Source: Rhodococcus sp. 14-1411-2a
GTDB lineage: Bacteria > Actinomycetota > Actinomycetes > Mycobacteriales > Mycobacteriaceae
Assembly (NCBI RefSeq): GCF_002259485.1
Contig: NZ_NPGA01000020.1
Location: 806,001 to 870,000 of the forward strand
Direction: 5' to 3'
Length of the DNA stretch: 64,000 nucleotides
Positions within the stretch are counted from its first letter, which is position 1, and each line of letters opens with the position of its first letter. The notes under the pieces are model-generated. The model had not been told where the DNA came from, searched no databases, and saw nothing but the letters and a program-made list of their open reading frames with translations. Made by a program: the position numbers and the translations under genes. This document shows, in pieces, positions 1 through 64,000 of this stretch.

Positions 1-704
<704 letters not shown>

Positions 705-785
705 TCACCCGGCAGTTCGTCGAACTGCCACTCACCTAGGCGTTGTACCGCTGTACCGCGTGAACGAGCCAGGTGACGAACGACG

Positions 786-821
786 AAAGAGCCGCCTCAC
801 CATTCGGTGAGGCGGCTCTTT
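786..821. terminator. Bidirectional terminator between rpf and UPF0182 gene
   Basis: A perfect 16-bp inverted repeat (786-801 with 806-821, four-base loop ATTC) ends in TTT on the plus strand and, by symmetry, on the minus strand. It sits between two convergent genes and can end both transcripts. Confidence 0.9.
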
Positions 822-851
822 CGCTCGGTCAGCGGGCCGTGGCCCTACCGA

Positions 852-3812
852 TCAGTTACCTGCCTGGTTGTAGGTATCGACGGCGGTCTGCAGATCCTCC
901 AACGCAGTACCGAGCTCCGCGAGATTTCCGCTCTGCTGCGCAGTGCGCACAGCCGCGAGTGCCGAATTCAATTCGGACACGGCCGCATCCCTGGTCGTCG
1001 AACCGCCGGTGGCCGGCGCCGGAGTTGCCGCAGGCGTGCCACCGTCGGACGGTGCGGTCTCCGGCACGGCACCGGGCTGCGCGGTTCCGTCGGTCTCACC
1101 GGGTGCGGTGACAGTGCGTCCGGCACCCGCTCCGAAGACCTGCTCGATCGCTTCGGGCAGCGTCGCGGCGTATCCGACGCGACCCTCGTAGGAAACCAAC
1201 ACTCGAATCAACTGCGGATACGCCGACGCCTCGTTGGTACGAGAGGCGTACACCGGTTCCACGTAGATCAATCCGCCGTCGCCGACCGGGAGGGTCAGCA
1301 GGTTTCCGAACTCCACGGTGTTCTCTCGGCGCACGATACCGAGACTCTCGGACACGTCGGTCGTGGTCGTCATCTGGTTCTGTACCTGATTCGGACCCTG
1401 CGTGGATGTATCCGTCGGCAATCTCAACACGGTGATCTTGCCGTAGTTCTCCGGATCGGAATCCGCACTGACGTACGCGCCCAACACCTCTCGGCGGTAA
1501 CCGACCAACGCACTGGTCAGCTGGAACGACGCCTGATTCTCCTGGTTCGAGATATCGGATGCGACGACGTAGTACGGCGGCTGCTTGGCCGCGGTGTTCT
1601 CTGCGGTCGGGTCGGTGGGAACCTCCCAGAACGCGTTGTTGGTGAAGAACTCTCGCGGATCGTTGACGTGGTACTTGGTCAGCAGTTCACGCTGGACCTT
1701 GAACAGGTCTTCCGGGTAGCGGAAGTGATCGCGCAGTTCGTCGGACACCTGGTCCTTCGGGATGACGGTTCCCGGGAACACGCCTTCCCATGCCTTGAGA
1801 ACCGGATCGTTCTCGTCCTGCTCGTAGAGCTTGACGGTGCCGTCGTAGGCATCGACGGTGGCCTTCACCGAGTTTCGGATGTAAGACACCTCTCGGCTCG
1901 GCAGCGCACGTGTCGTCGTCGACTCGATGCTGTCGGCAGTGGCGTCCTCGAGCGACATGCGCTGGGCGTACGGGAAGTTGTCCAACGTGGTGTACCCGTC
2001 GATGATCCAGACGAGCTTGCCCTCGACGATCGCCGGGTAGGTCGATCCATCCGTGGTCAACCACGGTGCGACCTTCTGTACGCGGTCGCGGGGGTCACGG
2101 TTGAACAGGATCTTCGACTCGTCCCCGATCACGCTCGAGAACAAGATGTTGCGCTCGGCGTACTTGCTGGCGAACACGAGTCGATTGAAGAAGTTACCGA
2201 CGTCGACGCCTGCGGCACCGGTGTAGGTGTAACTCTTGCTGTCGGTGTCGTACTCGCGGGGCTCGCCGGTGGAACCGACGATCGAGTAGTCGGCATCGGA
2301 GTTGGCGATGACCGGGCCGAAGTAGATGCGCGGCTGATCCAGGTCGCCGGGTCCGTCCTTGCGGATGGTGCCCTCGGAATCGTTCTCGATCCAGTTGACC
2401 TGGTAGTTCGGGTAACCACCGCGTCCGCCGCTGGACTCGTCTGCGACGGCCTCGTCGACGGAGTTGGCCGGCGCTGCGACGAAGCCGTTTCCGTGTGTGA
2501 ACACGGTGTGGCGGTTGATCCAGTCCCGCTGGTTCGCGTCGAGCGTCTGCGGTGAGATCTCGCGGGCTGCAACAACGTAGTCGCGCAGGTTGCCGTCCGC
2601 ATCCGGGTACCGGTCGACGGCCAGCGTGTCGGGGAACCCGTAGAAGTTACGGATCTGACGCTGCTGGGTGAAGGTGGGCGCGAGGATGTTGGGGTCGAGC
2701 AAACGAATGTTGGACATCGTGGCCGACTCGGACGCCACCTCGCCGGGGCTCAATGCCGCTTCACCGGAATAGTCCCGATAGGTGACCACGTCGTCGTTCA
2801 AGCCGTACGCGTCCCTGGTTGCCGCGATGTTCCGCTCGATGTACGTGCTCTCCTTGTCCGCCGCGTTCGGGCGCACCGAGAACTGTTCCATCACCAACGG
2901 CCAGACGGCACCGATGAGGATCGACGACAGCACCAACAAAGCCGTGGCCAACGCCGGGATACGGAGATCACGCAGGAATATCGCTGCAAAGAAGGCGATC
3001 GCACAGATGACGGCGATTGCCAGCAGGATCAGTTTGGCCGGCAACACCGCGTTGATGTCGGTGAAGCTGGCACCGGTGAACGTCGGCTCCTTGCGACTGC
3101 TCGACAGCAGCGTGTACCGATCGAACCAGTACGCGATGGCCTTCAGCAGGACGAAAGTACCGGCCAGAACCGCGAGTTGAATCCGCGCTGCGCGAGTGAG
3201 TGCACCCTCGCGCCCGGCGAGACGAATTCCACCGAACACGTACTGCGTCACCAGGTTCGCGAAGAAGGCAACCAGGACGGCGACGAACAGCCAGTTGAGG
3301 ATGAACCGGTAGAACGGGAGGTCGAACGAGTAGAAACCGACATCCAGATTGAACTGCGGGTCGGTTATGCCGAAGTCGCCGCCGTGGATGAACAATTGCA
3401 CGGTCGCCCAATTGGTCTGGGCGATCATGCCGGACAGGAACCCGAACACCACAGGAATTCCGATGCCGAACAGGCGCAGTCGGCTCATCACCGTGGTGCG
3501 GTATCGCGCGATCGGATCGTTGGGCCCGGCGACGGGCACGAACACCGGACGGTTGCGGTACGCCACCGCCAGAGCTGCGAACACGATGAGTCCCACAACC
3601 AGGGCGACGACGAAGAAGATCACCAACCGCGTCAGCAGAGTGGTGGTGTACACGCCGCGGAAGTCGACTTCGCCGAACCACAACCAGTTCGTGTACACGT
3701 CGATCAGACGGGGACCGATGAGTAGCAAACCTGCTGCTACCAAGGCCAATACGAGCAAGATCCGGCTGCGCCGCGACAAGGACGGCATACCGGTGGGGGG
3801 CCTCATGCCCAC
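852..3812 (-). CDS. UPF0182 family large membrane protein
   Basis: A 986-residue protein with about seven N-terminal membrane helices (first third), a large extracytoplasmic domain, and an acidic Pro/Thr/Ala-rich linker before a helical C-terminus. The N-terminal [20 protein letters not shown] helix and the following W-L-W-F-G-E motif are typical of UPF0182 (M. tuberculosis Rv3193c-like). Its biochemical role is unknown. The frame is open upstream to 3872, but GGAG lies 8 bases before a GTG at 3812 (V-G-M-R-P-P), and family members begin close to this point, so I chose that start. It lies convergent to the rpf gene and divergent from the PPA1309-family gene. Confidence 0.9.
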
Positions 3813-4010
3813 GAGCCACACTCCAACTTCGGGCGACGCCGACCGGCGCCGCAGATGACTTCGGCGGCGCACTCGCCGTGCGCCGCATGTCCGTTTCGCC
3901 CTACTGTACGTACGTTGATCCTACGGCTGCGACGCCCGTACCGCGGCCACAGCGGACCGCAGGTCAGGAGCCTCGCATCCGAGGAACCATCCGAATGCGA
4001 GGATAGTGCG

Positions 4011-4667
4011 GTGAGCAACGACAGCGACGGACTGCCCGGCCGAGACGATTTCGGTGTCGAGTTCGACCCCGAGACGGGTGGACAGGATGTGGCCGACGCC
4101 TTGGCGCGGTGCGCGCGGGAGGTGGCGGACTTCGTCGATGCCGGCGGATGGCACCAGGCACCCCAGATGTTCGCCTTGGTGCCCACAGCCGCACTCGCCG
4201 CAGCCGAGCCGGGACTGCTCGACGATTTGGCCGACGGCGCTGCCCTGACTCCGATCCAACAACATTCGCTACCCGAGGACATCACCGGCGGCTCCCCCGC
4301 CCTGGACGAGTTCCTGGCCACCTCCACGTGGCCCGAGGGTGTCGTCGGATGCGCCTTGGTCCAAGAGATCGTAGTTCTTCCCCCGGCAGCCGAATCGACC
4401 CTCGACGATGCCTTGATCCCGCTGCTCGCCGATCCCGATGCGGCCGACCAGGCCGCTCGCTCGGCTGCCGAGAACCACCCCGAGAAACGAGATGCGCGAT
4501 TGATCGTCGCGGTCCTCAAGGACGGTCCGTCCCTGACTCTTCTGCAGTTGCACCCGGACGAGGACGCCGATCCATTCGCACCCATCGACCTTCGCATCGC
4601 GGAGGACCTGGCCCCCAACGTCGTGCACGGTCTCTACGCCACGTTCGACGCCGTCGACGACGACTAG
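4011..4667 (+). CDS. PPA1309 family protein, unknown function
   Basis: A 218-residue acidic soluble protein with no signal peptide or membrane helix, matching the actinobacterial PPA1309 family by its overall pattern (A-D-F-V-D-A-G-G-W near the N-terminus, ALVPTAALAAAEPGLLDDLA, then a C-terminal stretch with D-G-P-S-L-T-L-L-Q-L). The frame is open from 3855, but that extension would run back through the promoter region shared with the UPF0182 gene. A GTG at 4011 is preceded by GAGGATAG and gives the usual V-S-N-D start, so I chose it. Function is unknown. Its stop lies 13 bases from the convergent PDZ gene stop. Confidence 0.8.
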   Translation: MSNDSDGLPGRDDFGVEFDPETGGQDVADALARCAREVADFVDAGGWHQAPQMFALVPTAALAAAEPGLLDDLADGAALTPIQQHSLPEDITGGSPALDEFLATSTWPEGVVGCALVQEIVVLPPAAESTLDDALIPLLADPDAADQAARSAAENHPEKRDARLIVAVLKDGPSLTLLQLHPDEDADPFAPIDLRIAEDLAPNVVHGLYATFDAVDDD

Positions 4668-4680
4668 CGACAGGGCTGGG

Positions 4681-5706
4681 TCAGCTGCAGGACGGCACGT
4701 CGCCGCCAGAGCCGATCGCCTGCAGCGAGTCGATTGCACCGTCCAACGATTCGACACGCACCAGCCTGAGGCCGTCGGGGACGTTCTGTTGCGCCTCACC
4801 GCAGTTCGCATCCGGTACCAGGAACGTGGTGGCTCCGGCTTCACGGGCGGCGATCAGTTTGTACGGAATGCCGCCGATGGGGCCGACCGTGCCTTCGGCG
4901 TCGATGGTCCCCGTCCCCGCGACGAACTCTCCGTTGCTCAGCTCACCGGGACTGAGCTTGTCGACCACGGCCAGGCTGAACATCAGTCCGGCCGACGGTC
5001 CACCGACGTCGGCAAGGTTGAACGTCACGTCGAACGGCACGTCCGGCTGCTCCTCGGGCGTGACGCCGAGGTATCCCAACGCGTCGTCGTCGGGCCGGGC
5101 TTCGAGCACCACCGAATCCGTCCGCGTCGTGCCGTCCCGGACGTACTCGATATCGATGGAATCACCCGGGGCCCTGGAGCTGACCGCCTCGCGGACCGCG
5201 GACGCCGTGGAAACAGGGGCTCCGTCGACCGAGACGAGCGTGTCCCCCACGTTCAGCACGCCGGCAGCGGGCCCGTCATCGGCCACACTCGCCACCGCGA
5301 GCGTCACCGGCAGATCCAGATGATGCAGCGCGGCGAGTTCGGCGCTGGACTCCGACTCCTCGAAGTCCGCCTGATTGCCCTCCTGCACTTCTTCCTTCGA
5401 CATGTCCGGCGGGTAGACCTCCTCGCGCGGAACGAGTCCCTGCCTGCCGCTGGCCCAGAAGCCGAGTGCCTCGAACAGATTGAGCTGATCGCGCACGGCC
5501 ACGGTCGTCATGTTCAAGTGGCCCGCGGTGGGGTCGACCTCGGTTCCGTCGATCTGCACCACGGGTACCCCGTCGACGTCACCGAGAGTGTTGTACGTCG
5601 GGCCGGGGCCGAGAGCGGCGAACGGAACGGTGACGACCGAGCCCGTGACGCCCAGCACCACCACAGGTACCAGCGCAGCGACAAGAGTGGCGATCCTTCG
5701 GTTCAC
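4681..5706 (-). CDS. Membrane-anchored PDZ / Lon-like (S16) serine protease, YlbL family
   Basis: A 341-residue protein with an N-terminal membrane anchor (residues 6-32), a PDZ domain in the middle (about 135-205, containing A-A-G-V-L-N-V-G-D-T-L-V-S-V-D-G), and a C-terminal Lon-type proteolytic domain. The catalytic serine is in GGPSAGLMFSLAVVD and the catalytic lysine in GIPYKLIAAREAGA, so the Ser-Lys dyad appears intact. Its targets are unknown. A TAGTGT -10-like hexamer lies seven bases before the GTG start, suggesting a leaderless transcript. It is divergent from the DUF2342 gene. The same gene pair order is recalled from M. tuberculosis (Rv3194c/Rv3195). Confidence 0.9.
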   Translation of the reverse strand: MNRRIATLVAALVPVVVLGVTGSVVTVPFAALGPGPTYNTLGDVDGVPVVQIDGTEVDPTAGHLNMTTVAVRDQLNLFEALGFWASGRQGLVPREEVYPPDMSKEEVQEGNQADFEESESSAELAALHHLDLPVTLAVASVADDGPAAGVLNVGDTLVSVDGAPVSTASAVREAVSSRAPGDSIDIEYVRDGTTRTDSVVLEARPDDDALGYLGVTPEEQPDVPFDVTFNLADVGGPSAGLMFSLAVVDKLSPGELSNGEFVAGTGTIDAEGTVGPIGGIPYKLIAAREAGATTFLVPDANCGEAQQNVPDGLRLVRVESLDGAIDSLQAIGSGGDVPSCS

Positions 5707-5852
5707 TCCGTAGACACTAGATCCGAATACGGTCGACGGTGCAGACCGCCCCTACCGAGTACGTCCGCGCCGACTTCTCACGGCTCGGACTGTTCGCCGT
5801 CAGCGTGACGATCCACCACTCTCTACGTTCGTCGGGCTTGTACCGTTGAGTC

Positions 5853-7250
5853 ATGAGCAATTTTGGTTTCGGTGCCTCCGACGACGACCCGGACAAGAAG
5901 AAGGATCCGGACGGCTCGGGCAACCCTGCCGGTTTCGGCTTCGGCGGCGAGGGATTCGACCCCGCACAGCTGGGCCAGATGCTCACCCAGTTCGGCCAGA
6001 TGCTCAGCGGCATGGGAGCTGCGGGCGGAACCGGGTCGGGGCCGGTGAACTACGACCTCGCCAAACAGCTCGCACGTCAGCAGATGGGCGATTTCAGCCC
6101 GGTGTCGGCAGGCGAACGTGAGGCCATCACCGACGCCGCACACCTGGCCGAACTGTGGCTGGACGGGGCGACGACATTGCCGGCCGGTGCTACGAAGACC
6201 GTTGCATGGACACCGGTCGATTGGCTCGACAACACGATCGACACATGGAAGCGCTTGTGCGACCCGGTCGCCGAGCAGATCTCGGGCATGTGGACCTCCG
6301 GCCTGCCCGCCGAAGCGCAGCAGATGGCAGGTCCGATGATGGGCATGCTGACGCAGATGGGCGGGATGGCGTTCGGCTCGCAGCTCGGCCAAGCACTCGG
6401 CCAGCTGTCCAAGGAGGTGCTGACCTCCACCGACATCGGCCTGCCCCTCGGACCGTCGGGAACAGCGGCGTTGCTGCCGTCTGCCATCTCGTCGTTCAGT
6501 GAGGGACTCGAGCAGCCCGACCGTGAGGTGTTGGTGTTCCTCGCCGCACGCGAAGCCGCCCACCAGCGGCTGTACAGCCACGTTCCGTGGTTGCGGCAAC
6601 GGGTTCTGGCCACCGTCGAGGAGTACGCGCGGGGGATCAGGATGGACTTCTCGGCCATCGAGGAGGCCGCCGCAGGACTCGACCCGTCCGCGTTGACCGA
6701 CCCGTCGAAGATCGAGGCGATCCTGCAGCAGGGTGCTTTCGAGCCACAGACGACGCCGGAGCAGAAGCACGCTCTCGAGCGTCTCGAGACACTGCTCGCC
6801 CTGGTCGAAGGATGGGTCGAGACAGTGGTTGCATCAGCTCTGGGCGACCGCCTGCCCGGTGCCGTCGCACTCGGCGAAACGATCCGACGCCGCCGGGCGT
6901 CGGGAGGCCCCGCCGAACAGACCTTCGCGACGCTGGTCGGCCTGGAACTGCGACCCCGCAAGGTTCGCGAGGCCGCCGAGCTGTGGCGTCAGCTCCTCGC
7001 CGCAGCCGACGTCGAGGGACGCGACGGTGTGTGGGCACACCCCGATCTTCTGCCGGAATCCTCGGACCTGGACAACCCCGCGGCGTTCATCGACCGCGTG
7101 GTCGGCGGTGGAACGTCGAGCTTCGACGACCCGATCGCGCAGCTCGAGGCGATGGAGGCCAAGGAGCGCGCCGAAGCGGCCGAACGCGCCGCGGAAGGCG
7201 ACGACGAGGGCACCGACGGAGACCCCGAGAAGGGTTCATCCACACCCTGA
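5853..7250 (+). CDS. DUF2342 family putative zinc-dependent metalloprotease
   Basis: A 465-residue soluble protein. A Gly/Asp-rich N-terminus is followed by a helical body with the family signature around residues 228-247 (A-A-R-E-A-A-H-Q-R-L-Y-S-H-V-P-W-L), whose histidines and glutamate are the proposed metal ligands. The C-terminus is a charged coiled-coil-like tail (E-A-M-E-A-K-E-R-A-E-A-A-E-R). The family is annotated as a hydrolase or metalloprotease, but substrate and activity are unproven. A TACCGT -10-like element lies six bases before the ATG, so translation may be leaderless. It heads a conserved run with the E1-like and AarF-like genes and whiB7. Confidence 0.85.
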   Translation: MSNFGFGASDDDPDKKKDPDGSGNPAGFGFGGEGFDPAQLGQMLTQFGQMLSGMGAAGGTGSGPVNYDLAKQLARQQMGDFSPVSAGEREAITDAAHLAELWLDGATTLPAGATKTVAWTPVDWLDNTIDTWKRLCDPVAEQISGMWTSGLPAEAQQMAGPMMGMLTQMGGMAFGSQLGQALGQLSKEVLTSTDIGLPLGPSGTAALLPSAISSFSEGLEQPDREVLVFLAAREAAHQRLYSHVPWLRQRVLATVEEYARGIRMDFSAIEEAAAGLDPSALTDPSKIEAILQQGAFEPQTTPEQKHALERLETLLALVEGWVETVVASALGDRLPGAVALGETIRRRRASGGPAEQTFATLVGLELRPRKVREAAELWRQLLAAADVEGRDGVWAHPDLLPESSDLDNPAAFIDRVVGGGTSSFDDPIAQLEAMEAKERAEAAERAAEGDDEGTDGDPEKGSSTP

Positions 7251-7372
7251 CCCGTCGGGTTCGCGCCACTTCGATCGAGACCGTCGAACGCCTGCTCGGA
7301 GGCACTTCCACCCTGTGGATAACGTGCCCTGAGCGGGCGTTCTTCGTTGTCGGCGCTGTCAGAGTGTGTCTC

Positions 7373-8266
7373 ATGATCACACCGACCGTTCGACTCGATC
7401 CTGCAGTGGCAATTCTGCCGCGTCGAGACGGCACCGTTCAGTTGGGCTGGAATCCCGAGACCAGCGTCGTCGTCACGCCACCTCCCGGTGCCGAACCGGG
7501 CTCGATACTCGAAATACTCCGGCTGCTGGCCGCGGGTCATTCCAGACCTCATATCGTCTGTCACGCAATGACATTGGGACTCTCGGCCAATCGGACCTCG
7601 GCGATGCTCGGCGAACTGGAGGACTCCGGGTTGCTGATGCACGGCACGAGAGAACCCGTGGTGCCCGACGCCTCGCCGCATGCGTCGCAGGCCGGATCGG
7701 GGACGGTGAAGACCGTCCACCTCGTGGGGCGGGGTCCGATCTCGGACGCGTTGGCCTCCGGTCTGAGTCGAACCGGTGTCACGGTGAGTCGAACGAGTCT
7801 GACTCCGACGCGCTATCCGCATTCGGTGGTGAGATCGTGGAACTACGACGTCGTGGTGCTCGCCGACGATCTGGTTGCCGAACCTCGACTGGTGACCGAC
7901 CTGGTGCGGCTGCGCATCCCACATCTGCAGGTGCGACTGCGAGACGGAAAGGGCATCGTCGGTCCTTTCGTGTTGCCCGGTCGGACGAGTTGCCTGCGGT
8001 GCGCAGATCTGACGCGATGCGACTTCGAGCCCGAGTGGCCGCATCTTTCCGCTCAACTGCTCGGCACGGTCGGCCAGGCCAGCAGCGCGACGGTGTTGGC
8101 CACGGCAGCGTTCGCGTTCGCTCAGTTGGAGAACCTCATCGGCCGTTCCGACGCCGCGCTTCCCGAGACCGCCGACTGCACCATGGAACTGGACTTCGCA
8201 GCAACCGGAACCACCGTGCACAAACGCCTGTGGTCCAAGCATCCTCACTGCGATTGCTGGCACTGA
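7373..8266 (+). CDS. E1-like (ThiF / cyclodehydratase-related) protein, Rv3196-like
   Basis: A 297-residue protein. The N-terminal half (about 1-110) resembles the peptide-binding winged-helix part of cyclodehydratase-like proteins. The second half contains a Rossmann-like strand (TVKTVHLVGRGPISDALASG) and paired cysteines (SCLRCADLTRC near 205-215 and HCDCWH at the C-terminus) suited to a structural zinc. There is no convincing ATP-binding glycine loop or catalytic cysteine, so it is probably a degenerate or non-adenylating member. The open frame begins far upstream, inside the previous gene; the ATG at 7373 is the first start after that gene ends. It lies between a putative metalloprotease and an AarF-like kinase. 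Confidence 0.7.
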   Translation: MITPTVRLDPAVAILPRRDGTVQLGWNPETSVVVTPPPGAEPGSILEILRLLAAGHSRPHIVCHAMTLGLSANRTSAMLGELEDSGLLMHGTREPVVPDASPHASQAGSGTVKTVHLVGRGPISDALASGLSRTGVTVSRTSLTPTRYPHSVVRSWNYDVVVLADDLVAEPRLVTDLVRLRIPHLQVRLRDGKGIVGPFVLPGRTSCLRCADLTRCDFEPEWPHLSAQLLGTVGQASSATVLATAAFAFAQLENLIGRSDAALPETADCTMELDFAATGTTVHKRLWSKHPHCDCWH

Positions 8267-8357
8267 CCACACGCGCTTATAGCGAGCTCACCACGACCGA
8301 TGGGGTCGGCGCGGGGCGGTCCGAGCAATTGTCGGAAGGTTCAGCCATGATGGAGCT

Positions 8358-9668
8358 GTGTCTGACATACCGCGCCGTGGATCGACTCGTACTGCAAAAC
8401 TGGCCAGCATTCCCCTCGGGATGGCCGGTCGTGCCGCCATGGGGTTCGGCAAGAAGCTCGCCGGCGGCAATCGTGACGAAATCGATGCGGACATGGCCGC
8501 GAAGGCAGCCGAACAGCTCTTCTCCGTTCTCGGGGAACTCAAGGGCGGTGCCATGAAGCTCGGGCAGATGCTCTCGGTGATGGAAGCGGCCGTTCCGGAG
8601 GAGTATTCGGAGCCGTACCGCGAGGCGTTGACCAAACTGCAGGCGCAGGGCCCGCCCATGCCCGCGAAGACCGTGCATCGGGTGTTGGACCAGCAACTCG
8701 GAACTGCGTGGCGGTCACGTTTCCTCGATTTCGACGACACTGCGATCGCGTCGGCGAGCATCGGACAGGTGCACCGCGCAACCTGGGCCGACGGACGCGA
8801 TGTCGCGGTCAAGATCCAGTACCCCGGCGCGGACGACGCATTGCGCTCCGACCTCAAGACGCTGTCGCGGTTCGCGAACCTGTTCAGCACGGTGCTCGCG
8901 GGCACGGACGTCAAGCCGGTGCTCGAAGAATTGACGGCCCGTACCGAGGACGAGCTGGATTACCGTATCGAGGCCGCGAACCAACGTGCCTTCAGCAAGG
9001 AATTCGCAGGCGACTCGCAGTTCGCGATTCCCAAGATCGTCGCCAGTGCTCCCAAAGTCGTTGTCAGCGAATGGATGACCGGCAGGCCGTTGGCCGATGT
9101 GATCGCGAACGGGACGGCCGAGGAACGTAACCGGGCGGGCGAACTGCTCGCGTTGTTCGCATTCGTGTCCCCGGCGCGCGCGAAGTTGCTGCACGCCGAC
9201 CCTCATCCGGGCAACTTCATGATGCTCGACGACGGACGCATGGGTGTCATCGACTTCGGTGCGTGCGCTCCGATGCCCGACGGTCTCCCGCCCGTCCTGG
9301 GTCGTATGGTCTCGCTCGCCCGCGACGAGAAGTTCGACGAGCTCGTGGTGTTGTTCACGGAGAGCGGCTTCGTGGTGCCGGGCCGAACGGTGACAGAGAA
9401 GGAGATCGAAGACTATCTGCGTCCCTTCACCGATCCGATTCACACCGAATCGTTCCACTTCACCCGGGCCTGGCTGCAGAAGGCCGCGGGCACCGCTGCA
9501 GATTTCAACAGTGCGCAGTTCCGCACCGTTCGGGCACTGAACATGCCTGCGGAATACGTGATGATCTTTCGCGTGCTGGGCGGGCTGGTCGGAATCTGTG
9601 CCCAACTCGACGCCTACGCGCCGTACATGGCGATCCTCACCGAGTGGATGCCCGGCTTCACCGACTGA
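8358..9668 (+). CDS. AarF/ABC1/UbiB-type atypical kinase
   Basis: A 436-residue protein with the UbiB/ABC1 kinase-like hallmarks in order: the KxGQ motif (GAMKLGQMLS, about 69-78), the nucleotide-binding region A-S-I-G-Q-V-H-R-A-T-W followed by V-A-V-K-I-Q-Y-P-G, the catalytic loop HADPHPGNF, and the metal-binding DFG (GVIDFGAC). All key residues are present. Family members act in ubiquinone biosynthesis or lipid homeostasis; in menaquinone-using actinobacteria the substrate is unknown. The start is GTG (V-S-D-I-P-R-R-G). The name macrolide-ABC transporter sometimes used for its mycobacterial counterpart is not supported by the sequence. It converges on whiB7. Confidence 0.9.
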   Translation: MSDIPRRGSTRTAKLASIPLGMAGRAAMGFGKKLAGGNRDEIDADMAAKAAEQLFSVLGELKGGAMKLGQMLSVMEAAVPEEYSEPYREALTKLQAQGPPMPAKTVHRVLDQQLGTAWRSRFLDFDDTAIASASIGQVHRATWADGRDVAVKIQYPGADDALRSDLKTLSRFANLFSTVLAGTDVKPVLEELTARTEDELDYRIEAANQRAFSKEFAGDSQFAIPKIVASAPKVVVSEWMTGRPLADVIANGTAEERNRAGELLALFAFVSPARAKLLHADPHPGNFMMLDDGRMGVIDFGACAPMPDGLPPVLGRMVSLARDEKFDELVVLFTESGFVVPGRTVTEKEIEDYLRPFTDPIHTESFHFTRAWLQKAAGTAADFNSAQFRTVRALNMPAEYVMIFRVLGGLVGICAQLDAYAPYMAILTEWMPGFTD

Positions 9669-9702
9669 TTCGTTCGGCGAAACCGGGCACCGGTCTCGGG
9701 CG

Positions 9703-10023
9703 TCATGCTGCGTTCTTGCGTGGCCGTCCCCGGGGACGCTTGCGGGCGATGACGACACCCTGCTCGAGGATCTCGCCGCCCCAGACGCCCCACGGCTCGG
9801 CGCGGTCGAGGGCCGCGCTCAGGCAGGTACGCCGGATGGGGCATTGGGCGCACAGCGCCTTGGCCTGCTCGAGTTCGGCAGGGGTGTCGGCGAACCACAT
9901 GTCGGGGTTCGCCGCTCGGCAGGGCACCGACAAGGCCAGTTCGACCGATTCGGTCGAATACTGTGCAGCGTAGGCACTTTCGGACTCTGGTCGGCATGTC
10001 GTCCGGATCGTGGCGGTTGACAC
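9703..10023 (-). CDS. whiB7: WhiB7 transcriptional regulator
   Basis: A 106-residue WhiB-family iron-sulfur protein. The four cluster cysteines are C35, C58, C61 and C67; the G-V-W-G-G turn that contacts the sigma factor is at 79-83; and a C-terminal AT-hook R-G-R-P-R-K at 98-103 is the mark of WhiB7 rather than other Wbl proteins. WhiB7 partners with the primary sigma factor to switch on intrinsic antibiotic-resistance and stress genes at AT-rich promoters. The GTG start follows AGGAG by six bases. A long upstream leader with an upstream ORF and a terminator hairpin points to control by ribosome-dependent attenuation plus autoregulation. Confidence 0.95.
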   Translation of the reverse strand: MSTATIRTTCRPESESAYAAQYSTESVELALSVPCRAANPDMWFADTPAELEQAKALCAQCPIRRTCLSAALDRAEPWGVWGGEILEQGVVIARKRPRGRPRKNAA

Positions 10024-10123
10024 GTCGGTCTCCTCTACTTTTCGTGCGGCGTCGTTATCGGTTCGAGGGGTGATGCGAACCAGTCGGCCTCACGCTCGGA
10101 TAGAGGAACTACCTGAACGAGAA

Positions 10124-10156
10124 AGGCCACGGTCCGCGAGTGCGGGTCCGTGGCCT
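10124..10156 (-). terminator. Attenuator hairpin in the whiB7 leader
   Basis: On the minus strand, a stem of nine perfect pairs (10148-10156 with 10124-10132), extendable inward through CC/GG and CGC/GCG with a mismatch, is followed by TTTCTCGTT. It lies about 20 bases after the upstream ORF stop and about 100 bases before the whiB7 GTG, exactly where an intrinsic attenuator would stop readthrough when the upstream ORF is translated normally. Confidence 0.8.
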
Positions 10157-10176
10157 GGTGGGGCTTGTCGAAGCGT

Positions 10177-10482
10177 CTACCGACAGTGAAGTCGGTGTCT
10201 GCTGTCGAGCACGGACGCACGTGGTGCGCGATGACGTCGAGCTGCCTGAGCAACTGCTTTCGCTCCTGGTGCCAGGGCGACCTGGGCGGAATTCGACACC
10301 GAGTCCGCATATGCGGACTCCTGGATGGGGCCGAAAGCAGAGGAACGAATCCATGTCTGCGCAACAGAGCCTGCGGCGGCGGCATGAGTGCCGAGGGGGG
10401 CAACTCCGAACGGTGCCGTGCCGAGGACAGGGCTGAACGCGACGGTTGCGTGGGCAACGGCGGCGTGCAATGTGTTGATCAT
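10177..10482 (-). CDS. Upstream ORF (leader peptide) of whiB7
   Basis: A 101-codon ORF in the whiB7 leader, starting ATG with AGGAGC eight bases upstream, one of the better ribosome sites in the window. The product is Ala/Ser/His-rich and low in complexity, ends in several Arg and His residues (R-H-R-A-P-R, S-R-H-R-L-H-C-R), and has no recognisable domain. Its TAG stop lies about 20 bases before the attenuator hairpin. In mycobacteria the whiB7 leader contains an upstream ORF whose stalled translation relieves termination; by position and ribosome site this is its likely equivalent. It is longer than I would expect, so the functional part could be an internal or shorter reading frame. Confidence 0.6.
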   Translation of the reverse strand: MINTLHAAVAHATVAFSPVLGTAPFGVAPLGTHAAAAGSVAQTWIRSSAFGPIQESAYADSVSNSAQVALAPGAKAVAQAARRHRAPRASVLDSRHRLHCR

Positions 10483-10551
10483 TTTCTTCAGCTCCTGTTC
10501 TGGTCTCGTCGGCGGATTGGACAGTGCGCGATCTCCCGCGGCACGTGAAAC

Positions 10552-10590
10552 AGACTAAGCCCCCTGCCGATATCTGCACAAGTTATTTTC
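10552..10590 (-). promoter_or_regulatory. Probable WhiB7-autoregulated whiB7 promoter
   Basis: Reading the minus strand: an AT-rich block GAAAATAAC (10590-10582) directly precedes a -35-like TTGTGC (10581-10576), then an 18-base spacer and a -10-like TAGTCT (10557-10552). An A/T block just upstream of the -35 is the known signature of WhiB7-dependent promoters. The transcript would start about 60 bases before the leader ORF. Confidence 0.65.
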
Positions 10591-10626
10591 TACCTGCGGT
10601 TTTGCGGAAATTTTCGGACCTCCGCG

Positions 10627-12750
10627 TCACGTGTCCGAGGCTCGCACCACGGTGAGAACTTCTTCGCCGAACCGCTCCAACTTCTTGGCGCCGATTCCCG
10701 GAATCGCGACCAACCCACGCTCGTCCTGCGGTTGCTGCTCCGCGATGGCCGTCAGCGTGTTGTCGCTGAACACCACGTACGCGGGCACCTTCAGTTCGCG
10801 GGACTTGTCCAATCGCCACGACTTCAGCGCGTCGAGCAGGGCGATGTCGACGTTCGACGGACAACTGTCGCACCGACCCAGCATGGTCGCGGACGTACCG
10901 ATCAACGGCTTCCCGCACAACCGACACTTGGGCCCAGACTTCTTGGCAGCAGGCGCGGCGATACGCGAGGCGGGGGAGTCCTCGGGGATCAGACCGTTGA
11001 GAAACCTCGACCGCCGCCGCGATTTGCGTCCACCCTCGTTGCGGGCGAGCGCCCAGGACAGATGCAGGTGGACACGGGCGCGGGTGACACCGACGTAGAG
11101 CAGCCTGCGTTCCTCCTCGACGGCCGCCTCGTTGTTGGCACTGGGATCGTTTCCGATCGCGTGCGAGATCGGCAGAGTGCCGTCGGCGAGACCGACGATG
11201 AACACCGCATCCCACTCGAGCCCCTTCGCCGCATGCAGCGACGCAAGGGTCACGCCCTGGACGGTCGGTGGGTGCCGCGCCTCGGCGCGCGCGGCGAGCT
11301 CCCCCAACAACTTCTCGAGAGTCAGTTCCGGATCGTGCACCAGAAGTTCTTCGGTGAGCTGCACCAGACCGCCGAGAGATGCCCACTTCTCGCGGGCCTG
11401 TGCACCGGTCGGCTCGGTTGCCGTCAGGCCGAGCGGGGCCAACACCGCTCGCACCAGAGCCGGCAGTCCCTCGCCGGCCTGCGCGCCGTCGGGCAGATCG
11501 TCACGACCGCCTGCCTGCCGCAACGCGTTGACTCCCTGCCGCACCTCGGGCCTGGTGAAGAACCCCTCGCCGCCGCGCACCTGGTAAGGGATCTTCAGCT
11601 CGGTCAACGCCTGCTCGTGTGCCTCCGACTGCGCGTTGATGCGGTACAGAATCGCGATCTCGGCCGGTTCGACGCCCTTCGAGATCAATCGCTTGACCGC
11701 GCGCGCTACCCCATCGGCTTCCGCCGGCTCGTCGTCGTACTCGAAGAACTCCGGCTCGGGTCCCGGCTGACGCTGACCGATCAACTGCAGTCGGGTGCCG
11801 GCGATGCGACCGCGAGCGGCACCGATCACGCGATTGGCCAGCGACACCACCTCGGGTGTGGAACGGTAGTCGCGCTCGAGCCGAACCACGGTGGCCTCGG
11901 GGTACTTCCGTGAGAAGTCGAGAAGATACCGCGGAGATGCGCCGGTGAAGGAATAGATGGTCTGGTTCGCGTCGCCGACGACGGTGAGATCGTCACGCTC
12001 GCCCACCCAGGCGTCGAGCACCCGTTGCTGCAACGGAGTGACGTCCTGGTACTCGTCGACGACGAAGCAGCGGTAGCGCTCACGGAACTCGTCGGCCACC
12101 GACGAATGTTCTTCCAGCGCAGCGGCCGTGTGCAGCAGGAGGTCGTCGAAGTCGAGCAACATCCCGTCACCACCGCGGGACTTGAGCTCCTCGTAACCGG
12201 CGTAGACGGCGGCGACCTTGGTCGCGTCCATCGGAACGTCACGACGATTGCTCGCCGCGATGCGCGGATAGTCCTCGGGTGCGATCAGCGATCCCTTGGC
12301 CCATTCGATCTCGCCCGCGAGATCGCGGATGGCGTCCGTCGACGTCGACACCCCGGCACGGTTCGCCGCCTGCGAGACGACGGTGAACTTGCGGTCGAGC
12401 AGCTGCCAGCCGGTGTCGCCGACCACCTGAGGCCAGAAGTACTTGAGCTGGCGCATGGCCGCGGCGTGAAACGTACGTGCCTGCACCGGAGGACCGTCTC
12501 CCCCGACGCCGAGCTCGCGCAGACGGCCACGCATCTCGCCGGCCGCGCGCGCGGTGAACGTGACCGCCAGCACCTGCCCCGAGGACACGTGCCCGGCAGA
12601 GACGAGGTGGGCGATGCGTCGGGTGATCGTACGTGTCTTTCCCGTGCCCGCACCGGCCAGAACGCAGACCGGGCCACGGGGAGCCAGTACCGCCGCGGAT
12701 TGCTCCGGATCGAGTCCGGCGGTCATCGCGTCGTCAGCCATGAGGACCAT
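10627..12750 (-). CDS. uvrD2: ATP-dependent DNA helicase UvrD2
   Basis: A superfamily 1 helicase of about 707 residues. Walker A is GAGTGKT near the N-terminus ([12 protein letters not shown]), Walker B is in VDEYQD, and later motifs include [10 protein letters not shown] and the [13 protein letters not shown] box. The C-terminal part carries the tetracysteine CRLC...CDSC and an HRDC domain (last 75 residues), which distinguishes UvrD2 from UvrD1. It unwinds DNA in repair and recombination. The frame is open to 12828; I chose an ATG at 12750 (M-V-L-M-A-D-D), although the second ATG at 12741 is equally possible. It is divergent from the mycoredoxin gene. Confidence 0.93.
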
Positions 12751-12857
12751 TGTGTCAGTGCGTACCGACAGTTCCACCCGGGGCCGAACCGGGTGGCCGA
12801 CGGCCGATGCAGGTGTCGGCCGGAACAATCGCGCCGGTGCTCCTGTTGACTGTTCAC

Positions 12858-13127
12858 GTGACCACTACCGAGAACACCCCGCAGACCCCGGCCGCGCTGA
12901 CCGTCTACTCCACCACGTGGTGCGGTTACTGCCGCAGGCTCAAGACCCAGCTCGACCAGGCCGGAATCGAGTACGCCGAGATCGACATCGAGCAGAACCC
13001 GGAGTCGGCCGACTTCGTCGGCAGCGTCAACAACGGCAACCATGTGGTGCCGACCGTGCTCTTCGCCGACGGCTCGACGGCCACGAACCCCACTCTGGCC
13101 GAGGTCAAGCGCGCACTCTCGCTCTGA
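12858..13127 (+). CDS. mrx1: Mycoredoxin (glutaredoxin-fold, CGYC)
   Basis: An 89-residue glutaredoxin-fold protein with active site W-C-G-Y-C near residue 20, the second-motif V-V-P-T-V-L-F cis-proline loop, and a C-terminal helix. CGYC with this length matches mycoredoxin-1, which reduces mycothiol mixed disulfides. The open frame begins at 12750, but that extension is within the uvrD2 promoter; the GTG at 12858 gives V-T-T-T-E-N and the correct domain length. No good ribosome site is seen, so a leaderless transcript is likely. Genes of this kind are typical members of the SigH regulon, and sigH is also in the window. Confidence 0.88.
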
Positions 13128-13134
13128 CCGGACG

Positions 13135-14043
13135 TCAGGCCGTCGCCGCCCACGCCTCGAGCATTCCCCGTGCGATGGAGATCGAGCCCGGCAGAAGCAA
13201 CCGGGACGTCGAATCCGATCCCCAGTCGCCCACCTCGAGCGCGGCGAGAACTTCGGCCCGATCGAACCAGTGGGCCTCGGCGATCTCGCCGTCCTGAAAG
13301 TGCAGCGGTTGCTCCGGGTCGGCGACGGCGGAGAACCCGATCATCACCGATCGCGGAAACGGCCACGGCTGGCTGCCCAGATACTCGATACCGGAGACGT
13401 CGAGGCCCACTTCTTCTCTGATCTCCCGTGTGACACAGGTTTCCAGCGACTCACCGGCCTCGACGAAGCCCGCGAGCACCGAGAAGCGACGCTCGGGCCA
13501 CGCGGGTGCTCGCGCCAGCAGCACTCGGTCGCCGCCGTCGTGAACGAGACAGATCACCGCCGGATCGGTACGCGGGAATTCCTCGTGACCGGTGGACGTG
13601 CTCGTTCGCGACCAGCCTGCGCTCGACGGAACGGACGGCGCGCCGTCGAGTGAGCTGAATTGCGCGCTCGCATGCCAATTGAGGATCGCCAGGGCTCCGG
13701 TCACCGTCGACAACGCGGCGCTGTCGAGTCGATCGCCGTCGGTGCGCAGGTCGCCGACCGTGCCCGCCACGACCTCCACCCGGCGGGCCCACAGATGCCG
13801 ATCGCCGTGAATTCCGAGGAACACCGCATCGGCCGTCGGCTCGGTAGCGAGATCCGCGGCAGAGCCGAACACCAGGCCGTTCTCGTCAACCGGGAATCCG
13901 CCTCTGCCGTCCACGTTCAGGATGCGAGCAGTCGGCCAACCCGCTGCCAACGCTGCGGTGTCTCGGCGAAGTTCTTCTGCCCTGTTCAGTGGCGATCGGG
14001 ACAGTCGAGGGGGGTGAGCGAGTTGGAATTTCGGCACGCGCAC
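13135..14043 (-). CDS. nudC: NAD(+) diphosphatase NudC (Nudix hydrolase)
   Basis: A 302-residue Nudix protein. The Nudix box is intact (G-F-V-E-A-G-E-S-L-E... R-E-I-R-E-E-V-G-L, about 195-217) and is followed by S-Q-P-W-P-F-P-R-S, the signature that selects NADH/NAD-cap substrates. It hydrolyses NADH to NMNH and AMP and may remove NAD caps from RNA. In the central region where E. coli NudC has four zinc-binding cysteines, this protein has none (Q-F-S-S-L-D-G-A-P-S), so the zinc ribbon has decayed. It is convergent with the mycoredoxin gene and ends seven bases from it. Confidence 0.9.
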   Translation of the reverse strand: MRVPKFQLAHPPRLSRSPLNRAEELRRDTAALAAGWPTARILNVDGRGGFPVDENGLVFGSAADLATEPTADAVFLGIHGDRHLWARRVEVVAGTVGDLRTDGDRLDSAALSTVTGALAILNWHASAQFSSLDGAPSVPSSAGWSRTSTSTGHEEFPRTDPAVICLVHDGGDRVLLARAPAWPERRFSVLAGFVEAGESLETCVTREIREEVGLDVSGIEYLGSQPWPFPRSVMIGFSAVADPEQPLHFQDGEIAEAHWFDRAEVLAALEVGDWGSDSTSRLLLPGSISIARGMLEAWAATA

Positions 14044-14061
14044 GACCCTACTTGGCCGTGA

Positions 14062-15165
14062 CTAGTCGCCGACGCGACGGATGTAGAGCAGTCGGTCGGA
14101 GGCCTCGACCGCATCGACTTCCGGAGTACCGACTCGGAACAGTTTGCCGCCCCGCACCACCCCGAGAACGATGTCGGTCAGGTGCCGCGGAGAACCGCCC
14201 ACCTCGTCACGCTCGACTTCGCGCTCCGCGATCGCGAAGCCTGCCTCCGGCGTCAACAGATCTTCGATCATCTCCACGACGGACGGAGTCGACGTGGCGA
14301 TACCGAGCAGACGTCCCGCGGTCTCCGAGGAAACGACCACCGAATCGGCACCGGACTGACGCAGCAGGTGCGTGTTCTCCGCTTCCCTGATTGCTGCGAC
14401 GATCTTGGCTTTGGGAGCGATCTCTCGGGCGGTCAGAGTCACCAGCACTGCGGTGTCGTCTCGATTGGTCGCCACGATGATGGCCGACGCGTGCTGGGCG
14501 CCGGTGAGTCTGAGCACGTCGGATTTGGTCGCCGAACCGTGGACCGTGACCAAGCCCATGGCCGATGCGGTGTCGAGCACCATCTGATCGGTGTCGACCA
14601 CGACGATGTCGGACGCCGACACGCCGTCTCCGAGCATCGCGTCGACTGCGGTACGGCCCTTGGTGCCGAAACCGATGACCACGGTGTGATTGCGCACGCT
14701 GCGTCTCCATCGCTGAATTTTGAATGCCTGCCGGGACCGCTCGGTGAGAACCGACAGCGTGGTACCGACCAACAGAATGAGGAATAGGACCCGAAGGGGT
14801 GTGATGACCAGGATGTTGACCAGTCGCGCCGACGGGCTCATCGGTGCGATATCGCCGTATCCCGTCGTCGACAGCGACACTGTTGCGTAGTAGAAGGCGT
14901 CCAGGAAGGACAATTCGCCGTTCTGGTTGTCGCTGTAACCGTCGCGATCGAGATAGACGACGAACGCCGCCAGGAACAATATCCCCAGCGCCATCAGAAC
15001 CCGCTTGTAGATTGCGCGCCACGGGCTCGATTCCAGTTCGGGTACCCGGAGCACTCCCACGAGGGCGAAGTCGGGCTTGTCGGTCAGCGCGCCGCTGTCA
15101 CCCAAGCGCGCTCGAAACCTACCTGCCACGTCGCCCGCCGAGGTACTCGCCGATGTCGAGATCAT
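14062..15165 (-). CDS. Potassium channel with RCK (TrkA-N/TrkA-C) domains
   Basis: A 367-residue two-helix potassium channel. Membrane helices lie at about 54-72 and 112-135 with the selectivity filter T-T-G-Y-G-D (100-105) between them. A cytoplasmic RCK domain follows (V-V-I-G-F-G-T-K-G-R-T-A-V near 160), and a C-terminal TrkA-C-like half ends the chain. The family opens in response to ligand binding at the RCK ring and moves K+ across the plasma membrane. It lies close behind nudC on the same strand, with 18 bases between. M. tuberculosis Rv3200c is the recalled counterpart. Confidence 0.9.
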   Translation of the reverse strand: MISTSASTSAGDVAGRFRARLGDSGALTDKPDFALVGVLRVPELESSPWRAIYKRVLMALGILFLAAFVVYLDRDGYSDNQNGELSFLDAFYYATVSLSTTGYGDIAPMSPSARLVNILVITPLRVLFLILLVGTTLSVLTERSRQAFKIQRWRRSVRNHTVVIGFGTKGRTAVDAMLGDGVSASDIVVVDTDQMVLDTASAMGLVTVHGSATKSDVLRLTGAQHASAIIVATNRDDTAVLVTLTAREIAPKAKIVAAIREAENTHLLRQSGADSVVVSSETAGRLLGIATSTPSVVEMIEDLLTPEAGFAIAEREVERDEVGGSPRHLTDIVLGVVRGGKLFRVGTPEVDAVEASDRLLYIRRVGD

Positions 15166-15234
15166 TCACGGCACGCAGCGTAACCCCATGCCAGGCTTCC
15201 GTGCCGACGACGCTGGGTGTGGCACGGTATGGGC

Positions 15235-15621
15235 ATGACACAGAGATCGAGTCAGGCAGCCGCACTGCGCCTCGCGGGACTGCTCGCCGGAGCCGGAGTT
15301 CTGCACTTCGCCACGCCGAAGTTCTTCGATGTCCAAGTACCGACGGCATTGCCCGGCTCGGCGCGGACCTACACGCAGGTCTCGGGTGTGGCCGAACTCG
15401 CCGTGGCCGCAACGCTGGCCGCACCACGGACTCGTCGACTGGGCGGTGCACTCGCGGCCGCGCTGTTCGTCGTGGTCTTCCCCGCCAACATCAACCTCGC
15501 GTGGAAGTACGTACAGAGCCCGAAGACCTCACCGGCTCTCAAAGCAGCGATGATCGCCCGGCTGCCGCTGCAGATTCCGCTGGTCACCGAGGCTCTGAAG
15601 GCTCGTCGGAACGCACCGTAG
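15235..15621 (+). CDS. Small DoxX-like integral membrane protein
   Basis: A 128-residue protein with about four hydrophobic segments and the pattern A-G-V-L-H-F-A-T-P-K-F-F-D near the N-terminus typical of DoxX-like membrane proteins. Function is unknown. ATGs at 15229 and 15235 are both in frame (or TTG/GTG further up); I chose 15235 because the family begins soon before the first helix. Its last 38 bases overlap the end of the convergent adnB gene, an overlap of coding sequence on opposite strands. Confidence 0.7.
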   Translation: MTQRSSQAAALRLAGLLAGAGVLHFATPKFFDVQVPTALPGSARTYTQVSGVAELAVAATLAAPRTRRLGGALAAALFVVVFPANINLAWKYVQSPKTSPALKAAMIARLPLQIPLVTEALKARRNAP

Positions 15622-18600
15622 GCTCCGGCTGCTCGGGCCCGACCCGACCTTCCAGAAGCTGAGCCAATTCCGTTGCGTCCGGCAGGTTCTCGGGCGAAAT
15701 GGTGTGACCGCTGCGCACGTAGTGGAACGCTGCGCGCACTCGGTCGAGCGGAACCGGTTCGGCGCGCCCGATGGACATCAGCTCGGCCCACGCCAACCGG
15801 TAGGCCGCGAGCTGCATCGCTACCGCCCGCTGTTCCGACGCCGTCGGCTCTGCGCCCGTCTTCCAGTCGACGACGGTCCAGCCGCCGTCCGCGTCCGCGA
15901 ACACGGCGTCGATGCGTCCTCGCAGTACCGTTCCCGCCACGGAGGTCTCGAACGGCACCTCCACTTCGACGGGGCTGCGGAGCGACCAGTCCGATTCGAG
16001 AAACGCCTGCTGGAGGGTTTCGAGGTCGACGTCGGCCGAGGCTCCGGTGTCGGCCGAGCCCGGCAGTTCGTCGAGATCGAGCAATCGGGTCGCGCCGAAA
16101 CGGCGCTCGATCCAGGCGTGAAACGCGGTTCCTCTGCGCGCCAACGGGTTCGGTGGAAACGGCAGCGGCCTGCGCAGGCGTGAGGCCAACGCATCGGGGT
16201 CCGCCGCGAGGTCGACCAGCTGCGTCACCGACAGGTTGCCGGGAAGAGCCACGTCCACTCCCGCCACCGATCGTGCGGCCCGCTCGGCCAGCAGAGTGTC
16301 GACGTCCGCGGCCCAGTTCTCGGGGTCCTCCCGGGTTCGATCCTGGATGCCGTCACGCTCTTCGCTCGGTGTGGCCGAGATGTCTGCCAGCGCGCGCAGC
16401 ACTTCCTGCGCACCGCTCTCGATCGCTCCGCGCCTGGAGCCGAGTGGATCGCGTGGCCAGGACGCGGTGTGCGGCACGGCTCCGAGCGGGTTCGACGCCC
16501 CATCCTCCGGGGTGGGTGCCCACTGCTCGATCACCGCGGTGTCGGCGAATTGCTCGATGTGCGTGTGCAACTCGGCGAGAAACTCCGACGGCCCACGCGG
16601 CTTCGTGGCGGTCTCGTCCCAGTGATGCGCGGATACCAGCAGCACCCGCTCGGTTCGGGTGAGTGCCACGTAGAACAGTCGGCGATCCTCAGCAAGTCGA
16701 CGCCTCGCCAGCGCATCCTTGTGACTCTTGACGGCGTCCTCGAGGTCCTTGCGATTGTGGAGTCGGTCGAGTTCGAGGACCGGAACGCCTTCCGAGCCCT
16801 CGCCGTCGAGTGCACGGTCACCGCGCAGCGACGGCGGCAACTCGGCCATCGCCCCGAGCCAGGTCGAGGATGCGTTCGCGGACGGGAACACACCCTTCGC
16901 CACGTGCGGGACAGCCACCACCTCCCATTCGAGGCCTTTCGCGGAATGGACGGTGAGCACCTGCACACGATGGGGCGCGACGTCGACCTCACCGGGGGCG
17001 AGGCCGTCCTCGACCGTCTCCGCCGCGGCCAGGAACGACAGGAATCCGGTGACCGTGGCAGTCGGGTTGTCGGCGTAATCGGCTACCACATGGGCGAATT
17101 CGTCGAGATGTTCACGACCGACCGCGCCGTCGGTGCTGCTCGGTGTGCGGGCCTGAGCTTCGACACCGATCCCTATGATCCGTTCTATGTCGCCGACCAA
17201 TTCCGTCAGCGGCTGACCGATGCGGTCGCGCAGCAGGTGCAGTTCACCTGCCAGGGCGACGATCCGGCGATGCCCCACCTCCGAGTACCGCTCGGCCGGA
17301 CCTGGATCGGCAATCGCGTCGGCCAGACCGGCCTGCTCCGACTGCTCGCCGGGTAGGGCGCTACCGAGCGCAGCATCGAGTGCCTCCGGGTCGTCGACGC
17401 GACCTGCGGTGCCGTAGCCGCCGCGGATCTCGAGTTCTCGGGCGCGCTGCGAGAGTGCCCGCAGATCCGTCGGTCCGATCTGCCACCGAGAGCCGGTGAG
17501 GATGCGCATCGCCGAGCTTCCGGCAGTGGGGTCGGCTACCAAACGCAGCATCGCGATGATGTCGGCCACCTCGGGAACGTGCAGCAATCCACCGAGGCCC
17601 ACGACCTCCACCGGCAACCCGCGGCTGCGCAGCACATCCGCGATCGGCTCGGCGTCGGCGTTGCGGCGCACCAGAACCGCGGCGGTGGGCGGCGTGCGAT
17701 CCTGCTCGAGGGCAGCGCGGTACTCCCCCGCGATCCGGTCGGCGATCCACTCTCGTTCGCCCACAACGGTATCGGTGACGGCCAGTCGGACATCACCGGG
17801 AACCGCACCCGGGCGGGCCCGCAGGGTCGGCACCGGCACCCCGACGCGGCGCAGTGGGTCGGTGATCAGGTTGGCCAGCGTCAAGGCCTCGGGCGGATTT
17901 CGCCAGCTGGTGAGCAGCTCGAGCCGGGGTGCCGGGCTTCCGTCGGCCTCGGGGAAATCGGTGGCGAACCGAGGCAGATTTGCTGCCGATGCGCCGCGCC
18001 ACCCGTAGATCGACTGCATCGGGTCACCGACGGCGGTCAGAGCCAACTGCGGATCGCTGCCGGAACCGAACAGCGACGACAGCAGGACGCGTTGGGCATG
18101 CCCGGTGTCCTGGTACTCGTCGAGCAACACGAGCCGGAATCTCTGCCGTTCGGCGATTCCCACCTCGGCATGCTCGGCGGCGACCCGAGCCGCCATCGAC
18201 ATCTGCGAGCCGAAATCCAGTGCGCCCTCGCGCCGCAGCGTCTGCGCCAGCCGTTCCACCAACGGCAGCAACCCGATTCGTTGATGTTGCGCGTCGAGGA
18301 TGTTCAGCAACTCCTTGGTGGGGCCACCACGTTGTCGCGGTCCCGGCCCGAGAGTGTGCACCAGCGTCTCCAACTCGACGTGTGCATGGCGCAGATCCTC
18401 GGGATCGACCAGATGCTCGGCCAACTGACCGGAGAGTGCGAGTACGGCCTCGGTCACCGACGTGGGATTGCGGTCGGTGTCCAGGTCGCCGTCCCAGGTG
18501 CTGACGACACGGTGGGCCAGCTGCCACAGTTCGGTTTCCGACAACAGAGTCGCGGACGGTTCGATCGGCAGCAGCAAGCCGTGCTCGGTGAGCAGCCGGC

Positions 18601-19000
18601 CCGCGTAGGAGTGGTAGGTGCTCACTTCCGGCTCGGCACCGAGGATTCGCTCGCGCAGTGCCAGGCTGGGGTCGAGTGCGTGCACCAGATCGGATCCGGC
18701 CAGCCGAGCCAGCCGAGCTCTGATCCGAGAGGTCAACTGCTGTGCGGCTTTTCGGGTGAAGGTCAGACCCAGAACCTGGTCGGGGTCGACGAAACCGTTG
18801 GCCACCATCCACACCACGCGGGCCGCCATGGTCTCGGTCTTGCCCGCGCCTGCCCCTGCGACGACGAGCGTCGGGCCGGGCGGCGCTGCGATCACCGCGG
18901 CTTGTTCGTCGGTCGGTGGATGTTTCTGCCCGAGCGCCCGGGCGAGCTCGACCGGCGACACCCGTACCGAGCCGGTCCGTGTCTTCGTCGAAGTCGTCAC
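15584..19000 (-). CDS. adnB: AdnB subunit of the AdnAB helicase-nuclease
   Basis: A protein of about 1138 residues with an N-terminal UvrD-type motor (Walker A GAGAGKT near residue 50; L-D-E-Y-Q-D-T-G-H-A-Q; R-L-F-Y-V-A-L-T-R-T) and a C-terminal RecB-type nuclease (G-T-A-F-H-A-W-I-E, then R-I-D-A-V...VVDWKTG and Q-L-A-A-Y). All nuclease residues appear present. AdnAB resects DNA double-strand ends for recombination in actinobacteria. The open frame runs to 20731, but that upstream part is the antisense-frame shadow of adnA; the GTG at 19000 overlaps the adnA stop as GTGA, so the two are translationally coupled. Confidence 0.92.
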   Translation of the reverse strand: MTTSTKTRTGSVRVSPVELARALGQKHPPTDEQAAVIAAPPGPTLVVAGAGAGKTETMAARVVWMVANGFVDPDQVLGLTFTRKAAQQLTSRIRARLARLAGSDLVHALDPSLALRERILGAEPEVSTYHSYAGRLLTEHGLLLPIEPSATLLSETELWQLAHRVVSTWDGDLDTDRNPTSVTEAVLALSGQLAEHLVDPEDLRHAHVELETLVHTLGPGPRQRGGPTKELLNILDAQHQRIGLLPLVERLAQTLRREGALDFGSQMSMAARVAAEHAEVGIAERQRFRLVLLDEYQDTGHAQRVLLSSLFGSGSDPQLALTAVGDPMQSIYGWRGASAANLPRFATDFPEADGSPAPRLELLTSWRNPPEALTLANLITDPLRRVGVPVPTLRARPGAVPGDVRLAVTDTVVGEREWIADRIAGEYRAALEQDRTPPTAAVLVRRNADAEPIADVLRSRGLPVEVVGLGGLLHVPEVADIIAMLRLVADPTAGSSAMRILTGSRWQIGPTDLRALSQRARELEIRGGYGTAGRVDDPEALDAALGSALPGEQSEQAGLADAIADPGPAERYSEVGHRRIVALAGELHLLRDRIGQPLTELVGDIERIIGIGVEAQARTPSSTDGAVGREHLDEFAHVVADYADNPTATVTGFLSFLAAAETVEDGLAPGEVDVAPHRVQVLTVHSAKGLEWEVVAVPHVAKGVFPSANASSTWLGAMAELPPSLRGDRALDGEGSEGVPVLELDRLHNRKDLEDAVKSHKDALARRRLAEDRRLFYVALTRTERVLLVSAHHWDETATKPRGPSEFLAELHTHIEQFADTAVIEQWAPTPEDGASNPLGAVPHTASWPRDPLGSRRGAIESGAQEVLRALADISATPSEERDGIQDRTREDPENWAADVDTLLAERAARSVAGVDVALPGNLSVTQLVDLAADPDALASRLRRPLPFPPNPLARRGTAFHAWIERRFGATRLLDLDELPGSADTGASADVDLETLQQAFLESDWSLRSPVEVEVPFETSVAGTVLRGRIDAVFADADGGWTVVDWKTGAEPTASEQRAVAMQLAAYRLAWAELMSIGRAEPVPLDRVRAAFHYVRSGHTISPENLPDATELAQLLEGRVGPEQPEPTVRSDEPSEPR

Positions 19001-22000
19001 TGCTCGGTCACCTGCCTTCCCGTCTCGTGTGCCGGGCAGCTGGACTTGACCGGGCAGTGCCTGCAGCCGTCGTTGATCCGCGCCTCGAACGTGGGTCCCT
19101 GCGTCGCCGATGCGGCCTGATGCACGGTGTCTCGCCACTCCTCGAGTTTCTCCGGTGTCGGCACTTGCTGGACACGCTGCGTCGCCCCGTCCTTGTTGTG
19201 GGGCTTGGCCACGAAGACCAGCCGCGCTCCGCCGGGCTCGCCCGCAGGCTCGCCCTCGATGGCACCGGCTGCCGCGGCGACCTGGTAGGTGGCCAGCTGA
19301 TGATGGCCCTGGGCGTCCTCCTTGGACATCACGGTCTTGGCCGTCTTGACGTCGATGATCACCGGCCGACCGTCCGGATCGTGCTCGAGTCGGTCGATGC
19401 GGCCGCGCAACGCCACCGCCGGCTCGTCCTCCGACCGAGCGTCGAGGATGCCGTCGACGCGCACTTCGACTCCGGCCTCGGTGAGCTCGCCTCGACTGCC
19501 CTGCAACCAGGTCTCGAAGGTCTCGAGCATCGCCCCGGTTCGGTCGAGTTCGTGCCGTGAGAACCATTGCGATCCGAGATCTACTGCATCCCAAGCTGTT
19601 TCGAGCGCCCGCCGGAGTTGCTCCGGCGGTATCCGGCCGGCCACCGCCTGGACGAGAGTGTGTACGAGCGTGCCGGTGACCGCATGGGTGTTGGTGCCGT
19701 CGTTGCCGCCGTGACGTTCGAGCATCCACCGCAGCGGGCAGGTGGTGAGTTGTTCCACCGTCGACGGCGACAGCGGCACAGGACCGTCGCCGAGCTGCCA
19801 CAGCGGCGCGTCGGTGCTGGGCCCTGCCACTCCGAACCACTCGTCGGGATGCGCGCCTCGGACGCCGGCGTCGGCGAGAGTGGCCAGATGCCGGACCGCT
19901 CGGGCACGCTTGTCCGGATCCTGTTCGGCGACAATCGGATCGCACACCACACTGCGGAGTTCGGCCACCAGCATGGGGAGCGCCAACACTCGGTGCGCGG
20001 TCTCCGGCACGGGGGTCCCGGGTGCGAGATCCGACTCGCCTCCGCCGTCGACGCCGCGTAGTTCGTCCACGAATCGCGATCGGACCAGATCCGCATCTCC
20101 GGTACTGGAATCGACGGCTGTCACGAGCAAGGTCGATCGAGCGCGACTGCACGCCACCAGAAACAGCGTGCGCTCCTCGGCCAGCAACGGTGCCGACTTC
20201 GACAGTCGCCCGTCGAGCGCCGCTGCTGCATCGACCTTCCCGGATACGAGGTCGACCAGGGTGTCGGTGCCCAGCAGGCTGCCGCGTGACCGCAGCCCCG
20301 GCCACAGGCCTTCCTGTACCCCGGCGACCGCGACGAGCTCCCATTCCCGACCCGCGGCGGAATGCGCGCTCAGCAGCGTCACCGCGTCGGCCCGAACCGT
20401 GGGTCGGTGTGAGTTCAGGGTAGGAATCTCTTGCTGCGCAATGTAATCGAGGAATCCACCGATCTGAGCCCGCGGCAACCTGTCGACGTATGCTGCCGCC
20501 GCGTCGAACAGCGCCACCACCGCATCCAGGTCGCGGTCGGCCTGGGCACCGGCCGAGCCACCCCAGGCGGACGCGGTGGACCAACGCCGCTCGAGCCCCG
20601 ATGCCTGCCACGCCGCCCACAACACGTCCTCGACCCCGCGGCCGGTGCGGGCGAGCGCCCGTGCCTTCCGAACGACACCGAGGGCTCGACGCAACGGGGC
20701 GGACTCCACGTCGGAGAGTCCGCCGATCCACCCGGCGCTCCCCCGAGTGTCGTCGGTGAGTACGACTCTGAGCAGCTCGGCGGAGTCGCGCTCGCCGCCC
20801 GATGCGAGTTCGAGCCTGCGCACGCCCCGGCGCAATCGCCGCAGACCCACCGGATCGGCCCCGCCGATCGGCCCGGAGAGCAGCGCGAGGGCATCTTCAC
20901 CGTCGAAGCTCGGGTCGGAGATGGCACGCAGTACCAGCAGGAGACCCACGGCCCCGTGCTGGCGATGCAGCGGTAGCTCCGAGGTCGGGGTGATCATCGG
21001 CACCCCTGCGCCGTGCAGCGCCCGACGCAACGGTGCGAGGGTGCGCGGCACGGACCGCACCACGATCGCCATCTCGGACCACGGCATGCCGTCGATCAGG
21101 TGGGCACGACGCATGGCGTCGGCGATGATCGCCGCCTCCTTGGCAGGCGAGGACACGACGTGCACGCGCGCTGCCGGTTCACCGAAGCGTGCGGTGCCCA
21201 CCGGTTCGGGACAGCGGTGCCGACCGAGCCCGGGCAACCGTCCGGCGATGATGTCGGTCAGCTCTGCGACCTCGGGAACGGACCGGTGATTGCGAGTGAG
21301 CATCACGCGACGCGGCGAATCCACCTCGACCAGGTCGGCCACGAAAGAGGGGTCGGCACCGCGGAAGGTGAACACGGCTTGATCGGGATCCCCGGCGACG
21401 ACGGTGGATTCGGTGTCGGTTCCGATCAGCCGAACCAGCTGTGCCGCTTGCGGATCGAGGTGCTGCGCGTCGTCGACGACGAGGTGCCGGATACGGGCGC
21501 GTTCGCTGCGCAGCAATTCCGGATCGGTGGCGAACGCCATGAGCGCGGCACCGATCAGCTCGGCGGCGTCCAGACCCGGTGCCGTGGCTCCGGCCGCTTC
21601 CACTCCGACGGCACCGCGCAACAACATGGCCTGCTCGTATCCGGCAGCGAACCTCCCGACGGCAACCCACTCGGGTCTGCCGTGTTTGCGACCCAGTTTG
21701 ACGAGGTCTTCCGGTCCGACCCCGCGTTCGGCGGACCTGAGCATCATGTCTCGCACCGCAGTGACGAATCCCGCGGTGCCCAGTGCCGGACGCAGCCGCT
21801 CCGGCCAGTTTCCTGCTCCGTCCTCGAGATCGCCGCGCAGCATCTCACGCACCACGGCGTCCTGCTCGGCACCGGTCAGCAGTCGCGGTGGCGGATTGCC
21901 GTACAGCGAGGCCTGCAGCCGCAGCACCGCGAAGGCGTAGGAATGCACCGTGCGTACCAACGGTTCACGGGTAGCCCGCAGTGCGTGATCGCCGCTGAAG

Positions 22001-22314
22001 AGACCCGAGGTGATGACCTCGCGGACGGCGGTTGCCGCCCGTTTGGACTGGGTGAGCACCAGCACCGACTCCGGATCACCGGTGACGATGCGCGAGACGG
22101 CGTAGTCGGCCACGAGCGATGTCTTGCCCGTGCCGGGACCACCCAGGATCTGCCACGGATTCCATCGCGGTGCACCTGTCGCGGCCTCTGCTGCCGAGTC
22201 GGGCGTCGAGGACAGCAGCCGCGCTGCCGAGCCGGTCCACTCACGTGCCGAGCGAGCCACCTTGGGCGCACGCACGAGTGTGACCGTCGCGCCGTGTCTG
22301 CCGTCCGAGCTCAT
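18997..22314 (-). CDS. adnA: AdnA subunit of the AdnAB helicase-nuclease
   Basis: A protein of about 1105 residues with a UvrD/Rep-like motor (Walker A GGPGTGKT near residue 60; VVDDAQHLD; A-G-D-P-D-Q-A-V-F-T-F) and a C-terminal nuclease (G-T-L-V-H-T-L-V-Q, G-R-I-D-R-L...IIDVKTAK, H-Q-L-A-T-Y). One cysteine before the nuclease (TTCPLRWM) and a C-R-H-C-P-V-K-S-S-C cluster at the end have the spacing of an AddB-type iron-sulfur clasp. I chose the ATG at 22314 (M-S-S-D-G-R-H); GTG starts a little downstream are possible. It is the first gene of the adnA-adnB pair. Confidence 0.92.
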   Translation of the reverse strand: MSSDGRHGATVTLVRAPKVARSAREWTGSAARLLSSTPDSAAEAATGAPRWNPWQILGGPGTGKTSLVADYAVSRIVTGDPESVLVLTQSKRAATAVREVITSGLFSGDHALRATREPLVRTVHSYAFAVLRLQASLYGNPPPRLLTGAEQDAVVREMLRGDLEDGAGNWPERLRPALGTAGFVTAVRDMMLRSAERGVGPEDLVKLGRKHGRPEWVAVGRFAAGYEQAMLLRGAVGVEAAGATAPGLDAAELIGAALMAFATDPELLRSERARIRHLVVDDAQHLDPQAAQLVRLIGTDTESTVVAGDPDQAVFTFRGADPSFVADLVEVDSPRRVMLTRNHRSVPEVAELTDIIAGRLPGLGRHRCPEPVGTARFGEPAARVHVVSSPAKEAAIIADAMRRAHLIDGMPWSEMAIVVRSVPRTLAPLRRALHGAGVPMITPTSELPLHRQHGAVGLLLVLRAISDPSFDGEDALALLSGPIGGADPVGLRRLRRGVRRLELASGGERDSAELLRVVLTDDTRGSAGWIGGLSDVESAPLRRALGVVRKARALARTGRGVEDVLWAAWQASGLERRWSTASAWGGSAGAQADRDLDAVVALFDAAAAYVDRLPRAQIGGFLDYIAQQEIPTLNSHRPTVRADAVTLLSAHSAAGREWELVAVAGVQEGLWPGLRSRGSLLGTDTLVDLVSGKVDAAAALDGRLSKSAPLLAEERTLFLVACSRARSTLLVTAVDSSTGDADLVRSRFVDELRGVDGGGESDLAPGTPVPETAHRVLALPMLVAELRSVVCDPIVAEQDPDKRARAVRHLATLADAGVRGAHPDEWFGVAGPSTDAPLWQLGDGPVPLSPSTVEQLTTCPLRWMLERHGGNDGTNTHAVTGTLVHTLVQAVAGRIPPEQLRRALETAWDAVDLGSQWFSRHELDRTGAMLETFETWLQGSRGELTEAGVEVRVDGILDARSEDEPAVALRGRIDRLEHDPDGRPVIIDVKTAKTVMSKEDAQGHHQLATYQVAAAAGAIEGEPAGEPGGARLVFVAKPHNKDGATQRVQQVPTPEKLEEWRDTVHQAASATQGPTFEARINDGCRHCPVKSSCPAHETGRQVTEQ

Positions 22315-22377
22315 GACACAGATGCAATCACGAGCCACCGACACATCGGCCGCCGCCCGGACCGACCGCCGGCCCGG

Positions 22378-23022
22378 TCAGTCGAGCAGGCCGTCCCGCA
22401 GCGCACGCAGAACTGCGCTCGTTCTGTCGTTCGCACCGAGTTTGAGAATGGCCGACGACATGTGGTTCTTGACGGTTCCCTCGGCCAGATGCAGTGCGTC
22501 GGCTATCGATCTGTTGGTGTATCCGCTTGCGACGAGCCGTAGGACGTCGATCTCGCGGGCGGTGAGTGTGTCGGCGACTCCGACGTCGCTCGGGCCGTGC
22601 TTCCCGGCCCGGAGAGCGTCCAGCAGTCTCTCGGTGATGGCGGGTTGCGCCAAGGTGCGCCCGGCCGCGAGTTCACGTACGGCACCGCCGAGCCGCTCGA
22701 AGGTCACATCCTTGAGCAGGTATCCCTTCGCGCCCGCACGCAGCGCCCCGAGCACCAACTCGTCGTCGTCGAACGTCGTCAGAACCAAGACCGGAACCCG
22801 GATTCCTCTGTCCTGCAAGGCCCGAAGCGTCCACAGTCCGTCGAACCGCGGCATGCGTAGGTCGAGCAACACCACATCGGGAGGATCGAGTTCGATCGAC
22901 GCGACCGCAGCGGCACCGTCGTCGGCTTCCCCGGTCACCTCGATGTCGGGGTCCAGTTCGAGCAGGCTGCGGATACCCTGCCGAACCAGAGTGTGGTCGT
23001 CGACGATCAAGACCGTGATCAC
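22378..23022 (-). CDS. NarL/LuxR-family response regulator
   Basis: A 214-residue response regulator. The receiver domain (1-120) has the acidic pocket DD at 9-10 (I-V-D-D-H-T-L-V-R), the phospho-acceptor aspartate in LLDLRMP, and the conserved K in Y-L-L-K-D. A LuxR-type helix-turn-helix follows (L-T-A-R-E-I-D-V-L-R-L-V-A-S-G-Y-T-N, about 150-200). Its GTG start overlaps the stop of the upstream kinase gene as GTGA, so the two are coupled. It likely regulates the divergent ABC exporter operon; the signal is unknown. Confidence 0.9.
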   Translation of the reverse strand: MITVLIVDDHTLVRQGIRSLLELDPDIEVTGEADDGAAAVASIELDPPDVVLLDLRMPRFDGLWTLRALQDRGIRVPVLVLTTFDDDELVLGALRAGAKGYLLKDVTFERLGGAVRELAAGRTLAQPAITERLLDALRAGKHGPSDVGVADTLTAREIDVLRLVASGYTNRSIADALHLAEGTVKNHMSSAILKLGANDRTSAVLRALRDGLLD

Positions 23023-24140
23023 GGTGCGGGCACCGTCGCCTGGACCACGAACCCGCGATCGACCGAAAACGTGACCGTACCGCCCAGTCCTTCGATGCGC
23101 TCTCGGATTCCTTGCAGCCCGTGCCCCGGCTCGAACTCGGCCGACGCCCGGCCGTCGTCGCGCACCGAGACCGACAGCGCACCGGTCGGATCCGCGCGTA
23201 CCTCGATCCACATCTCATCGGCATTCGCGTGACGAATGGTGTTGGTGATCATCTCCTGTACGCAGCGGACCACCGCCACCGCGCGAGCCTCGTCGACCCT
23301 GATCTCGGGGTCGACCGTCAGATGCACGACCGGTTCGGGTAGCCGGGCAACCAGTCGATCGAGCGACTCCCCCAGCACCGGAGTTCTGGCGCGGACCTCG
23401 CCGACGGTCGATCGCACGTCCCCGAGCAGGTCACGTGCGATGGATTGCGCCCTGACGACATGCTCGCGCGCAGGCTCGGGTACCCGGTGGGACGCCACCT
23501 CGAGCTCGAGACTCAGTGCGGTGAGCTGGTGACCGAGCACGTCGTGCAACTCTCGCGCGATGCGCAATCGCTCGTCGGCACGGGAGGAATCGTCCAACAA
23601 CGCACTGGCGGTGCGTAGTTCGGCGTGTGCGACCGCAAGTTCCCGGCGCAACCGAGCCTGTCGCAGCTGCGCGGTCACCGACAACGCACTGGCCACCTGC
23701 AGCGCTCCGTAGATCGACGTGATCAGTGCGATCTCCGAGATCCGTCCACCCCGGATCGCAACCGACACCCCCACACAGCAGGTGTAGACCGCAACGATGA
23801 CCGCCACCGAGGACCCGGTCACCCGATACACGGCGAACGTCGAGGTGAAGACCAGCAGGATGGGCAACCAGCTTGCCGTCGGGGCGGTCAGCACCAGAAT
23901 CGGTGCCAGCACCACCTGCACGCCGAAGCATGCGCGCACGAGACGATCCGGCAACCGGTCTTCCCACCACATGCCCGTGGTCTGGGCAACCAAGAAGGCC
24001 GCGAACAGCGAGGCCCAGACCCACAGCGGAACCGAGAGACCGTCGGCGATCGACCGATCGAAGACGACGAGAGCGCCCATCGCGACCGCGAGTGCGGACA
24101 CGAACGCACCGGCCAGAACGTCGGGTCCGAGGCGTCTCAT
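23019..24140 (-). CDS. NarL-type sensor histidine kinase (HisKA_3)
   Basis: A 373-residue kinase with about five N-terminal membrane helices (1-150), a coiled linker, the dimerisation/phosphorylation helix R-E-L-H-D-V-L-G-H-Q-L-T-A-L (phospho-histidine in ELHDVLGH), and a short C-terminal ATPase domain (I-T-N-T-I-R-H-A-N, V-R-D-D-G-R, H-G-L-Q-G-I-R-E-R). The sensor part is almost entirely membrane-embedded, as in kinases that sense envelope stress or cell-wall antibiotics. The open frame extends to 24305, but M-R-R-L at 24140 begins directly before the first helix. It is divergent from an ABC transporter operon 136 bases away. Confidence 0.88.
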   Translation of the reverse strand: MRRLGPDVLAGAFVSALAVAMGALVVFDRSIADGLSVPLWVWASLFAAFLVAQTTGMWWEDRLPDRLVRACFGVQVVLAPILVLTAPTASWLPILLVFTSTFAVYRVTGSSVAVIVAVYTCCVGVSVAIRGGRISEIALITSIYGALQVASALSVTAQLRQARLRRELAVAHAELRTASALLDDSSRADERLRIARELHDVLGHQLTALSLELEVASHRVPEPAREHVVRAQSIARDLLGDVRSTVGEVRARTPVLGESLDRLVARLPEPVVHLTVDPEIRVDEARAVAVVRCVQEMITNTIRHANADEMWIEVRADPTGALSVSVRDDGRASAEFEPGHGLQGIRERIEGLGGTVTFSVDRGFVVQATVPAP

Positions 24141-24192
24141 TCTGTCGACCCTATCGCCCGGTCCGCCCGCGCACCCCTGCCGAAAGTCACGA

Positions 24193-24205
24193 TCACCTTC
24201 GGTGA
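24193..24205. promoter_or_regulatory. Inverted repeat between the two-component and ABC operons
   Basis: TCACC-TTC-GGTGA is a perfect 5-3-5 inverted repeat flanked by GA and CG (GATCACCTTCGGTGACGATC) in the 136-base region between the divergent operons. It is placed to bind the response regulator and control both, but no binding motif for this regulator is known. Confidence 0.35.
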
Positions 24206-24276
24206 CGATCGGCACCTGTGCGCAGGCCACGGCGGATCTAGCGTCGAGATCGATACGATCGAGAAGGGAAAATCGG

Positions 24277-25008
24277 ATGGCAGCGATCGACGTTCGAGAC
24301 ATCACCCAGCGTTATCGAGAGCGCATCGCCGTGGCAGGCGTCAGCCTCACGGTCGCCGAAGGCAAGACGCACGGCCTGCTCGGGCGCAACGGCGCCGGTA
24401 AGACGACCCTGGTCGAAACCATTGCGGGCCTTCGTAAGCCGAGCTCCGGTGCCGTGCGAGTTCTGGGACTCGACCCCTTCACCGACCGCAATCGAGTACG
24501 CGCGGTTCTGGGAGTACAGCTGCAGTCCAACGACCTTCACACCGCGCTCACCGTTGCCGAACTGGTCGATCTGTTCGCCTCCTTCTACCGTCGACCTGCC
24601 GATCGAGACGCGCTCGTTCGTGCGGTGGGCCTGCACGAGCACCGCCGGGTGCGCTACGAGCGGCTGTCCGGAGGCCAGCAGCAACGGTTGTCGGTGGTGC
24701 TCGCCCTGATCGGTTCCCCTCGGGTCGTCATACTCGACGAGCTCACCACCGGACTCGACCCGGACGCACGACGCACCGTGTGGCGACTGATCGAGGACCT
24801 CCGCGCAGACGGTGTCACCATCTTGCTGATCAGCCATCACATGGACGAGGTACACCGCCTGTGCGATCGCGTCACCGTCCTCGATCGAGGCTCCGTCGTG
24901 GCCACCGGCACACCGGATTCTCTGATCACCGACGCCGGCCTGCGAGGCGACCACCGGGCCACCCTCGAAGACGCTTTCCTGACGCTGACGGAACGGAGTT
25001 CGGCATGA
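24277..25008 (+). CDS. ABC transporter ATP-binding protein
   Basis: A 243-residue ABC ATPase with Walker A GRNGAGKTT (about 36-44), Q-loop L-Q-S-N, signature L-S-G-G-Q-Q-Q-R-L, Walker B V-V-I-L-D-E-L, the D-loop and the H-loop histidine in ISHHMDEV. It resembles the CcmA/DrrA class that drives ABC-2 exporters. The frame is open further upstream, but the ATG at 24277 follows GAGAAGGGAA and starts at the normal strand (M-A-A-I-D-V-R-D-I). It overlaps the permease gene by four bases (ATGA). Its substrate may be a cell-wall-active compound or lipid, suggested only by the neighbouring two-component system. Confidence 0.92.
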   Translation: MAAIDVRDITQRYRERIAVAGVSLTVAEGKTHGLLGRNGAGKTTLVETIAGLRKPSSGAVRVLGLDPFTDRNRVRAVLGVQLQSNDLHTALTVAELVDLFASFYRRPADRDALVRAVGLHEHRRVRYERLSGGQQQRLSVVLALIGSPRVVILDELTTGLDPDARRTVWRLIEDLRADGVTILLISHHMDEVHRLCDRVTVLDRGSVVATGTPDSLITDAGLRGDHRATLEDAFLTLTERSSA

Positions 25009-25781
25009 CCGCACACGAGATCCACGCTGCACCTCGTCCGGGCCTGCGCGCCACCGGCGCACTCGTCGGGGCCGAAATGCGCATGGTCACCCGGGACACG
25101 GCAGGCCTGATCGTTCCCATCGCCCTCCCGGTTCTCGTACTGGTGATGAACGGCTCCGGTACCTCGGCGGAGATCGTCGGGCCTGGCGCGATCACGGCAT
25201 TCGATCGGTTCGTACTGCCGCTGGCCCTGACCATGATCATCGCCGTCATCGGAATCGTGAACATGCCGAGCTTTCTTGCGCTCTATCGCAAGTCCGGCGT
25301 GCTGAAGCGACTGTCGACGACACCGATCGGACCGACGCAGGTGCTGGCTGCGCAAGTGATCACCAGCGCCGTCCAAGCCACACTCGGAATCGGTATCGCT
25401 CTGTCCACTGCTGCCCTGCTCTTCGGAATCACTGCGCCGCACAATCCGATCCTGGTCGCGGCCGTTCTGGTACTCGGTGCCGCGGCGATGTACTCGCTGG
25501 GGATCGTGGTGGCCGCCGTCGCGCCGACAGCGAACTCGGCCGTCGCGATCGGCCTGACCCTGTTCCTGGTTCTCGGTGCCACCGGCGGACTGTTCGGACC
25601 GGTCGCGGATCTACCGGGTCCTGTTGCGGCCGTCGGTGAGGTACTGCCCTTCGGTGCCACCGTCACCGCGCTGGGATCTGCCTGGGCCGGAACGCCTGTC
25701 GACATCGGCGGACCCATCGGACTCGTGGTCGCGGTGATCGCCGGAACCGCCTGCGCGATCCGGTTGTTTCGCTGGTCCTAG
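25005..25781 (+). CDS. ABC-2 type transporter permease
   Basis: A 258-residue permease with six hydrophobic segments and the usual ABC-2 exporter layout: a first helix near 37-52, an extracytoplasmic loop, then five further helices. It starts within the stop of the ATPase gene (ATGA overlap), so the two subunits are made together. With the ATPase it forms an exporter; the substrate is unknown. It ends just before the alpha/beta-hydrolase gene, which may be cotranscribed. Confidence 0.88.
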   Translation: MTAHEIHAAPRPGLRATGALVGAEMRMVTRDTAGLIVPIALPVLVLVMNGSGTSAEIVGPGAITAFDRFVLPLALTMIIAVIGIVNMPSFLALYRKSGVLKRLSTTPIGPTQVLAAQVITSAVQATLGIGIALSTAALLFGITAPHNPILVAAVLVLGAAAMYSLGIVVAAVAPTANSAVAIGLTLFLVLGATGGLFGPVADLPGPVAAVGEVLPFGATVTALGSAWAGTPVDIGGPIGLVVAVIAGTACAIRLFRWS

Positions 25782-25795
25782 CGCGATACGGCATA

Positions 25796-26581
25796 GTGGT
25801 CGACGTGACCGAGTTGAATCTGCACACGTTCGGACCCGCAGACGGTCCTGAAATCCTCGCCGTTCACGGTGTGACCGGCCACGGTGCCCGGTGGTGGGAC
25901 CTCGCCGAGAACCACCTTCCCGAGGCCAGGATTCTGGCACCCGACCTCATCGGTCACGGGCATTCCCCGTCCACACCGCCCTGGGACATCGACGCACAGG
26001 TCACTGCGCTCAAAGCCGTGCTCGACGCCTATGCGCGTGGACCGGTCGTGGTCCTCGGCCACTCGTACGGTGGCGCGTTGGCCGTACATCTCGCACAGAG
26101 GTTCCCCGAAGCTGTGCGGGCGCTGATTCTGCTCGATCCCGCGATCGCTCTGCCGCCGGAGGAGCTACTCGAGGTGGCCGAGGCGACCGCGAAATCCCCC
26201 GACTACACCGACGTCGACGAGGCGCGCTCGGAGAAGATCCACGGGGCGTGGGCGGACGTGCCCACCGAATTGCTCGACCGTGAGGTCGCCGATCACCTGA
26301 TCCCCGCCGACGACGGAAAGGTCGCGTGGCGAATGTCGATTCCGGCCATCGTCGCGACGTGGGGCGAGCTCGCACGTCCGATCGTGGTCCCCGCCGAGAG
26401 TGTCCCGACCATCGTGGTGCGGGCCATGCGCGTCGAACCCCCCTATGTCACAGAGGAATTCCTCTCGGCGCTGCGAGACAAGCTCGGTGACAACCTACGA
26501 ACGGTCGAACTGGACTGCGATCACATGGTCGGCCAGGCCAAGCCGGTCGAGGTCGCCGAACTGGTGCGATCCCTGCTGTAG
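25796..26581 (+). CDS. Alpha/beta hydrolase (LipV-like)
   Basis: A 261-residue alpha/beta hydrolase. The oxyanion region is HGVTGHG (about 25-31), the nucleophile elbow is G-H-S-Y-G-G (about 88-93), and the acid and histidine lie in the last third with the histidine in DCDHMVG. There is no signal peptide, so it is cytoplasmic. Substrate is unknown; the family includes esterases and lipases. The start is GTG 25796 or GTG 25805; no good ribosome site separates them. The stop is directly followed by the ATG of the next gene (TAGATG). The recalled M. tuberculosis counterpart is Rv3203 (lipV). Confidence 0.82.
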   Translation: MVDVTELNLHTFGPADGPEILAVHGVTGHGARWWDLAENHLPEARILAPDLIGHGHSPSTPPWDIDAQVTALKAVLDAYARGPVVVLGHSYGGALAVHLAQRFPEAVRALILLDPAIALPPEELLEVAEATAKSPDYTDVDEARSEKIHGAWADVPTELLDREVADHLIPADDGKVAWRMSIPAIVATWGELARPIVVPAESVPTIVVRAMRVEPPYVTEEFLSALRDKLGDNLRTVELDCDHMVGQAKPVEVAELVRSLL

Positions 26582-26923
26582 ATGGCCCCGATCACCGAAG
26601 CCCAGGTCGAGAAAGTTCGCGCGTTGGTCGCGTCGATCCCCCCTGGATTCGTGGCCACCTACGGAGACATCGCGGCCGCCGCCGACCTGTCGAGTCCTCG
26701 CATCGTCGGATGGATCATGCGCACCGATTCCGCCGACCTGCCCTGGCATCGAGTCCTCGGCGCGAGTGGAAGGCCCGCCCCGCACCTGGCCTCGAGACAG
26801 CTGGAGACTCTGCGCAGCGAAGGCGTCCCGAACCACGACGGGCGCGTCCCACTGAGCTCGATTCGATTCGACTTCGGGGCGCTCCCACCGCCTCCGCCGC
26901 CGACCACTAATCTCGGAGAATGA
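26582..26923 (+). CDS. Alkyltransferase-like protein (MGMT fold, no active cysteine)
   Basis: A 113-residue protein with the C-terminal DNA-binding fold of O6-alkylguanine-DNA methyltransferase: T-Y-G-D-I-A near 26-31 and the P-W-H-R-V-L motif at about 60-65. In active methyltransferases this is P-C-H-R; here the alkyl-acceptor cysteine is Trp, as in alkyltransferase-like (ATL) proteins, which bind O6-alkylguanine, flip it and hand it to nucleotide excision repair. It has no repair chemistry of its own. A proline run (P-P-P-P-P-P) forms the C-terminus. It starts on the base after the LipV stop and overlaps the next gene by ATGA. Confidence 0.88.
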   Translation: MAPITEAQVEKVRALVASIPPGFVATYGDIAAAADLSSPRIVGWIMRTDSADLPWHRVLGASGRPAPHLASRQLETLRSEGVPNHDGRVPLSSIRFDFGALPPPPPPTTNLGE

Positions 26924-27366
26924 GCATCAGGGACGCACTCGAGCAGTTCGATCCACGCCCCACGGCGAAGTTCGCGCTGTCGAAGGCGAGCAGCTTCGTC
27001 GCCTCTGCCGGTCTCGTCGTCGACGAGGTCTCGGGCACCAGGGTGGCCGGGCACATCGAGTTGACGGATGAGCACTTCACGCCCTGGGGGGTCGTCCACG
27101 GCGGCGTCTACACCACTGCCGTCGAGAGCGCAGCGAGCATCGGTGCCAGTGAGGCGGTCAAGGATCGCGGTGAATTCGCAGTCGGCGTACACAACGGCAC
27201 CGACTTTCTCCGCGCCAGCAAGGGCGGCCGCGTCGATGTTGTCGCAGAACCGTTGCAGCAGGGCCGTGTTCAACAACTGTGGCTGGTCACGATCACCGCC
27301 TCCGACAGCGGAAAAGTCATAGCACGCGGGCAGGTTCGCCTGCAGAACGTGCCGCTGCCGACATGA
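26920..27366 (+). CDS. PaaI-type hotdog-fold thioesterase
   Basis: A 148-residue single hotdog domain. The central-helix region has W-G-V-V-H-G-G-V-Y-T-T-A-V-E-S, the HGG motif that positions the thioester carbonyl in PaaI/YbgC-type enzymes, and a D-F-L-R-A-S strand follows. It likely hydrolyses an acyl-CoA thioester in the cytoplasm; substrate is unknown. It overlaps the preceding ATL gene by four bases (ATGA) and is followed 13 bases later by the molybdenum cofactor gene, so it is probably in one transcript with both. Confidence 0.85.
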   Translation: MSIRDALEQFDPRPTAKFALSKASSFVASAGLVVDEVSGTRVAGHIELTDEHFTPWGVVHGGVYTTAVESAASIGASEAVKDRGEFAVGVHNGTDFLRASKGGRVDVVAEPLQQGRVQQLWLVTITASDSGKVIARGQVRLQNVPLPT

Positions 27367-27379
27367 CAGAGCTCGCAAC

Positions 27380-29161
27380 GTGACGCAACCGGTCTGCGAC
27401 GCGATCGTCCTCGCCGGCGGTCGAGGATCGAGGATGACAGATCCCGAGGACCCCGCTGCGCCGCACGAGGTCGACAAACCTGCCATGACCGTCGGCGGGC
27501 GCCGCATGGTCGACATCGCCGTGGACGCGGTGACGAGTTGTCGCAGAACGGTTCTGGTGGGTCCGACCCGTACCGGAGTGCCCGATCACGTGATGCAGAC
27601 TCGCGAGTCCCCCGCGGGCGGCGGCCCGGTCGCTGCACTCGCCGCGGGCCTGCGATCACTCGACGATTGTGAAGAAGGCACCGCAGATCTGGTGGTGGTC
27701 ATCGCGTCGGATCTGCCGTTTCTCGACGCCGCGACGGTCGAGTCGCTGATCGGTGCCGTATCGCGCTCGCAGACCGACGCCGTCTTCGCCCGCGACAGTG
27801 CCGGTCGTACCCAATTCCTGCTGGGAGTCTGGCGGCACGCCGCGTTGCGTTCCGCGCTGGCACAGCCGGATTCGGTGGAGGGCGCGCCCATGCGCACGAT
27901 CCTTCCTGCCGATCATCTGGTGATCGCGGTGTCCGGTGTCGAGGACTGCGACACCCCCGCCGATCTTCTCGCCGCCCGTCTGGCCGCACAACAGCCGGAG
28001 ACGCTCGAGGTGAGCGACGCACTCGAACGCGTTCGGAGCCGACTCCCCGCGTTGCCGATCCGTCGAATTCCCCTGCAGGACAGTGCCGGAACCGTGCTCG
28101 CGGAACCCCTCGTCTCCCGAACCGCGCTGCCGGCAGTCGACATCTCCGCGATGGACGGCTACGCCGTGTGCGGCACCGATCCGTGGACGCTCCGGTCCGA
28201 CATCGCGTACGCCGGCACCTCCGACATCGCCCCACTCACCGAAGGAACGGCCGTGCGCATCGCGACGGGCGCAGCGCTTCCGCCCGGAGCGACATCGGTG
28301 GTTCGCGACGAGCACATGACCCGCGAGTCCGACGGATCGGCTCGACGCATCCCGACGGCATCGCAGTCCGACGACACGCGTCGACGCGGTGAGGACTGGC
28401 TGCCCGGTACCGAACTCGTCGCTGCCGGCACCCCGATCGATGCGGCCGTACGTTCGCTCGCTGCCAGTGCAGAGGTGTTCGAGGTGGCAGTGCGCGGTCC
28501 GGTCCGCGGACGAGTAGTCATCAGCGGCACCGAGATTCGATCCACCGGACCACTCGCTCCCGGCGAGACCAGGGACGTGCTCGGGTCGGTGTTGCCGGAG
28601 TACCTGGCGCACTGCGGCATCACCGTAGTCGACGTGACGCTGCTCGAGGATTCTGCGACGGGGTTTCGAGACGTGCTGACCCGCACTCGGGACGTGGACG
28701 TGATCATCGTCGTCGGGGCGACCGGAGGCGGGGCTGCCGATCAGCTCCGCGGGACCCTCGCCGGCATCGATGCCGAGACCGTCGTCGGGCGAATGCGCAT
28801 GCGTCCCGGCGGTTCTCAGATCACCGCGGCGTTGCCCGACGGCACAGTGGTACTCGGCCTACCGGGCAATCCGCTGGCGGCCGTCGGTACCGCGATGCTC
28901 GCCGCGCCCGCGATCGTCGATGCCCTGACCGGGAGAACGGTGCGGCCACCACGGATCGGCCTGTTGTCCAATGCTGCCGAGGTTCGATCCCCGACTCCTC
29001 GGATCGTCCCGGTCACCGCGGACGGCACACGGTGGCGGGCAGATACCCGAGTCCGCACGGCGCACCTGGCTCACCTCGTCGGCCGCGACGCACTGGCTGT
29101 GATCCCGGCCGAGGTCAGCGCCGACGAGCCGGTGACAATTCTTCCGTTGCCGCACCACTAG
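27380..29161 (+). CDS. MobA-MoeA fusion: molybdenum cofactor guanylyltransferase and insertase
   Basis: A 593-residue two-domain protein. Residues about 1-195 are a MobA nucleotidyltransferase (VLAGGRGSRM with D-K-P-A-M-T-V-G-G-R-R-M, and I-A-S-D-L-P-F-L-D as the acidic metal site). Residues about 205-593 are MoeA (LPAVDISAMDGYAV substrate loop; V-G-A-T-G-G-G; G-L-P-G-N-P-L-A-A-V-G-T). MoeA inserts molybdate into adenylated molybdopterin; MobA adds GMP to give bis-MGD, needed by nitrate reductases. The start is GTG. The region around residues 325-340, between MoeA segments, looks less conserved. It lies beside the nitrite reductase operon. Confidence 0.9.
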   Translation: MTQPVCDAIVLAGGRGSRMTDPEDPAAPHEVDKPAMTVGGRRMVDIAVDAVTSCRRTVLVGPTRTGVPDHVMQTRESPAGGGPVAALAAGLRSLDDCEEGTADLVVVIASDLPFLDAATVESLIGAVSRSQTDAVFARDSAGRTQFLLGVWRHAALRSALAQPDSVEGAPMRTILPADHLVIAVSGVEDCDTPADLLAARLAAQQPETLEVSDALERVRSRLPALPIRRIPLQDSAGTVLAEPLVSRTALPAVDISAMDGYAVCGTDPWTLRSDIAYAGTSDIAPLTEGTAVRIATGAALPPGATSVVRDEHMTRESDGSARRIPTASQSDDTRRRGEDWLPGTELVAAGTPIDAAVRSLAASAEVFEVAVRGPVRGRVVISGTEIRSTGPLAPGETRDVLGSVLPEYLAHCGITVVDVTLLEDSATGFRDVLTRTRDVDVIIVVGATGGGAADQLRGTLAGIDAETVVGRMRMRPGGSQITAALPDGTVVLGLPGNPLAAVGTAMLAAPAIVDALTGRTVRPPRIGLLSNAAEVRSPTPRIVPVTADGTRWRADTRVRTAHLAHLVGRDALAVIPAEVSADEPVTILPLPHH

Positions 29162-29843
29162 TTTCACCGAGAGATCGAACACCCTCGCGGTAGCGCGCGA
29201 CCACGAGATCGACGATCGCGGCATGCACTCCGAGCGGCTCACCGACGCCGTCGGCTCCGGCGTCGGCCAGACGGTTGTGAAAGAGGCCGCGCGCCAACAG
29301 ATACGACGCCACGAACACACGTGCGTGCCCGGCTTCTCGCAGGGTCGACACCGCGTCGGACACGGTGGGGGTACTGGTGGCGACGTAGCCGATACTGACC
29401 GGAACTCGCGCGACATCGGCCAACATCGCCGCCGCGCGCCGGTGTTCTTCCAACGCACGAGCATCGGACGATCCTGCGGCAGCGAGCACGATCGGATCAC
29501 CCGAGCGCCACCCGGCGTCACGTAGTCGATCGACCATGACCTCGGCCAGCACTGGGTCGGGTCCGAGAGCGCGGGTGACGGCGACGGACGTGTGAGCGCT
29601 GTCGGCGATCTCTCGCGGCACATCGGTGTGCACGTGGTAGCCCGACGCGAGGAAGGCGGGAACCACGACAGCCGAGCCGGCGGTGTCGCGCAGCACCTCG
29701 GCCGGTGACGGCCCGAGTACGTCGACGAATGCCACGCGCGTGGTACCGATCTGCGCCGACACAGCATCGGCGAGTGCGGCGACCATCTCGACACCACGGG
29801 GGTTTCGGGTGCCGTGTGCAACCAGAACAAGAGTCGGTGTCAT
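29115..29843 (-). CDS. Sirohydrochlorin chelatase (CbiX/SirB family)
   Basis: A 242-residue class II chelatase. The N-terminal half has L-V-A-H-G-T-R-N-P-R with the metal-site histidine (H10), and Y-H-V-H-T-D-V is the second metal-binding stretch. The two halves have the same fold, with the second half (A-A-A-G-S-S-D) lacking the metal-site histidine. It inserts iron (or cobalt) into sirohydrochlorin to make siroheme, the cofactor of the NirB subunit in this operon. Its start overlaps the nnaR stop by one base (TGATG). Its end overlaps the convergent mobA-moeA gene by 47 bases. Confidence 0.9.
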   Translation of the reverse strand: MTPTLVLVAHGTRNPRGVEMVAALADAVSAQIGTTRVAFVDVLGPSPAEVLRDTAGSAVVVPAFLASGYHVHTDVPREIADSAHTSVAVTRALGPDPVLAEVMVDRLRDAGWRSGDPIVLAAAGSSDARALEEHRRAAAMLADVARVPVSIGYVATSTPTVSDAVSTLREAGHARVFVASYLLARGLFHNRLADAGADGVGEPLGVHAAIVDLVVARYREGVRSLGETSGAATEELSPARRR

Positions 29844-31048
29844 CAGTACTTTCCCCCTTCTACGACGGCCACTCGATCAGCCGGTTCCTCGGAATCGCAG
29901 TCCGTCTCGGTCTCGATGTGATCGAGTGCGATGCGATAGCCACGCTTGACCACGGTCTGGATAGCTTTCGGCGCGCCCAGCGAGGACCTGAGTCTGGTCA
30001 TCGCCGTCTCCACAGCGTGGGTGTCGCCCCCTCCGCCGGGCAGCGATGCCAACAGGTCCTCGCGGGAGACGACGCGTCCTGGATTGCGAGCCAGTGTCTT
30101 CATCAAAGCCATGCCTGCTGGGGACACCGGTCGAACTTCACCGTCGACCACCACGCACTTACCGCGGACACTGACCACGTGACCGCCCGCATGCAGACGA
30201 CCGGTGCGCCTCGGCAGTTCTTCGGCGATGTGCCGCGCGAGTGCCCCCAGACGCGCCCGGGTCGGCTGTGTGGTGGCCACGTTCAGCTGTTCGAGGGGCG
30301 CGGCCGTCACCGGCCCGACGCACACCGGCAGCACCCTCGATCGCATCGACTGCAGCAGAGGTTCGAGCACACCGTTCTCGTCGGCGCGCATCAGCATCGA
30401 CGCCACCGCCGGTGCCGAGGTGAAGCTGAGGGCATCGAGATCACCGACGATGACGGCTTCGATCATGCGGTCCATCGGGCTCTGGTCGTCGGGCGCTGTC
30501 CAGCGGTAGACCGGCACCGGAACCACCTCGGCTCCCGCGCAGCGCAACACCTCGCAGAAATCGGGGACCGGCTCCCATTCGGTGGTCGCGCCGTGCAGCT
30601 GCACGGCGATGCGTTTGCCCTCCACCCCTTCGGCCAACAGATGTTCGAGTACCTCCGCCGAGGATTCCGAGGCGGGCGACCACTCCTCGCGTAGATCGGC
30701 TGCTCGGATGGCCCCTTTCGCCTTCGGACCGCGAGCGAGCAGACGGGACGCACCGAGTGCGCGCCCCAGCTCTTCTGCCTGCCCCCACCCGTCCGCTGCC
30801 TCGACCCAGCCACGAAATCCGATTCCTGTTGTGGCCACGGTGATTTCCGGTGGATCAGCGATGACGGCGGCGGTGACGCGTTCGAGCTCGGCGTCGTCGG
30901 CCAGTGGGATGATGCGAATAGCGGGGGCATGCATCACGGTGGCCCCGCGCCGCTCGAGCAGAGTCGCGAACTCCTCGGCTCGACGCGATGCGGTGATCCC
31001 GACGGTGAACCCGACCAGAGGCATTGCAGCCCCTGCGATTTCGCTCAC
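29843..31048 (-). CDS. nnaR: NnaR-type uroporphyrinogen-III synthase with DNA-binding domain
   Basis: A 401-residue protein. Residues about 10-265 are a HemD-like uroporphyrinogen-III synthase fold (V-G-F-T-V-G-I-T-A-S-R-R, V-Q-L-H-G-A-T, S-F-T-S-A-P-A-V near 222). Residues about 285-378 are an OmpR-type winged helix (V-S-P-A-G-M-A-L-M, R-V-V-S-R-E-D-L-L, V-V-K-R-G-Y-R-I). This architecture is that of NnaR, the nitrate-assimilation activator of mycobacteria and Streptomyces, which works alongside GlnR. Whether it still makes uroporphyrinogen III is unclear. It starts GTG within the nirD stop (GTGA), and is followed by the chelatase gene with a one-base overlap. Confidence 0.85.
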   Translation of the reverse strand: MSEIAGAAMPLVGFTVGITASRRAEEFATLLERRGATVMHAPAIRIIPLADDAELERVTAAVIADPPEITVATTGIGFRGWVEAADGWGQAEELGRALGASRLLARGPKAKGAIRAADLREEWSPASESSAEVLEHLLAEGVEGKRIAVQLHGATTEWEPVPDFCEVLRCAGAEVVPVPVYRWTAPDDQSPMDRMIEAVIVGDLDALSFTSAPAVASMLMRADENGVLEPLLQSMRSRVLPVCVGPVTAAPLEQLNVATTQPTRARLGALARHIAEELPRRTGRLHAGGHVVSVRGKCVVVDGEVRPVSPAGMALMKTLARNPGRVVSREDLLASLPGGGGDTHAVETAMTRLRSSLGAPKAIQTVVKRGYRIALDHIETETDCDSEEPADRVAVVEGGKY

Positions 31049-31437
31049 GTAGATCCGCCGCGGACCAGCACGACGCCCTCGACGCAGGAGACCTCGAACG
31101 ATCCGAGGGTGACCTGCGTGTCATCGAGGCAGCGCCCGTCGGCCAGCGAGAAAACCTGCTTGAGCAACGGCGATGCGACGGTGGGTTCGCCCCCTCGGTC
31201 TCCCACCAGTCCGCGTGACATCACTGCTGCACGCCCGTACGGATCGATGTTGCCCACCGCGAACAGTCGTCCGTCGTCGAGCAGAAACAGCGCCGCCTGG
31301 GTGCCTCCTCGCAGGAGCACCGCCACTCCGCGCCCCGGAATCAGCGCGTCGAGCGTGCAGGCCGGGGTCCAATCACGAGCGATGTCGTTCGGTACCGCTG
31401 ATGGTGACTTCACTGCTGACGAATCGATGACAGTCAT
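31045..31437 (-). CDS. nirD: Nitrite reductase small subunit NirD
   Basis: A 130-residue Rieske-fold protein with no cluster-binding Cys-His pairs, as expected for assimilatory NirD. Recognisable parts are G-V-A-V-L-L-R-G near the first strand, F-A-V-G-N-I-D-P-Y, and V-A-S-P-L-L-K-Q-V-F-S-L-A-D-G. It partners NirB to reduce nitrite to ammonium with NADH. The start has AGGAGG seven bases upstream. A GlnR-like half-site lies 37-52 bases upstream of the start in the 121-base gap after nirB, so nirD may have its own nitrogen-responsive promoter besides readthrough from narK-nirB. Confidence 0.92.
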   Translation of the reverse strand: MTVIDSSAVKSPSAVPNDIARDWTPACTLDALIPGRGVAVLLRGGTQAALFLLDDGRLFAVGNIDPYGRAAVMSRGLVGDRGGEPTVASPLLKQVFSLADGRCLDDTQVTLGSFEVSCVEGVVLVRGGST

Positions 31438-31473
31438 GGCGTACCTCCTGATCAGCTATTCCACGTTGCTTGT

Positions 31474-31489
31474 GTTTCTTGGCCGTTAA
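31474..31489 (-). promoter_or_regulatory. GlnR-like half-site before nirD
   Basis: On the minus strand TTAAC-GGCCAA-GAAAC matches the GlnR half-box pattern gTnAC-n6-GaAAC except for the first base. It lies 37-52 bases before the nirD start in an otherwise plain intergenic gap. A single half-site in GC-rich DNA is weak evidence; GlnR is the known nitrogen regulator of nirBD in mycobacteria. Confidence 0.3.
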
Positions 31490-31558
31490 GTCGCGATTAC
31501 TCGTCTGTGCACATGCACTCAGTCTCGTGACCTGCCGGTTGTCAGCTCCCGTATCGGC

Positions 31559-34054
31559 TCACGCGCCCACTCGTGGCATTCCCATCAGCACAGGCACCTT
31601 GCGCGCGCCGGACTCGTCGAACGCGATGGTGGGGTCGGACTCGTCCGGAGCATTGACGAAGGAGACGAACCGACCGAGCTTCTCGTCGTCTTCGAGCACG
31701 CCGGCCCACTCGTCCTTGTAGCCGGCGACGTGGCGTTCCATGTCGGCTTCGAGTTCGGCACCGATGCCGAGACTGTCCTCGCACACGACGGCTCTGAGGT
31801 GGTCCAGTCCCCCGTCGAGCGATTCGAGCCACGGTGCCGTGCGCTGCAGCCGGTCGGCTGTACGCACGTAGAACATGAGGTAACGGTCGATGTAGCTGAC
31901 CAGGGTGGCATCGTCGAGGTTGGACGCGAGCAACTGCGCGTGCTTGGGCGACTGACCTCCGTTACCGCCTACGTAGAGGTTCCAACCACCCTCGGTCGCG
32001 ATGATCCCGACGTCCTTGCCGCGGGCCTCGGCGCATTCGCGAGCGCAGCCCGAGACGCCGAACTTGATCTTGTGCGGCGACCGCAGACCTCGATAGCGGT
32101 TCTCCAGATCGACGGCCATCCCCACCGAATCCTGGACGCCGTAACGGCACCAACTCGATCCGACGCAGCTCTTGACCGTCCGCAGCGACTTCCCGTACGC
32201 CTGGCCCGACTCCATCCCTGCGTCGACGAGGCGCTTCCAGATCGCCGGCAACTGCTCGACGCGGGCACCGAACATGTCGATGCGCTGCCCTCCGGTCACC
32301 TTCGTGTAGAGCCCGAAATCGCGAGCGACCTCGCCGATGACGATGAGCTGTTCCGGAGTGCACTCGCCGCCGGGCATACGCGGCACCACCGAGTAGGTGC
32401 CGTTCTTCTGGATGTTGGCCAGGAAGTGATCGTTGGTGTCCTGCAACGACGCCTGCTCGCCGTCGAGAATGTGGTCGGAGGACGTCGACGCGAGAATCGA
32501 CGCGACGACAGGCTTGCAGATGTCGCAGCCGGTTCCCGAGCCGTACTTGGCGATCAGCGACGAGAAGGTGCGGGTGTTCGTGGCCCGAACGATCTCGTAC
32601 AGCTCGGCCCTGGACTGAGCGAAGTGCTCGCACAACGACTTCGAGAGGACCACACCGGACGCGGCGAGCAACGACTTGATCGAGGGCAGGCATCCGCCAC
32701 AGGTGGTGCCCGCGGTGGTGCAGCTCTTCACGGCCGCCAGGTCGCAGGCTCCGTCGGCTATCGCCGAGCAGATGGCACCCTTGCTCACACCGTTGCACGA
32801 GCAGATCTCGGCGTCGTCGGGCAGTGCACCGATGCCGACCTGCTCGGCGGCTGGTGAGATCAGAGCGCCCGGATCGCCGGGCAACTCGCGACCGACCAGT
32901 GGCCGCAACAGCGAGTACGCGGAGGCGTCGCCGACGAGGATGCCGCCGAGCAGGATCTTCGCGTCGTCGGTGACGACGAGCTTGGCGTACGTGCCTTTGG
33001 GGGCATCGCTGAACACCACTTCGAGAGCGCCCGGCGTGGCCGCCATCGCGTCGCCGAAGCTCGCGACGTCGACGCCCATCAGCTTGAGCTTGGTGGACAT
33101 GTCGGCACCCGGGAATTGCGCTGCGCCGCCGAGCAATCGGTCGGCCACCACCTCCGCCGTCGAATACCCGGGAGCGACCAGTCCGTAGCACCGACCCTCG
33201 ACCGCAGCGCATTCGCCGATCGCGTAGACGGCAGGGTCGGAGGTACTGCAGCCGATGTCGACCATGATGCCGCCGCGCTCACCCACCTCGAGACCACTCT
33301 CGCGTGCCAGCCGATCCTGGGGACGCACACCGGCGGAGAACACCAGCAGCGCGGCGTCGATGGTGCTGCCGTCGCTCAGTTCGACCGTCAGACCGGCGCT
33401 GTCGTTCTCGGAGATCGACGACGTGCCCACTCCCACATGGACGTTCAACCCGAGTTCGGTGACCAGACGCGCCAACAGCGCGCCGCCGCCCTCGTCCACC
33501 TGCAGCGGCATCAATCGTGGAGCGAACTCGATGACGTGCGGGGTCATGCCCATCTTCTTCAGTGCATTCGCCGCTTCGAGACCGAGGAGGCCACCGCCGA
33601 CCACCACACCGACCGCGCCCGGTCCTGCGGCGTCGGCGCGGGCACGGATCTTGTCCAGGTCGTCGAGGGTTCGGTAGACGAAGCACGCGGGCAGGTCGTG
33701 TCCGGTGATCGGCGGCACGAACGGGTAGGAGCCGGTGGCGAGGACGAGAGCGTCGTACTCGACGGTGTCCCCCGCCGAGGTCACGACGGTGCGGTGATCG
33801 CGGTCGATGCGATCGGCCCGTACTCCGGTGCGCATCTCGACGAGGGTGTCACCGGGATAGTCGTTGCCCGCCAGAGCGAGTTCCTTGTGGTCCCAGGCAC
33901 CGACGTAGGACGACAGTCCCACCCTGTCGTACGCCGCCAGTGCCTCCTCGCACAGCACCGTGACCTTCCACTCGGCCGCCTCGTCGCGCGCACGCAACGC
34001 TTCGACGAATCGGTGTCCGACCATCCCGTGACCTACCACTACCGCGTTCTTCAT
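31559..34054 (-). CDS. nirB: Nitrite reductase large subunit NirB
   Basis: An 831-residue flavoprotein. Residues 1-300 form the FAD/NADH reductase (V-V-G-H-G-M-V-G-H-R-F at the N-terminus, VVVGGGLLGLE near 155). A BFD-type [2Fe-2S] region follows (I-C-S-C-N-G-V-S-K-G and T-T-C-G-G-C-L-P). The C-terminal third is the nitrite/sulfite reductase module with the siroheme [4Fe-4S] cysteines in SCVGSSWCRYG and GVSGCARECAEARGKD. It reduces nitrite to ammonium in the cytoplasm with NirD. Ribosome site GGAAGG lies seven bases before the ATG. It lies 61 bases behind narK and uses siroheme likely made by the downstream chelatase. Confidence 0.95.
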   Translation of the reverse strand: MKNAVVVGHGMVGHRFVEALRARDEAAEWKVTVLCEEALAAYDRVGLSSYVGAWDHKELALAGNDYPGDTLVEMRTGVRADRIDRDHRTVVTSAGDTVEYDALVLATGSYPFVPPITGHDLPACFVYRTLDDLDKIRARADAAGPGAVGVVVGGGLLGLEAANALKKMGMTPHVIEFAPRLMPLQVDEGGGALLARLVTELGLNVHVGVGTSSISENDSAGLTVELSDGSTIDAALLVFSAGVRPQDRLARESGLEVGERGGIMVDIGCSTSDPAVYAIGECAAVEGRCYGLVAPGYSTAEVVADRLLGGAAQFPGADMSTKLKLMGVDVASFGDAMAATPGALEVVFSDAPKGTYAKLVVTDDAKILLGGILVGDASAYSLLRPLVGRELPGDPGALISPAAEQVGIGALPDDAEICSCNGVSKGAICSAIADGACDLAAVKSCTTAGTTCGGCLPSIKSLLAASGVVLSKSLCEHFAQSRAELYEIVRATNTRTFSSLIAKYGSGTGCDICKPVVASILASTSSDHILDGEQASLQDTNDHFLANIQKNGTYSVVPRMPGGECTPEQLIVIGEVARDFGLYTKVTGGQRIDMFGARVEQLPAIWKRLVDAGMESGQAYGKSLRTVKSCVGSSWCRYGVQDSVGMAVDLENRYRGLRSPHKIKFGVSGCARECAEARGKDVGIIATEGGWNLYVGGNGGQSPKHAQLLASNLDDATLVSYIDRYLMFYVRTADRLQRTAPWLESLDGGLDHLRAVVCEDSLGIGAELEADMERHVAGYKDEWAGVLEDDEKLGRFVSFVNAPDESDPTIAFDESGARKVPVLMGMPRVGA

Positions 34055-34115
34055 TGCGGGTCCTTCCGATCTACGTTGCCGTGCAGTGTGTTTCGTTCTC
34101 GCCGGTGATGGACCC

Positions 34116-35603
34116 TCAGACTGCTACCGGTGCGTCGGCGTCGGCGGAGTTGGTCTTGCGCAGGTAGATCGCCCACGTGACGATCGCGCAGACGATGTAG
34201 AAGGCGAGGAACACCCAGAACGCGGTGGTCGCGGACTTCGCGGTGCCCGAGTACGACGCCCGCAGCACCAGGTTGATTCCGACGCCGCCGAGAGCGCCGA
34301 TCGCGCCGGCGATTCCGATGAGGGCACCGGACATCTTGCGCGACCAGTGCTGTTGCTCGTCGACCGTCATGCCCTGAAGCTGAGCGGATTTCGCAGCGAA
34401 TATGGCGGGGATCATCTTGTACACCGATCCGTTTCCGAGGCCCGAGAGCAGGAAGAGTGCGATGAATCCGACGACGAAGAGCACCATCACGGTGCCGCTG
34501 GCCGCGCCGGGAGTCGAATCGTCCCAGGTACTGGCCGCAACCAGAATCCCGGTGGCGAACGTCATGGCCACGAACGTGTACAGGGTGATCTTGCCGCCAC
34601 CGATCTTGTCGGCGAGCTTGCCGCCGAACGGACGCGACAGCGATCCCAGCAATGGTCCGATGAACGCGATCTGAGCGGCTTGCAGCGATGCCTGCGCCTG
34701 TTGAGCGGGAGTCGCCGGTGCTCCGTCGGTGAGTCCGGCGAGGAAGTTGATCTGCAGGACCTGCCCGAACGCGAAGCTGAAGCCGATGAACGACCCGAAC
34801 GTGCCGATGTACAGGAAGGCGATCCACCACGAGTCCGAGAACTTCAGCACGTCGATCATGGAGCGTCCGTTGGTCTTCTGGTTGTCCAGGTTGTCCATGT
34901 ACAGCGCGGCACCGACGGCGGCAAGCGCGATGAAGACGAGATAGACGGCGCACACGATCTCGGGGGCGGTGTTGCCGATGGTGGCGATGACCAACAGGCC
35001 GATGAGCTGGATGACGGGCACACCGATGTTGCCGCCGCCCGCATTCAAGCCCAGCGCCCACCCCTTCTCGCGTTGCGGATAGAACGCGTTGATGTTCGTC
35101 ATCGAGGATGCGAAGTTACCGCCGCCGAGTCCGGCGAACGCCGCAACGATGATGTAGGTGGTGTACGACGCCGGGTTGAGCATGAAGTACATGGTCAGCA
35201 CGGTGGGGATCAGGAGCACCAGAGCACTGAAGATGGTCCAGTTACGGCCACCGAACTTGGCCGTGGCGAAGGTGTACGGAATGCGCAGGATCGCGCCGAC
35301 GAGGGTGGGGACGGCCACCAGGAAGAACTTGCCCGCCGCGTCGATGCCGTAGACCGACAACGGCATGAACAGCACCATCACCGACCAGATCGACCAGATC
35401 GAGAATCCGACGTGCTCGGCGATGACCGACCAGATCAGATTGCGCTTGGCGATCTGCTTGCCGCCGGCCTCCCAGGCCTCGACGTCCTCGGAATTCCAGT
35501 GCGCGATGTGATGGTTGACGGAGACGGGAACTGTTCCGGGTGGAACAGTCGCCGTGGTGGCTGAGCCGGCATCTGCCGAAGCGCTGCGAGAAAGGCTGGT
35601 CAC
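34116..35603 (-). CDS. narK: NarK-type nitrate/nitrite transporter (MFS)
   Basis: A 495-residue major facilitator with 12 membrane helices. The nitrate signature is present in both halves (A-G-L-G-G-G-N-F-A-S-S-M near helix 5 and S-G-L-G-N-G-S-V-Y-K-M-I-P in the C-terminal half), and the pore arginines are in place (I-L-R-I-P-Y-T-F and S-R-P-F-G-G-K-L-A-D-K). It imports nitrate or exports nitrite. The frame is open to 35648, but AGGAGG six bases before a GTG at 35603 fixes the start. It leads the narK-nirB-nirD-nnaR-chelatase operon. The 141-base region upstream of it has no gene; a GTGAG/GTCAT pair there is only a weak GlnR-like hint. Confidence 0.92.
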   Translation of the reverse strand: MTSLSRSASADAGSATTATVPPGTVPVSVNHHIAHWNSEDVEAWEAGGKQIAKRNLIWSVIAEHVGFSIWSIWSVMVLFMPLSVYGIDAAGKFFLVAVPTLVGAILRIPYTFATAKFGGRNWTIFSALVLLIPTVLTMYFMLNPASYTTYIIVAAFAGLGGGNFASSMTNINAFYPQREKGWALGLNAGGGNIGVPVIQLIGLLVIATIGNTAPEIVCAVYLVFIALAAVGAALYMDNLDNQKTNGRSMIDVLKFSDSWWIAFLYIGTFGSFIGFSFAFGQVLQINFLAGLTDGAPATPAQQAQASLQAAQIAFIGPLLGSLSRPFGGKLADKIGGGKITLYTFVAMTFATGILVAASTWDDSTPGAASGTVMVLFVVGFIALFLLSGLGNGSVYKMIPAIFAAKSAQLQGMTVDEQQHWSRKMSGALIGIAGAIGALGGVGINLVLRASYSGTAKSATTAFWVFLAFYIVCAIVTWAIYLRKTNSADADAPVAV

Positions 35604-35744
35604 GTGTGGCCTCCTGATCGGTGTGTGAACCGAACATAGGAAAGCCATGTTGCAGCGGCGCTGCGCGCGATGACTCGTTGATTAACTTGGTCTCACGTGC
35701 CATCGAGCACCGACGTGAGCTGAAGCGTCAACGTGCACCGAACG

Positions 35745-36986
35745 TCACCAGGTGTCTTCGAGCATCCTCGGTCGGCAGCACAGAAATCCTCCGACCAGCA
35801 GAACCGCTACACATCCGGTCAACAGAACCAACGGCAGTCCCCAGCCCCCGGACTCGGTGTGCAGTAGACCGAACAGAATCGGACCGGTCGAGGACACCAC
35901 GTAACCCAGCCCCTGGGTGAATCCCGAGAGCGAGGACGAGCCAACGGCCGTGCGCGTCCTGAGGTTGATCAGCGTCAGCGACATCGGGAACGTCATCGTG
36001 CCCAGCCCGACCAAGCACACCCACGCGACCGTACCGGCAGTCGGAGACCAGTGCAGGCCCGCGAACCCGCCGAGGTAGCACGCCGCGGCAACCATCACGA
36101 TGCCGTACGGATTGCGCACGCGCGCACAGAGCGTCGGCGCGGCCAGCGACGTGATCAGTCCCATCGCTCCGAACGCCGCCACCGACGCACCGGCCAAGCC
36201 TTCTCCGATCCCCGCATCGATGAGGAGCGTCGGCAACCAGGTGAGCATGGAGTAGGTGATCAGGGAGGTCATTGCGAACATCATCACCATCCCCCACGCC
36301 AGAGAGGACCGGTGGATTCGGCCGCTCGGCGATGCGTGGACCGACGCCGACCCGGCCTCACCGGAGACGTCCTTCTCGTCGCGGCCGCGTCGGGCGATGA
36401 CGACACCGAGCCACGGCAGCGCGGCGGCCAGGCCGACGACGGCCCAGATCCCGATGGAGATGCGCCAACCGTGCGCGTCGGCGATGGGGACGGCCAGCAG
36501 CGGCGGAACCATGGTGCTGACCTGCATGGCGCAGATGTAGATGGTGCTGACGACGGCGAGCCGCTCGGAGAAATACCGCTTGACCAACGGCGGGATGACG
36601 ACGTTTCCGATGCCCATGCCCGCGAGAGCGATCGCGGACAGCGCGAGCAGAGACGCGGTGTTCGGCGCGAACGCACGAGTGGCCATACCGATCGTGGTCA
36701 GCGCCATCGCCAGCAGAGCTGCCCGCTCCAGGCCGGTGCGCTTGGCGAGAAGCGGCGTGGCCAGGCCGAAGACGGCGAACATCGCCGGAGGCAACATGCC
36801 GACGATGCCGATGACGGTGGTGCCGAACTGGAGGTCGGTGCCGATTCTTCCGAACAGCGGGCTGATCGAGGTGACGGCGGCGCGCAGAGTCAGCGCGGAC
36901 ACCACGATCGCGGAGAAGACGAGTACTCGACCACGCACGAGCGAGGTACCGACGAGGCGGGTATCGGGGGCGGTGGGCGCACTCAC
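35745..36986 (-). CDS. MFS transporter, CynX/NimT-like
   Basis: A 413-residue major facilitator with 12 helices. It resembles the CynX/NimT (cyanate/2-nitroimidazole) branch: S-I-S-P-L-F-G-R-I in the first loop and G-M-G-I-G-N-V-V-I-P-P-L-V-K-R-Y-F near helix 4-5. The substrate is unknown. The frame is open to 37340, but a TATGAT -10 (36998-36993) with TTGCAC -35 and 18-base spacing lies six bases before GTG 36986, so a leaderless GTG start is most likely; the ATG at 37013 would be in the promoter. A FadR-type regulator is encoded divergently 81 bases away. Confidence 0.82.
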   Translation of the reverse strand: MSAPTAPDTRLVGTSLVRGRVLVFSAIVVSALTLRAAVTSISPLFGRIGTDLQFGTTVIGIVGMLPPAMFAVFGLATPLLAKRTGLERAALLAMALTTIGMATRAFAPNTASLLALSAIALAGMGIGNVVIPPLVKRYFSERLAVVSTIYICAMQVSTMVPPLLAVPIADAHGWRISIGIWAVVGLAAALPWLGVVIARRGRDEKDVSGEAGSASVHASPSGRIHRSSLAWGMVMMFAMTSLITYSMLTWLPTLLIDAGIGEGLAGASVAAFGAMGLITSLAAPTLCARVRNPYGIVMVAAACYLGGFAGLHWSPTAGTVAWVCLVGLGTMTFPMSLTLINLRTRTAVGSSSLSGFTQGLGYVVSSTGPILFGLLHTESGGWGLPLVLLTGCVAVLLVGGFLCCRPRMLEDTW

Positions 36987-36992
36987 CGCGTA

Positions 36993-37022
36993 ATCATAGG
37001 ATGACCGGATCATCGGGTGCAA
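36993..37022 (-). promoter_or_regulatory. Promoter and operator of the CynX-like gene
   Basis: On the minus strand TTGCAC (37022-37017), 18-base spacer and TATGAT (36998-36993) form a good promoter whose start would fall on the GTG at 36986. The spacer holds the inverted repeat GATGA-ccgga-TCATC (37000-37014), so a repressor bound there would block the polymerase. The divergent FadR-type gene is the natural candidate. Confidence 0.6.
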
Positions 37023-37067
37023 AGCAGTACTATCGACGCTGCAACGTCCCCGGCATGAGGAGTCCAC

Positions 37068-37757
37068 GTGCGGCAGGTCCAGCGATCGAGCCTGATCTCC
37101 CAGGTCACCGCTCAGCTGCGCGAAGAGATCACGTCGCAGCGATGGCCGGTGGGCACCCGCATCCCCACCGAACCCGAACTGTGCGAGATCACCGGCACCG
37201 GGCGCAACACCGTGCGCGAGGCCGTGCAGGCACTCGTGCACGCCGGCATGGTCGAACGCAGGCAGGGTTCGGGCACCTTCGTCATGACGTGCTCCGACCT
37301 CGGCGGAACCCTGGGAAAGTACTTCTCGGACGCCAGGCACCGCGATGTCACCGAACTACGCGAAACCTTGGAAGTCACTGCGGCGGCTCTTGCGGCCGAC
37401 CGACGCGACGACGACGACATCCGTGCCATGCTCGGCGCGCTGGCCGATCGCAACGCGGCGTGGTCCGACGAAACTCCGTTGGCCGATGCAGTTCGGATCG
37501 ACGCACGCCTGCACCGCGCCATCGTCGCGGCCAGCCACAACGCCATCTATCTGGAGTTCTACGATTCGCTGCTACCGGTGATCCACGACGCCATGCGCCA
37601 CCACGCCATCGAGCACGACGACGATTACATCGACGAACACACGGCGCTCGTGGAGGCGGTGATCGCCGGTGACGCGGCCCGCGCGATGCAGGCCGCTCGA
37701 TCACTGTTCCACGAACTCTCCGAATCACCGGCTCGCGCAGCGGAAGTCAGAGAATAA
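37068..37757 (+). CDS. FadR-subfamily GntR transcriptional regulator
   Basis: A 229-residue regulator. The N-terminal winged helix (8-75) has R-I-P-T-E-P-E-L, T-G-R-N-T-V-R-E-A-V-Q-A-L and G-M-V-E-R-R-Q-G-S-G-T-F. The C-terminal FCD ligand domain (90-215) has R-I-D-A-R-L-H-R-A-I and E-H-T-A-L-V-E-A-V-I-A-G-D, with the Asp and His residues expected to bind a metal and a carboxylate ligand. GAGGAG (37057-37062) precedes a GTG start. It is divergent from the MFS gene, whose promoter contains an inverted repeat. Its last 11 bases overlap the convergent TIGR02569 gene. Confidence 0.88.
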   Translation: MRQVQRSSLISQVTAQLREEITSQRWPVGTRIPTEPELCEITGTGRNTVREAVQALVHAGMVERRQGSGTFVMTCSDLGGTLGKYFSDARHRDVTELRETLEVTAAALAADRRDDDDIRAMLGALADRNAAWSDETPLADAVRIDARLHRAIVAASHNAIYLEFYDSLLPVIHDAMRHHAIEHDDDYIDEHTALVEAVIAGDAARAMQAARSLFHELSESPARAAEVRE

Positions 37758-38601
37758 GGCGTACCAGATCCGCCGTTCGCGCCAAGCCGGGGAACGCCTC
37801 GGACGTCGAACGCGGATGAAGCGCGTGCACCGCGAGACGAAACATCAACGCGCGCAGCAACATCTGCGGCCATTCCGGTAGATCGTCCCAGCGGTTGACC
37901 AGACCGTCGTCCGCGTCACCCCAGGAAAGGGCGTCCACCACGGCCACCCCGGCAGCCCAGGGCGCAGGACGCCAGTACGGGGTGATGTCGCTGATCCCTG
38001 GTGCCTCGCTACCCGAGAACAAGACCGTTCCGAACAGATCACCGTGTACCAACTGGTCCGGTGACTCGACGGGCTTGCGTAGTGTCGCAAGCTGTTTGAC
38101 CAATTCCAGGCTGCTCTTGCCATCACTGGACGACGGCTCGGGTGCGCCGGCGCCGCGAGCAGAGCGCAGCGGGACCGCTTCCCAAGCAGCTCTGTCGGCA
38201 GCAACGAAAACATCCACGTCGGCCCACGGGGCCACGGGAGGCTGAACCAGAAATCGCGGTCGCTCGAGTTGCGCGGTCGCCGCGTGCAACCGCATCGACA
38301 ACGAGACCACCTCGTCGTGACGAGGCTCCGGTTCGCCGGCGACGAACGTGTCTGCGCGCCAGCCCGACACGACGTATCGGCCGTCGGTCGACCGGACCGG
38401 TCGGGCGAGACGGACCCCGTCCACGGTCAATGTCTCGCGCACCTTGGCCGACCATGCGGCGCGGGCATGGTCTGCCACCGGGGACAGGACGACGTCGCCC
38501 AGACGCCATCCACCGTCCCAATCCGCACCGAGTGGTGCAGGCTCGACATCGCGCAGCCCGAACGTAGAGATCACGTGCTGAGGAGGTTCGACAGAGCTCA
38601 C
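37747..38601 (-). CDS. TIGR02569 family protein, unknown function
   Basis: A protein of about 284 residues that matches the actinobacterial TIGR02569 family by V-H-G-D-L-F-G-T-V-L-F near the middle and D-I-T-P-Y-W-R-P-A-P-W-A. The D-L-V-H-G-D-L-F and I-S-D-I-T-P pattern resembles the catalytic and metal loops of aminoglycoside-phosphotransferase-like kinases, so it may be a divergent kinase; no substrate is known. The open frame begins at GTG 38658; I chose GTG 38601 because the family starts just before P-Q-H-V-I-S-T-F-G-L, but the start is uncertain. It lies just behind moeZ. Recalled counterpart: Rv3205c. Confidence 0.75.
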   Translation of the reverse strand: MSSVEPPQHVISTFGLRDVEPAPLGADWDGGWRLGDVVLSPVADHARAAWSAKVRETLTVDGVRLARPVRSTDGRYVVSGWRADTFVAGEPEPRHDEVVSLSMRLHAATAQLERPRFLVQPPVAPWADVDVFVAADRAAWEAVPLRSARGAGAPEPSSSDGKSSLELVKQLATLRKPVESPDQLVHGDLFGTVLFSGSEAPGISDITPYWRPAPWAAGVAVVDALSWGDADDGLVNRWDDLPEWPQMLLRALMFRLAVHALHPRSTSEAFPGLARTADLVRLIL

Positions 38602-38659
38602 GAGCGCCACGCTACCGCCGATCGCGGTGCCGCTGCGGACGACGCGCACACGCGACACA

Positions 38660-39826
38660 TCAGTACATGGGCAAACCAGGATCGATCTGCTGGGCCCACT
38701 CCACTATTCCGCCGTGCAGATGGGCGGCGTCCGAGAAACCGGCTGCCACGAGGGCGGAGAGCACCTCGGCGGACCTGATGCCGGTTTTGCAGTAGAGCAC
38801 GATGGGGATGTGCTGCGGTAGATCCGACATCGCCGCCCCCGACAGGATTCGACCCTTGGGAATCGAGCGCGCACCGTCGATGCGGACGATGTCCCACTCC
38901 ACCGGCTCACGCACGTCGATGAGGGCGATCTCGCGACCGGACTGCATCATTGCGTGCAGCTCCGCCGGAGTGACCGATTCGCCGGTGGACTCGGCGGCCG
39001 GCACCACTCCGCAGAATGCCTCGTAATCGATCAGCTCGGTGATCGGCGTTCGATGCGGGTCCCGAGTCAGACCGACGGTTCGATAGCTCATCGCCAGTGC
39101 GTCGTAGATCATCAACCGACCCAGCAACGTCTCGCCGAGTCCGGTGATCAGCTTGATCGCCTCGGTGACCATGATCGACCCGATCGACGCGCACAGCACC
39201 CCCAGCACCCCACCTTCGGCACACGAGGGCACCATGCCGGGCGGTGGAGCCTCGGGGTACAGGTCGCGATAGTTGATACCTGCGTCGCCGGGGGCTCGAT
39301 CCCAGAACACCGACACCTGCCCCTCGAACCGGTAGATCGAACCCCATACATAGGGGATCCCGACCAGCGCGGCCGCGTCGTTGACGAGGTATCGGGTGGC
39401 GAAGTTGTCGGTCCCGTCGAGCACGAGGTCGTACTGCCGAAAGAGCTCGAGTGCGTTCGACGAGTCGAGTCGAACACGGTGCAGCGTCACCTCGACGCCG
39501 TCGTTGAGTTCGAGAATCGAGTCTCTCGCGCTGTCGGCCTTCGAGCGACCCACGTCGGACCGGCCGTGGATGATCTGCCGTTGCAGGTTCGACAGTTCGA
39601 CGTCGTCGAATTCCACGATGCCCAGAGTCCCGACACCGGCGGCCGCGAGGTACAGCAGTGCGGGTGAGCCCAGTCCCCCGGCACCGACGACGAGCACGCG
39701 GGCGTTGCGCAGTCGCTTCTGACCGTCGGTTCCCACACTGGGAATGATCAGGTGCCGGCTGTACCGGGCGACGTCATCGGGCGACAGTTCGCCTGCGGGT
39801 TCGACCAGCGGGGGTAGGTGGACCAC
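38660..39826 (-). CDS. moeZ: MoeZ-type adenylyltransferase/sulfurtransferase
   Basis: A 388-residue protein with an N-terminal E1-like adenylation domain (V-L-V-V-G-A-G-G-L-G-S-P-A near 45-57, G-T-D-N-F-A-T-R-Y-L-V-N-D, D-A-L-A) and a C-terminal rhodanese domain (about 285-385) with active-site loop Y-C-K-T-G-I-R-S. It activates and sulfurates ubiquitin-like carriers such as MoaD or CysO. The adenylation domain lacks a pair of zinc cysteines that I could recognise (the nearest are P-S-C and V-L-C-A-S). It starts GTG and lies just before the TIGR02569 gene on the same strand. Confidence 0.9.
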   Translation of the reverse strand: MVHLPPLVEPAGELSPDDVARYSRHLIIPSVGTDGQKRLRNARVLVVGAGGLGSPALLYLAAAGVGTLGIVEFDDVELSNLQRQIIHGRSDVGRSKADSARDSILELNDGVEVTLHRVRLDSSNALELFRQYDLVLDGTDNFATRYLVNDAAALVGIPYVWGSIYRFEGQVSVFWDRAPGDAGINYRDLYPEAPPPGMVPSCAEGGVLGVLCASIGSIMVTEAIKLITGLGETLLGRLMIYDALAMSYRTVGLTRDPHRTPITELIDYEAFCGVVPAAESTGESVTPAELHAMMQSGREIALIDVREPVEWDIVRIDGARSIPKGRILSGAAMSDLPQHIPIVLYCKTGIRSAEVLSALVAAGFSDAAHLHGGIVEWAQQIDPGLPMY

Positions 39827-39916
39827 GACGCAGCGACGCTCCTCGACTCGACACGGCGGCCGGTGACCCGGCGCGACACGTTCGAATCTAACTCAGCCTG
39901 TCCGAGTTCCAGCCGA

Positions 39917-40996
39917 TCAGCCTCGCGGGTAGGGCCACGGATTGAATCGGCATGTCTTGCCGTCCATCGGAACGACGCCCGCTGGGTCCAGTCGCGCGAT
40001 GTCGTCGTTGTTCGTCCCGAACGTCTGCTGCATCATCACCGGAGCGAGCCCGCCGTCGGTCTCGCACGGTTGGTGCTGCTGGTAGCCGATCGCGTGGCCG
40101 ACCTCGTGATTGATCTGGTACTGGCGGTACGAGCCGATGTCGCCCTGGAACGAGATCGCCCCACGCACCCACCTCGGCTCGTTGAGCACCACTCGCTCGA
40201 TGCCGGGGTTGTAGCAGGAGACCTCGAGCTGAATGTCGTAACCGCAGGCCTGCCGGATCGACATCTGCGACGTCAGCGAGATCCTGAAGTCGGGATCGCC
40301 CTGATCGATGCGACGGAATCCGAACCGTGGATCGTTGGTCCAACTCTTGGGGTTGGCAAGGGTCTGATCCACCAATCGGCCGAACGACTCGTCGCCGCCG
40401 AACCCGACCGTGTCCACGCCGTCCTCGACCTCGACCGTGTAGGTGAACACCCGCTCGGTCCCCTGCCCCACCTGCTCCGTTATCCCCGGCACGGTGTGCC
40501 ACGTTCCGGCCCCCTCCACCGCGAACGGACCACCGTCGGGCAGTTCACCCGACGATATCGACGCTGCGAAGTTACCGTCGGCCTGCGGCGGAACGCCGAT
40601 GATTCCGGTACCCGACGTCGTATCCGAACTCAAGGTGCCGAATCCAGGATCGGCGTTGGTCGACTGCGCTGCGGTGCCGGTGACGGGGTCACCGGTCCGC
40701 ACGGCATCGAACACGACGAGCGCGGTCACCACGATCAGAATCGGCACCGCGTACGCCCGCCAGCCGTAAGTGGACGCGAACTTTCCGAGCTTGCTCTGCT
40801 TCCTGATATCGCGATCCGGTCGACGACTGCGCAGCTTGACCTCGCGTTGCGTCGGATCCCACTGCGCGCGGAGCGGTTGATGCGACCCGCGACTGCCCAC
40901 ACTTCGTGGGAAATCGTCCGCGCGATCGTCGTAACCGTCGTCGACGCCGTCCGACTGCACACCACCGCGGATACGCGGCCCGCCTCGGTCAGTCAC
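39917..40996 (-). CDS. DUF3152 membrane-anchored zinc metalloprotease
   Basis: A 359-residue protein with a charged cytoplasmic N-terminus (1-77), one membrane helix (about 80-99), a Ser/Thr/Gly-rich linker and an extracytoplasmic domain. The HExxH motif is INHEVGHAIGYQQH with a third histidine (HEVGH...H), so the zinc site is complete. Paired cysteines lie on either side of the site (A-C-G-Y, S-C-Y-N, P-C-E-T, T-C-R-F), likely as disulfides. It ends in a W-P-Y-P-R-G tail. Substrate is unknown. It starts GTG and is divergent from the TetR gene. Recalled counterpart: Rv3207c. Confidence 0.88.
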   Translation of the reverse strand: MTDRGGPRIRGGVQSDGVDDGYDDRADDFPRSVGSRGSHQPLRAQWDPTQREVKLRSRRPDRDIRKQSKLGKFASTYGWRAYAVPILIVVTALVVFDAVRTGDPVTGTAAQSTNADPGFGTLSSDTTSGTGIIGVPPQADGNFAASISSGELPDGGPFAVEGAGTWHTVPGITEQVGQGTERVFTYTVEVEDGVDTVGFGGDESFGRLVDQTLANPKSWTNDPRFGFRRIDQGDPDFRISLTSQMSIRQACGYDIQLEVSCYNPGIERVVLNEPRWVRGAISFQGDIGSYRQYQINHEVGHAIGYQQHQPCETDGGLAPVMMQQTFGTNNDDIARLDPAGVVPMDGKTCRFNPWPYPRG

Positions 40997-41950
<954 letters not shown>

Positions 41951-41970
41951 CCTCGCAACCCGCAAACTCG

Positions 41971-42005
41971 ACACGCCCCTCACTCGATGCGAGTGAGGGG
42001 CGTGT
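41971..42005. terminator. Bidirectional terminator between TetR and DUF3107 genes
   Basis: A perfect 16-bp inverted repeat (41971-41986 with 41990-42005, three-base loop ATG) lies between two convergent genes. The plus strand continues TTCTG and the minus strand CGAGTTTG, so terminal T content is modest on both sides. Confidence 0.85.
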
Positions 42006-42023
42006 TCTGCGTTCCGAGCAGTC

Positions 42024-42251
42024 TCAGGCGGTCGCGAATCCGACCTTCCGAGAATCGGACGGACCGATCTCGACGTACGACACCTTGGAAGACTGGATCA
42101 AGAACTTGCGTCCCTTCTCGTCCTCCAACGCCAGCACTCCGTCCTTACCGGCGAAGGCGGTCGATACGAGCGCTTCGACCTCGGCCGGGGACTGCGTGCT
42201 GTTCACGACGAGCTCACGGGAACTCTCCGAAACACCGATCTTGACCTCCAC
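42024..42251 (-). CDS. DUF3107 family protein
   Basis: A 75-residue protein. The core is V-E-V-K-I-G-V at the N-terminus, a helical middle (A-E-V-E-A-L-V-S-T-A-F) and a strand-rich end (K-F-L-I-Q-S-S-K-V-S-Y-V-E-I-G), matching DUF3107. Function is unknown. The frame is open to 42275, but GGAGG six bases before GTG 42251 gives a clear start. It is convergent with the TetR gene. Recalled counterpart: Rv3208A. Confidence 0.85.
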   Translation of the reverse strand: MEVKIGVSESSRELVVNSTQSPAEVEALVSTAFAGKDGVLALEDEKGRKFLIQSSKVSYVEIGPSDSRKVGFATA

Positions 42252-42357
42252 GGTCAACCTCCGAACTCTCGACAACTCTGCTCACGCCAGGCTAGTGCAG
42301 CGGCGTCGAGCCAGACGCCCGACGCCCTGTGCTGTCAGCGAACACAGTCCTGTGCGG

Positions 42358-43089
42358 TCAGTCGAGGCCGAGTGAGGACATCCGTTCCGCGTGTTGTTCC
42401 TGCATGCGATCGAACAGTGCGACGACACCGTTGAGGTCTCCCGATGCGGTGATGACGAGATCGGTCAGCGACTCACGGCGAGCGAGCACGAACTGCGCCT
42501 GGGTGATGGCCTCACCGAGCAGACGACGACCCCACAGCATCAATCGCGCCTTCTCCTGCGAGCTCGCACGAACCCGATCGGACACCTCGTGCACCACGAA
42601 TTCCGAGTGCCCGGTCTCGGCCAGCACGTCGCGGACGATCTCGGCCACGTCGGGGGTGAGACTGTGCGCGATCTGCCGGTAGAAATCGGCCGCGATGCCG
42701 TCGCCCACGTACGCCTTGACCAACGACTCCAACCACGTCGACGGCGTCGTCGACTCGTGGTACTCGTCCAGGGCGCGAACGAACGGGTCCATCGAGGCGT
42801 AGACGTCGAGACCACGATCGGACAAGGCTCTCTGCAACGTCTCGAAGTGGCTCATCTCCGCAGCCGCCATGCTCGCGAGCGCGACGCGACCCTCCATCGA
42901 CGGAGCCATTCGAGCGTCGTCCGCCAGGCGATAGAACGCGGAAATCTCGCCGTACGCGAGCACCGCGAACAGATCCGGAATACCGGGGTGATCGTGCGCG
43001 ATCGACGGCTCGACTCGATCCGACTCGGGCGACTCGACGACAGAGGTGGGTGAAACTGCGGACGACGGCTCCGACGAATGGGCTCCCAT
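42358..43089 (-). CDS. Ferritin-like fold protein
   Basis: A 243-residue helical protein with a Ser/Thr-rich N-terminus (1-35) and a ferritin-like four-helix body. Candidate metal-site residues are Y-G-E-I-S-A-F near the first helix, E-M-S-H-F-E-T-L-Q-R in the second and G-H-S-E-F-V in the third, but not all diiron ligands can be assigned by eye. Function is unknown; related actinobacterial proteins are annotated as tRNA-hydroxylase-like or ferritin-like. The frame extends to a TTG at 43161, but ATG 43089 (M-G-A-H-S-S) is preceded eight bases upstream by TACGAT, fitting a leaderless start. Confidence 0.75.
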   Translation of the reverse strand: MGAHSSEPSSAVSPTSVVESPESDRVEPSIAHDHPGIPDLFAVLAYGEISAFYRLADDARMAPSMEGRVALASMAAAEMSHFETLQRALSDRGLDVYASMDPFVRALDEYHESTTPSTWLESLVKAYVGDGIAADFYRQIAHSLTPDVAEIVRDVLAETGHSEFVVHEVSDRVRASSQEKARLMLWGRRLLGEAITQAQFVLARRESLTDLVITASGDLNGVVALFDRMQEQHAERMSSLGLD

Positions 43090-43429
43090 GGCTGGCAATC
43101 GTAGTCCGGTGCCCGACGCCTCGTCGCGGCGCGCGCTGGACGTACCGTGACCTGCCGACAATGGAGAATTCCGTTCGGCAAGCTACCATGGTGCTCGATC
43201 GTCACTCGCGGACCGATGAAACGGACCGAAGAAGCACACGACGGTCATCGATAATGTGTGCGCACCTGATCCGGGTCGCCTCGACAGCTTCGCCGCAGCG
43301 GACATCGCAGTTCGCGGCCGCGCTGAGGCTGACGGCGACATCACATCGGATCGAGGGCATCGACTTCGGCCGGCAATAGGCCTATGCCCTTCCTCGTGCG
43401 CACGTTCGACCACGAGGAAGGCCAGTCCC
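43090..43429 (+). other. Promoter and long 5' leader of rhlE
   Basis: This 340-base stretch has no supported gene. A -10-like GATAAT (43250-43255) gives a start near 43262 and a leader of about 165 bases. The leader ends in an 11-bp hairpin that covers the ribosome site of rhlE. The in-frame GTG at 43256 overlaps the -10 and is unlikely to be the start of the helicase. Confidence 0.5.
43388..43421 (+). promoter_or_regulatory. Hairpin sequestering the rhlE ribosome site
   Basis: CCTTCCTCGTG (43388-43398) pairs perfectly over 11 bases with CACGAGGAAGG (43411-43421), a 12-base loop between. The right arm contains AGGAAGG, the only good Shine-Dalgarno before the helicase start. No T-run follows, so it is not an intrinsic terminator. 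It is placed to limit translation until the stem is opened, for example by an RNA helicase. Confidence 0.65.
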
Positions 43430-45049
43430 CTGAGCAAGATAGTCATCGACCAAGAATCCGACACCGGCGACACCACGCTGTCGGCGCAGCTGGACGACAA
43501 GCACGTACCCCCCACTTTCGCCGAACTGAACGTTGACCCCACCATCGTTCGCGCGCTCTCCGAGATGGGAATCGAGCGGACGTTCGCCATCCAGGAGTTG
43601 ACGCTGCCGCTCGCCATCGCGGGCGACGACCTCATCGGTCAGGCACGCACCGGAATGGGCAAGACGTTCGGCTTCGGTGTGCCTCTGCTGCACCGACTCG
43701 CCACGGACAACTCCGGTACCTCCCCGCTCGACGGCACTCCCCGCGCCCTGGTGATCGTGCCGACCCGTGAACTGTGCGTTCAGGTCAGCTCCGACCTCGA
43801 GAACGCATCCAAGTACCTCAGCGGCGCGAACGGCCCCGTCAAGGTGCTCTCCATCTACGGTGGCCGTCCGTACGAGGCGCAGATCAGCGCGTTGCAGAAC
43901 GGCGTCGACGTCGTCGTCGGCACCCCGGGCCGACTGCTCGACCTCGCCAAGCAGAACCACCTGATCCTCGGCAAGGTCGGAGTCCTGGTCCTCGACGAGG
44001 CCGACGAGATGCTCGACCTCGGGTTCCTCCCCGACATCGAGCGCATCCTCGGCATGGTTCCCGACAAGCGTCAGACGATGCTGTTCTCGGCGACGATGCC
44101 CGGCCCCATCATCACTCTGGCCCGGACGTTCCTGACTCAGCCGACGCACATCCGCGCCGAAGAGGCGGAGTCCTCGGCCGTCCACGACCGCACCGCCCAG
44201 CACGTCTACCGGGCCCACGCCCTCGACAAGGTCGAGATGGTCGCCAAAGTTCTCAAGGCCGAGGGTCGCGGCGCGACCATGGTGTTCACCCGCACCAAGC
44301 GCACCGCTCAGAAGGTCGCCGACGAGCTGGCCGAGCGCGGATACTCGGTCGGTGCCGTGCACGGTGACCTCGGCCAGGTCCAGCGCGAGAAGGCCCTCAA
44401 GTCGTTCCGGACGGGCAAGATCGACGTTCTGGTGGCGACCGACGTCGCGGCCCGCGGTATCGACATCGACGACGTCACCCACGTCATCAACTACCAGTGC
44501 CCCGAGGACGAGAAGACCTACGTGCACCGCATCGGCCGCACCGGCCGTGCCGGGCGCACCGGCATCGCGGTCACCCTGGTCGACTGGGACGACATCCCCC
44601 GTTGGCAGCTGATCGACAAGGCGCTCGATCTCGGCATGCCGGATCCGGTCGAGACCTACTCGAGCTCGCCGCACCTGTTCACCGACCTCGGTATCGCCAC
44701 CGACGCCACCGGCACGGTACGCAAGGCACCCTCGCGCGCCCCGGAGAAGGCGGACGACGGCGAGGCGACGGCAGCGCCTGCGGCCGACGCGTCTTCGGCT
44801 ACCAAGCCGCGCCGCTCACGCAGTCGGCGTCGAACCCGCGCAGGGCAGGACGGCGACAACACCGCCGCAACCAGCGTTGCGCAGAACGATTCCGCACCGG
44901 CAACGAAATCGGTTGCCGAACAGTCGGATACGTCCGATGCGGCGTCCGCGGACACGGTCACCAAGACTGCGCCGCGCCGCCGCAGGCGTCGTCGCCCCAG
45001 TGGATCGTCCGCCGACGCCGGACCCTCGACTGCGAGCGCGTCGGAGTAA
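43430..45049 (+). CDS. rhlE: DEAD-box RNA helicase RhlE
   Basis: A protein of about 539 residues with all DEAD-box motifs: Q motif (T-F-A-E-L...F-A-I-Q-E-L-T-L-P), motif I A-R-T-G-M-G-K-T, P-T-R-E-L, T-P-G-R-L-L-D-L, D-E-A-D, S-A-T, and the second-domain A-T-D-V-A-A-R-G-I-D and H-R-I-G-R-T-G-R-A-G-R. The last 110 residues are a disordered, Arg-rich, Ala-rich tail that should bind RNA. No ATG/GTG/TTG lies in frame between 43256 and the core. AGGAAGG eight bases before CTG 43430 suggests a CTG start (L-S-K-I-V), which is unusual; GTG 43256 is the alternative. It is upstream of a beta-propeller gene. Confidence 0.85.
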   Translation: MSKIVIDQESDTGDTTLSAQLDDKHVPPTFAELNVDPTIVRALSEMGIERTFAIQELTLPLAIAGDDLIGQARTGMGKTFGFGVPLLHRLATDNSGTSPLDGTPRALVIVPTRELCVQVSSDLENASKYLSGANGPVKVLSIYGGRPYEAQISALQNGVDVVVGTPGRLLDLAKQNHLILGKVGVLVLDEADEMLDLGFLPDIERILGMVPDKRQTMLFSATMPGPIITLARTFLTQPTHIRAEEAESSAVHDRTAQHVYRAHALDKVEMVAKVLKAEGRGATMVFTRTKRTAQKVADELAERGYSVGAVHGDLGQVQREKALKSFRTGKIDVLVATDVAARGIDIDDVTHVINYQCPEDEKTYVHRIGRTGRAGRTGIAVTLVDWDDIPRWQLIDKALDLGMPDPVETYSSSPHLFTDLGIATDATGTVRKAPSRAPEKADDGEATAAPAADASSATKPRRSRSRRRTRAGQDGDNTAATSVAQNDSAPATKSVAEQSDTSDAASADTVTKTAPRRRRRRRPSGSSADAGPSTASASE

Positions 45050-45058
45050 TCTCCCGCC

Positions 45059-46303
45059 GTGCTGGCTCCAGAACGAAGGACGAGAACCGACCTCCTCGTC
45101 GCCGCCGTCATCGCGGTGGTGGTAGTGGTTGCCGCGAGCATCGCCTGGTTCACCGGTGATGCTCGCGGAACCACATCGATCCCGGCCGAGGAGCCGCTGG
45201 CTCAGGCCGAGCCCGCGCTCGCGGTGCCCACTGCGCTCACCGAACTGTGGCGTGCGCCGAGTGCAGCGACGGATTCGACGCGAACCCCGCTCCCTGTCGT
45301 CACCGGATCCACGGTGGTGACGGCGGACGGGGGCTCCGTCCTCGGCCGCGATCCACGGTCAGGAGAGCCATCCTGGTCGTACTCGAGAGATCTCCCGCTC
45401 TGCTCGGTGGTCTCGTCGTGGAACACCGCGGTCGCGGTCTACCGCGACGACCGCGGTTGCTCTCAGGTCACCGAACTCGACGGGCCGACCGGAGAGCGCA
45501 AGGCGCAGCGCACTTCCGACGCCGACGATGCGGTCCGCCTGTCCTCCGATGGCACCTACGTGACGTCGAGGGGCGACACGCGCATGGAGCTGTGGCGGTC
45601 GGACATGGTGCGCACCCTCGAATACGGTCGAGTCGATGCCCCGGTCAATCCGGGTAGTCAGCCGCGAACCGGGTGCACGCTGCTGTCCTCGGCGTCGACG
45701 AACTCGCGGACGGCTGTGCTCGAACAGTGCCCGGGAGAGACCGCTGCCCGATTGTCGCTGATGAATCCTGCACCCAAGGACGCCGGTAAACCTGAGGAGT
45801 ACGGGTCGACGGTGGTACCGGAACTCGTTCCCCGATCCGACGCACCCACTGCCGGGCAGATCATTGCGATCACGGGCAGCGTTGTCGCGCTGTACATTCC
45901 AGCGGAGAACGGCGCGCCCGACCGGGTAGGACTCTACGACGACGCGGCCGCGAAACTGTCCGAATTCACTCTTCCGGCCGGCTCCTCCCCTACCCCGAAT
46001 CTTCCTGCGACGAAGGCAGGTTCGGCTCTCACCTGGTTCACCGGCACGGGGGTCCAGGCGTTCGATTCCAACAACCTGAGCCCTCTCTGGACCGTCCCCG
46101 GAGCCCTCGGAAGTGGAGCGGTCATGGCAGGCCGACTCCTCTTACCGGTGCCCGACGGCATCTCGGTGGTCGATCTCTCCACCGGTGTCAGGGTGGCCGA
46201 CATTCCGGTCGACCGAGGCGATTACGCCGGCCCGATACAGATGTCGGTGATCGGCGATGTGGTCGTCGAGCAACGCGGTTCCGACGTGGTCGCTCTCGGC
46301 TGA
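45059..46303 (+). CDS. Membrane-anchored beta-propeller-like protein, Rv3212-like
   Basis: A 414-residue protein with one N-terminal membrane helix (about 11-32), a linker, and an extracytoplasmic domain of repeated short strands, including G-S-T-V-V-T-A-D-G-G-S-V-L-G-R-D-P-R-S-G-E and later V-A-L-Y-I-P-A-E-N-G-A-P-D-R-V-G-L-Y-D, typical of PQQ-like propeller blades. Cysteine pairs are placed to form disulfides (C-S-V-V, G-C-S-Q, G-C-T-L, Q-C-P-G). Function is unknown. The GTG start is nine bases after rhlE ends, so it may be cotranscribed with the helicase. It is convergent with the parA-like gene. Confidence 0.75.
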   Translation: MLAPERRTRTDLLVAAVIAVVVVVAASIAWFTGDARGTTSIPAEEPLAQAEPALAVPTALTELWRAPSAATDSTRTPLPVVTGSTVVTADGGSVLGRDPRSGEPSWSYSRDLPLCSVVSSWNTAVAVYRDDRGCSQVTELDGPTGERKAQRTSDADDAVRLSSDGTYVTSRGDTRMELWRSDMVRTLEYGRVDAPVNPGSQPRTGCTLLSSASTNSRTAVLEQCPGETAARLSLMNPAPKDAGKPEEYGSTVVPELVPRSDAPTAGQIIAITGSVVALYIPAENGAPDRVGLYDDAAAKLSEFTLPAGSSPTPNLPATKAGSALTWFTGTGVQAFDSNNLSPLWTVPGALGSGAVMAGRLLLPVPDGISVVDLSTGVRVADIPVDRGDYAGPIQMSVIGDVVVEQRGSDVVALG

Positions 46304-46324
46304 CCCGCCGGCACGGGCTTCGTT

Positions 46325-47119
46325 CTACTCCGCCGGATCATAGGTCTTCAGATCGGCTTGACCGTCCCAGTACGCCAGCAGATTCTCGGCAAGTTCTCGA
46401 TAGGCCTGTGCGCCCTTGTTCTTTCGTCCCGAGAGCACCGTCGCGCCCGAGGCACTGGCCTCGGCGAAGCGTACGGTCCGCGGAATCGGCGGTGCTAGAA
46501 CCGGCAACGAGTAGCGGTCCGAGACGTCGCCGAGCACATCCCTGCTGTGCGTGGTGCGGGCGTCGAACAGTGTGGGAAGGGCACCGAGCAGCGTCAGATC
46601 GGGGTTGGTGATCTGTTGCACCTCGGACACCGTTCGCAACAACTGCCCGACCCCGCGATGAGCGAGAGTCTCGCACTGCAGGGGCACGAGCACCGACTGT
46701 GCGGCGGTGAGGCCGTTGAGGGTCAGGACCCCCAACGACGGCGGACAATCGATGACGACGACATCGAAGTCCTCGAGGATCGGCGCGAGTGCACGCTTGA
46801 GCGCGAACTCACGACCCGCGCGCATCAGCAGCAGGGCTTCCGCACCTGCGAGATCGATCGTCGCCGGAAGCAGAACGATTCCTTCCGCAGTCTCGATCAG
46901 CACGTCCTCGACCTTCGCATCCCCGGTCAGCACCTCGTGCACCGAGGAATCGAGCTTGTCGGGATTGTGTCCGAGAGAGAACGTCAGACAGCCCTGCGGG
47001 TCGAGGTCGACCACCAGGACTCGTCGATCGAGAGCATGCAGCGCCGCCGCGAGCGAAGCCACCGTGGTGGTCTTGGCGACGCCGCCCTTCTGATTCGCAA
47101 CCGCGAGAATTGTCGTCAC
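46325..47119 (-). CDS. ParA-family ATPase (Soj-like)
   Basis: A 264-residue ParA-type ATPase. The deviant Walker A is KGGVAKTTT near residue 11, with V-V-D-L-D-P-Q-G (Walker A') and V-V-I-D-C-P-P-S-L (Walker B). No ParB partner is encoded beside it, and it is not near an origin, so it is probably an orphan that positions something other than the chromosome. It starts GTG. It is convergent with the beta-propeller gene. The DHA2 exporter gene lies upstream on the same strand with 59 bases between. Recalled counterpart: Rv3213c. Confidence 0.88.
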   Translation of the reverse strand: MTTILAVANQKGGVAKTTTVASLAAALHALDRRVLVVDLDPQGCLTFSLGHNPDKLDSSVHEVLTGDAKVEDVLIETAEGIVLLPATIDLAGAEALLLMRAGREFALKRALAPILEDFDVVVIDCPPSLGVLTLNGLTAAQSVLVPLQCETLAHRGVGQLLRTVSEVQQITNPDLTLLGALPTLFDARTTHSRDVLGDVSDRYSLPVLAPPIPRTVRFAEASASGATVLSGRKNKGAQAYRELAENLLAYWDGQADLKTYDPAE

Positions 47120-47178
47120 GGCCCTGATCCTTGCTTACATCGAGCCGATGAGCGAGGGTTCGGCATCTCTCGGGCGCG

Positions 47179-48645
47179 TCAGTGCAGCGAGATCGGTGCC
47201 GCGGACCGCTCGGTCACGTGCTTCGTCCGGGGCAGGAAGAAGGCGGGAACGAACGTGACGACGATCAGAACCAACGCGACCATGAAGGTGGTCCCGAAGG
47301 CCCTGGCCGAGATGTCGAAGGCCTCGATCTGGCTGGTTGCGGTCAGTGCGGGCTTCTGCTGAGCGGTCAGCACCACCGACATCAGTGCGGTACCTATCGA
47401 CCCGGCCGCTTGCTGGACGATGTTCATCAACGTCGAGCCGCGCGCAACCGTCTCGTCGGTCAACGTCTGCAGCGCAGCCGTCATGATCGGCATCATCGTC
47501 GAACCGAGTCCGAGTCCCATGACGAACAGTGCACCGATCAGCAAGGTGTACGAGGTGTCGGTGCCGACCCGAGTGAACACCGCCATCCCTGCGGTGATGA
47601 GCACCATCCCCACCAGCACGATCCTGCCGGGACCGAACTTGTCGGCGATCACTCCGGCGATCGGCATCGCGATCATCGCGCCGATGCCCTGTGGTGCGAG
47701 CAGCAGCCCGGCAGTCAACGTCGTTTCTCCACGAAGCAGGAAATAGCTCGGGAACAGCAGACCCGCGCCCATGAAGGCGACCATGAAGAGCGTCGTGGTG
47801 ATCACGGCCACGGTGAGCGACCTGTTCCGGAACAGCCGTAGATCGATCAGGGGATGCTGCACGCGCAGTGCATGGAACACGAACAGAACGATCAACACGA
47901 GTCCGATGATGACCGGGACCAGCACCTTCACCGCGAGAACGGTTTCGGTTTCGACGACCGAGGACGCGCCGTAGAGGAACAGTGCGAGGCCGGGCGAGAG
48001 CATCAGCATGCCGCGGAAATCGAAGGACTCGGACGGAGTCGGGTTGTCCTTGGGGAAGATCAGCACGGCCGCGATCAGAGCGAGGATGCCGATCGGCAGA
48101 TTGATGAGGAAGATCCAGTGCCAACTCGCCGCCTCGATCAGCCAGCCTCCGAGGATCGGCCCCGCGATGGGCCCGATGAGCATCGGGACGCCGAGCACGG
48201 CCATCACGCGCCCGATCCGCTCCGGGCCTGCGGCGCGCGTCATGATCGTCATGCCCAGTGGCATCAGCATGCCTCCGCCGAGGCCCTGCAGCACTCGGAA
48301 GACGATGAGCGAGGTGATGTCCCATGCGAAGCTGCACAGCACCGAACCGAGGACGAACAGCACCAGCGCCGTGATGTAGAGGCGCTTGGTTCCGAACCGA
48401 TCGGCAGCCCACCCCGTCAGCGGTATGACGGTGGCCAGGGCGAGCGTGTAGCCCGTCATCGTCCACGCGGCATTGGCGTAGGTGGTCTCGAAGACGTCGG
48501 TGAAGGTCCGGAGCGCGACGCTGACGACGGTGACGTCGAGTATCGACATGATGGCCCCGAGCACGACGACCCCGGCGATCTTCAGCAACGCGCCGTCGAG
48601 CTTCTCCGGAGAATCGGGCGACGCGGGCTTCTGCAGGTCGGTCAT
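47179..48645 (-). CDS. DHA2-family MFS drug exporter
   Basis: A 488-residue, 14-helix exporter of the EmrB/QacA (DHA2) type. Motif A is G-W-A-A-D-R-F-G-T-K-R-L, motif C-type residues lie in G-P-I-A-G-P-I-L-G-G-W, and the first helix carries L-D-V-T-V-V-S-V-A. It likely exports hydrophobic or cationic compounds using the proton gradient. The frame is open to 48771, but GGAG four bases before ATG 48645 (M-T-D-L-Q-K) fixes the start. The 180 bases upstream, shared with the phosphatase gene, hold no obvious operator. In my recollection of M. tuberculosis this gene is absent at this position, so it may be a local insertion. Confidence 0.9.
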   Translation of the reverse strand: MTDLQKPASPDSPEKLDGALLKIAGVVVLGAIMSILDVTVVSVALRTFTDVFETTYANAAWTMTGYTLALATVIPLTGWAADRFGTKRLYITALVLFVLGSVLCSFAWDITSLIVFRVLQGLGGGMLMPLGMTIMTRAAGPERIGRVMAVLGVPMLIGPIAGPILGGWLIEAASWHWIFLINLPIGILALIAAVLIFPKDNPTPSESFDFRGMLMLSPGLALFLYGASSVVETETVLAVKVLVPVIIGLVLIVLFVFHALRVQHPLIDLRLFRNRSLTVAVITTTLFMVAFMGAGLLFPSYFLLRGETTLTAGLLLAPQGIGAMIAMPIAGVIADKFGPGRIVLVGMVLITAGMAVFTRVGTDTSYTLLIGALFVMGLGLGSTMMPIMTAALQTLTDETVARGSTLMNIVQQAAGSIGTALMSVVLTAQQKPALTATSQIEAFDISARAFGTTFMVALVLIVVTFVPAFFLPRTKHVTERSAAPISLH

Positions 48646-48826
48646 GGTTCTCCAAGTCGATGAGAAGGAGCTGTGCGGCACGACGGACAGAGCTGCGTCG
48701 CCCATGGCAGTGACGATTCGGAACGAGAGTAACCGGCCGGTAGGTCTGTACTCAATCGACAAATCGGACACATCCGCAGGTCGACTATGACAAGGGCCAC
48801 ATCACGCGGGCAGGCATGATCGTTCC

Positions 48827-49468
48827 ATGACCACACACGGCGGCGTCGAGGCAGGCAGAGTCGTTCTACTCCGGCACGGCGAGACCGAATGGGCTCTGGC
48901 CGGCAAGCACACCGGTAACACCGACGTCCCCCTCACCAGCGTCGGCGAGCAACAGGCCGTCGAGGCCGGATCGCTGCTCCGATTACTGAACCTGCGCGAT
49001 CCTCTGGTGATCACGAGCCCGCGCGAGCGCGCACGTCGAACCGCCGAGCTCGCAGGCCTCGAGGTCGATCGGGAGTGGGATGCGTTGTCGGAGTGGGACT
49101 ACGGAGACTACGAAGGCATCACCTCGACGCAGATCCACGAAACTGTGCCGCACTGGACCGTCTGGACGCATCCATGTCCGGGTGGTGAGTCCATCGGTGA
49201 CATCGCCGTGCGCGTCGACATGGTGCTCTCGGTCGTCCTGCCGCTGTTGAGCGGCCGCGACGTCGTGTTGGTCGGTCACGGCCACTTCTCGCGCGCACTG
49301 ATCGCCGGCTGGACCGAGGCCCCCATCACCGAGGGCAAACGCTTCGCCCTCTCGCCCGCCGCGTACTCGTTGCTCGGCTTCGAGCATTCGTTCCGCCAGC
49401 TCGTCGCGCACAACGTGCACCCGTCGATCCTCACCGCCGCCACGGCACCGAAAGGAAACCCAGGATGA
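48827..49468 (+). CDS. Histidine phosphatase (acid phosphatase, Gpm2-like)
   Basis: A 213-residue histidine-phosphatase fold protein. The catalytic motif is LRHGETEW (RHG at 16-18), the second arginine is in S-P-R-E-R-A-R-R-T-A, and the catalytic histidine in V-G-H-G-H-F-S-R. A phosphate pocket is therefore intact. Members are called phosphoglycerate mutase-like, but many are acid phosphatases; substrate is unknown. Start codon ATG 48827. The stop overlaps the next gene as ATGA. Recalled counterpart: Rv3214. Confidence 0.87.
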   Translation: MTTHGGVEAGRVVLLRHGETEWALAGKHTGNTDVPLTSVGEQQAVEAGSLLRLLNLRDPLVITSPRERARRTAELAGLEVDREWDALSEWDYGDYEGITSTQIHETVPHWTVWTHPCPGGESIGDIAVRVDMVLSVVLPLLSGRDVVLVGHGHFSRALIAGWTEAPITEGKRFALSPAAYSLLGFEHSFRQLVAHNVHPSILTAATAPKGNPG

Positions 49469-49941
49469 TTCGCCGCGCCACCGAGGCCGATGTTCCCGCC
49501 GTCACCGCTCTCGTGCACGAACTCGCCGCCTACGAGAAGTCGTCCTCGCTGTGCACCGTTCGAGACGAGCAGCTTCGCGCCGCTCTGTTCGGAGCGCAGC
49601 CGTCGGTGTTCGCACACGTCGCCGAGCACGAGGGGACGGTGGTGGGATGCGCGTTGTGGTTCCTGAACTTCTCCACGTGGGACGGAGTCAACGGAATCTA
49701 TCTGGAGGATCTCTACGTGCAACCCGCCGCGCGGGGAGAAGGCTTCGGAACTGCACTGCTCGCCGCATTGGCCGCCGAATGCGTCGATCGGCAGTACACG
49801 CGGTTGGCCTGGTCGGTTCTGGACTGGAACACCCCGTCGATCGGCTTCTACCGATCGCTCGGAGCAGAGCCACAGGACGAATGGACCACGTTCCGCCTTG
49901 CCGAGGATGCATTGGTCGAGTTGGCCGAACAGGCGCGTTGA
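49465..49941 (+). CDS. GNAT family N-acetyltransferase
   Basis: A 158-residue GNAT protein. The core is L-E-D-L-Y-V-Q-P-A-A-R-G-E-G-F-G-T-A-L-L (acetyl-CoA loop R-G-E-G-F-G, about 88-93) followed by the helix A-L-A-A-E-C and L-D-W-N-T-P-S-I-G-F-Y-R-S-L-G-A. The pattern, including the second motif W-N-T-P-S-I-G-F-Y, resembles the diamine/spermidine acetyltransferase branch (SpeG/SSAT-like), but the substrate is unproven. Translation is coupled to the phosphatase gene by an ATGA overlap. It is convergent with the membrane-protein gene. Confidence 0.85.
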   Translation: MIRRATEADVPAVTALVHELAAYEKSSSLCTVRDEQLRAALFGAQPSVFAHVAEHEGTVVGCALWFLNFSTWDGVNGIYLEDLYVQPAARGEGFGTALLAALAAECVDRQYTRLAWSVLDWNTPSIGFYRSLGAEPQDEWTTFRLAEDALVELAEQAR

Positions 49942-49951
49942 AACGACTACG

Positions 49952-50380
49952 TCAGCGGAGGTCGTCGTCGACGTCGCTGTATTCGGCGGCCATCCACCGA
50001 GAGGACGGCGGGCTGAACAGCAAGACGAGCACGCCGACGACCACGACTCCGAGGGCGACGCCGTAGACGGTCTGGTGCGATCCGGTCAACAGCGACCATA
50101 CGACGGGCAGCAGCAGGAGCTGTACGACGGTGGCGATGGATCGTCCCCAGCGTTTTCCGAGGACCAGGGCAACGCCTGCGGCGCCGACTCCGATGCCCAG
50201 GACACCGAACCACCCGGCGGTGCCGTACCCGTTGGCCACTGCGTTCTCTCCCTCTCCGGAGAACGCTCGGACGAGTAGGACGATCGCGGCCACCAACGAC
50301 GCCACGCCCTGCGCTGCGACGAGCGCCCCGGCGGATCGAAACGTGGCCGGCGGGGTGAGGTTCTCGGGTGAGGTGGACAC
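49952..50380 (-). CDS. Small four-helix membrane protein
   Basis: A 142-residue protein with four hydrophobic helices (about 19-37, 54-76, 82-100 and 104-125) and an acidic C-terminus (D-V-D-D-D). It has no catalytic motif. Function is unknown; it resembles the actinobacterial Rv3217c-type membrane proteins. It is convergent with the acetyltransferase gene and divergent from the lipid kinase gene, with a tandem repeat between them. Confidence 0.75.
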   Translation of the reverse strand: MSTSPENLTPPATFRSAGALVAAQGVASLVAAIVLLVRAFSGEGENAVANGYGTAGWFGVLGIGVGAAGVALVLGKRWGRSIATVVQLLLLPVVWSLLTGSHQTVYGVALGVVVVGVLVLLFSPPSSRWMAAEYSDVDDDLR

Positions 50381-50399
50381 GCGACCAGCCTAGGCAACC

Positions 50400-50522
50400 G
50401 GGAGTGGAGCCTGCGGAACGACCCAGGGGCGGGAGTGGAGCCTGCGGAACGACTCAGGGGCGGGAGTGGAGCCTGCGGAACGACCCAGGTGACCGGGAGT
50501 GGAGCGTGCGGAACGACCCGGT
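50400..50522. repeat. Tandem 31-bp repeat before the lipid kinase gene
   Basis: Four units beginning GGGAGTGGAGC lie at 50400, 50431, 50462 and 50495, with periods of 31, 31 and 33 bases. Units 1-3 share GGGAGTGGAGCCTGCGGAAC; the fourth has G for C (GAGCGTGCGG). The second unit has a single T for C change, and the third ends in TGACC. The array ends right at the promoter of the lipid kinase gene. It could be a recently expanded repeat, or the remains of a dispersed repeat family. Confidence 0.8.
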
Positions 50523-50536
50523 TAGTGTCATTGCTC

Positions 50537-51490
50537 GTGCGTGCGCTGCTGATCGTCAATCCCAATGCGACTTCTACGACTGCTGCGGCTCGGGATCTGT
50601 TGGCTCATGCGTTGTCGAGTCGGGTGCGGGTGACGGTTGCGCAGACGACTCATCGTGATCATGCGTCGGAGCTGGCTCGGGGTGCCCGTGAGGACGGGAT
50701 GGGGTTGGTGATCGTTCACGGTGGTGACGGGACGGTCAACGAGGTGATCAACGGTTTGCTCGGGGTGCCGTTGCCGACGTCGATGCAGGCGGTGACGATC
50801 GGTGCGATTCCGCCGATCGCGGTCGTTCCTGGCGGCAGTGCGAATGTGTTCGCTCGTTCGTTGGGTATCGAGGCCGATCCGGTGGCGGCGACGAATCAGT
50901 TGATCGGGCTGCTCGATGCACGGGCGCGGCGGACGATCGGGTTGGGGCATTGCGACAATCGCTGGTTCACCTTCAACGCGGGTATGGGTCTGGATGCCGA
51001 TGTGTGTCGGGCGATCGATGCCGGCCGTAAGGACGGCAAGCCGGTGTCTGCGACGCGGTATCTGCGGTCGGCTGTGCAGGAGTTCTTCAAGCACAAGCGG
51101 CAGCCGGCTCGGTTGACGGTGGAGGTTCCGGGTCGGGATCCGTTCGAGGGAGTCCACTATGCGTTCGTGTCGAATTCGAGTCCGTGGACTTATTTGAACC
51201 AGAGGCCGGTGCACACCAATCCGGGTACCGGTTTCGATTCGGGTCTCGGAGTGTTCGGTATGCGCTCGACTGCGTTGTTCCCGACGTTGCGGGTCTCTCG
51301 CCAGCTGCTTGCCAAAGGCGCAGAACCGAAGTCTCGCAAGCTGATTCGCATCGACGATGTACCGAGCGTCCGAATTTCCTCGGCAGAACCGGTCGGTTTG
51401 CAGATGGACGGCGACTACCTGGGCGAACGCACCGAGGCCGAGTTCTTCTCCACTCCCGACGCGCTGCAGGTGGTTGCGCCGAGCATGTGA
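50537..51490 (+). CDS. Diacylglycerol kinase-like lipid kinase
   Basis: A protein of 317 residues with the DAGK catalytic fold: N-terminal L-I-V-N-P-N-A-T-S, then VHGGDGTVNEVINGL (nucleotide loop GGDGT), and P-G-G-S-A-N-V-F-A-R-S-L-G. It phosphorylates a diacylglycerol- or sphingosine-like lipid; substrate unproven. The open frame begins at 50435 within the tandem repeat, but a TAGTGT -10-like hexamer eight bases before GTG 50537 suggests a leaderless start at M-R-A-L-L-I-V. Codon use differs from its neighbours: frequent GGG, GAT, CAT and CGT, and less GAC, CAC and GGC. It is upstream of whiB1. Confidence 0.87.
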   Translation: MRALLIVNPNATSTTAAARDLLAHALSSRVRVTVAQTTHRDHASELARGAREDGMGLVIVHGGDGTVNEVINGLLGVPLPTSMQAVTIGAIPPIAVVPGGSANVFARSLGIEADPVAATNQLIGLLDARARRTIGLGHCDNRWFTFNAGMGLDADVCRAIDAGRKDGKPVSATRYLRSAVQEFFKHKRQPARLTVEVPGRDPFEGVHYAFVSNSSPWTYLNQRPVHTNPGTGFDSGLGVFGMRSTALFPTLRVSRQLLAKGAEPKSRKLIRIDDVPSVRISSAEPVGLQMDGDYLGERTEAEFFSTPDALQVVAPSM

Positions 51491-51497
51491 GGGCAGC

Positions 51498-51535
51498 GTG
51501 CGCCGAGCCACACTGAGGCGCAGAGCGCACTTTCT
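51498..51535 (+). terminator. Weak terminator after the lipid kinase gene
   Basis: GTGCGC (51498-51503) pairs with GCGCAC (51525-51530), followed by TTTCT. The loop is 21 bases, so this is a poor but plausible intrinsic terminator, eight bases after the kinase stop. Confidence 0.35.
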
Positions 51536-51654
51536 GTGAAATCACGAGCGAAATCTGTTCACTCGGGGTACAAAGGAGCGCAGAAGGCTAAAGCGAGCCT
51601 AACAGAGTGAGCTTGACCACGGTCACGCGCGTACCCCTTGACTTCACCTGAGTT

Positions 51655-51670
51655 CGTGAAAGCATTCACA
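51655..51670 (+). promoter_or_regulatory. CRP-family binding site upstream of whiB1
   Basis: CGTGA-AAGCAT-TCACA matches the CRP consensus TGTGA-n6-TCACA at nine of ten positions. It lies 85-100 bases before the whiB1 ATG, in the 264-base region between the lipid kinase and whiB1 genes. In M. tuberculosis whiB1 is known to be controlled by the cAMP receptor protein, so conservation of the site is expected. Confidence 0.6.
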
Positions 51671-51754
51671 AGCAACAGTGCGGAAACATTGGTTACCCAC
51701 TCGTGAACAGAAGAGAAACGAAACGGCGCTACGGCGCCCGGTAAGGAGCAGAGG

Positions 51755-52009
51755 ATGGACTGGCGCCACAAGGCTATTTGTCGCGATGAAGATCCGGAAC
51801 TATTTTTCCCGGTGGGAAACAGTGGTCCGGCGCTCGCGCAGATCGCCGATGCCAAAGTCGTCTGTACTCGGTGCCCCGTCACCGCTGAATGCCTGTCCTG
51901 GGCACTCGAATCCGGCCAGGACGCAGGAGTATGGGGCGCAATGAGTGAAGACGAGCGCCGTGCACTCAAGCGACGCAACGCACGTACGCGCGCACGCAGC
52001 TCCGTCTAG
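51755..52009 (+). CDS. whiB1: WhiB1 transcriptional regulator
   Basis: An 84-residue WhiB-family protein. The four cluster cysteines are C9, C37, C40 and C46, and the G-V-W-G-A turn is at 58-62. The C-terminus is short and basic (R-R-A-L-K-R-R-N-A-R-T-R-A-R). Identity with WhiB1 is supported by its place between a lipid kinase gene and pdtaS, as in M. tuberculosis (Rv3218-Rv3220c). WhiB1 is an essential regulator that binds SigA and responds to nitric oxide. The ribosome site (AAGGAG) is well placed. A CRP-type site lies upstream. Confidence 0.93.
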   Translation: MDWRHKAICRDEDPELFFPVGNSGPALAQIADAKVVCTRCPVTAECLSWALESGQDAGVWGAMSEDERRALKRRNARTRARSSV

Positions 52010-52034
52010 GACGCGAAACCAGCACACGCTCGAG

Positions 52035-52069
52035 GCCCGGTATCCGCTGTAGCGGATACCGGGCTTTCT
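52035..52069 (+). terminator. Terminator after whiB1
   Basis: A 14-bp inverted repeat (52035-52048 with 52051-52064) closes a very short loop and is followed by TTTCTG. It starts 26 bases after the whiB1 stop. Confidence 0.88.
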
Positions 52070-52139
52070 GCGTTCCACGGGCCTCCAGCGTCCCTCTGGC
52101 GGTCGAAGAGCCCGTTACGCACTGTTCACCGAACGTGCA

Positions 52140-53618
52140 TCAGGGCCTGGGCACACGCCGTCCCAGAGGAACCCTCAGCATCGCGTCGGTTCCCCCACCC
52201 GCCGCGGGATGCAGACCCAGCGATCCGTTCAGCTCCACCGAGACCAGAGTGCGCACGATCTGCAGTCCGAGGCCGTCCGAACGTTCCAGAGAGAACCCGG
52301 TGGGCAGACCGCGCCCGTCGTCGTGGATGACCACATCCAGCCATTTCGCGGACCGGTCGGCTCCGATTCGGACGACACCGGCCGACCCGGCGTCGAATCC
52401 ATGCTCCATCGCGTTCTGCACCAGCTCTGTGAGCACCATCACCAAGGGCGTCGCGCGTTCGGCCGAGAAGACTCCGAGTTTGCCCTCGCGCACCACTCGC
52501 ACCCTCGGATTGACCGTGGCTATATCCAGCATGATCGGCACCAATCGATCGACGATCTCGTCGAGGTCCACTTCCTCGTCCACCGACATCGACAGCATTT
52601 CGTGCACGAGTGCAATGGACGTGACTCGACGGACCGACTCGGACAACGCCGTGCGCGCTTCCTCGTTCTCGAGTCGGCGCGACTGAAGTCGGAGCAGCGC
52701 CGCCACCGTCTGCAAGTTGTTCTTCACCCGATGGTGGATCTCCCGGATGGTCGCGTCCTTGCTGAGCAGAGCACGATCGCGGCGCTTGACCTCGGTGACG
52801 TCGCGGATCAACACGGCCGCCCCGGCAGACCTTCCGCGCGGCTGCAGGGCCAGCGTGCGCACGAGAACTGTGGCACCGCGGGCATCGACCTCCATCCGAT
52901 GTCCAACGTTGCCGTTGAGCGACGACCTGATGTGATCGGCCACTTCCTGCGAGTCGAAAGGGTCGGTGACCAGCGACCGCGTGACCGACGCCAGATCCCG
53001 GCCGGACAGCTCGGTCGTCAATCCCATCCGGTGGTACGCCGAGAGGGCGTTGGGACTGGCGTAGTCCACCAGCCCCTCGGTGTCGACGCGAATGAATCCG
53101 TCGCCTGCACGGGGGGACGAGTTCACATCGGTGCGCTCTTCGGGGGTGGGAAACGTGCCTTCGCTGATCATCAGACACAGGTCGTCGGCGCATTCTCGAT
53201 ACGCCACCTCGAGGGCGCTCGGCGGTCGAAGCTGCGCGGGATTGGTATCGCGGGTCAGCACCGCGATGACGTGCTCTCCGCAACGCACCGGGATGCTCTC
53301 GGTTCGCGTCACCACGCCTCCGTGCACGATCTTCCGCTGCTGCAGCGCGACCATCACATCGGGGTGCTCGGATTCGGAGATCGTCGTTCCCACGATGTCG
53401 TGAGTGAAGACCGTGGGCGCGGTCGTCGGCCGGCACTGGGCCACACACAGCACGTCGGCAGTCCCACTGGAGACGTCGTCCGTGCCGACCCACAGCAGCA
53501 CATCGGCGAACGAGAGGTCGGCCAGCAGCTGCCACTCGCCTACGACGCGTTGGAGATGGTCCACCGCAACACCGGGGAGGTCGGTGTGCTCGGCCAGAAG
53601 GTCACTGAGGGTCGACAC
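52140..53618 (-). CDS. pdtaS: PdtaS-type cytosolic sensor histidine kinase
   Basis: A 492-residue soluble kinase with an N-terminal GAF-like domain (about 5-145), a PAS domain (about 165-275), and a C-terminal HisKA_2 helix and ATPase domain. The phospho-acceptor is in I-H-H-R-V-K-N-N-L-Q-T-V (about 296-307), and the ATP lid includes E-L-V-Q-N-A-M-E-H-G-F and H-D-D-G-R-G-L. No membrane helix is present. It pairs with the RNA-binding regulator PdtaR, encoded elsewhere, and is known in mycobacteria to respond to copper, nitric oxide and zinc. It lies just behind the biotinyl-protein gene. Confidence 0.9.
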   Translation of the reverse strand: MSTLSDLLAEHTDLPGVAVDHLQRVVGEWQLLADLSFADVLLWVGTDDVSSGTADVLCVAQCRPTTAPTVFTHDIVGTTISESEHPDVMVALQQRKIVHGGVVTRTESIPVRCGEHVIAVLTRDTNPAQLRPPSALEVAYRECADDLCLMISEGTFPTPEERTDVNSSPRAGDGFIRVDTEGLVDYASPNALSAYHRMGLTTELSGRDLASVTRSLVTDPFDSQEVADHIRSSLNGNVGHRMEVDARGATVLVRTLALQPRGRSAGAAVLIRDVTEVKRRDRALLSKDATIREIHHRVKNNLQTVAALLRLQSRRLENEEARTALSESVRRVTSIALVHEMLSMSVDEEVDLDEIVDRLVPIMLDIATVNPRVRVVREGKLGVFSAERATPLVMVLTELVQNAMEHGFDAGSAGVVRIGADRSAKWLDVVIHDDGRGLPTGFSLERSDGLGLQIVRTLVSVELNGSLGLHPAAGGGTDAMLRVPLGRRVPRP

Positions 53619-53639
53619 GAGATCTCACGTGATCGTTGC

Positions 53640-53855
53640 TCAGGACACGACGGCGATGAGGTCGCCCTGCTGAATGACGTCGCCCACCGCGACGTCCACC
53701 GACGTGACCGTCCCTGCGGTCTCGGCCAGCACCGGAATTTCCATCTTCATCGATTCCAGGATCACGAGGGTGTCACCGACCTCGACGGCATCGCCTCGGG
53801 CCACGACCACCTGAAACACAGTGGACACCATTTCCGCGCGAACGTCCTCGGACAT
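53640..53855 (-). CDS. Biotin/lipoyl attachment protein (TB7.3-like)
   Basis: A 71-residue carrier domain. The attachment motif is E-S-M-K-M-E-I-P with the modified lysine flanked by two methionines, which indicates biotin rather than lipoate. The paired glycines (G-D-A-V-E-V-G-D, V-G-D-V-I-Q-Q-G-D) mark the two halves of the barrel. It has no carboxylase domain, so it is a free-standing carrier whose enzyme partner is unknown. GAGGGG seven bases before the ATG is a good ribosome site. It is cotranscribed with or just upstream of pdtaS. Confidence 0.92.
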   Translation of the reverse strand: MSEDVRAEMVSTVFQVVVARGDAVEVGDTLVILESMKMEIPVLAETAGTVTSVDVAVGDVIQQGDLIAVVS

Positions 53856-53974
53856 CGGCGAACCCCTCTCTCACGTCACCACGAACTGCGCTGGACACCC
53901 ATATGAGACCAGGCCCGTCACAGTAAGCCAATCACACGTGGGAGACTGTAGTGAACAAACGAGAGGAGCCCATC

Positions 53975-54049
53975 ATGGGAAAGCGTGGACGTAAGAAGCG
54001 TGCTCGTAAGGGCAACAAGGCCAACCACGGCAAACGTCCCAACAGCTGA
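53975..54049 (+). CDS. 50S ribosomal protein bL37
   Basis: A 24-residue ORF (M-G-K-R-G-R-K-K-R-A-R-K, then N-K-A-N-H-G-K-R-P-N-S) with a strong ribosome site (GAGAGGAG) eight bases before the ATG. It closely matches the mycobacterial ribosomal protein bL37, the small basic subunit identified in M. smegmatis ribosomes. It is followed by an efficient terminator, so it is an independent single-gene transcript. It is easily missed because of its length. Its place between the biotinyl protein and rshA fits. Confidence 0.9.
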   Translation: MGKRGRKKRARKGNKANHGKRPNS

Positions 54050-54066
54050 CGGTTTGCCACAAGCCG

Positions 54067-54102
54067 CGAGGGGCCGAGAAGCGACTGCTTCTCGGCCCCT
54101 CG
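54067..54102. terminator. Bidirectional terminator between bL37 and rshA
   Basis: A perfect 16-bp inverted repeat (54067-54082 with 54087-54102, loop GACT) is followed by TCGTTTGTG on the plus strand. It lies between the convergent bL37 and rshA genes. Confidence 0.9.
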
Positions 54103-54125
54103 TCGTTTGTGAGTAGGAACTGCGA

Positions 54126-54434
54126 CTACTCGGAGTCCGTCTGGCGGATCAGCACGGTTCGTCGAATTTCGACGCTGAGTCGTTCGCGCAACCCGGCCGG
54201 TGCCTGGTCTCCCCCGCACTTGCGTGAGATCAGCCGCTTGACCTTCTCTTCGATTCCGTAGGCCTCGAAGCACGATCCGCATTCGTCGATGTGCTTCTGC
54301 AGACGGGATCGGCTCGCTTCGTCGCATTCGTTGTCGAGCATCACCCACACGTCCGCGATCACCGCCGAGCAGTCGAGGCGCTCGAACTGTGCGTCGCCGT
54401 CGTTCCCGCCGTCGATCTTTCCGGTGCCCGTCAC
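54126..54434 (-). CDS. rshA: RshA-type zinc anti-sigma factor
   Basis: A 102-residue protein with a zinc-binding anti-sigma (ZAS) motif, H48-x3-C52-x2-C55 (HIDECGSC), plus C22 upstream and C37 as a likely additional ligand or redox partner. It holds SigH inactive until thiol oxidation breaks the zinc site. The C-terminus (R-R-T-V-L-I-R-Q-T) is basic. Its GTG start overlaps the sigH stop as GTGA, giving coupled translation and a matched ratio of sigma and anti-sigma. Confidence 0.93.
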
Positions 54435-55213
54435 TGGACTACCTCCTGCTCGTGCCGGTCGACTGCGCCGTCCCGGTTGAAACCACGCTCGCGTGCAACC
54501 CCTGCCAGCAGGCCCCGCAGCTGCTTGCGTCCGCGGTGCAGACGCGACATCACCGTGCCGATGGGAGTGCCCATGATCTCGGCGATCTCCTTGTACGGGA
54601 ACCCCTCGACGTCGGCGTAGTAGACAGCCATCCGAAATTCTTCGGGAAGAGACTGCAGCGCCGCCTTGATGTCGTCGTCCGGCAACGCGTCCAGAGCCTC
54701 GACCTCGGCGGAACGCAGCCCCGTCGACGTGTGTTCGGCGGTGGCGGCGAGCTGCCAGTCACTGATCTCGTCGGTCGGGTACTGAGCGGGCTGACGCTGC
54801 TTCTTGCGGTAGGAGTTGATGTAGGTGTTGGTGAGAATTCGGTACAGCCACGCCTTGAGGTTCGTGCCCTCACGGAACGACCGGAAAGCCGAGTAGGCCT
54901 TCACGAACGTCTCCTGAACCAGATCCTCGGCGTCGGCGGGGTTGCGCGTCATACGCAGAGCTGCGCCGTAGAGCTGATCGAGCATCGGCAGCGCGTCGCG
55001 CTCGAAGCGCTCGGTCAACTGCGCCTCGGTCTCGGCAGCTCTGCGCTCCGCGATCGCCTTCTCGTCGTCCACGTCAGCGACGGGATTGCTGGCTTCTGTC
55101 ACGCTGATCCCTTCGATAGCTTCCACCGCCCAGGCTACCGCGCCCGAAGTCGACTTCTGCGAAGAGATCACCCCCTTCAGCGCGAGGGGACGTCCCGCGG
55201 TCAGCACTGCCAT
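54431..55213 (-). CDS. sigH: ECF sigma factor SigH, with alternative starts
   Basis: An ECF sigma factor with region 2 ([17 protein letters not shown] and [13 protein letters not shown]) and region 4 ([17 protein letters not shown]). Two starts are credible. ATG 55213 (GGAAGG eight bases upstream) gives 260 residues with a 37-residue extension; GTG 55102 (AAGGG upstream) gives 223 residues, close to the size of known mycobacterial SigH. A SigH-type promoter lies just upstream, so it likely autoregulates. The extended form is reminiscent of the longer unstable isoform of Streptomyces SigR. It controls thioredoxin/mycothiol thiol-stress genes. Confidence 0.9.
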
Positions 55214-55253
55214 TCGTCATTCCTTCCACCTGCATTCGTATCTGTTGTTGCAC

Positions 55254-55280
55254 AACACGGCGTCGTGCCGCCGTGTTCCC
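55254..55280 (-). promoter_or_regulatory. SigH/SigR-type autoregulatory promoter
   Basis: On the minus strand GGGAAC (55280-55275), 18 bases, then GTT (55256-55254) matches the SigH/SigR consensus GGAAC/T-n18-GTT. The spacer holds the inverted repeat ACGGCG...CGCCGT. The start would fall about 35 bases before ATG 55213, so its transcript carries the ribosome site for the longer SigH form. Confidence 0.75.
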
Positions 55281-55303
55281 GCCCGATCGCTAGAGTCCCG
55301 TGA

Positions 55304-55795
55304 ATGGCTGCGTCCACACCTGCTCTCGCGCTGCTCACCGCACGAAAAGTGGCGCACACCGTGCATTCGTACGACCACGACGCACGGGCGCAGTCCTACG
55401 GCGAGGAGGCGGCACAGATACTCGTCGAACGACTCGGCGTTCGGCCCGAACAGGTCTTCAAGACTCTCGTCGTCGAACGAGCGGATCGCTCGCTGGCGGT
55501 GGCGATCGTCCCGGTGACGACGACGCTCTCGCTCAAGGCCGCGGCCGCCGCGCTGTCCACCAGAAAGATCACGATGGCCGACAGGACTGCCGCCGAGCGC
55601 TCCTCCGGGTACGTCTTCGGCGGTATCTCACCTCTCGGCCAACGCAAATCCCTGCCCACCGTGATCGACGTCTCGGCCCTCGGTCTCGAGACGATTCTGT
55701 GCAGTGGAGGTCGGCGCGGACTCGAGATCGAACTCGCACCGGCCGATCTCGTCCGGCTCACAGCCGCTACATCCGCGCCCATCGCCGCGCGCTGA
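55304..55795 (+). CDS. YbaK-type aminoacyl-tRNA editing protein
   Basis: A 163-residue YbaK/EbsC domain protein. The N-terminus A-L-L-T-A-R-K-V-A-H-T-V-H-S-Y leads into the editing fold, with the key lysine in Q-V-F-K-T-L-V-V and the substrate loop near S-G-Y-V-F-G-G-I-S-P-L-G-Q. It clears Cys from mischarged Cys-tRNA(Pro). The start is ATG 55304. It is divergent from sigH with about 90 bases between, so it may share the SigH promoter region, and is upstream of aroA. Confidence 0.88.
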   Translation: MAASTPALALLTARKVAHTVHSYDHDARAQSYGEEAAQILVERLGVRPEQVFKTLVVERADRSLAVAIVPVTTTLSLKAAAAALSTRKITMADRTAAERSSGYVFGGISPLGQRKSLPTVIDVSALGLETILCSGGRRGLEIELAPADLVRLTAATSAPIAAR

Positions 55796-55819
55796 TCCCG
55801 AATGAGAGAAGATGGACGG

Positions 55820-57118
55820 GTGAGCAATTGGACAGCCCCCGCCGCCGTCGCACCCGTCGACGCGACAGTCACTCTGCCCGGATCGAAGTCGATCACCAAT
55901 CGCGCACTGATCATCGCCTCGCTCGCCACCGGCTCGTCGACGATGACCGGTGCCCTGCGCAGCCGTGACACCGATCTCATGATCGACGCCCTGACAACCT
56001 TGGGCATCGATATCGAGGCCGCGGAGGACGACAGGACGTCGTTGCGGGTGACTCCGGCACCGCTGCACGGCGGAGCCGTCGACTGCGGGCTGGCAGGTAC
56101 CGTCATGCGCTTCGTGCCACCCCTGGCTGCGCTCGCCGCTGGCGAAGTGTCGTTCGACGGCGACGAGCAGGCACGTATCCGACCGCTCGACACGATCCTC
56201 GACGCTCTGCGCGCGGTGGGGGCCGAGATCGACGCCAGCGCGCTGCCGTTCACGATGCGTGGCACCGGTTCGCTGCGCGGCGGATCGGTCGAGATCGACG
56301 CCTCGGGCTCTTCGCAGTTCGTCTCCGGTCTGATGCTCTCCGCTGCGGCCTTCGACGAGGGAATCGAAATCCACCACATCGGCAAGCCCGTTCCGTCGAT
56401 GCCGCACATCGACATGACCGTGGAGATGTTGCGGCGTGCGGGCGTGCGAGTCGATACCCCCGAGTCCGGTGGTGACGCGAACACCTGGCGGGTGCACCCA
56501 GGCCCGGTCGCGCCGATCGACTGGACCATCGAGCCGGACCTGTCCAACGCCACCCCCTTCCTTGCTGCAGCGGTGGTGACGAAAGGCAGAGTGCGCGTGC
56601 CGAATTGGCCCGAATCGACCACTCAGCCCGGCGATGCATTCCGCGAGATACTCACCCTGATGGGCGCTCGGGTCGACCTGACCGCAGGCATCCTGACCGT
56701 CGAGGGCCCGGATACGTTGCGCGGCATCGATTTCGATCTGCACGATATCGGCGAACTGACCCCTACGGTCGCGGCGCTCGCCGCACTGGCCGCGGGGCCG
56801 TCGATTCTGCGTGGCATCGCCCATCTGCGTGGCCACGAGACCGACCGACTCGCTGCACTGACAACCGAGATCGTCCGACTCGGCGGACGCGCCGTCGAGA
56901 CCGACGACGGCATCCGAATCGATCCGGCACCGCTGCACGCAGGCGTCTGGCACTCCTACGCCGACCACCGCATGGCGACCGCAGGCGCGATCGTCGGCTT
57001 GCGGGTACCCGGGGTCGAGGTGGACGACATCGGCACCACCGCCAAGACGCTCCCCGGTTTCGAAACGCTGTGGGACGCAATGCTGTCCGCACCGACACCG
57101 AGCGGGGTCGGCTCCTGA
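55820..57118 (+). CDS. aroA: 3-phosphoshikimate 1-carboxyvinyltransferase (EPSP synthase)
   Basis: A 432-residue EPSP synthase with signature regions [17 protein letters not shown] near residue 23 (PEP-binding K and shikimate loop), [11 protein letters not shown] near 90, S-S-Q-F-V-S-G and [12 protein letters not shown] near the C-terminus. It makes EPSP from shikimate-3-phosphate and PEP in the aromatic amino acid pathway. The GTG at 55820 (V-S-N-W-T-A-P) is the usual start; an in-frame ATG lies six codons upstream. Its stop overlaps the start region of rsgA as CTGA. Confidence 0.94.
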
Positions 57119-58104
57119 CCGCGCGCCGGTACGACGAGTCCGACGTTCGGATCCGACCGGGCAAGAGTTCGCGACCACGGACCAAGACTCGACCCGAGCA
57201 CAACGACGCAGAAGCAGGCATGGTCGTGTCCGTCGACCGCGGCCGCTGGGGATGCGTGCTCGACGGTGACCCGGCACGGCCGGTCGTGACGATGCGCGCC
57301 CGCGAGCTGGGCCGAACTCCGATCGTGGTGGGAGACGAGGTCGGTATCGTCGGAGATCTGTCGGGCAAGGTCGACACTCTGGCTCGCATCGTGCGCGTGG
57401 CCGAGCGGCGGACGGTGTTGCGTCGCACCGCGGACGACACCGACCCGTTCGAGCGCGTCGTGGTGGCCAATGCCGACCGGCTGCTCATCGTCGCCGCGCT
57501 CGCCGATCCACCTCCTCGCACCGGCTTCGTCGAACGAGCACTCGTGGCGGCGTACGTCGGCGGACTCGAACCCGTTCTGTGCCTGACCAAGAGCGATCTG
57601 GCCGACCCCGAAGAATTCACCGCCGCCTTTTCCGATCTCGACGTACCGGTGGTGCTGGCGGGCCAGTCCGAGGACCTCACGGAGCTGACCTCGATGCTGA
57701 CGAACTCGGTGACCGCGCTCATCGGACACTCGGGCGTCGGAAAGTCCACGCTCGTCAACCGGCTGGTGCCCGACGCCTATCGCGCCACGGGGGTGGTTTC
57801 GGGCGTCGGCAAGGGCCGCCACACCTCGACACAGTCGGTGGCGCTACCGCTTCCCGGCGGCGGCTGGGTGGTGGATACTCCCGGGATCCGGTCGTTCGGA
57901 CTGGCGCACATCTCCCCCGAGAACGTCGTCGCAGCGTTCTCCGACCTGGCCGACACGATCGAGAACTGCCCCCGAGGATGCACGCACCTCGGCCCGCCCG
58001 CCGATCCCGAGTGCGCCCTCGACTCCCTCACCGGAGACGCAGCTCGACGTGTTGCTGCGGTGCGCCTCCTGCTCGAAGCCGTTCGAACGAACGAAGCCTG
58101 GTAG
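57115..58104 (+). CDS. rsgA: Ribosome small-subunit GTPase RsgA, apparent CTG start
   Basis: A 329-residue circularly permuted GTPase: an OB-fold N-terminus, G4 L-T-K-S-D, G1 [10 protein letters not shown]3 D-T-P-G, and a C-terminal zinc finger (C-P-R-G-C-T-H...C). It helps mature the 30S subunit. The conserved N-terminus ([14 protein letters not shown]) has no ATG, GTG or TTG upstream in frame; a CTG at 57115 overlaps the aroA TGA as CTGA, paralleling ATGA/GTGA overlaps elsewhere in the window. The next standard start, ATG 57220, would remove the conserved N-terminus. The frame is open further upstream within aroA. Confidence 0.88.
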
Positions 58105-58138
58105 CAACCACCCGCTCGGGGTCGGTTGCCACCAGGCT
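58095..58138 (-). terminator. Terminator downstream of the first DesA3-like gene
   Basis: A 15-bp inverted repeat (58095-58109 with 58124-58138) has one A-C mismatch on the plus strand that becomes a G-U pair on the minus strand, so it is a stronger hairpin for minus transcripts. It lies 18 bases after the desaturase stop and overlaps the last codons of rsgA. Confidence 0.65.
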
Positions 58139-58155
58139 CCAATTCGGTGCAGGAC

Positions 58156-59406
58156 TTACGCGGCCTTACCGACCAGCCTGCGAATTCCCTTGCGCTTCTT
58201 CGTTTCTGCGATGGCGGTGCGCAAACCACGACGCTTGCCGGTTTCGGGATCGACGGTGAACAGGCCCGCCGGCGCGTCGGCCCACTTACGCTCGGACGCA
58301 GTCTCGGGGGCGTCGTCGCTGGTCGCCCTCAGGTACTTGTTCGGCAGCGACAGCTTCGCGATGGTTCTCCAGGACAGGAAGTACTGGTGAACGATCGAAC
58401 CGGTCGTGTACGGCAGGTCGTACTTCTCCGCCAGTTCGAGCACCCGAACCTTGATCTCCCGCAGGCGGTTGCTGGGGAGGTCCGGGAACAGGTGGTGCTC
58501 GATCTGGTAGCAGAGGTTGCCGCTCATGAACTCCATGACGGGACCGGCATTGAAGTTCGCGCTGCCGAGCATCTGACGCAGGTACCACTGCCCCTGCGTC
58601 TCACCCTCCATGTCGGACTTGGTGAACTTCTCCGCACCGTCCGGGAAGTGGCCACAGAAGATGACGGTGTTGGTCCACACGTTGCGGATCATGTTGGCGA
58701 CGATGTTCGCCGTCAACGTGCTCTTCCAGGCAGGTCCGGTCAGCAACGGGTGCAGGATGTAGTCCTTGCCGATCTGCTTGCCGACCTTCTCGAGCACCTC
58801 GCGCCGCTTCTGCTCGAATTCCTCGCGGGGCACTCGACCCTTGGCGACCTTGCCCAGTTCGAGGTGCTGAAGCGCCACTCCGTACTCGAAGAACAACTGC
58901 AGCAGCAGGTTGTAGACGGGGTTGCCGATGTTGAAGGGCTTCCACCGCTGATCGCGGGTGACGCGGAGCAGACCGTAGCCGACGTCGTCGTCCATGCCGA
59001 GCACGTTGGTGTACTTGTGGTGGATGTAGTTGTGCGTCTGCTTCCAGTGAGCCGACGGGCCCGTGTTGTCCCACTCCCACGACGTGGAGTGGATCTCCGG
59101 GTCGTTCATCCAGTCCCACTGGCCGTGCATGACGTTGTGGCCGAGCTCCATGTTCTCGATGATCTTCGCGACCCCGAGCATGGCGGTGCCGACCAGCCAA
59201 GCGGGACGCTTGCGGCTGGCGAAAAGCACGGCCCGGCCACCGATGTCGAGGGATCGCTGCAGGCGGATCGTGTTCTTGACGTACCGGGCATCGCGTTCGC
59301 CGCGGGACGCTTCGATGTCACGTCGGATGGAGTCGAGCTCGTGGCCCAACGCCTCGATGTCGGCATCGGTCAGATGCGCGTATTCTTTGACGTCCGTAAT
59401 CGCCAT
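58156..59406 (-). CDS. DesA3-like acyl-CoA desaturase, copy 1
   Basis: A 416-residue membrane fatty-acid desaturase. The three histidine boxes are H-N-V-M-H, H-N-Y-I-H-H and Q-I-E-H-H, with hydrophobic segments between. It should make a double bond in an acyl-CoA using oxygen and electrons from a reductase partner. ATG 59406 is preceded by AGGAGG with nine-base spacing. The first 45 residues (A-I-T-D-V-K-E-Y-A-H-L-T-D-A-D-I) match copy 2 closely, so the two are tandem paralogues. Its promoter carries the shared operator at 59487-59505 and a weaker overlapping copy. Confidence 0.9.
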   Translation of the reverse strand: MAITDVKEYAHLTDADIEALGHELDSIRRDIEASRGERDARYVKNTIRLQRSLDIGGRAVLFASRKRPAWLVGTAMLGVAKIIENMELGHNVMHGQWDWMNDPEIHSTSWEWDNTGPSAHWKQTHNYIHHKYTNVLGMDDDVGYGLLRVTRDQRWKPFNIGNPVYNLLLQLFFEYGVALQHLELGKVAKGRVPREEFEQKRREVLEKVGKQIGKDYILHPLLTGPAWKSTLTANIVANMIRNVWTNTVIFCGHFPDGAEKFTKSDMEGETQGQWYLRQMLGSANFNAGPVMEFMSGNLCYQIEHHLFPDLPSNRLREIKVRVLELAEKYDLPYTTGSIVHQYFLSWRTIAKLSLPNKYLRATSDDAPETASERKWADAPAGLFTVDPETGKRRGLRTAIAETKKRKGIRRLVGKAA

Positions 59407-59470
59407 GGGATACAACCTCCTGGCAGTCGTGAACACACAGCTCGCGTTATCAGGCCATGTGCAATTCCGT

Positions 59471-59505
59471 CACCTACCGTATCGTAAGTTACGGTTCCGT
59501 AGGTT
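59471..59505. promoter_or_regulatory. Shared operator site(s) upstream of desaturase copy 1
   Basis: AGTTACG-GTTC-CGTAGGTT (59487-59505) matches two further sites in the window at 62106 and 60886 (rgTTACG-n4-CGTAGGTT). Next to it, 59471-59489 read on the minus strand gives TTACG-ATAC-GGTAGGT, a one-mismatch version of the same core. The sites lie 65-99 bases before the start codon. A TetR-type repressor is the usual reader of such sites near lipid genes, but none is identified here. Confidence 0.6.
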
Positions 59506-59529
59506 AGTGGCGGAAATCTGTGTGACGAT

Positions 59530-60831
59530 TCACAACGAAACGCGGTCACCCGAGCGACGCAGGCTCTTGGCCTGACGCTTGGCTTCCTTCTTGGCGTTGC
59601 GCAAGCTCACGCGTGCCTCTTGCATTGCCGAACGCAGACCTCGGCGCTGCCCGGTGAGCGGATCGATTCGAAGCGCGTGGACGGTAGGCGAATCGCCCTC
59701 CCGCCATCGTCGCTCGGACGACGTCTCGGGAGCGTTGTCGGACGTGGCGCGCAGCCACGAGTCGGGCAGCGACAGCTTGTGGATGGTCCGCAGCGCCAGC
59801 AAGTACTGCTTGCCGAGTGATCCTGTGGTGTACGGCAGATCGTACTTCTCGCACAGAGCGTGCACCTTCTCGGCGATCTCCGAGTACCTGTTGCTCGGCA
59901 GATCCGGGAACATGTGGTGCTCGATCTGGTAGCAGAGGTTGCCGCTCATGAAGGCCATGACCGGACCGGCCTCGAAATTGGCACTACCCAGCATCTGACG
60001 CAGGTACCACTCGGGGCGTGTCTCGGTCTCGAACTGCCCGATCGTGAACTTCTCGGCGCCGTCGGGGAAGTGACCGCAGAAGATCACCGCGTAGGCCCAC
60101 AGATTACGGACCAGGTTGGCCGTCGCGTTGGCGGTCAACGTGGACTTCCAGGCCGGGCCGGACAGTGCTGGGAACAGGACGAAATCCTTGCCGACCTGCT
60201 TGGCGATCTTGCGCGCGAAGGCTCGGCTCGCCGGAGACTTCAGCAGACCCTTCTGGTCCTCGCCGTCCAGCTGCTTCTGCGCGTCGTAATCGTGCAGCGC
60301 GATGCCCCACTCGAAGGTGGTGGCCAGCACGATGTTGGCAAGCGGCTGAACGAGATTGATCGGCTTCCACGGCTCGTCACGGGTCATGCGCAGAATGCCG
60401 AAGCCGATGTCGTCGTCCATGCCGACGATGTTGGTGTAGGTGTGGTGCGAGTAGTTGTGGGCTCGCTTCCACTGCTCGGACGGCCCGGTCTGGTCCCACT
60501 CCCACGAGGTGGAATGGATCTCCGGATCGTTCATCCAGTCCCATTGCCCGTGCATCACATTGTGACCGAGCTCCATGTTCTCGATGATCTTGGCGACACT
60601 GAGCATCGCTGTGCCGGCGATCCACGCCGGCCGATACTTGCTGCCGAGCAGCACCGCGCGGCCGCCGAGCTCCAGCAACCTCTGCAGTCTGATGGTCCGA
60701 CGGATGTATGCGGCATCGCGCTCGCCACGGCTGTCTTCGACGTCTCTACGAATCGAATCCAGTTCGCGACCGAACGCTTCCATGTCCGCTTCGCTGAGAT
60801 GAGCGAACTCTTTGATGTCGGTGATGGCCAC
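59530..60831 (-). CDS. DesA3-like acyl-CoA desaturase, copy 2
   Basis: A 433-residue paralogue of the neighbouring desaturase, with boxes H-N-V-M-H, H-N-Y-S-H-H and Q-I-E-H-H and the same N-terminal A-I-T-D-I-K-E-F-A-H-L-S-E-A-D-M. It differs by a longer basic C-terminal tail (R-N-A-K-K-E-A-K-R-Q-A-K-S-L-R-R). GTG 60831 follows GGAGG with five-base spacing; a TTG four codons upstream is also in frame. Its promoter has the shared site at 60886-60904. Two copies may act on different chain lengths or conditions. Confidence 0.9.
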   Translation of the reverse strand: MAITDIKEFAHLSEADMEAFGRELDSIRRDVEDSRGERDAAYIRRTIRLQRLLELGGRAVLLGSKYRPAWIAGTAMLSVAKIIENMELGHNVMHGQWDWMNDPEIHSTSWEWDQTGPSEQWKRAHNYSHHTYTNIVGMDDDIGFGILRMTRDEPWKPINLVQPLANIVLATTFEWGIALHDYDAQKQLDGEDQKGLLKSPASRAFARKIAKQVGKDFVLFPALSGPAWKSTLTANATANLVRNLWAYAVIFCGHFPDGAEKFTIGQFETETRPEWYLRQMLGSANFEAGPVMAFMSGNLCYQIEHHMFPDLPSNRYSEIAEKVHALCEKYDLPYTTGSLGKQYLLALRTIHKLSLPDSWLRATSDNAPETSSERRWREGDSPTVHALRIDPLTGQRRGLRSAMQEARVSLRNAKKEAKRQAKSLRRSGDRVSL

Positions 60832-60885
60832 CGGGTCCTCCAACAGTTGAGTGCAGTGCCCGAAATATCGGGTTTCGACGTGGGC

Positions 60886-60904
60886 AACCTACGTAAGCGT
60901 AACC
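60886..60904 (-). promoter_or_regulatory. Shared operator site upstream of desaturase copy 2
   Basis: On the minus strand GGTTACG-CTTA-CGTAGGTT matches the sites at 59487 and 62106. It lies 55-73 bases before the GTG. The downstream half contains TAGGTT, which would fit a -10 hexamer, so binding could block polymerase. Confidence 0.65.
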
Positions 60905-60939
60905 GAACAGTCTGAGAAGGCAGTGTGCGAGAAACAGAC

Positions 60940-62055
60940 CTACAGTTCCAATGTGCAGTCGCCCGCAGCTGCGGAAATGCACGTCTGGACGCGGTCGCCC
61001 TCGCTGTGTTCCTTACCGGAACGCAGGTCGATCACATGCCCCGAAGTCAACGGCACCACACATGTCTGGCAGATACCCATCCGGCAGCCGAACGGCATCT
61101 GAACTCCGACGTTCTCGCCTGCTTCGAGCAGACTGGTCGCGCCGTCGACAGTGGTCTTCTTGTCCGACTTGGAGAACGTGACGGTGCCGCCGGCACCGGA
61201 GGTATCGGCGCGCGAGATCTCGAACCGCTCCAGATGAAGCCGGTCCTCGATTCCCTCTCGCTTCCAGGTCTTCTCGATCTCCTCGAGCAGTGCTGCCGGT
61301 CCACACGCCCAGGTGTCGCGCGTGCGCCAGTCGGGGTAGAGCTCGTCGAGCGAGGCGAGTGCGAACTTGCCGTCCGATCGTGTCAGCTGCACATGCGAGG
61401 TGAAGTTCGGATGCGATTTCTCGAGCGCAGCGATCTCGGCCGCGAACATGACTTCGTCCTCGGTCGGTGCCGAGTGGATGTGCACGGTGTCGGGCATGTC
61501 GCCGTGGCGATCCAGGGCCCGCAGCATCGAGATGATCGGGGTGATGCCGCTACCGGCCGTGACGAACAGGATCTTGTTCGGCGGCGGCACGGGCAGCGCG
61601 AAATTGCCCTTCGGGGCGGCCAGCCGAACGATGGTCCCCTGCGGCACACCGCCGACCAGATGCGAGGAGAGGAAGCCTTCCGGCATCGCCTTGACGGTGA
61701 TGGAGATCAGCTTGTCTTCCCAGTTCGGCGGGGAGGTCAACGAGTACGACCGCCAGTGCCATCGCCCGCCGAGGTGCAACCCGATCCCAATGTACTGACC
61801 GGGCCGGTAGTCGAAATTGAAGCCCCAACCCGGCTGAATCACCAGGGTCACCGCCGTGGCGGTCTCCTTCTCCACTCGCACGATGCGGCCGCGGAGTTCG
61901 CGTGCCGACCACAGAGGATTCGCGAGATGAAGGTAGTCGTCGGGCAACAAGGGGGTGGTGATGCGGGTGAAGGCACCACGCACCATGTTCAGTCTCGGAC
62001 GCTTGGGGGCCGATACTCCGGCCGCCGGAGCCTCCAGCCACTTCTTCAGATCCAT
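60940..62055 (-). CDS. Ferredoxin-type oxidoreductase, desaturase partner
   Basis: A 371-residue three-domain reductase: FAD-binding domain (R-S-Y-S-L-T-S-P near 115), NAD(P)H domain ([10 protein letters not shown] near 180), and a C-terminal [2Fe-2S] domain with [12 protein letters not shown] and a fourth cysteine in Q-T-C-I-S. It is the electron donor for DesA3-type desaturases, like M. tuberculosis Rv3230c. I chose M-D-L-K-K-W at 62055 rather than the ATG at 62067, because the purine-rich site is too close to the first. The promoter carries the shared operator at 62106-62124. Confidence 0.9.
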
Positions 62056-62105
62056 CGGGTGTTCCATCCCCTCGATCGAGATACTGAACCGCTTGCGGTC
62101 ATCGA

Positions 62106-62124
62106 GGTTACGCTACCGTAGGTT
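62106..62124. promoter_or_regulatory. Shared operator site upstream of the oxidoreductase gene
   Basis: GGTTACG-CTAC-CGTAGGTT differs from the site of desaturase copy 2 only in the four-base centre. It lies 51-69 bases before the oxidoreductase start. Confidence 0.65.
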
Positions 62125-62179
62125 CGGGTTCGGGAACACCTGTGTCGGTGTGAATCGTGTGCGAACGAACACGACGGAA

Positions 62180-62704
62180 TCACAGCAGTTCGAGCAGAAA
62201 CGACAACTCTTGCGGGGCGTACCACGCGAGCGTGTGATCCTCGGCATCTCCCAGCACGAACTCCGCATCCTCGTCTCCCATGTCCGCGGCATCGACCGCG
62301 GCGACGGCCTTGGCGACCGCCGATTCGGCACCTTCGAGATCGACGTGGACCGACGCGACCTGATCCATCCGCAACGGCTCTTTGAGGCGGACGACGGCGT
62401 CGTCCAGATCGGGACGCAGAGTGGGATCGTCGACATCGGCCGCGATCACCGCCCTCCGATACACCACCCCTTCGGCGACTGTCCCGGTGTCGGTCTCGTC
62501 GTCGACTGCTGCGGCGATCAAGCGCAGAGAGGCCCGGGCGGCCTCCCCCATCGCCACCTCGGAGAGCTCCTCGTCGTCGCCGGACGAATAGGCCTCACGC
62601 AGTGTCGGTGTCACCGCGAAGGCCGTGCGCGAGACCGGGCTGAACTCGCCCTCCGCCGACAGCACTTTCAAGAACTCCAGCGTCGCCGGAACGTAGACAC
62701 GCAT
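62180..62704 (-). CDS. DUF6912-like protein, unknown function
   Basis: A 174-residue soluble, acidic protein beginning M-R-V-Y-V-P-A-T-L-E-F-L. It has no signal peptide, membrane helix or catalytic motif I recognise. Recurrent acidic stretches (D-D-E-T-D-T-G-T, D-V-D-D-P) and a C-terminal strand (A-W-Y-A-P-Q-E-L-S-F-L-L-E-L-L) resemble the DUF6912 proteins that follow WS/DGAT genes in mycobacteria (Rv3231c-like). The frame extends five codons upstream. It lies 11 bases behind the WS/DGAT-like gene and is probably cotranscribed. Confidence 0.6.
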   Translation of the reverse strand: MRVYVPATLEFLKVLSAEGEFSPVSRTAFAVTPTLREAYSSGDDEELSEVAMGEAARASLRLIAAAVDDETDTGTVAEGVVYRRAVIAADVDDPTLRPDLDDAVVRLKEPLRMDQVASVHVDLEGAESAVAKAVAAVDAADMGDEDAEFVLGDAEDHTLAWYAPQELSFLLELL

Positions 62705-62715
62705 GACAGAAGACC

Positions 62716-64000
62716 TCACACTCTCGATTCGTTACTCGCGTCGACCAACTCTTCCAGCGCCTCGTGCAGAAGCGCCGTGACGACGTCCACATCGGGCATG
62801 GCACCTCGATCTGCATTGAGCCCGAAGAACACGTAGCCGTCGTAGGACGTCAGCCCGATGCTCATCGCCTGGTTCTCGAACAGCGGCGACACCGGATACA
62901 TCTCGAGCATGCGCGCACCGCCCACATACAGCGGGAACTGTGGTCCGGGGGCATTGGTGACGATCAGATTGAACACCCGCTGGGACAGCCGACTACCCGC
63001 TCGCGCGCCCATCGCGTGCAGGCTCGCAGGCGCGAATCCGGAGATGCGCATCAAGGTCTGAGCGGTGACGCCGCGACTCTGCTTGGAGTGGGCCTCGGTG
63101 GCGTGCGCAATGTGCGAGAGCCGCACCACGGCATTGGATTCACCGACGGGCAGGTCGACGAGAAACGACGAGACCTCGCTGCGATCTTCCTCCGTCGCAT
63201 CGATCGGCCGATCGGCCGCATCTCCGAAACCGACCCGATCGACCGAGACGTACACCGACATGGGCACCATGGCCCGCACCGTGGAGGACGCCGTGACGGG
63301 CTCGCCTCGGGAGAGCAACCAATTGCGCAGTGCCCCGGTGACGACAGCGAGCACCACGTCGTTGATCGAGCAGCCGAACCTGTTGTGCACTCTGCGATAG
63401 TCGGCGAGCTCGGTCTTGGCCACCGCGAATCTGCGGTTTCGCGAGATCGGGGCGTTCAGCGGACTCGACGGCGCGCTCTGGGTCGCGGTGCGCAGCACGG
63501 CCGCGACCTTCGCTGCGGCCCGCAGGGCCCCACCCGCGACACCGGCAGCGCCGTGGACCGCGCCGCGCAGTGCCTCGACGCTCTCCCCCGGACGTACCAC
63601 CAAGTCGGTGAGAGCATCGATGACCAACGCCGAATCCTTGGGCTCGCGCGCGGGCATCCAGAGTTCCTCGGCCATCGGCGGCGGATTCTTGCTGGCATCG
63701 AGTATGACCTGACCGATGTCGAGCGCGTGTTCACCGTCGACCAGCGCCGAGTGAGACTTGGTGAAGACGGCGAAACGATTCTTCGACAACCCCTCGACCA
63801 GGTACATCTCCCACAGCGGACGGGTGCGATCGAGTGGGCGCGAGGTCAGCCGCGCGATCAGATCGTGCAGCTGATCGTCCGAACCCGGCTTGGGTAGTGC
63901 CGAACGGCGGATGTGGTAGGTGATGTCGAAATCCGCGTCGTCGACCCACACCGGCCTGGCCAGCCCGAAGGCGACCTCACGCACCTTCTGCCGGTACCGG
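62716..64000 (-). CDS. WS/DGAT-like acyltransferase family protein, 5' end outside window
   Basis: The last 428 or more residues of a wax-ester synthase/diacylglycerol acyltransferase-like protein; the frame runs off the window at 64000 and the GTG at 63984 lies inside the conserved region (R-Y-R-Q-K-V-R-E-V-A-F-G-L-A-R-P-V-W), so the true start is upstream. The region where the catalytic HHxxxDG is expected reads S-H-S-A-L-V-D-G: the second histidine, the one essential for catalysis, is Ser. Later motifs (N-D-V-V-L-A-V-V-T-G-A-L-R and T-N-A-P-G-P) are present. It may be inactive, or use other residues. Confidence 0.82.
   Translation of the reverse strand, partial: RYRQKVREVAFGLARPVWVDDADFDITYHIRRSALPKPGSDDQLHDLIARLTSRPLDRTRPLWEMYLVEGLSKNRFAVFTKSHSALVDGEHALDIGQVILDASKNPPPMAEELWMPAREPKDSALVIDALTDLVVRPGESVEALRGAVHGAAGVAGGALRAAAKVAAVLRTATQSAPSSPLNAPISRNRRFAVAKTELADYRRVHNRFGCSINDVVLAVVTGALRNWLLSRGEPVTASSTVRAMVPMSVYVSVDRVGFGDAADRPIDATEEDRSEVSSFLVDLPVGESNAVVRLSHIAHATEAHSKQSRGVTAQTLMRISGFAPASLHAMGARAGSRLSQRVFNLIVTNAPGPQFPLYVGGARMLEMYPVSPLFENQAMSIGLTSYDGYVFFGLNADRGAMPDVDVVTALLHEALEELVDASNESRV

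Follow-up and report, generated by a model that had tools for sequence, protein, structure and literature searches.

The desaturase-reductase locus and its promoter sites

Three genes on the minus strand make up the locus, which lies in the window (the whole 64-kb stretch of DNA that was analysed). desA3 copy 1 (58156..59406, start codon ATG at 59406) codes for a membrane fatty-acid desaturase of the acyl-CoA type (PF00487, E 1.7e-29), and desA3 copy 2 (59530..60831, GTG at 60831) for a paralogous desaturase (PF00487, E 3.9e-27, scanned from 60828). The third gene (60940..62067, ATG at 62067) encodes a 2Fe-2S/FAD/NAD(P) reductase of the Rv3230c type, the electron donor of DesA3 (PF00111, PF00970 and PF00175).

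Each gene is preceded by an exact match to TTACGn4CGTAGG. The putative operator of the reductase gene, GGTTACGCTACCGTAGGTT (62106..62124, plus strand), ends 38 bp from the ATG, that of desA3 copy 2, GGTTACGCTTACGTAGGTT (60886..60904, read on the minus strand), lies 54 bp from the GTG, and the main site of desA3 copy 1 is AGTTACGGTTCCGTAGGTT (59487..59505, plus strand). A second, weaker site of desA3 copy 1, CCTACCGTATCGTAA (59473..59487, minus strand), has one mismatch; the cores of the weaker and the main site are 15 bp apart, and the two sites form a conserved double operator with gaps of 66 and 80 bp to the start codon. The initial annotation had described these three sites and the weaker overlapping copy, and direct reading of the sequence confirmed them all: the three read rGTTACG-n4-CGTAGGTT. 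Its estimate of about 50-100 bases between site and start codon was roughly right. No further exact match to TTACGn4CGTAGG was found in the window, and the exact core TACGn4CGTA occurs there only at 59490, 60890 and 62109.

The search was extended to the whole genome (5,607,543 bases in 27 contigs), with the reversed pattern as control. TTACGn4CGTAGG had four exact matches (control, two), and the longer TTACGn4CGTAGGTT also four (control, none). The number expected for the longer pattern is between 0.011 (first-order Markov model derived from the window) and 0.062 (independent bases), and under the Markov expectation the Poisson probability of at least four matches is about 6e-10. The occurrence at many unrelated places that the initial annotation regarded as incompatible with its reading was thus not seen with the exact form. 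The fourth exact site lies at a contig end, upstream of a gene for a DesA1-like acyl-ACP desaturase (assigned by the PF03405 domain of an intact relative), with 37 bp between site and ATG. A fifth site, CCTACGCAACCGTAGG (L134:4407), lies between the gene of a PAQR/HlyIII protein, trhA (TrhA/HlyIII by NCBIfam), and a Z-prenyl diphosphate synthase gene; it differs from the search pattern in two positions, yet is a full palindrome. When one mismatch was allowed, the genome yielded 55 matches and the reversed control 94, indicating that only the strict form is informative. The strictly symmetric palindrome CCTACGGnnCCGTAGG was not found in a genome-wide exact search. One palindrome (G000:C1:21602), at a junction of genes with unrelated function, was taken as a chance occurrence, 0.09-0.66 being expected for that pattern.

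Shape and conservation of the palindrome

As judged from the collected sequences, the full element is a two-fold symmetric palindrome of 20-24 bp, GTAACCTACGGnnCCGTAGGTTAC. The pooled consensus was GTAACCTACGGTACCGTAGGTTAC, in which the core columns were fixed by the collecting pattern and the outer flanks were free; for the same reason a position weight matrix of the operator proved too strict. The desA1 promoter of R. hoagii reads AACCTACGGTACCGTAGGTT. By this comparison, the asymmetry of the sites in this genome (TTACG on the left, CGTAGG on the right) reflects a degenerate left arm. A pair of cores spaced by 15 bp (at least 15 of 16 core bases) was present at desA3, and often at the reductase gene, in 28 of 30 loci of the genus; among reductase-type loci of other genomes the figure was 15 of 26. 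Two such pairs, one at the reductase promoter and one at the desA3 promoter, are present in M. gastri, M. persicum and M. attenuatum.

In 37 genomes of the genus, TTACGn4CGTAGGTT occurred 100 times and its reversed control twice. The copies fell at the desA3-reductase locus (77, assigned by coordinates, with 30 loci read), at desA1 (13) and at trhA/prenyl synthase (uppS2) (10), and the element precedes the reductase orthologue in all 30 loci read (L053-L082). In the family, CCTACGGnnCCGTAGG was found at 83 sites in 54 of 161 genomes (control, 5). Seventy of these sites were inspected: 61 precede genes for DesA1, DesA3, the reductase or TrhA/UppS2, and the other nine precede genes for a PlsC-like acyltransferase (six; PF01553 tested for one, L330, the others named by likeness), AcpS (two; PF01648) and a START-like protein (one; Pfam score below cut-off). 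The two acpS palindromes, both in Nocardia-like genomes, sit between the end of a fas-like gene and acpS, and could be a hairpin instead of an operator. A search for the reductase in 22 other genomes revealed the exact core at the reductase-desA3 locus of 21; the Millisia locus (L292) had no exact core.

At the level of the order, 37 of 298 genomes match the strict palindrome. Outside the family there were 24 strict sites in 243 genomes against 8 in the control, a threefold excess. Lipid genes account for 22 of these sites: 15 at SCD-type desaturases, five at DesA1, one at TrhA/UppS2 and one at a PlsC-like gene. Of the remaining two sites, one is at a FadD-like gene and one is unclear. In the loci of relatives the names glmU, PlsC-like (L330 excepted) and FadD-like were given by sequence likeness, and genomes were grouped in the same manner (g2, Mycobacterium, by comparison with named Mycobacterium loci; g3, Nocardia-like).

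Since two of the three window promoters serve paralogous genes, the repeats might be a by-product of the desA3 duplication, or chance, and no operators at all. This is hardly conceivable: the element also stands before the unrelated genes of the reductase, DesA1 and TrhA, it recurs in many genera, and it is enriched over the reversed control. On these sequence comparisons, the site is a real, conserved and functionally coherent operator.

The linked TetR and the candidate regulators

When 12-19 kb were read around 15 sites, a TetR with the helix SKPVVYEHF was found to adjoin the SCD-type desaturase genes. The outer-family SCD-type desaturases, which had been chosen by their strict palindrome, had the same TetR nearby in 15 of 15 cases from four families; the gene is directly downstream in 14, and in the remaining case (L415) another gene intervenes and the distance is 1.5 kb. 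A glmU-like gene was present within about 4 kb in the ten of these loci for which a long stretch was read. In 70 reads of this TetR, overlapping loci being counted apart, the helix was SKPVVYEHF in 65, SKPIVYEHF in three, and SKPAVYEHF and SKPVIYEHF in one each.

The orthologue of this TetR in the genome under study (G000:C24:158038-158676, corresponding to L459:6039-6677, minus strand) is located near glmU and mfd-mazG. Here, as in a Mycobacterium-like genome, the gene has tRNA-Gln and glmU as neighbours to one side and mfd to the other; mazG, tested against Pfam in this genome, is beside mfd too. An unrelated second TetR gene sits between the first one and mfd in this genome. The TetR is 77% identical to that of the Mycobacterium-like genome and 24% identical to MadR. 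Its TetR_N domain (PF00440, 58.5 bits) and the palindromic form of the site agree with a TetR-family regulator. The best NCBIfam model was FasR, with a score (105.3 bits) far below the cut-off of 330, and the FabR equivalog gave 30.7 bits against a cut-off of 151. The best solved chains were 6o6p (E 2e-25) and 6o6n/6o6o (E 4e-25), labelled TetR family in the table of matches. We take these three structures to be FasR.

Rv1019 of M. tuberculosis presumably adjoins glmU. This gene order, together with the control of mfd-mazG, of which Rv1019 is said to be the negative regulator in a passage and a cited title of PMC9579286, led us to label the protein Rv1019-type, and on gene order and identity the TetR of this genome is an apparent orthologue of Rv1019. 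A reported target came to light only afterwards: the title of ref. 62 in PMC9861118 (FEBS J 2022, doi 10.1111/febs.16647) describes Rv1019 as a negative regulator of Rv3230c-Rv3229c, an operon for the synthesis of oleic acid. The assignment by gene order and the reported target thus agree, and in this genome the orthologues of both targets, the reductase and desA3, have the common site.

Neither in this genome nor in most relatives read was a good operator found at the TetR gene itself. An operator directly before it was present in two of the ten g3 genomes read, and autoregulation through the operator was rejected as a general feature. The g50 genomes have a similar but different palindrome. 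No convincing operator was found near mfd; the closest candidate came from the Mycobacterium-like locus and matched seven of eight core bases, and the window contains 20 matches of that quality. The operator therefore does not explain the reported repression of mfd by Rv1019. The strict palindrome was absent from all ten genomes with a weak TetR match and present in 54 of 151 others (Fisher P 0.017, kinship ignored), a comparison made with a badly cut query that covered the N-terminal part of the TetR only. As the TetR is nearly universal in the family, co-occurrence is weak evidence.

After the desA1 site had been found, MadR (the Rv0472c orthologue) was the first candidate, and it was rejected as the most likely regulator when promoters were compared. 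According to the accessible part of PMC8872791, MadR is a TetR repressor of desA1/desA2, and saturated acyl-CoA with chains of at least C16 releases it; desA1 carries the palindrome in this genome. A MadR orthologue identified by synteny is also present (L133:14216-14956, minus strand). Its neighbours are genes that we take to be DUF445, XRE and hbhA-like. The protein is 98% identical to a Rhodococcus record and 95% to R. fascians, matches that mark the genome as Rhodococcoides/Rhodococcus fascians-like. The upstream stretches of 80 madR loci contained the exact core in a single case (L237, N. salmonicida; distance 188 bp) and lacked it in the other 79, and the promoter of desA3 copy 1 contains TCTGTG but lacks the other half of the MadR motif.

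The MadR consensus TCTGTGx7GT is, however, absent from all five operator promoters of this genome. None of 13 non-mycobacterial desA1 promoters contained this motif, and 12 of them had the exact core of the palindrome, whereas among nine mycobacterial desA1/2 promoters seven have the MadR motif and none the exact core; this count leaves out L252, which has a short flank and holds one exact core, and the seven second DesA1-type copies L274-L280, in which neither exact core nor MadR motif was found. The recognition helix of MadR is identical in the Rhodococcus and Mycobacterium-like genomes, and its site should therefore not differ between the two groups. Furthermore, the mycobacterial reductase and desA3 loci read keep the palindrome, and in M. 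smegmatis desA3 was not raised by deletion of madR, as stated in the excerpts of PMC8872791. Binding of these sites by MadR is thus unlikely.

Binding by another protein, such as FasR, the two-component regulator TrcR or a different TetR, is very unlikely. TrcR ChIP-seq reportedly covers desA3 and Rv3230c (available text of PMC11895460), and desA3 appears in a table of genes affected by the BCG TetR JTY_0672 (table in PMC11752888). FasR senses acyl-CoA, and the palindrome is present at the two Nocardia-like acpS promoters mentioned above. On the other side, it is the Rv1019-type TetR whose gene accompanies the operator in all 15 outer-family cases of SCD-type desaturases, and the oligonucleotide of the FasR crystal given in the accessible part of PMC7382501 contains a half-site-like TACGTAG, not the palindrome. 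FasR was rejected as the binder on account of this mismatch.

Proposed regulation and comparison with known systems

Taken together, the sites are very probably operators of a single TetR repressor, the apparent Rv1019 orthologue, acting on genes of unsaturated-fatty-acid synthesis. A TetR repressor of these genes is well supported, because the sites are conserved and nearly confined to such genes, a specific TetR is linked to them in four other families, and the title on Rv1019 describes such control; that the repressor is of the Rv1019 type appears likely from gene order and identity. The same evidence bears out the single TetR-type regulator that the initial annotation had postulated for the three window genes. 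The acyl-CoA response that it also suggested is plausible. The membership of desA1 and trhA, the full 20-24 bp palindrome and the identity of the TetR had escaped the annotation.

In the proposed mechanism a TetR dimer would bind the two-fold symmetric palindrome and block transcription of the unsaturated-fatty-acid genes, in line with the title-level report on Rv1019. The targets in this genome would be both desA3 copies, their reductase, desA1 and trhA/prenyl synthase. At desA3 the two operators, with centres 15 bp apart, suggest two dimers. Long-chain acyl-CoA is a plausible ligand, a fair guess and no more, since the best NCBIfam model and the solved chains point to FasR. If it releases the TetR, accumulation of saturated acyl-CoA would lead to higher expression of the desaturases.

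A broader reading is somewhat favoured. In Mycobacteriales and sister families, the synthesis of unsaturated fatty acids may have been controlled ancestrally by the Rv1019-type TetR, acting through the near-invariant palindrome on desA1, desA3, the reductase, SCD-type desaturases, the PlsC-like acyltransferase and TrhA; many mycobacteria would later have handed desA1/desA2 to MadR. Some g2 genomes (L323, L393, L395, L396, L398 and L400) keep the palindrome at desA1, indicating that such a hand-over was incomplete.

The core regulator-target pair, as the title cited in PMC9861118 states it, is already published for M. tuberculosis. The operator, the wider regulon (desA1, trhA, PlsC-like) and the phylogenetic depth were not found in the searchable literature, outside which most subscription journals lie, and none of five forms of the palindrome is printed in the literature searched. 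The literature found gives regulators for fas, fasII and desA1/desA2 and little on desA3. The present results put a concrete operator and a regulon of several genes behind the control of membrane and mycolate desaturation in a large group of industrial and medical relevance. They would recast a TetR known as the mfd-mazG repressor as mainly a regulator of lipid unsaturation, make a switch of desA1 control between two TetRs testable, and connect TrhA/PAQR proteins with unsaturated fatty acids by a second regulatory link.

The MadR regulon (PMC8872791 and PMC6398593, accessible parts) likewise places desaturases, including desA1, under a TetR. It differs from the system proposed here in motif and protein, and desA3 is not raised in the madR deletion. 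FasR of M. tuberculosis, the nearest NCBIfam model, binds long acyl-CoA according to the accessible part of PMC7382501; the same source describes it as an activator of fas-acpS with a different DNA oligonucleotide, unlike the repressor proposed here. The Rv1019/Rv3230c-Rv3229c system of M. tuberculosis, as its title presents it, has an apparently orthologous regulator and orthologous targets, the reductase and desA3. Unlike that operon, the set studied here has three separate promoters, contains desA3 in duplicate and includes desA1 and trhA.

FabR of E. coli is a TetR-family protein. Its regulon, as given in the excerpts of PMC9017321, consists of fabA, fabB and yqfA/trhA, so that there, too, TetR-family repression of unsaturated-fatty-acid synthesis extends to the PAQR protein TrhA. 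The regulon described here works like FabR control, a common site joining unsaturated-fatty-acid genes and trhA, but is not FabR: the protein is a different one, and aerobic desaturases take the place of fabA/fabB. If the proposed regulon is correct, TrhA would belong to the unsaturated-fatty-acid regulons of two TetRs, the Rv1019-type protein and FabR, which would tie its job to membrane unsaturation.

The palindrome at other lipid genes

In the Rhodococcus sp. 14-1411-2a genome (G000), a copy of the palindrome (CCTACGCAACCGTAGG; G000:C12:484406, position 4407 of fetched locus L134) was found in the interval separating the gene for a PAQR protein, TrhA/HlyIII, from that for a Z-prenyl diphosphate synthase. 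Ten other genomes of the genus contained an exact TTACGn4CGTAGGTT at this position. The palindrome may control the TrhA/HlyIII gene, the Z-prenyl diphosphate synthase gene, or both. A perfect CCTACGGTCGCGTAGG located at the junction of dapA-like and FAD oxidoreductase-like genes (G000:C1:21602; L135:4603) is probably a chance match.

The fully symmetric form of the palindrome was detected 5' of a PlsC-like acyltransferase gene in two genera, g50 and g62 (L330, L334, L345, L347, L372 and L375), and it was also detected at a similar gene in another family (L404). In two Nocardia-like genomes this form is situated about 60 bp 5' of acpS, in the stretch that separates acpS from the end of a fas-like gene (L329:1501 and L342:1571), where it could be either an operator or a hairpin.

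In the window, the region upstream of the reductase gene (62180-63999) contains a DUF6912 gene and a wax-ester synthase/DGAT gene. The end of a DUF6912-like gene was also visible upstream of the reductase gene in several relatives.

Sites near regulator genes

In genus g50 a related palindrome was found between glmU and the tetR gene encoding the proposed Rv1019-type regulator (L437, L441, L443, L450 and L451; in L451, AACCTACCGCTCGGTAGGCG). Among 80 madR loci, only that of Nocardia salmonicida (L237) had an exact TACGn4CGTA core, which lies about 188 bp upstream of the match to madR. Rhodococcus sp. 14-1411-2a has a second MadR-like TetR gene (G000:C18:164237-164899; L166:5235-6086), 58% identical to the MadR orthologue, whose neighbours read like alpha/beta hydrolase and flavin monooxygenase genes.

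MadR sites and the palindrome in mycobacteria

Seven of the nine mycobacterial desA1/desA2 promoters read (desA1 upstream regions, L251-L273) carried the consensus TCTGTGx7GT of MadR, the acyl-CoA-responsive TetR repressor of desA1/desA2, and lacked the palindrome. In several Mycobacterium-like genomes, however, desA1 has the palindrome (L323, L393, L395, L396, L398 and L400). The regulator of desA1 appears to have changed within the genus Mycobacterium.
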